Below are positions 1 through 24,812 of a stretch of 24,812 nt of DNA, piece after piece. Source of the stretch: a virus. Each line of letters opens with the position of its first letter. Position 1 is the stretch's first letter. The notes under the pieces were generated by a model, which saw only the letters and a program-made list of their open reading frames with translations, had not been told where the DNA came from and did not search any database. The position numbers were made by a program, and so were the translations under genes. The DNA lies in the IMG/VR virus record IMGVR_UViG_3300025648_000081, positions 1 to 24,812 of that record; one strand, given 5' to 3'.

Positions 1-62
1 GCCGCTAAAGCAACCTTTGCCTTTTCTGCACTGCTAAATGTCTTACGTTTACTCTCGCTCAT
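1..62 (-). CDS. IS3-family transposase OrfA, N-terminal fragment (partial)
   Basis: The frame starts at ATG 62 and runs off the left edge, encoding MSESKRKTFSSAEKAKVALA. This lysine-rich opening is typical of the helix-turn-helix OrfA (InsE/transposase_8) of IS3-family elements, which binds the terminal repeats. A purine-rich stretch (AGGAAAAAGGG on the minus strand) lies just upstream as a ribosome binding site. The terminal repeat is 60 bp upstream, a normal distance for these elements. Only about 20 residues are visible, so integrity and the OrfA/OrfB frameshift cannot be judged. Confidence 0.8.
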   Translation of the reverse strand, partial: MSESKRKTFSSAEKAKVALA

Positions 63-122
63 GGTTAAACCCTTTTTCCTGACAGGCTATAGCTTAAACT
101 ATTGTCCTGAATTTGGGGTCCA
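1..122 (-). mobile_element. End of an IS3-family insertion sequence (truncated by window)
   Basis: On the minus strand the element begins TGGACCCCAAATTCAGGACA at position 122. This has the TG-start terminal inverted repeat form of IS3-family elements. About 60 bp in, the reading frame of a typical OrfA transposase begins. Only this end is inside the window, so the partner repeat, target duplication and OrfB cannot be seen. The element abuts the 3' side of the small-gene operon of the phage left arm, and no phage gene is visibly interrupted within the window. The family call rests on the terminus form and the OrfA N-terminus. Confidence 0.8.
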
Positions 123-201
123 CTATAAATCGTGTATTTTATTTGCTATTTTTTCGAATCTTAAAAATAATAAAATTCCGTATATTGGGTGAACAATTGT
201 A

Positions 202-486
202 TTATGGAATAACCATTGGATTTCTTTTTTCATTTTCATTCCTTTTTGTTTTGATTAGGCGGTCTACTGCCAGCACGGTGTCGGCCATTCTTTGGATTTC
301 GTCGGGTTTGGCTTTATATAGGGCTGCGTAGATTTTCTTTTTTTTGCCGCTGCTGTTTTTGCGTTTGTCGGCCAGTTGGGATTTGTAGCTGCCCCCACTG
401 CTGGCGGCTATGGAGCAGTGGAGGATGTCTTGGTGGATGTCTTGGAGGTCTGCGAGGGGCAGACCCATTAGGATTTGGGCTAGCAT
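202..486 (-). CDS. Small unknown protein, last gene of the left minus-strand operon
   Basis: A 94-residue frame starting MLAQILMGLPLADLQDIHQD. I do not recognise a family. The N-terminal third looks like amphipathic helix, the middle is Ser/Gly- and Lys-rich, and the C-terminus is Arg/Asn-rich, ending NPMVIP. The chosen ATG (486) overlaps the stop of the upstream helix-turn-helix gene (ATGCTAG), which suggests translational coupling. A GTG at 519 would add 11 residues but needs a 40-nt overlap. Neither start has a good Shine-Dalgarno sequence. It ends 79 bp before the IS terminus and may originally have been followed by integrase or other left-end genes; that is inference. Confidence 0.55.
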   Translation of the reverse strand: MLAQILMGLPLADLQDIHQDILHCSIAASSGGSYKSQLADKRKNSSGKKKKIYAALYKAKPDEIQRMADTVLAVDRLIKTKRNENEKRNPMVIP

Positions 487-725
487 TTGTTGGGCTTGCG
501 GGTTATGAATTGGAGGCACGCTTGGTTAAATTGTATTTCTTTGGGTATTTTTATTGGGTCGGCTGGTGTGGTCATGGCAGCGTGGAGTTGTTGGGGGTCG
601 TATAAATAGGTGTGGCTGATTTTTTGGATGTGTTTGATTTTTGCTTGTTTTAATTTTTGTGAGACGGTGCGGGTGCTGACGCGGTAGTAAGCAGCCGCTT
701 CGACTTGGGTGATGAGTGCGTTCAT
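480..725 (-). CDS. Small helix-turn-helix protein, possible excisionase/regulator
   Basis: An 81-residue protein starting MNALITQVEAAAYYRVSTRT. Residues of about 6-45 read as a helix-turn-helix of the MerR/excisionase type (HTH_17-like): VEAAAYYRVSTRTVSQKLK followed by a basic stretch and a YLYDPQQL segment resembling a wing and helix. The start is placed at ATG 725 because it overlaps the stop of the upstream gene as ATGA, the usual coupling in this phage. An in-frame ATG at 767 would lie inside the upstream gene. Its place in a left-end operon next to the missing integrase side makes an Xis-like or regulatory role plausible, but this is inference. Confidence 0.6.
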   Translation of the reverse strand: MNALITQVEAAAYYRVSTRTVSQKLKQAKIKHIQKISHTYLYDPQQLHAAMTTPADPIKIPKEIQFNQACLQFITRKPNKC

Positions 726-886
726 GGTTTTTTTACTCGCGGGTCGTGTTGGTTGGTGACGCGCCATTGGTCGCCTTTGTGGCGGAGGGTGGTGAAGTAA
801 ATGCCTGTATTTTTGGTGATGCGGTTGGCAAATTGGGTGGCGCGGTGGAAGGTGTAGGTTGATGGGGATATAAAAATGGGGAGCAT
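722..886 (-). CDS. Unknown 54-residue protein in the left small-gene operon
   Basis: Starts at ATG 886, two nucleotides after the stop of the preceding 46-residue ORF, and ends in an ATGA overlap with the helix-turn-helix gene. The sequence begins MLPIFISPSTYTFHRATQFA and is basic and rich in Thr, Arg and Lys, with no Cys. It reads as a small mixed-fold protein with no motif I recognise. The longer frame upstream to 976 is Pro-rich and overlaps the 46-residue ORF, so I reject that extension. The gene is supported mainly by the regular operon spacing on both sides. Confidence 0.5.
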   Translation of the reverse strand: MLPIFISPSTYTFHRATQFANRITKNTGIYFTTLRHKGDQWRVTNQHDPRVKKP

Positions 887-888
887 GG

Positions 889-1029
889 TTAGAAGCTTAG
901 GGCGTGGCTGAGGGCGGTTATTAGTTTTTTTAGGAGTGCGCGGTGGGGTTGGGCGCGGTGGTTGCGGGTTTGCCATAGGGCCATGTTGTGGCCTATTAGG
1001 TTTTTTGGGAGTGGGGTTAGGTTTTTCAT
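889..1029 (-). CDS. Unknown 46-residue basic protein, first gene of the left operon
   Basis: A short frame starting at ATG 1029 with an AAGGA ribosome binding site 6 nt upstream, encoding MKNLTPLPKNLIGHNMALWQ then a basic, Arg/His/Lys-rich helix-like C-terminus. It has the best ribosome binding site of the four small genes and sits directly behind a terminator-like hairpin (1066-1041) and a possible promoter. It is followed after 2 nt by the 54-residue gene. No family recognised. Short basic proteins of this size at phage left ends often have regulatory or host-interaction roles, but nothing in the sequence shows which. Confidence 0.5.
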   Translation of the reverse strand: MKNLTPLPKNLIGHNMALWQTRNHRAQPHRALLKKLITALSHALSF

Positions 1030-1040
1030 GGTTTGTCCTT

Positions 1041-1066
1041 AAAAAAAGGCCGCTTTTTAGGGCGGC
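1041..1066 (-). terminator. Terminator-like hairpin in the leader of the left operon (candidate attenuator)
   Basis: On the minus strand GCCGC, an 8-nt A-rich loop, and GCGGC are followed by C and seven T, the form of an intrinsic terminator. It lies between the candidate promoter (-10 near 1113-1108) and the first gene. The Shine-Dalgarno AAGGA follows the T run directly. A weaker hairpin (CATCAG, GGTTG loop, CTGATG, 1084-1100) precedes it. This arrangement would stop most transcripts before the operon unless relieved. Confidence 0.55.
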
Positions 1067-1107
1067 GGAGTGGTTGGGGTAAGCATCAGGGTTGCTGATG
1101 TGGGTTT

Positions 1108-1146
1108 ATCATAAACAATTTGTGTGCAAAATAAAACAATTTGTTT
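1108..1146 (-). promoter_or_regulatory. Candidate promoter and two operator palindromes for the left operon
   Basis: Two related palindromes lie 21 bp apart, centre to centre: AAACAATTTGTGT (1113-1125) and the perfect AAACAATTTGTTT (1134-1146). On the minus strand TATGAT (1113-1108) is a reasonable -10; the -35 region is weak and overlaps the second palindrome. The same palindrome with a different central base occurs in the repressor/cro intergenic region, so repressor or Cro binding here is likely. The promoter call is by eye. Confidence 0.5.
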
Positions 1147-1199
1147 AGTTTTTTTTGGGGAGGATTGAAAAAAACTTTTTAAGTCTGGATTTTGGGCAT

Positions 1200-1223
1200 A
1201 AAAAAACCCGCTTGAGGCGGGTT
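1200..1223 (-). terminator. Intrinsic terminator of the repressor-secreted protein-nuclease operon
   Basis: On the minus strand AACCCGC, a 5-nt loop and GCGGGTT form a 7-bp stem followed by a run of T. It lies 57 nt after the stop of the nuclease gene, the last gene of the operon that starts with the repressor. Confidence 0.85.
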
Positions 1224-1279
1224 GGGGTTGATTGAATTTTATTAACTTGATGTTGGGCTGCTGATAATTTTTTTCTGTT

Positions 1280-1849
1280 TTAATGGTGTTTGCAAAGCGA
1301 ATGATCAGCGTAGTGTTTTTTGCCGCTGTCTGTGAGGGTATAGCATCCGCCACGTTGGCCAGTAATGTAGCGGTTATCGGTTGTTGGCTTGCTGTGTCTA
1401 AATTCCCAGGGCGGTGTTGGATTTTTATCTGCCCATAGTCCGGTTTTGTTGGCCTGGGCGGTGGTTTCTAGGTCTGCAATAGTTGGGTCGGTCAGATATT
1501 GGCGATATGCCCATGCGTTGCCTTTTTTGACTTGTTCGGCGTTGGCATCAATGCCGTTGCAGGTAATGCGGGCTAGGGTGCGGTTGTATTTGTCTTTGCC
1601 TTTGTCTTCGACGGTTGCGGTTTTTTTAAGGCATAATTTAGTTAGTGATTGCTTTGATTTTTGGCCAAATGTTTGGGATTTTTCGGGCGCGTCGATTTCG
1701 GTTAGGCGTATTTTAACGGGCTGTTTTTGTGCGTTTAGCACGGTTAGGGTGTCTCCGTCTGATATGCCTATGACTGTGCCGCTCCAGCTGGTGGCGTTTG
1801 CAATTAATGGCAATAAAAATAGTGCTGTTTTAAATGAGTTATTTATCAT
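1280..1849 (-). CDS. Secreted staphylococcal-nuclease-like (thermonuclease) protein
   Basis: A 189-residue protein with an N-terminal signal peptide (MINNSFKTALFLLPLIANA, probable cleavage after ANA) followed by an SNase domain (about residues 22-145). The active-site landmarks of the family are visible: the DGDTL aspartate, the arginine in IRLTEIDAPE with its Asp and Glu, and DKYNRTLARI with the second catalytic arginine. Family members are calcium-dependent phosphodiesterases that cut DNA and RNA. A C-terminal Cys-containing extension (GGCYTLTDSGKKHYADHSLC) follows, as in some bacterial and phage members. The ATG overlaps the end of the upstream secreted-protein gene by 11 nt. The signal peptide places it in the periplasm or outside. 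Position downstream of the repressor suggests expression in the lysogen; its role there is unknown. Confidence 0.9.
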   Translation of the reverse strand: MINNSFKTALFLLPLIANATSWSGTVIGISDGDTLTVLNAQKQPVKIRLTEIDAPEKSQTFGQKSKQSLTKLCLKKTATVEDKGKDKYNRTLARITCNGIDANAEQVKKGNAWAYRQYLTDPTIADLETTAQANKTGLWADKNPTPPWEFRHSKPTTDNRYITGQRGGCYTLTDSGKKHYADHSLCKHH

Positions 1850-2345
1850 TTTCTATTACTTTATCAGCCAGCAATAATGAATAGGCTTCTATTTCAGCAT
1901 AATGTTTTGATTCTTCTTCAAAGTTTTTAAAATCGTCTGAGTTGGCTTCAAATATTGATTTTAATTCACCTTGTTGGGCTATAGCCCAGTGTTTGTGCGC
2001 GTCGATTGCTTCTTCTATGTGCGTTTTGGCTTTTTCGTTTTGTATGCTGGGGGGGTTAATTTCCATTGATGATTTCAATGTGTTTGTGATATTTGTTACT
2101 AATTTTTCTAGTTGTTCGCCTCTTTTGTTTGCGGTGGCTTTTGATGTGTCTTTTGAGTTAAATGCGGATAGCATTAATTTATCAAGTTTTTTTCTGTCAT
2201 TGACTGCGTTGTTTTCGATATTTTCTAATTTTTTATTGATTTCTTTAATTAGGTTAATGTCGTGTTTTTTATCTGCAAATGCTGGTTGGGATGTTTGTAA
2301 AATTATAAAAAAAACTATTAAAATCAGGTTTTTGATGTTTTTCAT
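1839..2345 (-). CDS. Secreted helical protein of unknown function, paired with the nuclease
   Basis: A 168-residue protein with a clear signal peptide (hydrophobic stretch LILIVFFIILQ, probable cleavage AFA/DKK). The mature part is almost entirely charged, Lys/Glu/Asn-rich and predicted by eye to be long alpha-helix or coiled coil, with no cysteine. I recognise no family. It lies between the repressor (36 nt upstream) and the nuclease (11-nt overlap). Translation coupled to the nuclease suggests the two act together, for example as an inhibitor, chaperone or anchor, but this is inference. No strong ribosome binding site precedes the ATG. The gene is AT-rich, as phage cargo genes often are. 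Confidence 0.75.
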   Translation of the reverse strand: MKNIKNLILIVFFIILQTSQPAFADKKHDINLIKEINKKLENIENNAVNDRKKLDKLMLSAFNSKDTSKATANKRGEQLEKLVTNITNTLKSSMEINPPSIQNEKAKTHIEEAIDAHKHWAIAQQGELKSIFEANSDDFKNFEEESKHYAEIEAYSLLLADKVIENDK

Positions 2346-2381
2346 GGATTAATAAAATAATTTTAAAGGTGATTGGGCTGT

Positions 2382-2906
2382 TTATTTTTCACAGGTTTTT
2401 TCTATCATTTCTATAAAATGCGAGGCTGATTTTCGCATGTCTTGGCTTTGTTGCTGTTGTTGGCGGATGACGGGCTGTTGGGTCAATGCATCGGCCATGT
2501 TTTGCAAAATTTTTATGTGATCTTCTGTAAGTAGGCCGCTGGCATGTTTGTTGAGCAGGTCTTCTAACAATGCGCGTAGCTTTACGGGGAGCGCGTTCCA
2601 GTTTTTTTCTTCTAAAGGGGTTTTGGGTGGTATTACCCCATATTCTGAGCTTGGTTCTTTTGTACCATTTGGGTGCGGGGAGGTAAGCTGTTCAACCGTG
2701 ACTTTTAATATTTTTGCGGCTGCTGCTAAATGTTTGTCAGGGAAACCTCGGCTTTTCCAGTTGTTTATGGTTTGCGAGTGATATTCATCAATGCCAAGTT
2801 TTTCGCAAAAAACTTTCATGGCTATGTTTTGTCGCTTAATTTCTTGACAAATATTTGAATAATTAAGCTTTTTTTGTTGTGTGTTTTTATCTATGTTCAT
2901 AAACAT
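2382..2906 (-). CDS. CI-like phage repressor without a peptidase domain
   Basis: A 174-residue protein starting MFMNIDKNTQQKKLNYSNIC. I chose ATG 2906 for its AGGA site 9 nt upstream; ATG 2966 would start inside the operators. Residues of about 20-65 form a Cro/C1-type helix-turn-helix, with SQTINNWKSRGFPDKHLAAA as the recognition segment. The C-terminal half is helical with a Gln run (RQQQQQSQ) and shows no Ser-Lys LexA/CI autoprotease motif. Divergent transcription from the Cro-like gene and flanking palindromic operators support the role of lysogeny repressor. Lack of the S24 domain suggests that induction does not rely on RecA-stimulated self-cleavage. It heads an operon with the secreted helical protein and nuclease. 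Confidence 0.8.
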   Translation of the reverse strand: MFMNIDKNTQQKKLNYSNICQEIKRQNIAMKVFCEKLGIDEYHSQTINNWKSRGFPDKHLAAAAKILKVTVEQLTSPHPNGTKEPSSEYGVIPPKTPLEEKNWNALPVKLRALLEDLLNKHASGLLTEDHIKILQNMADALTQQPVIRQQQQQSQDMRKSASHFIEMIEKTCEK

Positions 2907-2929
2907 AAAGTTTATTCCTATTTTTTTGC

Positions 2930-2984
2930 TTGTTAAACAAACAAATTGTTTGCAATGTTTATACAAAATGTGTAAATTGTAGCC
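2930..2984. promoter_or_regulatory. Divergent promoter/operator region between repressor and Cro-like gene
   Basis: The perfect palindrome AAACAAATTGTTT (2939-2951) and the related TACAAAATGTGTA (2962-2974) lie 23 bp apart, centre to centre. For the plus strand, TTGCAA (2950-2955) and TAAATT (2973-2978) have a 17-bp spacer and would start transcription at or next to the cro ATG. TTATAC (2959-2964) is an alternative -10. I could not assign a clear promoter for the repressor on the minus strand. Confidence 0.6.
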
Positions 2985-3179
2985 ATGACAAATTTAGACC
3001 CCGCTATTAAACATTTCGGCAGCCTCGGCAATGTTGCCAAGGCTATCGGATTAAAACCAATGTCCGCAACGATGTGGAAGAAGCGAGGTTTGCCGCCTGA
3101 GCGAGCCGTGGAAATTGCGGCCGCATCAAATGGGGCTCTAAAACCATCTGAACTTTTGCCTACGTTTAAGTGGGAATGA
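2985..3179 (+). CDS. Cro/YdaS-like DNA-binding protein
   Basis: A 64-residue helix-turn-helix protein with the YdaS/Cro-like pattern: DPAIKHFGSLGNVAKAIGL, then a WKKRGLPPERAVEIAAAS recognition region. YdaS-type proteins act as Cro-like repressors opposite CI in many proteobacterial prophages. It is the first rightward gene and faces the repressor across the operator region. No Shine-Dalgarno precedes the ATG, and the best promoter would place the RNA start close to the ATG, so the message may be leaderless. A perfect-stem terminator follows 46 nt after the stop. Confidence 0.85.
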   Translation: MTNLDPAIKHFGSLGNVAKAIGLKPMSATMWKKRGLPPERAVEIAAASNGALKPSELLPTFKWE

Positions 3180-3225
3180 TTTAACCGCTGGCAGATCGGT
3201 TTGTCTGTTTCCTACTCCTGGGTTT

Positions 3226-3252
3226 GCCCGCTGGTAACAGCGGGCTTTTTTT
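3226..3252 (+). terminator. Intrinsic terminator after the Cro-like gene
   Basis: A perfect 8-bp stem GCCCGCTG / CAGCGGGC with a GTAA tetraloop is followed by seven T. It separates the Cro-like gene from the replication genes, so early transcription must read through it or restart beyond it. Confidence 0.9.
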
Positions 3253-3325
3253 ACACCAGTTTATGCACTGGGCTGATGCGTTGCTATTGGCTTGGTTGGC
3301 TACACTTTTTTACCGAGGTGATCTT

Positions 3326-3586
3326 ATGGACATACAAGCGGTTTTGATGGACAGGGCTAATTTGTCTGTCCGTGAGGGTCAGATTTTGGCTTTGATCTGT
3401 GAGGGGATGACCGATAAAGGGATTGCCCGTCATTTGGCGATTTCTTTGGGTACTGTTCATGCTCATATTGAGCATTTGTATTTAAAGATGGGTGTCCAGT
3501 CTGAGTCTATTAATGTCCGGTGTGCGGCGATTTCTAACGCTGTTTTGCGTGGGATGGTGACGCTGTCTTGGAGGCGCAATGCTTAA
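3326..3586 (+). CDS. Small LuxR/GerE-type helix-turn-helix protein
   Basis: An 86-residue protein made of little more than a GerE/LuxR DNA-binding domain: LSVREGQILALICEGMTDKG, then IARHLAISLGTVHAHIEHLY, matching the four-helix LuxR pattern. No receiver or ligand domain precedes it. The start at ATG 3326 is preceded by GAGGTG at good spacing; an upstream in-frame ATG at 3224 lies in the terminator and is rejected. It is the first gene after the early terminator and overlaps the next ORF by 8 nt. It probably controls phage transcription, but its target is not evident. Confidence 0.8.
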   Translation: MDIQAVLMDRANLSVREGQILALICEGMTDKGIARHLAISLGTVHAHIEHLYLKMGVQSESINVRCAAISNAVLRGMVTLSWRRNA

Positions 3587-3740
3587 GTGTCTGGTGCTAA
3601 GTTGCCATTTGGCACTTAGCTGGTGCGTGATCATTTGGCTGTCTTGTATGTCGTTTGTGCTGCTGATTGTTGATAGTTTTTTGGTTGGCATTGAGCATTT
3701 TGTTGATGGGCTGTTTGATGACAGGTATGGGGATTGGTGA
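3579..3740 (+). CDS. Small membrane protein of unknown function (53 residues)
   Basis: Starts at ATG 3579 with a strong GGAGG site 4 nt upstream and encodes MLKCLVLSCHLALSWCVIIW followed by another hydrophobic stretch (SFVLLIVDSFLVG) and an acidic tail (FVDGLFDDRYGDW). One long or two short membrane segments are likely. It overlaps the LuxR-type gene by 8 nt and ends in a TGATG junction with the next ORF. The strong ribosome binding site and perfect coupling support it as real. No family recognised. Confidence 0.55.
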   Translation: MLKCLVLSCHLALSWCVIIWLSCMSFVLLIVDSFLVGIEHFVDGLFDDRYGDW

Positions 3741-3907
3741 TGGCTAAGCATGTTACGGCTAGTGATAAACGGGCGCGGGCTTTGTTGTTAAAGCCTCGTC
3801 CAAGAGCTAAGCCGATTATGGTGGTGTTTACACCGGCTTTGTCGGATGCAGAAATGCTTGAGCAGGAGCGGATTGCCCGCTGCCGTTTTTATGCTCGGGG
3901 GCGTTGA
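3740..3907 (+). CDS. Small basic protein of unknown function (55 residues)
   Basis: Starts at the ATG of a TGATG junction and encodes MAKHVTASDKRARALLLKPR, then PRAKPIMVVFTPALSDAEML and a basic C-terminus. It is Arg/Lys-rich with no recognised motif. It is followed by another TGATG junction leading into a 16-codon ORF. Its position directly before the replication protein suggests an early regulatory or replication-accessory role, by context only. Confidence 0.5.
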   Translation: MAKHVTASDKRARALLLKPRPRAKPIMVVFTPALSDAEMLEQERIARCRFYARGR

Positions 3908-3957
3908 TGTTTGGCGTAATCCTTTGCTTGTTGCGTAAGCCGGTCTTGGTGTCATGA
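3907..3957 (+). CDS. Possible 16-residue coupling peptide before the replication gene
   Basis: A minimal ORF (MFGVILCLLRKPVLVS) begins at a TGATG junction with the 55-residue gene and ends in an ATGA overlap with the replication protein start. It bridges the 50-nt gap exactly in frame. It may exist only to deliver ribosomes to the next gene; chance is a fair alternative. Confidence 0.3.
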   Translation: MFGVILCLLRKPVLVS

Positions 3958-6263
3958 GTCGCGGTAAAAAGATTGATTTTCAGCGCATTAATGATTTTGC
4001 GCTTTCTTCCTTTGAGTCATTGCTAAGGCAGTGGCTTCCTGATGGCCGTAAAAATGGGTCGGAATGGGTGTCGGTTAATCCGACCCGTGCAGACGGTCAT
4101 GCCGGTTCGTTTTCAGTCCATATCTTTAATGGGGTTTGGAAAGATTTTGCCAGTGGTGATGGCGGGTCTGACCCTATTTCTTTGTTTGCGTATTTGTTCC
4201 ATAGCGGCAACCAAGGGGCGGCGGCTAAGGAGCTGTGCGCGTTGTTTGGGCTGGATGTTGAGCCTAATAAAATTTTGCCTTTTGTTGATAAAAAACCGCG
4301 ATCTGCGTGGGTGGCTATTAGGCCGCCAGTGGATTGCGCTGCCCCGCATGTGGCTCATATTAAGCGCGGTCGGCCTGAGCGGGTTTGGTGTTATCGCGCG
4401 GCGGATGGTGCGGTGCTGGGGTATGTGTACCGTTTTGTTACGTCTGATGGGGGCAAAGAGGTTTTGCCGCTGGCGTGGTGTCGTAATGAACGCACGTTTA
4501 ATGAGGAGTGGCGGTGGATGTCATTTCCTGAGCCGCGATGGCTGTATGGTTTAGACCGTTTGGCGGCGCGGCCTGATGCGCCGGTGCTGGTGGTTGAGGG
4601 GGAAAAATGCGCGGAATTGGCGGCTGAGCATTTGCCGGATTTGGTTGCGGTGACGTGGCCCGGTGGTGGTAATTCGGTGCATAAGGTGGATTGGTCGCCT
4701 TTGGCAGGTCGGTCTGTTGTTATCTGGCCGGATTGTGATGCTCAGCGGAGTAAGGCGGGTGAGTTGTTGCCTGCTGAGGTTCAGCCAGGCATTAAGGCGG
4801 CGCATAAGATTGCACCTGCTTTGGTGGCGTTGGGTTGTAAGGTTTGGGTGATGGAGCTGCCTGAGCCGGGCGAAAAAAAGAACGGCTGGGATATTGCGGA
4901 CGCGGTTGATGAGGGGCTGATTGGCTCTGAGTTGGCTGCTTTTGTGCGCGGTAAGGCTCGCGTTTACGCGCAAGCGGGTGTTGGGGGGGCAACTAAATTG
5001 CATCCAGAGCCAGTACCCGCTAGCGCGGAGGCTGTGCCGTATCGGGAAGCTTGGCAAGATGGATTGATTCAAAAGCCACGCGGCGGTATTGAGGATTGCC
5101 GCGAAAACGTATTTTTAGTTTTGTCACGGCATCCGGCATGGGAGGGTGTGATCGGCTGGAACGATTTTACTAAGCGGATTGAGAAGATAAAACTGCCCCC
5201 GTGGGGCGGTCGGCTGGGCGAGTGGGAAACGCGCGATGATTTGGATTTGGGTTTATGGCTTGCCCAAAAGTGCGACCTGTTGATTAGGTCTGAGGCTTCT
5301 TTGGTGGCTGGCGTGTCAATGGCGGCTGACCGTAATAGTTTTCATCCGCCAAGGGAATGGCTGGAGGGTTTGGCTGCATGGGATGGTGTTAATCGGCTTG
5401 AGCATTATGTTAGTGATTGTGTAGGTTGTGATAACACGCGTTATGTGCAGCTGGTCGGTAAATATTTTTTGATTGGGATGGTGGCGCGGATTTTTCGGCC
5501 TGGCTGTCCTATGCAGTATATGCCTGTGCTTGAGGGCGCGCAGGGCATTGGTAAGTCTTCGTTTTGGCGCGCTTTGGGCGGGGAGTGGTTTCAAGAAACG
5601 CCATTTAAGCTGGGCGATAAAGACGCTTACATGCAGTTAAACGGGGCAATTTTGTATGAAATTGCGGAAATGGACTCGTTTAACAAATCTGAATCGACGC
5701 AAGTTAAAGCGTTTATCAGTCAACAAATTGACCGTTACCGCGAGCCGTATGCGCGTCGAACGGTTGACCGGCCACGCCAGTGTGTTTTCGCGGGTACTAC
5801 TAATCACGGCGAATATTTGAAAGATACCACGGGTAACAGGCGGTTTTGGCCGATTAAGGCCACCAGTGTGGATATTGATGCGCTGTTGGCCATTCGCGAT
5901 CAGCTGTTTGCTGAGGCGTTTTATCGTTTTAAATCCGGTGAGCAGTGGTACCCAAGCCGAGAAGATGAGGCGGCTCATTTTGTGCCGCAGCAGGATGAAA
6001 GGCGGATTGTTGATCCGTGGCTGTATCCGCTGATGGAGTGGCTGGAGGATGTTAATCAGCGCATGACGCGGGAATTTACTATTACTGATCTGTTGATGGG
6101 TGCGTGTAAGGTCGAGTTAAACAAGATTGATGGTAATCGGGGTATGGCTACCCGGATGGGTAATCTGATGACTGAGTTGCCGGGTTGGCAGCGCAAGCGC
6201 CGTTCTACGGGGTTTAGGGAGTGGGTTTGGGTGCGCCCTGAATCTGGCAAGGCGGAGTTTTGA
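3954..6263 (+). CDS. VapE-like replication protein: TOPRIM primase-like and superfamily 3-type helicase domains
   Basis: A 769-residue protein. Residues 1 to about 105 resemble the N-terminal region of phage primases but lack the zinc cysteines. A TOPRIM segment follows, with VVEGEK (E215) and VIWPDCD (D260, D262). The C-terminal half (about 445-700) is a virulence-associated-E type P-loop ATPase with Walker A EGAQGIGKSS (K534), a Walker-B-like ILYEIAEMD and the FAGTTNHGEYLKD motif with the arginine-containing TGNRRFWPI. Such proteins act as primase-helicases at phage and island origins. It overlaps the upstream mini-ORF by ATGA and is followed by the iteron-like repeat block, so it is the likely initiator or helicase of the phage. 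Confidence 0.85.
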   Translation: MSRGKKIDFQRINDFALSSFESLLRQWLPDGRKNGSEWVSVNPTRADGHAGSFSVHIFNGVWKDFASGDGGSDPISLFAYLFHSGNQGAAAKELCALFGLDVEPNKILPFVDKKPRSAWVAIRPPVDCAAPHVAHIKRGRPERVWCYRAADGAVLGYVYRFVTSDGGKEVLPLAWCRNERTFNEEWRWMSFPEPRWLYGLDRLAARPDAPVLVVEGEKCAELAAEHLPDLVAVTWPGGGNSVHKVDWSPLAGRSVVIWPDCDAQRSKAGELLPAEVQPGIKAAHKIAPALVALGCKVWVMELPEPGEKKNGWDIADAVDEGLIGSELAAFVRGKARVYAQAGVGGATKLHPEPVPASAEAVPYREAWQDGLIQKPRGGIEDCRENVFLVLSRHPAWEGVIGWNDFTKRIEKIKLPPWGGRLGEWETRDDLDLGLWLAQKCDLLIRSEASLVAGVSMAADRNSFHPPREWLEGLAAWDGVNRLEHYVSDCVGCDNTRYVQLVGKYFLIGMVARIFRPGCPMQYMPVLEGAQGIGKSSFWRALGGEWFQETPFKLGDKDAYMQLNGAILYEIAEMDSFNKSESTQVKAFISQQIDRYREPYARRTVDRPRQCVFAGTTNHGEYLKDTTGNRRFWPIKATSVDIDALLAIRDQLFAEAFYRFKSGEQWYPSREDEAAHFVPQQDERRIVDPWLYPLMEWLEDVNQRMTREFTITDLLMGACKVELNKIDGNRGMATRMGNLMTELPGWQRKRRSTGFREWVWVRPESGKAEF

Positions 6264-6363
6264 TGTTAGTGTTTTTGGCGGTGTTTGGGGCAATTACCAG
6301 GGATCGGCGCATGGGTCAAGTGCGTTCGGAAAAGGGTTGCCGTGGGCATTTTTTGGCTGTTTT

Positions 6364-6643
6364 CGTCCAACCTGTTTTTTGGGTTGCGAGGTTGGACGGG
6401 CAGGTTGGACGGCTGAAAGGCACAGTTGGCGTGGGTTCGTCCAACCGTCCAACCTCGTCCAACCTATTTCCTCGCGGGCGCGTGCGCGTACACGCGCGTA
6501 TATGTACGACCGTTATTTTTTACAAAATTATTATTTATTTTTTAAGTGACAAGGTTAGACGGTTGGACGGGGCTAGATGGGGTGCGGGTTGTAGCCGTCC
6601 AACCTGCTCGTCCAACCTTGATTTTTAATTTTTAGGTTGGACG
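6364..6643. repeat. Array of 9-bp elements GGTTGGACG / CGTCCAACC, candidate replication origin
   Basis: The gap between the replication gene and the next CDS (6264-6649) holds no convincing gene. It contains ten exact copies of one 9-bp element. CGTCCAACC starts at 6364, 6438, 6446, 6456, 6596 and 6609. GGTTGGACG starts at 6390, 6403, 6561 and 6635. A one-mismatch copy lies at 6553. The copies form a left and a right cluster around a GC-alternating inverted repeat (GCGCGT, AC, ACGCGC near 6486-6499) and an AT-rich tract (about 6514-6545). Iterons plus an AT-rich unwinding region next to a helicase gene is the classic theta-origin layout. The last copy also lies just upstream of the following gene, so autoregulation is possible. 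Confidence 0.7.
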
Positions 6644-6649
6644 TATTTT

Positions 6650-6865
6650 ATGAACGAACAGGAAAAAAAACGCCGCCAGTGGGCGTTGATTAAAGATCAA
6701 ACACCTGATGTTGCTGATTTTTTGATTCAGGTTAATAAAGTTTTTGGTAAACCCGCCGCTGTGCGTGTTGAGCTGGCCAGTGGTGAGGAGGTTGAATCGG
6801 GGTCGTTTGATGACGGCTGTTTAAATCCTAAATTTGTTAAATTGCGAGGTCGGCGTTATGGGTAA
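6650..6865 (+). CDS. Small unknown protein (71 residues) after the candidate origin
   Basis: Encodes MNEQEKKRRQWALIKDQTPD followed by ADFLIQVNKVFGKPAAVRVE and a basic C-terminus (FVKLRGRRYG). It is charged, with no membrane segment, and I recognise no family. It begins 6 nt after the last 9-bp repeat and overlaps the endolysin by 8 nt. The close spacing of a repeat to the start suggests that whatever binds the repeats may also control this gene. Confidence 0.65.
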   Translation: MNEQEKKRRQWALIKDQTPDVADFLIQVNKVFGKPAAVRVELASGEEVESGSFDDGCLNPKFVKLRGRRYG

Positions 6866-7406
6866 GTTGTCGGGTATGACTGTGGGGCAGTTGATTGCGG
6901 ATGTTATCCAGCGTGAGGGCGGTTTTGTGGATAACCCGCACGATAAGGGTGGGCCGACTAATTTTGGGATTACGCGGGCTACGTTGGAGATGTGGCGTAA
7001 TCATCCGGTGTCGGTGAATGATGTGCGTAATTTGACCAAAAACGAAGCAGAAACTATTTATAAAACGCTGTATTACTTGCATTCTAATATTTATTTGCTG
7101 CCAGACCCTATCCAGCCGATTGTGTTTGATATGGCGGTCAATTGTGGGGTTGAGGAGGCGGTTAAGATTTTGCAGTCGGTGATTAGTCGGCTGGGTAATC
7201 CGATTCTGGTGGATGGAAAAATTGCGGGAAAAACGCTGCAAGCGTGTCAAATTGCGGTCAGTGTCCATGGTGGTGGTGGCGTGGTCAATCGTTTGGTTGA
7301 GGCGCGGTGTAAGTTTTATCTGGGTTTGGTTTCTAAAAATCCTGATGATCAGGTGTTTTTAGACGGATGGCTTAATCGTGCCAATGCATTTTTGTTTGGG
7401 GTTTAG
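6858..7406 (+). CDS. GH108-family endolysin (N-acetylmuramidase)
   Basis: A 182-residue protein with the ZliS/GH108 signature: IQREGGFVDNPHDKGGPTNF, where E20 is the predicted catalytic glutamate, and the FGITRATL continuation. The C-terminal half matches the associated peptidoglycan-binding/helical region (FDMAVNCGVEEAVKILQ, then VNRLVEARCKFYLGLV and DQVFLDGWLNRA). These enzymes cleave the glycan backbone of peptidoglycan for host lysis. There is no signal peptide, so release would need a holin. I start at ATG 6858 (AGGTCGG upstream, 8-nt overlap) rather than the upstream in-frame codon at 6834. Unusually it lies before the Q-like gene and away from the holin-like genes. Confidence 0.9.
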   Translation: MGKLSGMTVGQLIADVIQREGGFVDNPHDKGGPTNFGITRATLEMWRNHPVSVNDVRNLTKNEAETIYKTLYYLHSNIYLLPDPIQPIVFDMAVNCGVEEAVKILQSVISRLGNPILVDGKIAGKTLQACQIAVSVHGGGGVVNRLVEARCKFYLGLVSKNPDDQVFLDGWLNRANAFLFGV

Positions 7407-7408
7407 TC

Positions 7409-7939
7409 ATGGCCTCTTTGGAAATGTTGGGCAGGTTGTGTGCGGGGGCCAGTAATTTGCAAGGTTTTGGCGGTGGCGGGGCTGCGGTGTTGTTGCGTTC
7501 GGAGCTGGCGGGTCTTTTGGCGGGGTTGTCTGATGTGCAGTTTGATTTTGCGGCGGCAAAATATATGGCTGACCAATCGGCTGAACATCGTTTAACGCTG
7601 AAAGTTTGGCAGTCGGGCATTGATGGTGTGTCGGCTGCTGAACGGTCGGCTTATTTAGGCATGGTGTCTTTGGTGGTGGTTGAGTTGGTGCGGCCTAACC
7701 GTTGTGGGCGTTGCAATGGTCGTGGGTTTGTTGCGGGCCAGATGTGTACGGTTTGCAGCGGAACGGGGTTTAAGCGTTTTTCAGGGCGTTTTTTGGCTGA
7801 GTCGTTGGGTGTTGACCAATGCCGATATAGGCGCGTTTGGCGGGGTCGGTATGAGGATTGTTATCAGTCTGTGGTGGCGTTGGATGGTGAAGTCAGGTTG
7901 GCGTTGTTTAATGCGGATAGGGAGTCTGTCGCGGCATGA
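7409..7939 (+). CDS. Q-like antitermination protein with Cys4 zinc motif
   Basis: A 176-residue protein. The centre carries a DnaJ-like zinc knuckle, CGRC (C99, C102) and CTVC (C113, C116), within GRGFVAGQMCTVCSGTGFKR. It is followed by a basic helix-turn-helix-like region (RFLAESLGVDQCRYRRVWRG), the layout of lambdoid Q-82/antitermination Q proteins. It starts 2 nt after the endolysin. Immediately downstream are a candidate promoter and a terminator 20 nt beyond its predicted start, just where a Q protein would load RNA polymerase for late gene expression. The family call rests on the zinc motif, size and position. Confidence 0.8.
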   Translation: MASLEMLGRLCAGASNLQGFGGGGAAVLLRSELAGLLAGLSDVQFDFAAAKYMADQSAEHRLTLKVWQSGIDGVSAAERSAYLGMVSLVVVELVRPNRCGRCNGRGFVAGQMCTVCSGTGFKRFSGRFLAESLGVDQCRYRRVWRGRYEDCYQSVVALDGEVRLALFNADRESVAA

Positions 7940-7951
7940 TTTTAATAAATG

Positions 7952-7980
7952 TTGTGCTTGACTCAAAAACGTGGTCTAAT
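7952..7980 (+). promoter_or_regulatory. Candidate late promoter (pR'-like)
   Basis: TTGTGC (7952-7957), a 17-bp spacer and TCTAAT (7975-7980) would start RNA near 7987, just upstream of a strong terminator and right after the Q-like gene. The -35 is only a partial match; TTGACT (7958-7963) lies within the spacer where some Q systems bind. Confidence 0.5.
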
Positions 7981-7998
7981 TTCCCACAATAGCACCTA

Positions 7999-8030
7999 AG
8001 CCTGTTCAGACCTCTGAACGGGCTTTTTTT
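7999..8030 (+). terminator. Strong intrinsic terminator in the late leader (tR'-like)
   Basis: An 11-bp stem AGCCTGTTCAG / CTGAACGGGCT (one T-G pair) with an ACCT loop is followed by six T. Located about 12-40 nt after the presumed late start, it would end a leader RNA unless antiterminated by the Q-like protein. Confidence 0.9.
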
Positions 8031-8071
8031 ATGCCTAAATTTTTTGTTGCGTTGTTTTTTTTGGGGGTTTT

Positions 8072-8278
8072 ATGAATCAATATGTACCGATTGAGCCGCT
8101 GATTAATGCGGGTGAGGTGGTGAGTGTAAATGTTGTTACTACAGCTACGTTGGATGATGGGTCATCTGTTGTTGTGCCTAACGATTGTGCTGCGGGTGAT
8201 TTTGTTGTTCAAAACGCGGACGGAACTTTTAAGTTTGTAAAGTCTGCGGATTTTTTGGAACATTTCAGGGCTGCTTAA
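8072..8278 (+). CDS. Small unknown protein, first late gene (68 residues)
   Basis: Encodes MNQYVPIEPLINAGEVVSVN then a Val-rich, beta-looking region with TLDDGSSVVVPNDCAAGDFV and an aromatic/basic C-terminus. No family recognised. A GGGGG ribosome binding site precedes the ATG. A 14-codon hydrophobic ORF (8031-8075) ends in an ATGA overlap with it. The stop overlaps the next ATG by one base. As the first gene after the late terminator it belongs to the lysis/packaging transcript. Confidence 0.65.
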   Translation: MNQYVPIEPLINAGEVVSVNVVTTATLDDGSSVVVPNDCAAGDFVVQNADGTFKFVKSADFLEHFRAA

Positions 8279-8619
8279 TGGATGTTCCAAGGATTAATGC
8301 GCCTTCGGGTTATCGTGTTGTAGCTCGTGATGATGGGTCTTTTGATGTGGTTGCGGATGCCCATGCCGTTAATCCAGTGCTTGGATGGGTGGCGGCACGG
8401 GCTGCTGAAACATCTACGCAAGCGGCTATTGTGGGCGGTACTGTGCTTGCTCCTACGATTGCGGATAATGTGTCAAATGCGATTGCGGCAGGATTGGCAG
8501 GTAATTATTTGGGCGCGGCAATGTACGGTATACCAGCTGTTGCGGGGATTGTAAGCGCATTGGCGGCGATTATTGTGCCGGAATCTAAATCTAAAAATTT
8601 CGTGCCACCTCATGATTAA
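8278..8619 (+). CDS. Holin-like membrane protein candidate (113 residues)
   Basis: Residues 1-35 are soluble-looking (MDVPRINAPSGYRVVARDDG). From about residue 47 there are two weakly to strongly hydrophobic Ala/Gly-rich stretches (AAIVGGTVLAPTIADNV region and AMYGIPAVAGIVSALAAIIV), followed by a short charged tail. Two membrane segments, small size and position between the late promoter and HNH/terminase genes fit a holin. No diagnostic motif is visible, and a structural or other membrane role cannot be excluded. Confidence 0.5.
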   Translation: MDVPRINAPSGYRVVARDDGSFDVVADAHAVNPVLGWVAARAAETSTQAAIVGGTVLAPTIADNVSNAIAAGLAGNYLGAAMYGIPAVAGIVSALAAIIVPESKSKNFVPPHD

Positions 8620-8851
8620 TTTTGATAGTTTTACCAGTTTTGGGTTGCCTGGCGTAGTTATCGCTGCGTTGTTTGCCTTGGTTTATTTTTTGGTGCGCGA
8701 GCATAAGGCTGAGCGTAACGAGTGGATTACGGCTTATCGGGAACAGTCAACGTTGATGGATGAGCGGCAGCGTGAAACTAATCAAGTTATCCGTGAGCTG
8801 GTCGTTGTTGTGCGTGAGTCTAACGCGTCCAGGCGGTCTAGTGCCACGTAA
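8612..8851 (+). CDS. Membrane-anchored coiled-coil protein, holin- or spanin-like
   Basis: A 79-residue protein from ATG 8612 with one N-terminal membrane helix (FGLPGVVIAALFALVYFLV) followed by a charged helical segment with Glu/Arg repeats (REHKAERNEWITAYREQSTL). This topology resembles short BhlA/UviB-type holins and also inner-membrane spanin (Rz) stubs, though Rz proteins are usually about twice as long. It overlaps the upstream gene by 8 nt and the HNH gene by 11 nt. I assign it to the lysis group by context. Confidence 0.6.
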   Translation: MINFDSFTSFGLPGVVIAALFALVYFLVREHKAERNEWITAYREQSTLMDERQRETNQVIRELVVVVRESNASRRSSAT

Positions 8852-9218
8852 TGCGCCAATGCCTTGTCGGCATGTGGGTTGCCGGGCTGTGGTGTTGTCG
8901 CCGGGGTTTTGTGATGTTCATCGGCGAGAATCTTTTAAGGTTCAAAAGCAAGCGGTGACTGAGGATTATCGGGAGCGTAATCGGTTTTATCAGCGTAAAG
9001 CGTGGAAGGATGCGAGGGCTGCTCAGTTGATGCGTGAGCCGCTTTGCAAGTCTTGTCGTGCTACCGGGTTTGTTGTGGTTGCTGCGGTTGTGGATCATGT
9101 TGTTGCGATTGCTGATGGCGGTGCTGAATATGATTTTAGCAATTTGCAATCGTTATGTGCCTCTTGTCACAATGCTAAAACCGGGCGCGATAGATATCGT
9201 CTCAGGAATGTGCAGTAA
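8841..9218 (+). CDS. HNH endonuclease of the packaging module
   Basis: A 125-residue protein from GTG 8841. AGGCGG lies 4 nt upstream, and the opening MPRNAPMPCRHVGC matches the usual start of this family. An N-terminal zinc-type cluster (C9, C14, C24, H27) precedes the HNH core: LCKSC, the VDHVVAIADGGAEYD segment with catalytic histidine, SNLQSLCASCHNAKTGRDR. Such proteins sit just before the terminase genes in HK97-type phages and assist cutting of cos ends together with the terminase. A later start at ATG 8859 would drop six residues. The G-rich candidate cos region follows directly. Confidence 0.85.
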   Translation: MPRNAPMPCRHVGCRAVVLSPGFCDVHRRESFKVQKQAVTEDYRERNRFYQRKAWKDARAAQLMREPLCKSCRATGFVVVAAVVDHVVAIADGGAEYDFSNLQSLCASCHNAKTGRDRYRLRNVQ

Positions 9219-9222
9219 TATC

Positions 9223-9294
9223 GGGATGGGGGGAAAGAGGGGGAGGGGGGCAGTAATCCTCGGGAGGGTATTTCCGCTTTGCGTTTAGCCCTCC
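9223..9294 (+). other. Candidate cos/packaging site between HNH and small terminase
   Basis: A 203-nt gap without a gene separates the HNH and small terminase genes. It opens with a run of G interrupted by A (9223-9250), then an inverted repeat GGAGGG (9263-9268) / CCCTCC (9289-9294). In HK97-like phages cos lies in this interval and often beside a G-rich stretch. Further right are a short hairpin (9327-9340) and TTGG-rich sequence. Confidence 0.5.
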
Positions 9295-9321
9295 ATGTGT
9301 GTTTTTTTGTGAAATTAAATA

Positions 9322-9340
9322 GAAAAAACCCATTAGGGTT
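9322..9340 (-). terminator. Weak minus-strand terminator-like hairpin
   Basis: AACCC, ATTA loop, GGGTT; on the minus strand it is followed by six T. With a 5-bp stem it is only a weak candidate and would act on antisense transcription. Confidence 0.3.
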
Positions 9341-9421
9341 ATTTAGTTGGTTGGGTTGGTTGGTTTTGGCTGCGGGTTGGTTTGACCATTTTGGTGGGAT
9401 TAACGAAATGGTGGGGATTTT

Positions 9422-9868
9422 ATGAAAGGTCGAAAGGCTCAATTGGTTTCTGGTGGTAATTTTGCTGCTTTGCCTTTGCATGATGAACCGGCTGCGGTGC
9501 ATCGTGCGCGGGCGGATGCGTTGCGGCCAGATTGGTTGAGCGAGGATGAATTGAAAGTTTGGGATCGGCTTGCTCCTGATTTGGCTATGTTGGGAAGGCT
9601 AAAGCCGCATTTTGTGGATGCATTGGCTGAGTATTGCATTGTCGTGCGTAAACTGGCGGATGCACGTAAATATTTAAATGATGCTGATTGGACGTATATC
9701 ACAACTGGCCGGAATGGGCAGCAGTATAAAAGCCGTCCAGAGGTTGCTCAATTGAATGACGATTGGCGCAAATGGCGGTCATTAGTGGGTGAATTTGGGC
9801 TTGCTCCTGTTGCTGACCGTGGGGTGCAGTCAGGGCAAAGCGATTTAATTGATGAATTTAATTATTGA
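9422..9868 (+). CDS. terS: Terminase small subunit, P27 family
   Basis: A 148-residue protein with the P27/HK97-type small terminase layout: a short flexible N-terminus, then RPDWLSEDELKVWDRLAPDL, a helical core (FVDALAEYCIVVRKLADARK), the NDADWTYITTGRNGQQYKSR segment and RPEVAQLNDDWRKWRSLVGE. The subunit recognises the packaging site and regulates the large terminase. GGTGGGG lies upstream of the ATG. Its stop overlaps the methyltransferase start as TGATG, so a methyltransferase lies between it and the large subunit. Confidence 0.9.
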   Translation: MKGRKAQLVSGGNFAALPLHDEPAAVHRARADALRPDWLSEDELKVWDRLAPDLAMLGRLKPHFVDALAEYCIVVRKLADARKYLNDADWTYITTGRNGQQYKSRPEVAQLNDDWRKWRSLVGEFGLAPVADRGVQSGQSDLIDEFNY

Positions 9869-11136
9869 TGAAAACTGTTGCAGTTGATTTGTTAGTGCCT
9901 TATGAGCGTAATACGCGCACTCATTCTGATGAGCAAATAGACCAGATTGTTGCAAGTATTACCGAATTTGGCTGGACTAACCCGATTTTGATTGATGGCA
10001 ATAACGGCATTATTGCGGGTCATGGTCGTGTTTTGGCGGCGCGTAAAATGCTCATTACTGAAGTGCCAGCGGTTAATTTGTCGCATTTGAGCGACGAGCA
10101 AAAGCGGGCGTACATTATTGCTGATAATCAGTTGGCTTTGAATGCTGGTTGGGATAAGGATTTGTTGGCTGCTGAAATTGCTGGTTTGCAAGCGGCTGGT
10201 TTTAATTTGGATTTGCTAGGTTTTAGTGCGGTTGATCTGGATAGTTTGTTGGCTGACATTGAGCCTATGTTGGGTTTGACTGATCCTGATGCTGTACCTG
10301 AATTGCCGGATGCGCCAGTTTGTAAATTGGGCGATGTTTGGTTGTTGGATAGGCATCGGTTGATGTGTGGTGACGCTACTGACAACAAGGCGGTTTCTGA
10401 GCTGTTGCAAGGTTGTATGGCTGATATGGTTTTTACTGATCCGCCCTATTTAATGGATTTTCATGGTGCGATTGGTGGGAATGGCAAAACAAACTCTAAG
10501 CACGGCAAAATTTTGAACGACAAAATGAACAAAGCTGATGGCGAAAAGTTTTTGCTATCCATTGCTAAGGTAATTAAAACGCATTGCCAAGGCGCGTGGT
10601 ATGTGTGTTTTTATCGGTTGGGCATTGATGGGATGATGAATGCTTTGACTGCTTGTGGTTTGAAGTGGCGCAATTTGATAATTTGGAAAAAAAACCATTT
10701 TAATTTGAGTAACTCAGATTACAAAGCTTTGTATGAGCCAAATGTTTATGGCTGGCAAGGCGATTATGAGCCAATTGTTTATGGCTGGAATGTTGACCAT
10801 AATTTTAATGGCAAAAAAAGCGAAGTGGATGTTTGGGATACGGCTATACCTTCGGTCTGGAAAATTAAAAAATCGCTTAAGTGTGATTTGCATCCAACCA
10901 TGAAGCCGGTGGCTTTGGTGGAACGGGCGATTTTGAATAGTTCTAAAAAGGGGCAGCTTGTTTTGGATTTGTTTGGCGGTTCAGGAACTACTTTGATTGC
11001 TTGTGAAACGAATGGGCGCACGGGGCGGTTGATGGAATTGTCGCCTAAATTTTGTGATGTGATTATTAGGCGTTGGCAGGAATTTACGGGTAAAACTGCC
11101 GTGCTTGAATCTGGGTTAAAGCCATTTGGCGAATGA
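9868..11136 (+). CDS. ParB-domain/DNA adenine-type methyltransferase fusion
   Basis: A 422-residue protein. The N-terminus (about 8-115) is a ParB/sulfiredoxin-like domain (LVPYERNTRTHSDEQIDQIV, then IIAGHGRVLAARKM). The C-terminus is a beta-class amino-methyltransferase: motif IV DPPY (D191-Y194) precedes motif I DLFGGSGTT (D367-G373), and HPTMKPVALVERAI lies between. It should methylate an exocyclic amine of A or C in DNA using S-adenosylmethionine. Inside the catalytic domain the segment YEPIVYGW is present twice in tandem (residues 289-299 and 300-310), which is unusual. It starts at ATG 9868 (TGATG). Encoded inside the terminase module, it probably protects or marks phage DNA around packaging. 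Confidence 0.9.
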   Translation: MKTVAVDLLVPYERNTRTHSDEQIDQIVASITEFGWTNPILIDGNNGIIAGHGRVLAARKMLITEVPAVNLSHLSDEQKRAYIIADNQLALNAGWDKDLLAAEIAGLQAAGFNLDLLGFSAVDLDSLLADIEPMLGLTDPDAVPELPDAPVCKLGDVWLLDRHRLMCGDATDNKAVSELLQGCMADMVFTDPPYLMDFHGAIGGNGKTNSKHGKILNDKMNKADGEKFLLSIAKVIKTHCQGAWYVCFYRLGIDGMMNALTACGLKWRNLIIWKKNHFNLSNSDYKALYEPNVYGWQGDYEPIVYGWNVDHNFNGKKSEVDVWDTAIPSVWKIKKSLKCDLHPTMKPVALVERAILNSSKKGQLVLDLFGGSGTTLIACETNGRTGRLMELSPKFCDVIIRRWQEFTGKTAVLESGLKPFGE

Positions 11137-11432
11137 ATAACGCTAAACCGTCTGATTGTCTGCTGTTTATTGATGATGAGATGGCGCGGTTTATTATTGC
11201 GTGGAATCGGATGGACACGGAGCAGGGTGTTGAGGTTTTGCCTGAAATTAATTGTCGTTATTCGCCTAAAAAATTGGCTGCTATTTTGAATTTGTCGGCT
11301 GGGCAGGTGAGCAGTTTGGTGGGGCAAGCGGTGGCGGTGGGTATTATTTTGGATGGCGGGATTATTTCGCCAATGGCGCAGAATGCGGTTAATGCGTTGA
11401 TTGCTTTACGTGCGGCGGAGTTGAAGGGTTAA
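11133..11432 (+). CDS. Small unknown protein between methyltransferase and large terminase
   Basis: A 99-residue protein starting MNNAKPSDCLLFIDDEMARF, with an ATGA overlap to the methyltransferase. The middle (RYSPKKLAAILNLSAGQVSS) looks like a winged-helix/HTH DNA-binding segment, followed by VGQAVAVGIILDGGIISPMA. It ends 10 nt before the large terminase. I do not recognise a family; a small DNA-binding accessory to packaging or methylation is plausible from position only. Confidence 0.65.
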   Translation: MNNAKPSDCLLFIDDEMARFIIAWNRMDTEQGVEVLPEINCRYSPKKLAAILNLSAGQVSSLVGQAVAVGIILDGGIISPMAQNAVNALIALRAAELKG

Positions 11433-11442
11433 CGACGGGCTG

Positions 11443-13104
11443 TTGGAAAAAGCCGCTCAGTATGGGCGCGATGTGGTGTCGGGTCGGCAGGTGGTGGGTG
11501 AGTTGACGCGGCTGGCGGTGCAGCGGCATTATCGGGATTTGGAGGAAGGGTCGCAGCGTGGCCTTTTTTTTTGTGAAGAATCCGCTTGGCGGGCGTTAAA
11601 ATTTTTTACGTTTTTGAAACACTCTAAAGGCGAATGGGCGGGGCAGCCGGTAGAGCTTGAGGGTTGGCAGGCTTGGATTGTTGCTTGTGTGTTTGGCTGG
11701 AAAATTGTTGATACTGACAAGCGTCGGTTTCGCACGGTGTTTGAAGAGGTGGGGCGCAAGAACGGTAAGACTACTAAGTTAAGTGGGCTGGGTTTGTACG
11801 GCTTGACCAAGGACGAGGAAGGGGGCCCTGAGATTTATTCTGCTGCTACCAAGCGTGACCAGGCTAAAATTTTGTTTGATGAGGCTAAACGGATGGTGTT
11901 GCAGTCGCTGCCGTTACGGCGGCGGTTGGATGGGCAATTGCACCGGATTTTAAACCCGTCTAATTTTGGTAAATTTGAGCCGCTGTCTGCTGATGGGCAG
12001 ACCATGGACGGGTTGAACCCACATTTTGCGTTGGTGGATGAGTTACACGCGCATAAAACGCCTGAAATTTGGGATGTGCTTAAGTCGGCTTTGGGGGCAA
12101 GGTCGCAGCCGTTGATTTGGGCGATTACTACGGCGGGGTTTAATAAGAACGGCATTTGTTACGAGGTCAGGGATTACGCCATTAAGGTTTTGACGGGCGT
12201 GATTGAGGATGATTCGTTTTTTAGCATTATTTATACGCTAGATGAAGGCGACGATTGGCAGGATGAGGCGGTCTGGGTTAAGGCTAATCCTAATCTGGGG
12301 GTGTCGGTCAATCTGGACTATTTGCGTGAGCAAGCGCGGCAAGCGGTGGTGATGCCGTCGGCTAAGATTAATTTTTTTACTAAGCATTTAAACATTTGGG
12401 TTACTGGACATTCGGCTTGGTGCAATGTTGACCGTTGGAAGTTGTGCGGGGCGGTTTATACGATTGAAGATGTGGCGGGGGCGGTTGAGGTTTATTTGGG
12501 TCTGGATTTGGCGAGTGTGTCGGATTTGGCCAGTATTGGCGGCGTGGCGGTTATGCCGGATGGTATGTGGCGGGTGTTTGGTAAGCATTATCTGCCTGAA
12601 GATGCGGTTAATAACAATATCCGCAAGTCTGCCGTGCCGTTTAAGCAGTGGCATGAGCAGGGTTGGTTGACGCTAACGCCGGGTAATGTGATTGATTACA
12701 ACTGGATTAAGGCGGATTTGTTGCATTTTATGGAAACGCTGCCAGTTAAAGAAATTGCTTTTGACCGTTGGAACTCTAGCCAGCTGGTTAATGATTTGAT
12801 GGAACTGAATGCACCAATGATTGCGTTCGGTATGGGTTACGCGTCGATGAATGCGCCGATGAAAGAGCTGGAGCGGCGTTATTTGGCGGGTGAGATTAAG
12901 CATGCTAATGATCCGGTGTTGACCTGGGCGATGTCTAATGTGGTGTCTGACCAAGACCCGGCGGGGAATGTTAAGCCCGCTAAAAATAAATCCATGGAAA
13001 AAATAGACCCTGCTGTTGCGCTAATTATGGCGGTGGGTCGGGCGTTGCCTGCAGCTGAGGATGTTTTTGTGATTGATTCGAGTTATGAAATGGGGTGGGG
13101 ATGA
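11443..13104 (+). CDS. terL: Terminase large subunit (HK97-type ATPase-nuclease)
   Basis: A 553-residue packaging motor. The ATPase carries the terminase-variant Walker A EEVGRKNGKTTKLS (K109) and Walker B ALVDELHAH (D199, E200), with the WAITTAG coupling motif. The nuclease domain starts at VYLGLDLASVSDLAS (D355), continues with IAFDRWNSSQLVND, and has a late DPAVALIMAVGRAL acidic region. It pumps DNA into the prohead and cuts it at the packaging site. The start is taken as TTG 11443, since no ATG or GTG fits between the preceding in-frame stop and the conserved EKAAQYGRDVVSG opening. The stop overlaps the next ORF as ATGA. Confidence 0.95.
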   Translation: MEKAAQYGRDVVSGRQVVGELTRLAVQRHYRDLEEGSQRGLFFCEESAWRALKFFTFLKHSKGEWAGQPVELEGWQAWIVACVFGWKIVDTDKRRFRTVFEEVGRKNGKTTKLSGLGLYGLTKDEEGGPEIYSAATKRDQAKILFDEAKRMVLQSLPLRRRLDGQLHRILNPSNFGKFEPLSADGQTMDGLNPHFALVDELHAHKTPEIWDVLKSALGARSQPLIWAITTAGFNKNGICYEVRDYAIKVLTGVIEDDSFFSIIYTLDEGDDWQDEAVWVKANPNLGVSVNLDYLREQARQAVVMPSAKINFFTKHLNIWVTGHSAWCNVDRWKLCGAVYTIEDVAGAVEVYLGLDLASVSDLASIGGVAVMPDGMWRVFGKHYLPEDAVNNNIRKSAVPFKQWHEQGWLTLTPGNVIDYNWIKADLLHFMETLPVKEIAFDRWNSSQLVNDLMELNAPMIAFGMGYASMNAPMKELERRYLAGEIKHANDPVLTWAMSNVVSDQDPAGNVKPAKNKSMEKIDPAVALIMAVGRALPAAEDVFVIDSSYEMGWG

Positions 13105-13265
13105 GTGCAATTTCTTATAACGTGGCGCATATTGTTGGGCTTCTATTGGTGGCTGCGGGTGTTGGGCGGCTATTTGGATGGGATTGGGCTATGTTGGTTG
13201 TTGGTGGCTTGGTTATTGTTTTAAATACCGTGTCTTTGCTGGTGATGTTTAGGGGCGCGGCCTGA
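13101..13265 (+). CDS. Two-helix small membrane protein between terminase and portal
   Basis: A 54-residue ORF starting MSAISYNVAHIVGLLLVAAG with a second hydrophobic helix (AMLVVGGLVIVLNTVSLLVM), giving a hairpin of two membrane segments separated by a GRLFGWDW turn. The ATG overlaps the terminase stop (ATGA) and the stop overlaps the portal ATG (TGATG), so it is read as part of the same chain. Short two-helix proteins sit at this place in many HK97-type phages; their role is not established. Confidence 0.65.
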   Translation: MSAISYNVAHIVGLLLVAAGVGRLFGWDWAMLVVGGLVIVLNTVSLLVMFRGAA

Positions 13266-14539
13266 TGTTTTTGGGCGGTTTTAAGGCGGTTGATGACCGC
13301 TCGCCTTATGGAAATTTTTGGTTTGAGCCAGTTGGGGTTAATAGTTTAAGCGGTATGCGGGTGTCGCCTGTGACGGCGATGCAGGTGACGGCGGTGTTTT
13401 CGTGCGTTGCGGTGTTGGCGGAGTCTTTTGCGATTTTGCCGCCGGTGTTGTATCGCCAGCAGGGGCGCAAGAAAGTGGTGGTGACTGACCATTGGCTTTA
13501 TCGGTTGTTGGCGCGGCGGCCTAACCGTTGGCAGAATGCGTATCAGTGGCGGGAAATGTTGCAAGGGCATTTGGCGTTGCGGGGCAATGCGTATTGTCAG
13601 ATTTTTGCTAATAGCCGTGGCGAGGTGACTGAGTTAGTGCCGCTGAATCCTGATAAGGTGCAGGTTAAGGTTAAAACGGATGGTGATTATTATTATATTG
13701 TGACCGATGTTTTAGGTAATCAGACCATTTTGTTGCGCGGGGATGTTTTTCATTTGAAAGGTTTGTCGCCGGATATGTATCAGGGTTTTAATCCGATTCA
13801 GATCGCACGGGATTCGATTGGCGGGGCGTTGTCGGCGCAGTCGTATGGGGCTAAGTTTTTTGCTAATGACGCTAAACCTACGGGCGGTTGGATTGAGTTC
13901 CCCGGGCAGTTTAAAGACCCGGAAGCGCGTAAAGTTTTTAGGGATTCTTGGCAGTCGATGCAGTCTGCTAATAATAGGGGTAAAACTGCCGTGCTTGATA
14001 TGGGCATGAAATATCATGAGTTGGGCGTGACTAATTCTGACGCTCAATTTTTGGAAACAAGGAAATTTAGCGTTGAGGAAATTGCCCGGTTGTTTCGTGT
14101 GCCGCCGCACCGGATTGGCCATTTGGATAGGTCAACGAATAATAATATTGAGCATCAAGGTTTGGAATTTGTGACCTATACGATGATGCCTTGGGCGGAA
14201 CGCTGGGAGGCGGCGATTGAGTTTGATTTGTTGCCGGAAGATGAGGATTTGCAGATTGAGTTTGATTTTTCGCGGTTGTTGCGCGGGGATGCCAAGTCGC
14301 GAGCGGCTTATTATCATGCGGGTGTGTTGGATGGTTGGTTGACGCGTAATGAGGCGCGGATTCAGGAAAATTTAGACCCCTTGGAGGGTTTGGATAAGCC
14401 GCTGCGGCCTTTGAATATGATGGCGGAGTCGGATGCTGAGGATGAGGCGGCGGAAGAGGAGCAGAAAGAGCCGAAAAATGACGGTTTACCGCCCAAAATG
14501 AACCCTAATTTGAACAAGAAAACGGATAAAAAACGATGA
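13265..14539 (+). CDS. Portal protein, HK97 family
   Basis: A 424-residue protein with the HK97-type portal pattern: VTAMQVTAVFSCVAVLAESF near the N-terminus, LLARRPNRWQNAYQWREMLQ, LRGNAYCQIF, and later SVEEIARLFRVPPHRIGHLD and FSRLLRGDAKSRAAYY. Portals form the dodecameric ring at the capsid vertex through which DNA enters and leaves. The C-terminus is a charged, disordered tail (DEAAEEEQKEP, then a Lys-rich end). The start is in TGATG coupling and the stop in ATGA overlap with the protease. Confidence 0.95.
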   Translation: MFLGGFKAVDDRSPYGNFWFEPVGVNSLSGMRVSPVTAMQVTAVFSCVAVLAESFAILPPVLYRQQGRKKVVVTDHWLYRLLARRPNRWQNAYQWREMLQGHLALRGNAYCQIFANSRGEVTELVPLNPDKVQVKVKTDGDYYYIVTDVLGNQTILLRGDVFHLKGLSPDMYQGFNPIQIARDSIGGALSAQSYGAKFFANDAKPTGGWIEFPGQFKDPEARKVFRDSWQSMQSANNRGKTAVLDMGMKYHELGVTNSDAQFLETRKFSVEEIARLFRVPPHRIGHLDRSTNNNIEHQGLEFVTYTMMPWAERWEAAIEFDLLPEDEDLQIEFDFSRLLRGDAKSRAAYYHAGVLDGWLTRNEARIQENLDPLEGLDKPLRPLNMMAESDAEDEAAEEEQKEPKNDGLPPKMNPNLNKKTDKKR

Positions 14540-15444
14540 AACGGCATTTGTTATTGGCTCAATTTGCGGCTACGCCTTGGGCTTTGACGCCTGATTATTT
14601 GTCTTTGATGACTAATATGCTGGTTAATTGGTCGTTTAATGCGCCGGTTGCGGTGGATTTGACGGCTAAAATCGGGCCGGATAAGGAAGCGCGGGCGGCG
14701 CGGGGTGATGCTGCGGGTGCTGGTGGGGCGGTTGCGGTGATTCCGGTTTATGGGGTGATTACTCAAAGGCCGCCGGATGATATTTGTGGCGCGGGCGGTT
14801 GTGCGGCGGATAAGGTGGCGGCGGCGGTGCGTTCGGCGGCGGCTGATCCGGCGGTGTCGGCGATTGTGTTGGATATTGATAGTCCGGGCGGTAGTGTGTA
14901 TGGGACTAAAGAATGTGCGGATGTGATTTTGGCGGCGCGGGAGCAAAAACCTGTTATTGGTATTGCCAATAGTTTGGCTGCGAGTGCGGCGTTTTGGTTG
15001 GGGTCGCAGTGCAGTGAGTTTTATTGTACGCCGGGTGGTGAGGTGGGCAGTGTGGGGGTTTATACGGCTCATCAATTTATCGGCAAGGCGTTGGAAGCGG
15101 CGGGGGTTGATGTGACGCTGGTCAGTGCTGGTCAATATAAAGTTGAGGCGAATCCGTTTGAGCCGTTGGGTGATGAGGCTAAGGCGGCGATTCAGGCACG
15201 GGTGGATGATTATTACGGGATGTTTGTTAAGGCGGTGGCTAAGGGTCGCGGGGTTAAGGTGTCGGATGTACGGGGTGGCATGGGTCAAGGTCGCGTGTTG
15301 GGTGCTGAGGACGCGTTGGTGGCGCGGATGGTTGACGGGGTGGCTACGTTTGATCAGGTTTTGGCTAAGGTGAGCGGGTCGGGGCGGTCGGGTGTTGGTC
15401 GGTCGCGGGTGGCTAGTGCGCGTAGGGCGTTGGCGTTGATGTGA
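14536..15444 (+). CDS. S49-family capsid maturation protease (SppA/ClpP-like)
   Basis: A 302-residue serine protease. VIPVYGVITQRPPDD and LDIDSPGGSVYGTKECADVI form the oxyanion-hole region. NSLAASAAFWLG supplies the likely nucleophile S150 and GQYKVEANPFEP the general base K202. The 52-residue Ser-Lys spacing equals that of Bacillus SppA. Phage S49 proteases process scaffold and capsid N-termini during prohead maturation. The C-terminal tail is Ser/Gly/Arg-rich. No separate scaffold gene is visible, and the capsid N-terminus supplies a helical delta-like region. A series of hairpins follows before the capsid gene. Confidence 0.9.
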   Translation: MKRHLLLAQFAATPWALTPDYLSLMTNMLVNWSFNAPVAVDLTAKIGPDKEARAARGDAAGAGGAVAVIPVYGVITQRPPDDICGAGGCAADKVAAAVRSAAADPAVSAIVLDIDSPGGSVYGTKECADVILAAREQKPVIGIANSLAASAAFWLGSQCSEFYCTPGGEVGSVGVYTAHQFIGKALEAAGVDVTLVSAGQYKVEANPFEPLGDEAKAAIQARVDDYYGMFVKAVAKGRGVKVSDVRGGMGQGRVLGAEDALVARMVDGVATFDQVLAKVSGSGRSGVGRSRVASARRALALM

Positions 15445-15446
15445 TG

Positions 15447-15484
15447 GGCAATATGATTGCCTAGGTGTTCGGTTTTTCCGAACA
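15447..15484 (+). other. Two tandem hairpins upstream of the capsid gene
   Basis: GGCAAT/ATTGCC (15447-15461, ATG loop) and TGTTCGG/CCGAACA (15466-15484, T5 loop) lie just after the protease stop and before a canonical terminator. They may be RNA processing or stability elements for the capsid message. Confidence 0.5.
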
Positions 15485-15504
15485 ACCACTTTTTTTTAAT
15501 TTTT

Positions 15505-15527
15505 AACCCGCTTCGGCGGGTTTTTTT
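15505..15527 (+). terminator. Intrinsic terminator between protease and capsid genes
   Basis: AACCCGC, a TTCG tetraloop and GCGGGTT are followed by a T run. It lies 32 nt before the capsid ATG within an otherwise continuous late operon, so an antiterminated polymerase would be needed to read through, or it defines a transcript end. Confidence 0.85.
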
Positions 15528-15558
15528 ATGCCTGTCGGGCGGTTTTTAAGGTGATTTT

Positions 15559-16851
15559 ATGAGTGTTACGAGCAAGAAATTAAGGGATTTGCAGGCTAAA
15601 AAGTTGGCTTTGGTCAATTCTGCACGGGCGATTACTGACGGGGCGGATGCGTCTGACCGTGATTTATCGGCGGATGAAGCGGTGCAATTTGATGGTTTAA
15701 AAGCGCAAATTGACGCGGTGAATGCGGCGATTGCACGTGAAACGGCGTTGATGATTGAAGAAGAAACGCTTGCGATTAAGGGGCATAACATTGGTGCGGT
15801 TTATGAACTTTCTGATTTGGATGATAAACGCGGTTTTAAGTCGTTCGGTGATTTTGCCACGGCGGTTAAGTTGGCGGGCGTTAACGGTCGGGTGACGGAT
15901 GACCGATTGGGCATGATGGCGGCTGCGCCGAGTACGTTTGGCTCGGAGGCTTCTGGTGTGGATGGTGGTTTTTTGATTCCGCCGGAATTTAGCCGCGATA
16001 TTTTTACCTTGTCTTTGACTGAGGATAGTTTGTTGCCGTTGACGGATAACACGGAAATTGGCGGCAATTCGATGGTATTTCCGAAAGATGAAACTACGCC
16101 TTGGGGGACGGATGGCGTAAGGGCGTATTGGCAGGCTGAAGCGTCGGCGGCTACGGCAACTAAACCTAAGTTGGGTACTAATACGTTGCGTTTGAATAAA
16201 TTAATGTCGTTAGTGCCGTTGACTGATGAGCTGTTGTCGGATACGACTGCGCTTGATAATTATTTGCCGGGAAAAATGGCGGCATCTATCCGTTACAAGG
16301 TTAATGAAGCTCTGTTGTTTGGTAATGGTAACGGGCAGCCGTTGGGGGTGTTTAACGGCGCGGCGGCGGTGACGCAAGCTAAAGATACCGGGCAGGCTAC
16401 TCAAACAGTTTCGGTCGGTAATATTACCGGCATGATTTCTAAATTAATTCCGGGCTGTTATCCACGTTCTATGTGGATGATTGCGCCGGATGCGATGGGC
16501 GCGTTGATGACGATGACGCTGGGCGGTTGGCCTATTTGGTTGCCTAGCAATCAGGGTGCGCAAAGCAATCCTTATGGGATGCTGTTGGGTCGGCCCATGA
16601 CTGTTTCACAACATGCCAGCGCGTTTAGTTCTTTGGGTGATATTTTGCTGATTGACCCGACTTATATCAGATCAATTACTAAATCGGGTGGTATTCAAAC
16701 GGCTACGTCTATGCATTTGTATTTTGATGCGGATGCTACGGCGTTTAGGGCGACGTTTAGGGTGGATGCTCAGCCTAAGATTGCTGCGCCTGTGACTCAG
16801 GCTAAAGGTTCGAATTCGTTGTCGGCGTTTATCCAGCTGGCTGCGCGTTAA
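15559..16851 (+). CDS. Major capsid protein, HK97 fold
   Basis: A 430-residue protein. The first 75 residues are a charged helical region (KKLRDLQAKKLALVNSARAI, then IDAVNAAIARETALMIEEET), as in the scaffold-like delta domain of HK97 capsids. After the FGSEASGVDGGFLIPPEFS boundary comes the HK97-fold body, with LPLTDNTEIGGNSMVFPKDE, LVPLTDELLSDT, YKVNEALLFGNGNGQPLGVF and the C-terminal AFRATFRVDAQPKI strand. The protease cut is expected before or near the GGFLIP segment. It forms the icosahedral shell. Start with AAGGTG upstream. Confidence 0.95.
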   Translation: MSVTSKKLRDLQAKKLALVNSARAITDGADASDRDLSADEAVQFDGLKAQIDAVNAAIARETALMIEEETLAIKGHNIGAVYELSDLDDKRGFKSFGDFATAVKLAGVNGRVTDDRLGMMAAAPSTFGSEASGVDGGFLIPPEFSRDIFTLSLTEDSLLPLTDNTEIGGNSMVFPKDETTPWGTDGVRAYWQAEASAATATKPKLGTNTLRLNKLMSLVPLTDELLSDTTALDNYLPGKMAASIRYKVNEALLFGNGNGQPLGVFNGAAAVTQAKDTGQATQTVSVGNITGMISKLIPGCYPRSMWMIAPDAMGALMTMTLGGWPIWLPSNQGAQSNPYGMLLGRPMTVSQHASAFSSLGDILLIDPTYIRSITKSGGIQTATSMHLYFDADATAFRATFRVDAQPKIAAPVTQAKGSNSLSAFIQLAAR

Positions 16852-16858
16852 TTTTTGT

Positions 16859-16891
16859 ACCATTGCGAGCATGTCCTCGTAATGGTTTTTT
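16859..16891 (+). terminator. Intrinsic terminator after the capsid gene
   Basis: An 11-bp stem ACCATTGCGAG / CTCGTAATGGT (one G-T pair), CATGTC loop and six T, seven nt after the capsid stop. With the terminator upstream of the gene it brackets the capsid cistron. Confidence 0.85.
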
Positions 16892-16914
16892 AGTTTTTTG
16901 ACAGGATTTTTACT

Positions 16915-17358
16915 ATGTTAAATGCACGTTTAACGGAAGAGTTGGCGCAGTTGGTGAATATTCCGCCACAACAAGCGGCGGTGGGGTCGGTGGTGAGCGG
17001 TTGGGTGTCGGTTAAAAACGCGCTTACGATGATGGCTCTTATTAATACGGGTGCGTTTGGTGCATCCGCTACGGTGGATGCCAATATTCAGCAGGCCACT
17101 AGCGCGGCGGGTGCGAATGCTAAGGCGATTACTGGTAAGGCGATTACTCAGTTAGTGGCGGCCTCGGGCGCTAATAAACAGGTGTTAATTAATTTGAGAC
17201 CTCAGGAATTGGACACTAACAACGGGTTTAGTTTTGTGCAGTTGACCGTTACGGTGGGTGTGGCGGCCACTTATGTGGCGGCGGATTTAATGGCGCATTT
17301 ACGTTATGAAACGGATGATGCGTTTAACCAGGCAGCTGTTATTCAAATTTTAGCTTAA
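16915..17358 (+). CDS. Unknown head-associated protein (147 residues)
   Basis: Encodes MLNARLTEELAQLVNIPPQQ and an Ala/Thr/Val-rich middle (NIQQATSAAGANAKAITGKA), then beta-strand-like GFSFVQLTVTVGVAATYVAA. An AGGA site precedes the ATG. Its position directly after the capsid gene, separated only by a terminator, is where decoration or other head proteins are encoded. I recognise no family with confidence. It is 3 nt from the connector gene. Confidence 0.7.
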   Translation: MLNARLTEELAQLVNIPPQQAAVGSVVSGWVSVKNALTMMALINTGAFGASATVDANIQQATSAAGANAKAITGKAITQLVAASGANKQVLINLRPQELDTNNGFSFVQLTVTVGVAATYVAADLMAHLRYETDDAFNQAAVIQILA

Positions 17359-17361
17359 TTT

Positions 17362-18234
17362 ATGCCGTTAAATTTAATCACGCCTCCTAGCTGTTTGCCG
17401 CTGTCTGTTGCGGATGTGCGGCAGCATTTGCGGCAGGATATTACCGATGATGATAATTTGATTTCGGTATATTTGGGGGCGGCGGTTGAGTTTGCGCAAA
17501 TGCGGACGCAAAGGCAGTTTGTATGTGCGCGTTGGCAGTATGTGTTGGATGCTTTTCCGGGGCCGGCTTTGGTGGGTGTGCCTTATGGGGAGGCGTTTAG
17601 TATGCCGGATTATGCGATTCGGTTGCCCAAATCACCGCTGATTGATGTGGTCAGTATCCAGTACACGGGGATGGACGGTAATGTTTATACGATGGCGGCG
17701 ACGGATTATAAGGTGGATTTTTATTGTGATCCGCCAAGAATCACGCCTGTTTTTGGAAAAATTTGGCCTGTGACGTTGCCGCAAATTGGCGCGGTTAAAG
17801 TGACGTTTGATGCAGGGTATATAGCGCCGATTGTTGCTAATGCGCTGGCTGATACGGTGACAGTTAGCGGTTGGGCGGCGTTGTCGGTGGGGGATACGGT
17901 GCGCTTTAGCAATTCGGGCGGGGCGTTGCCGTCTGGGTTGTTGGCTAAAACGGATTACGCGGTTGCGTCTGTGCCGTCTGCGGGAGTGTATACGCTGACC
18001 GCCAATAGCATGGCGGTTAATATGACCGATGGCGGCTCTGGGTTGAGTTTTATGGGTCAGACTAATTTAAATGGTTCGGGCGGTGAGTTGCCGGATGGGA
18101 TTAAGAGCTGGTTGTTGGCGCGGTGTGATTCGCATTATTCTTATAGAGGGGAGGTGGTCAATTCGCGCGGCAATATTACACCTTTGCCGTTTATTGATTA
18201 TCTTCTGGATACTTATCGCGTGGTGACGTATTAA
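17362..18234 (+). CDS. Head-tail connector (phiE125 gp8 / HK97 gp6-like) with an inserted domain
   Basis: A 290-residue protein. The start (LSVADVRQHLRQDITDDDNLISV, shown split here as LSVADVRQHLRQ and DDDNLISVYLGAAV) and end (ELPDGIKSWLLARCDSHYSY) match the gp8/gp6 adaptor pattern, which forms the ring below the portal. Between the YIAPIV segment and the C-terminal helix lies an extra region of about 80 residues (residues 155-238) rich in beta turns, with GDTVRFSNSGGALPSGLL and DYAVASVPSAGVYTLTA. Plain gp8 homologues lack this. It is likely an inserted Ig-like or carbohydrate-type surface domain. The stop overlaps the next ATG by one base. Confidence 0.85.
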   Translation: MPLNLITPPSCLPLSVADVRQHLRQDITDDDNLISVYLGAAVEFAQMRTQRQFVCARWQYVLDAFPGPALVGVPYGEAFSMPDYAIRLPKSPLIDVVSIQYTGMDGNVYTMAATDYKVDFYCDPPRITPVFGKIWPVTLPQIGAVKVTFDAGYIAPIVANALADTVTVSGWAALSVGDTVRFSNSGGALPSGLLAKTDYAVASVPSAGVYTLTANSMAVNMTDGGSGLSFMGQTNLNGSGGELPDGIKSWLLARCDSHYSYRGEVVNSRGNITPLPFIDYLLDTYRVVTY

Positions 18235-18602
18235 TGTCATTTGAAAAGGCGTGGCCTGATTCGGGGGAGTTGCAGCGTCGGGTGGTTATCCGTTTGATGA
18301 CGGATTCGGCTAATGCGGCGTTTGGTATTGACCATGTGGTTGATGCGGGGATTAAGCGATGGGCTAAATTTGAGCCGCTAATTGGGGTGGCTTATTGGGG
18401 GTCTGCCCAGGTGCGTGAGGAGGTGACGCATCGGGTTTGGGTGCGTTGGGCGACGGGGACTAAACCCGAAGATTTGACTAAACAGCATGTAATTGATTAT
18501 CCGGCGGGTAATCGTCGTTTTAGGGTTGTGCGGGCGGTTAATGTGAATGACGCGCAAATGTTTACGGCGATTGAGTGTAAGGATTTGGGGGCGTTGGCGT
18601 GA
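18234..18602 (+). CDS. Head closure/head-tail joining protein (SPP1 gp16-like)
   Basis: A 122-residue protein with the phage head-tail joining layout: SGELQRRVVIRLMTDSANAA, RWAKFEPLIGVAYWGSAQV, THRVWVRWATGTKPEDLTK and RRFRVVRAVNVNDAQMFTAI. This small beta-barrel protein closes the connector after packaging. It overlaps the next gene as GTGA. Confidence 0.85.
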   Translation: MSFEKAWPDSGELQRRVVIRLMTDSANAAFGIDHVVDAGIKRWAKFEPLIGVAYWGSAQVREEVTHRVWVRWATGTKPEDLTKQHVIDYPAGNRRFRVVRAVNVNDAQMFTAIECKDLGALA

Positions 18603-19003
18603 CTGATATACGCATTGATGTTGAGGGGTTTGACCATCTTGTTTATAACCGCCGGGAGTTAAAAAAAGCGATTCGGGCCGGTGGTGCGTTGGTGCGTAAA
18701 GAGGCGCGGCGGTTGATTGCTAGCCGTGCGGTTTCTGGTGCGGGGGAGTTTCCGGGTTATAAATCCGGGGCGATGAGCCGGGCTATTAAAGTTAAAGTGG
18801 CCTCTGGTGGCGGTTATGTGAAGATTATGCCCTATAAAACGGCTGAAATGGGCCCTAAGTTTTATCCGGCGTTTTTGATGGTGGGTACGCGGCGCGGCTT
18901 GCGGCCACGTAAAGATTTTATGGTGGCGGCTTTGGATAATAAACAGGCTGAAATTCGTTTGGCGATTGCTGCCACGTTGGTTAACGCGATTTCTGAGGCA
19001 TGA
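18599..19003 (+). CDS. HK97 gp10-like tail-completion/neck protein
   Basis: A 134-residue protein with a GTG start in a GTGA overlap. It shows the gp10 family pattern: an N-terminal helix with basic residues (RRELKKAIRAGGALVRKEAR), a SGAMSRAIKV strand segment, and a PRKDFMVAALDN C-terminal helix. It belongs to the neck or tail-completion set, between head closure and the tail terminator. The stop overlaps the next ATG. Confidence 0.8.
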   Translation: MTDIRIDVEGFDHLVYNRRELKKAIRAGGALVRKEARRLIASRAVSGAGEFPGYKSGAMSRAIKVKVASGGGYVKIMPYKTAEMGPKFYPAFLMVGTRRGLRPRKDFMVAALDNKQAEIRLAIAATLVNAISEA

Positions 19004-19596
19004 ATTTAAGTTTGGTTATTGCCCAGTTGCGGACGTATTGCCCGCTGTTTGCTGGGCGCGTGGCGGGGGCGGCGCAGTTTAAGCGGTTGGATGAATCCAG
19101 CACCTTGGCTGTGCCTGCAGCGTTTGTGATTCCGTTGGATGATAACCCGGGCGAGCGGATGAGTTTGAATGATGTCCGGCAGCCGTTGTTGGAGTCGTTT
19201 GCGGTGATTGTGGCGATTGACAATACGCCGGATGAGCGGGGGCAATCGGCGGTTTATGCGGCGCATGATACGGTGCGGGCGCAGTTGTGGGCGGCGTTGT
19301 TGGGATGGCAGCCAGATGGGCTTGAGGATGAGTCGATTTATCGGGGCATTGAGTATCAGGGCGGCAATCTGTTGGAGTTGGATAGGGCGCGGCTTTGGTA
19401 TCAATATGATTTTGCGGCTTATCGTGAGATTACGCCGGAGGATGGTTGGCAAAATAGCGAGCTGGCGGGTTATCCGCATTTTGACGGGGTAACTATGTCG
19501 GAAAATCGGCCATTTGATGTAGGTATGACGGTTGCAGACCCCGATGCAATTATTGATGTGGTGACAACTATTCCAAAAACAGGCATTTTGCCTTAA
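19000..19596 (+). CDS. Tail terminator protein
   Basis: A 198-residue protein with the Mu-type tail terminator pattern: MNLSLVIAQLRTYCPLFAGR, GAAQFKRLDESSTLAVPAAF, DNPGERMSLNDVRQPLLESF and the RAQLWAALLGWQPDG / LLELDRARLWYQYDFAAY core. The protein caps the tail tube and sheath at the head end. A C-terminal extension of about 50 residues follows. It is 14 nt from the sheath gene. Confidence 0.8.
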   Translation: MNLSLVIAQLRTYCPLFAGRVAGAAQFKRLDESSTLAVPAAFVIPLDDNPGERMSLNDVRQPLLESFAVIVAIDNTPDERGQSAVYAAHDTVRAQLWAALLGWQPDGLEDESIYRGIEYQGGNLLELDRARLWYQYDFAAYREITPEDGWQNSELAGYPHFDGVTMSENRPFDVGMTVADPDAIIDVVTTIPKTGILP

Positions 19597-19610
19597 TTCG
19601 AGATTAAATA

Positions 19611-21128
19611 ATGACAATACCTTTTAATAATATTCCGGCGGGGAATGGCATCCGTGTTCCGCTGTTTTATGCGGAAATGGATAGCAGTATGGCTGCTCCG
19701 TATACGGCTCAGAGTTTGCGCTCACTTTTGATTGGGGTGGCTAATCCGACTGCGCCGATGTCGGGGGTTTTGACTCCGCAATTGCTGACTTCTCAAAGTC
19801 AGGTTAATAGCATGTATGGGCGCGGGTCGGTGATTGCGCGGATGTATGCGATGTTCAGGTTGGTTAATCCAGTCGGTGAGGTGTGGGGCGTGGGGGTTGC
19901 CCAGGCTTCTACGGGTGCGGCGGCGACGGGTACGATTGTGGTGACGGCTACGCCAACCGCTGCGTTTGCGTTGAGTTTGTATATTGCTGGGCAGTTGGTG
20001 AGTGTGCCGGTGGCGTTGACGGATACGGCAACAACGATTGCAACTAATATTGCTGCGGCGGTTAATGCGTTATTGGATTTGCCCGTAACCGCTACGTCTA
20101 CAACTGGAACGGTAACGCTGACGGCGTTGTGGAAAGGCACGATCGGTAATGATATAACCTTGGTGGATACGTTCAGGGGTGCGGCAGGTGGTGAGCAAAA
20201 CCCGACGAATTATGGGGTGGCGTTAAATTACAACGGCAATACGGGTAAGTTGTCGGCGGGTACGGGTGCGACGTCGTTAACGTCTTTGTCATTTATGGGT
20301 GATGACCCTTATGATTTTGTGATGCATCCGTTTTCTGACGCGACGACGTTGGCGTTGTTTGCGACGGAATATGGCGATAGTGCGGGGCGGTGGAGTTATT
20401 CGCGGCAAATTTATGGCCATTGTTATACCGCTCAACGGGGTACCTCGGCGGCGTTGGTGACGGCGTTCGGGGCGGGTGCGGTTAATGATCCGCACCATAC
20501 GGTTGCTGCGGTTGATGTGGATTGCCCTAATCCAATTTGGGAGTACGCGGCGAGTTATGGCGGCCGTAATGCGGTGTTTATTACGGCTGACCCTGCTAGA
20601 CCGACTCAAACTGGGCAGTTGACCGGGTTGCTTGCTCCCAGGGCGGGCAAAAAATTCTTATATAGCGAACGAAACACTCTGTTAAACAATGGCGTGGCTA
20701 CTAGCGCGGTGGTAGCGGGGCAGTTGCAGATTGAGCGGGCGATTACGACTTATCAGTTAAATAAATTTGGTCAGGCTGATGTTGCGTATTTGGATAGCGA
20801 AACGTTGCATACTGCGGCTTATGTGTTGCGCTATTTGGCGGCGGCGATTACGAGCAAGTATCCTCGGCATAAATTGGCCAATGACGGTACGCGGTTTAGT
20901 GCGGGCAGTGCGATAGTGACTCCGGCGGTAATTAGGGGTGAGTTGATTGCGGCGTATGATCAGTTGGTGTTGGCGGGCATCGTAGAAAACCGCGATATAT
21001 TTATTACGTATTTGATTGTGGAGCGAGATGCAACCAACGTTAATCGGTTAAACGTGCTGTTTCCGCCGGATTATGTCAATCAGCTGCGGGTGTTTGCGGT
21101 GCTTAATCAGTTTAGATTGCAATATTAG
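19611..21128 (+). CDS. Contractile tail sheath protein (Mu gpL-like)
   Basis: A 505-residue sheath protein. The N-terminus (IPAGNGIRVPLFYAEMDSS) and the SLLIGVANPTAPMSGV segment match the gpL/FluMu sheath, and a Thr/Val-rich inserted domain (about 105-215) lies before the YDFVMHPFSDATTLALFATE core. The conserved C-terminal half has LLNNGVATSAVVAGQLQIER, ITTYQLNKFGQADVAYLDSE and DYVNQLRVFAVLNQFRLQY. It contracts to drive the tube through the envelope and identifies the phage as a myovirus. Confidence 0.95.
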   Translation: MTIPFNNIPAGNGIRVPLFYAEMDSSMAAPYTAQSLRSLLIGVANPTAPMSGVLTPQLLTSQSQVNSMYGRGSVIARMYAMFRLVNPVGEVWGVGVAQASTGAAATGTIVVTATPTAAFALSLYIAGQLVSVPVALTDTATTIATNIAAAVNALLDLPVTATSTTGTVTLTALWKGTIGNDITLVDTFRGAAGGEQNPTNYGVALNYNGNTGKLSAGTGATSLTSLSFMGDDPYDFVMHPFSDATTLALFATEYGDSAGRWSYSRQIYGHCYTAQRGTSAALVTAFGAGAVNDPHHTVAAVDVDCPNPIWEYAASYGGRNAVFITADPARPTQTGQLTGLLAPRAGKKFLYSERNTLLNNGVATSAVVAGQLQIERAITTYQLNKFGQADVAYLDSETLHTAAYVLRYLAAAITSKYPRHKLANDGTRFSAGSAIVTPAVIRGELIAAYDQLVLAGIVENRDIFITYLIVERDATNVNRLNVLFPPDYVNQLRVFAVLNQFRLQY

Positions 21129-21140
21129 GGGCGGTGTTAA

Positions 21141-21500
21141 ATGGGAAGAAGAGTCGCGGGGATTTGTTACATTAAAGTGGATGGGTCGCAACTTGAAGTT
21201 AAGGGCGGCGTTGAATGCGCTTTGGCGCCGACTAAAAAAGAAACGGTGATGGGGTTGGCAGGCAATGCCGGATATAAGGAAATGGCGGAACGGCAATATA
21301 TAAAAGTGACGGCGATTTTAACTAATGATTTCCCGATTGCGAGTATTCAGCAGGGAACGAATATGACGATTACCGTTGAAATGGCTAATGGCAAGATTTA
21401 TACGCTGACCGGTGCGTGGCTGGAGGGTGAGTCGGGGGCGAATGGGGAAGAGGGTGAAATTGAGTTGGAATTTACGGGCATTACTGGGGTTTGGCAATGA
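21141..21500 (+). CDS. Tail tube protein (Mu gpM-like)
   Basis: A 119-residue protein with the gpM tube pattern: MGRRVAGICYIKVDGSQLEV, KGGVECALAPTKKETVMGLA, NDFPIASIQQGTNMTITVEM and the C-terminal EGEIELEFTGITGVW. It forms the inner tube of the contractile tail. It starts 12 nt after the sheath and its TGA overlaps the chaperone ATG as ATGA. Confidence 0.9.
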   Translation: MGRRVAGICYIKVDGSQLEVKGGVECALAPTKKETVMGLAGNAGYKEMAERQYIKVTAILTNDFPIASIQQGTNMTITVEMANGKIYTLTGAWLEGESGANGEEGEIELEFTGITGVWQ

Positions 21501-21802
21501 GTAATACTAAAGCGGTTGTGCTGGCTAAGCCTATTACGGTGGGCGGGATTGAGACTGCAATTTTGGATTTGCGCGAGCCTACGGTTGATGATGTGGCGGA
21601 TTTGGGCTATCCGTTTTTGGTGATGCAGACGGATAACGGTACGGCTTTGCAGATTCAGGCGCGGGTGGTGCTTAAGTATGCGTCGCGGTTGGCGGGTGTG
21701 CCTCCAAGCAGTTTGAAGGGTTTGACGCTGGGCGATTTGTCGGAGCTGAATACGGTGGTGATGAGTTTTTTTGGGGATGCGGCGGAGACGTCTCAGACTT
21801 AG
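21497..21802 (+). CDS. Tail assembly chaperone, short form (Mu gp41-like)
   Basis: A 101-residue protein from ATG 21497 starting MSNTKAVVLAKPITVGGIET, then LDLREPTVDDVADLGYPFLV and ASRLAGVPPSSLKGLTLGDL, the Mu gp41/E-type tail chaperone pattern. It coats the tape measure protein during tube assembly. The zero frame stops at TAG 21800, but a slippery run just before (21766-21772) leads to a longer form by -1 frameshift. Confidence 0.85.
   Translation: MSNTKAVVLAKPITVGGIETAILDLREPTVDDVADLGYPFLVMQTDNGTALQIQARVVLKYASRLAGVPPSSLKGLTLGDLSELNTVVMSFFGDAAETSQT
21766..21773 (+). promoter_or_regulatory. -1 programmed frameshift site T-TTT-TTT-G
   Basis: The zero-frame codons AGT TTT TTT GGG give a seven-T slippery heptamer. 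A -1 slip keeps perfect codon-anticodon pairing in both sites and joins the chaperone to an open frame ending exactly at the tape measure start. Such shifts in tail chaperone genes are established for lambda (G/GT) and many long-tailed phages. Confidence 0.75.
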
Positions 21803-21939
21803 TTGATGGGGCGTTTGAGGTGGCGTATTTTTTTAAGATGTCGCCGGTTGAGGTGTTGGCGTTGCCGTTGTCTCGGTTTTTTGTGTTTGCCGGGCAGGCT
21901 GAGCGGATTAGTGGGACGGTGAATGGGGAGCAGGGGTAA
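21772..21939 (+). CDS. Frameshift extension of the tail assembly chaperone
   Basis: After a -1 slip the frame reads 55 more residues (WGCGGDVSDLVDGAFEVAYF, then FKMSPVEVLALPLSRFFVFA and GQAERISGTVNGEQG) to TAA 21937, which overlaps the tape measure ATG. The fusion would be 147 residues. The FKMSPVEVLALPLS segment resembles the short gpE/gpGT-type tail proteins that contact the tape measure protein. There is no good independent start with a ribosome binding site, which supports expression only as a fusion. Confidence 0.75.
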   Translation, partial: WGCGGDVSDLVDGAFEVAYFFKMSPVEVLALPLSRFFVFAGQAERISGTVNGEQG

Positions 21940-23675
21940 TGGCCAGTACGTTTAATTTACGAGCGTTGATTACGGCGGTTGATCGGTTGTCGCCTGTATT
22001 GCGGGCGCAAATGCGGGTAATGGGGCAGTGGCGGCGCAGCATGGAATCGGCGGGGCGCGGTGGTGTGCCGATGGCGATCGGTCTGGGCGCGGCTTTGGCT
22101 ATACCGACTAAAGCGTTTGTGGATGCTGAAAACGCGGCTATGCAACTTAAAAATACGCTGATGAATAAGGACGGCGTGTCGGGTGGGTTTGAGAATTTAA
22201 GTCAATTGGCGGTGGAATTGGGTAATCAGTTGCCCGGGACTACGGCGGATTTTATGAGTATGGCATCACAATTAAAATCCCTGGGCATGAATACTGAATC
22301 GCTGTTGAATGGGGCGTTGAAGTCTACGGCTTATTTGGCGGTGGTGGGCGGTAAGTTGGGGGTTACTTATGAGTCTGCGGCTTTGGCGATTGGTACGCTA
22401 GGCAATTCGATGGGGATTGCTGATAAAGATTTGGTGGGGTTTGCGGATACTTTGCAGCGGGCGTTGCATGTCGGGGTTGATTTAACGGATTTGCAATACG
22501 CGTTGTCTCAGTCGGCCGGTGCGTTAAAAGTGGTAGGGCAGCAGGGTATTAGCGTGGCGGATGATTTAGTGCCGCTGATTGCGTTGTTGTCGCAAGCGGG
22601 GATTAAGGGAGAAAACGCGGGTACGGGTCTTAAAAAGATGATTGGCGTGGCTACCAAGGCGGGTAAGTTTAAGACGATTCCTGCACTGGTGCATGATCTG
22701 GAAAAATTGCAAAAGTTAAATCCGGCGCAAATGTCTAAAATGTTGGGCGATTTGTTTAGCGAGGAACATGCAAGTAAGGCGGGGATTATTGCGGCAGGGG
22801 GTTATGACAAAGTGGTGGCCCAGTTTAAAGAGCAGGCCAGTTTGCAACAACGGGTTTCTAATTCTTTGGGGACTTTGGGTAATATTTGGGATGCTGCTAG
22901 CGGTACTTTTGTTAATGCAATGGTGGCGATAGCGGAGGCTTATGCGCCTGAGCTTAAGGCATTGGCTAATAAATTTAATGATTTGTCGGGCAAGTTGATG
23001 GTGTGGGCTAAGGCTAACGGGGCGACGATTAAGACGGTTATTAAAATGTCGGCTTCTTTTGTGGGTTTAAAGTTGGGTTTTTTGGCTGCGGCGTTGGGTT
23101 TGCGGGTGTTGATGCAGTTGCTGAGGTCTAGTCCGTTGATGTTGATTGTGCAGGGGATTGCCTTGCTTGCTCCGCTGATTTATGACAATTGGGGCAAAAT
23201 TACTGAGTTTTTAAAATCGGCATGGGATGGAGCGATTAATTGGATTGATGAGCGGTTTCAAAAGTTTATTGATACGCTGATGGTCGGTGTTAATGCTATT
23301 CGGCGATTGTTTAATTTTGGCGATATTAAGGTTGATTTGCCTAAGTTGGCTAAAATCACTTTGCCTAAAGATTTTGTTAATCATATCCAGCTGCAAGAAA
23401 AAGATGGCGGAGGCCATTGGTTTAAACAGCCGTCTGATAAATCGGGCGCGTCGCCAACATCGCCAATTATTAATCAAGGCGGGTTTTTAGAGCCGTCTTC
23501 TTATGGTGGCCCGGTTGCGCCTCGGTCTTCATTTTTACAGCCTGTTGCTTTGCGCGGTGCGATTGATGTTAATTTTCATAATGCGCCGGCGGGGATGCGG
23601 GTTGAGCAAAAAGGGGCATCTTCAGGTTTAAAAATCCGCCAAAATGTGGGTTTTAGAACGTTGGGAACGGCGTAA
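21939..23675 (+). CDS. Tail tape measure protein
   Basis: A 578-residue protein of the TP901/Mu gp42 type. The N-terminus carries RAQMRVMGQWRRSMESAGRG and AALAIPTKAFVDAENAAMQL, then the conserved LGNQLPGTTADFMSMASQLK, LALAIGTLGNSMGIADK-like region and LSQAGIKGENAGTGLKKMIG. A hydrophobic region (KLGFLAAALGLRVLMQLLRS, SPLMLIVQGIALLAPLIY) may cross the membrane during injection. It sets tail length. At 578 residues it is fairly short, which would suggest a tail of modest length. It follows the frameshift extension with a one-base overlap. Confidence 0.95.
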   Translation: MASTFNLRALITAVDRLSPVLRAQMRVMGQWRRSMESAGRGGVPMAIGLGAALAIPTKAFVDAENAAMQLKNTLMNKDGVSGGFENLSQLAVELGNQLPGTTADFMSMASQLKSLGMNTESLLNGALKSTAYLAVVGGKLGVTYESAALAIGTLGNSMGIADKDLVGFADTLQRALHVGVDLTDLQYALSQSAGALKVVGQQGISVADDLVPLIALLSQAGIKGENAGTGLKKMIGVATKAGKFKTIPALVHDLEKLQKLNPAQMSKMLGDLFSEEHASKAGIIAAGGYDKVVAQFKEQASLQQRVSNSLGTLGNIWDAASGTFVNAMVAIAEAYAPELKALANKFNDLSGKLMVWAKANGATIKTVIKMSASFVGLKLGFLAAALGLRVLMQLLRSSPLMLIVQGIALLAPLIYDNWGKITEFLKSAWDGAINWIDERFQKFIDTLMVGVNAIRRLFNFGDIKVDLPKLAKITLPKDFVNHIQLQEKDGGGHWFKQPSDKSGASPTSPIINQGGFLEPSSYGGPVAPRSSFLQPVALRGAIDVNFHNAPAGMRVEQKGASSGLKIRQNVGFRTLGTA

Positions 23676-23678
23676 AAG

Positions 23679-24812
23679 ATGAAGAAATTTGCCGATGAGT
23701 TGCGGCCTGCGTCGTTTCGGGGTGTGCCGTTTGGCGTGGAAATGACGGAATTGGAAGCCGGGCGGCGGGTGCAGGTGCATGAGTATCCTCAGCGCGATAA
23801 GCCGTTTGCGCAAGATATGGGCAAGCACACAAGGCGGCTGGAGTTTGATGCGTTTGTGGTGGGGGCGGATTATATTGCCCAGGCGAATGCGTTGCTGGCG
23901 GCGGTGGAAAAGGTGGGTTCTGGGCAGTTGGTGCATCCGTGGTTTGGGTCGATGACGGTTAATGCCCTGCCCTGCCGTGTTGTGTTTGATAAAGCGTTGA
24001 GTTTTGCCAAGTTCCATTTTGTGTTTGTTGAGTCGGGGGCGTTGGTTTTTCCGGCGGTGACTAATTCGACGGTGGGGTTAAGCCAATCTGCTGCGGCGGG
24101 TTTGGATGAGGCATCACAAAGTTGGTTTTCTAAGGTGTTTCAGACTTTGAACCAGATTAGTAATGTGGCGGGTTGGGCATTGACTACTTACGGTAAGGTT
24201 TTGTATTTTTTGGCTAATCCGGTTTTTGCTTTGTCCAGTTATTTGGGTTTCGGCACGTTGCCGGGCAATTTGTCGTCTTTGTCTGCGTTGTTTAATACGC
24301 CGGTATCGTTGGCGGGTAGTTTTTCGGGGCTGCTTAATTTGGTGTCGGTGGGCAAGAGTTTGGCGGGTAATGACGCTATTTTAGTGCCGACTGTTCGCGG
24401 TTTGACGCGGATGGCGGTTGATCCTGCGTTGGCTAATCCGGTTGCGCCTACGTCGGGCAGCGTAGTGGATGGGCAAATTTATGTTAATCAAAAAGCGATT
24501 TTAGGGCAGGCACGGCAAGCGTTGCTGGTGCAAGCGGTGGGGTTGTCGAGCTATTTGGCCTGCTCGGTTTATAACGATGTGTTGGCGTTGATTGCTGAGT
24601 TGTCGGCGGCGTTGGATGCTGAAATGCTGTTGACTGATGATGACGGGGTTTATCAAGCGTTGCACGGGGCGCGGTGTGCGATGTTTGAGGATTTGTCAGT
24701 GCGGTCGCGGGATAGTGCGCGGTTGGTAAGTTATACGCCGGATGATGTGTTGCCCGCTTTGGTGGTGGCGTATAACTATTATGATGATTGTGGGCGCGGT
24801 GATGAGATTGTT
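23679..24812 (+). CDS. Mu gp43-like DNA circularisation/tail protein (partial, 3' end missing)
   Basis: An open frame from ATG 23679, 3 nt after the tape measure stop, that continues without stop to the window edge (378 codons). The N-terminus (LRPASFRGVPFGVEMTELEA, GRRVQVHEYPQRDKPFAQDM) and VHPWFGSMTVNALPCRVVF match the DNA_circ_N domain of Mu gp43-type proteins. These lie after the tape measure in Mu-like phages and belong to the tail/baseplate region; the circularisation name comes from P22-type homologues. A long helical C-terminal region follows, cut off by the end of the window. Confidence 0.9.
   Translation, partial: MKKFADELRPASFRGVPFGVEMTELEAGRRVQVHEYPQRDKPFAQDMGKHTRRLEFDAFVVGADYIAQANALLAAVEKVGSGQLVHPWFGSMTVNALPCRVVFDKALSFAKFHFVFVESGALVFPAVTNSTVGLSQSAAAGLDEASQSWFSKVFQTLNQISNVAGWALTTYGKVLYFLANPVFALSSYLGFGTLPGNLSSLSALFNTPVSLAGSFSGLLNLVSVGKSLAGNDAILVPTVRGLTRMAVDPALANPVAPTSGSVVDGQIYVNQKAILGQARQALLVQAVGLSSYLACSVYNDVLALIAELSAALDAEMLLTDDDGVYQALHGARCAMFEDLSVRSRDSARLVSYTPDDVLPALVVAYNYYDDCGRGDEIV

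Follow-up and report, generated by a model that had tools for sequence, protein, structure and literature searches.

A dense array of 9-bp repeats lies 100 bp after the stop codon of a vapE gene in the DNA analysed here, a stretch of 24,812 nucleotides from a virus (IMG/VR record IMGVR_UViG_3300025648_000081) that we call the window, and the question it raises is which protein reads these repeats and what for. The first-pass annotation of the locus had proposed a candidate phage origin adjoining a VapE-like primase-helicase, and the adjacency is plain from the coordinates, with vapE at 3954..6263 (+) and the array at 6364-6643. Judged by its gene content, the element is a tailed phage and not a PICI, because the window carries capsid and tail genes of its own among its terminase, portal, protease, major capsid, sheath and tape-measure-type genes. 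Three further genes deserve mention in their own right: an endolysin (Glyco_hydro_108) gene at 6858-7406 directly adjoins the replication module, an open reading frame at 9865-11136 between the terminase subunits fuses a ParB N-terminal domain (weak match) to an N6/N4 DNA methylase, and a thermonuclease (SNase) homologue with a signal-peptide-like start is encoded at 1280-1849 (-), near the left fragment end.

The earlier description counted ten exact matches and one near match to GGTTGGACG within 280 bp, and an exact pattern search returned just these. The left arm (6364..6464) holds exact copies at 6364(-), 6390(+), 6403(+), 6438(-), 6446(-) and 6456(-), and the right arm (6553..6643) holds the near copy GGTTAGACG, one mismatch from GGTTGGACG, at 6553(+), followed by exact copies at 6561(+), 6596(-), 6609(-) and 6635(+). 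GGTTGGACG is the most frequent 9-mer in the window, its exact copies there are confined to the array, and sites with at most one mismatch number 20 against 7.7 ± 2.9 expected. The right arm is the mirror image of the left about an axis at 6503.5, which pairs 6364 with 6635, 6390 with 6609, 6403 with 6596, 6438 with 6561 and 6446 with 6553, so that 10 of the 11 sites are mirror-paired and 6456 alone is not. None of 300 shuffles of gaps and orientations reached five such pairs (shuffle mean 2.0), and no other inverted-repeat centre in the window comes near this axis, which scores 75/150 matches (runner-up 58, mean 34.8, sd 5.7). The outer inverted arms (6389-6414/6593-6618) agree at 96% and the inner ones (6438-6459/6548-6569) at 91%, whereas the intervening spacers of the window match at 27 of 87 positions, close to the chance level. 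A relative whose VapE is 61% identical and whose flank is sequenced (L009) carries, roughly 420 bp beyond the 3′ end of vapE, an array of the repeat GTGGGACA with exact inverted arms of about 80 bp, spacers included. Because the window spacers are at about chance although the arms of L009 are exact over about 80 bp, the comparison suggests that iteron sites are maintained while spacers drift; on the simplest reading one arm would begin as the inverted duplicate of its partner and thereafter drift everywhere but at the needed sites, and the L009 arms suggest either homogenisation or birth by inverted duplication.

The distribution of such arrays was surveyed in two ways. A scan of viral contigs gave at least 119 stretches with two nearby copies of GGTTGGACG, and at least 79 clusters among the matches listed have four or more sites (three or more exact), the window included; among the matches listed, clusters whose DNA holds a closed VapE open reading frame have the array at the 3′ end of that gene in 59 of 59 cases. 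A motif-independent sample of 157 non-redundant vapE loci was gathered through VapE homology or named phage records, an array being scored where the 1 kb 3′ of vapE contained four or more copies of one 8-mer, in excess of shuffles (p ≤ 0.01). By this measure 101 of the 157 loci carry an array, as against 0/152 for regions upstream, 3/156 within the gene and 4/152 further downstream; the 56 loci without a significant array by the 8-mer test may have diverged iterons or other layouts, or may reflect low power of the test. Two features first noted as setting the array apart from simple direct iterons turn out to be ordinary in this family: both orientations are used in 100 of the 101 arrays, and the base at 6446 is indeed common to two adjacent copies (6438-6446 and 6446-6454), but the underlying 8-bp spacing is the commonest one (82 of 300 adjacent same-strand pairs). 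The repeat sequence varies between phages. Named complete phages with an array include Pseudomonas phages LPPA36 and Haddon (GGTGGGACAG), Marinobacter phage PS3 (GGGGTGACC), Paenibacillus phage Bob (TACTGCAACA), Staphylococcus phage IPLA35 (TGATGCAACA) and Bacteroides phage Bacuni_F1 (GGTAAACG). Relatives of VapE also occur in genome contigs of Betaproteobacteria, Methylomonas, Pseudomonas and others. Further viral scans returned 8 relatives for the L186 query and 0 for the L222 query, and a strict 27-base pattern run over bacterial genomes, too strict for the purpose, gave no match.

Several observations from the survey stand beside this pattern. A rule that co-resident prophages avoid identical iterons was considered and rejected, as genomes go both ways: the iterons differ in UBA931 (GGTAGGAC vs GGTATGGA), and N. 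autotrophicum, P. khorasanensis and GM80 hold two identical or near-identical copies. Similar GGTTGGACG arrays lie 3′ of an SF3 helicase gene of DUF5906 type, not VapE, in L014 (12390-12649) and L025 (1986-2247), the L025 helicase being typed by its resemblance to that of L014; against the profile of the VapE C domain, the C-terminal end of L014's protein scores only at chance level, and the common motif may reflect shared ancestry or convergence. In L017, 22 GGTTGGACG-like units follow one another head to tail as direct repeats, mostly in 8-bp steps, at 3265-3558 just 5′ of a tail-protein gene, and in L083 direct repeats of the same 9-mer lie inside an O-like/DnaD-like gene; as origins of the VapE kind L017, L083 and L091, all with direct repeats of the GGTTGGACG 9-mer, were set aside as unrelated.

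The neighbouring protein (769 aa) combines a DnaG-type (TOPRIM) primase, an AAA+/SF3-like VapE helicase with its Walker A motif at residue 528 (Pfam VapE-like_dom, E 7e-77), and a C-terminal winged helix. Profile searches matched it to DnaG (1d0q, 2au3) and to SaPI PriRep (7pds), the helicase matching PriRep1 at E 2e-77. An AlphaFold model (pLDDT 85.9) gave Foldseek matches to 7pds (TM 0.75) and to the P. aeruginosa primase 5vaz, and the closest solved structure is that of SaPI PriRep1 with DNA. The C-terminal winged-helix domain spans codons 690-764 (6021..6245, +; model pLDDT 92) with its recognition helix at residues 729-741, and the C-terminal domain of PriRep1 is among its best structural matches at Z 6.7, a score tied with unrelated winged helices. 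We infer from fold and covariation that this winged helix is the reader of the iterons. At the other end of the protein, the beginning of the primase part (3954-4283) resembles the DnaG zinc-binding domain by profile (1d0q); because its first 110 residues contain a single cysteine, the primase part appears to be a zinc-less version of the DnaG type.

If the C-terminal domain reads the repeat, the two should change together, and this is what 146 VapE/array pairs suggest. Motif similarity follows similarity in the C domain (residues 690-764) with a partial Mantel r of 0.40 (p 0.002) when helicase and primase are removed, whereas the corresponding values are 0.16 for the helicase and -0.05 for the primase. 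Two staphylococcal phages, L138 and L307, agree at 89% in the helicase domain but at only 61% in the C domain, and their iterons, TGATGCAACA and AAAGGGACG, are unrelated; near-identical helicases with different iterons and a diverged C domain make this pair a natural initiator/origin swap. A single residue stands out in the 86 arrays that can be aligned to GGTTGGACG: at residue 747, which opens the strand that follows the recognition helix, Arg goes with G at iteron base 4 in 9 of 9 cases and Lys or Gln with another base in 75 of 77. The association, picked from a scan of some 10 motif positions by some 100 residues, has a phi of 0.89, compared with 0.56 for the runner-up residue and a maximum of 0.52 in 400 matched simulations on a tree from the helicase domain alone. 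Of the two exceptions, one is the window, with R747 (codon at 6192-6194) and T4. Later loci agree, Arg going with G as the commonest base in 26 of 26 and Lys with another base in 10 of 10, mostly in close Pseudomonas relatives and hence in few independent events. Near-identical C domains can also go with different bases at position 4 (T in L044, C in L050), and variation at base 5 (GGTTAGACG) had no clear partner residue.

Between the arms lies a core of two parts. The two clusters do enclose an A+T-rich tract, as first noted, at 6512..6547, where 33 of 36 bases (92%) are A or T, a candidate melting region. The element earlier called a GC inverted repeat is present too, and is better named an alternating purine-pyrimidine tract: it runs perfectly for 31 bp (6478..6508), is the longest of its kind in the window (the next is 13) and is a candidate for a Z-DNA-prone or easily deformed element. 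A single-stranded hairpin was also considered for the core and dropped, as shuffled sequences fold equally well (z -0.18 for the window core). Alternation is a family-wide feature of these cores. Over the 133 arrays that have a central gap, the core's longest alternating run has a mean length of 18.7 bp, compared with 6.7 bp for control windows matched in length; significance is reached in 107 of the 133 cores, in both motif groups, and, when shuffles of the same core serve as the reference, in 105 of the 133. In 105 of 152 loci, against 17.7 expected, the longest alternating run anywhere in the locus lies in the 800 bp that follow the 3′ end of vapE, and the same placement is seen in 26 of 53 loci in which no repeat array was detected (6.3 expected). 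The order of the two parts depends on the motif, the alternating tract coming mostly before the A+T tract in the GGTTGGACG group (54 to 10) and mostly after it in the other group (26 to 13). Since the base composition of the tract tracks that of its locus (r 0.61), what VapE cores retain is alternation as a property and not the sequence itself.

Repeats of this kind might instead be operators, binding a transcription regulator that controls the genes after vapE, and the window does encode Cro/YdaS-like and LuxR-type HTH proteins, besides a 71-aa open reading frame right after the array (6650..6865, +); in the family 103 of 149 arrays precede a gene in the same direction. Yet the other 46 face a convergent gene, no sigma-70-like promoter was found in 6200-6900, no promoter or terminator in the array rose above shuffles, and an Rfam search gave no RNA. 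The constant neighbour is vapE, in every cluster among the matches listed whose DNA holds a closed VapE gene, and motif similarity tracks VapE's own C-terminal domain. The 71-aa protein, once suggested as a binding partner, is an unlikely one because its relatives in all retrieved loci (54%) are confined to L140 and L163, near copies of one virus, and it has no Pfam or PHROG match. We therefore regard an operator array as very improbable, although a regulatory role could coexist with an origin role where the next gene points the same way.

That the repeats serve a conserved host factor common to many hosts, such as a nucleoid, partition or DnaA-like protein, would fit the recurrence of one 9-mer in many viral contigs and the origin of VapE relatives from phages of Betaproteobacteria, Methylomonas and others, but it is the least credible of the alternatives: the 9-mer is wholly different in close relatives such as L009, staphylococcal phages have two unrelated motifs, and DnaA-box-like sites (TTWTNCACA) are at chance level in the window, with none inside the array and the nearest at 6926. 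Alternatively, replication might begin elsewhere and the array might be a second element that governs copy number or incompatibility, as handcuffing sites and the crr of P4 do. P4 offers the precedent, having a separate region of the copy-control type (crr). The cognate site of P4 is mentioned in PMC6092414. Against this reading, to which we give as little credence as to the operator, the 24.8-kb window, itself a fragment beyond which a second array could lie, has no exact GGTTGGACG elsewhere, and the core has a layout of the melting type.

The array at 6364-6643 is thus very probably the theta replication origin of the phage or prophage, with the neighbouring VapE as its initiator. The original proposal of an origin used by VapE is strongly supported by comparison: by the position of the array beside vapE (101 of 157 loci, against 0 to 4 in the control regions), by a repeat that changes together with the C domain, and by a layout shared with PICI origins. 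In the mechanism we propose, the C-terminal winged helices of VapE would bind the GGTTGGACG iterons, as covariation and fold suggest; on the model of SaPI Rep and SV40 T antigen, one helicase hexamer would nucleate on each mirror arm, placing two opposed hexamers on either side of the core; the core, with its alternating tract beside the A+T-rich tract, would be distorted and then melted; and the DnaG-type primase of the same protein could prime both forks, giving bidirectional replication. A broader claim, to which we allow slightly less than an even chance, is that VapE phages share a general type of origin in which the iteron can be exchanged freely, is recognised by a small winged-helix domain and is partly predictable from the protein (747 reading base 4), and in which the core is conserved as purine-pyrimidine alternation. 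If this is true, a B-to-Z or similar transition would be part of double-hexamer origin opening. The alternating core offers a new way to test how helicases of this kind open a duplex, a long-standing question. Some 150 initiator/origin pairs with differing repeats could make the specificity of a self-loading helicase legible from natural variation and testable by single substitutions. They would also offer a simple route from sequence to the origins and replication compatibility groups of VapE phages, and hint at how satellites could share or avoid their helper's origin.

Known systems place this origin more closely. Lambda-type origins also have a phage initiator (O protein) that binds iterons, but these are direct repeats, whereas the window iterons are inverted and lie outside the initiator gene; origins of iteron plasmids (RepA/Pi type) differ in having direct iterons together with DnaA boxes, where the window has inverted iterons and no DnaA-box-like site in the array. 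The type I iterons of satellite P4 have the consensus GGTGAACAR, for which the window contains 6 sites with at most one mismatch against 6.7 expected, none of them in the array. In S. thermophilus phage Sfi21, a replication origin reportedly lies 3′ of the primase gene. The SV40 large T antigen origin, with which SaPI origins have been compared (PMC9894130), likewise has opposed repeats, and in both cases two hexamers are thought to be loaded head to head, but T antigen has an N-terminal DNA-binding domain and belongs to another helicase family and another host domain. SCCmec Cch2, like SaPI Rep, reads short repeats directly 3′ of its own gene via its C-terminal domain; it is a self-loading helicase whose isolated C-terminal domain binds the repeats (PMC7581432), and it differs in having only three 5-nt iterons, without mirrored arms.

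The closest counterparts are the SaPI and PICI origins, in which two iteron sets flank an A+T-rich region; one PICI pri-rep-ori of this layout was shown to drive autonomous replication of a plasmid (PMC6092414). The window shares with them the initiator-helicase gene directly upstream of the origin (PMC6092414), an initiator with a C-terminal DNA-binding domain, here predicted, and an iteron particular to each element (PMC6092414, PMC7581432, PMC9894130), as well as iterons in opposite orientations. It differs in being a tailed phage, with genes of its own for terminase, portal, capsid and tail sheath, in a primase part of DnaG/TOPRIM type (1d0q, 2au3, 5vaz) where SaPI primases are AEP, in arms that are mirror images to base-pair precision, and in the long alternating purine-pyrimidine tract of the core, a feature for which we found no description at the centre of such origins in the open-access literature searched. 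No open-access paper describing the origins of VapE phages was found either, and while the layout itself is already known from PICIs, within that literature its status as the standard origin among VapE phages from several phyla is new, as are the base-pair mirror geometry, the covariation of C domain and repeat, and the alternating core. In 2018 the layout was described as occurring in no bacterial replicon other than PICIs; by the present comparison, what was said to be PICI-only appears to be widespread in true phages.
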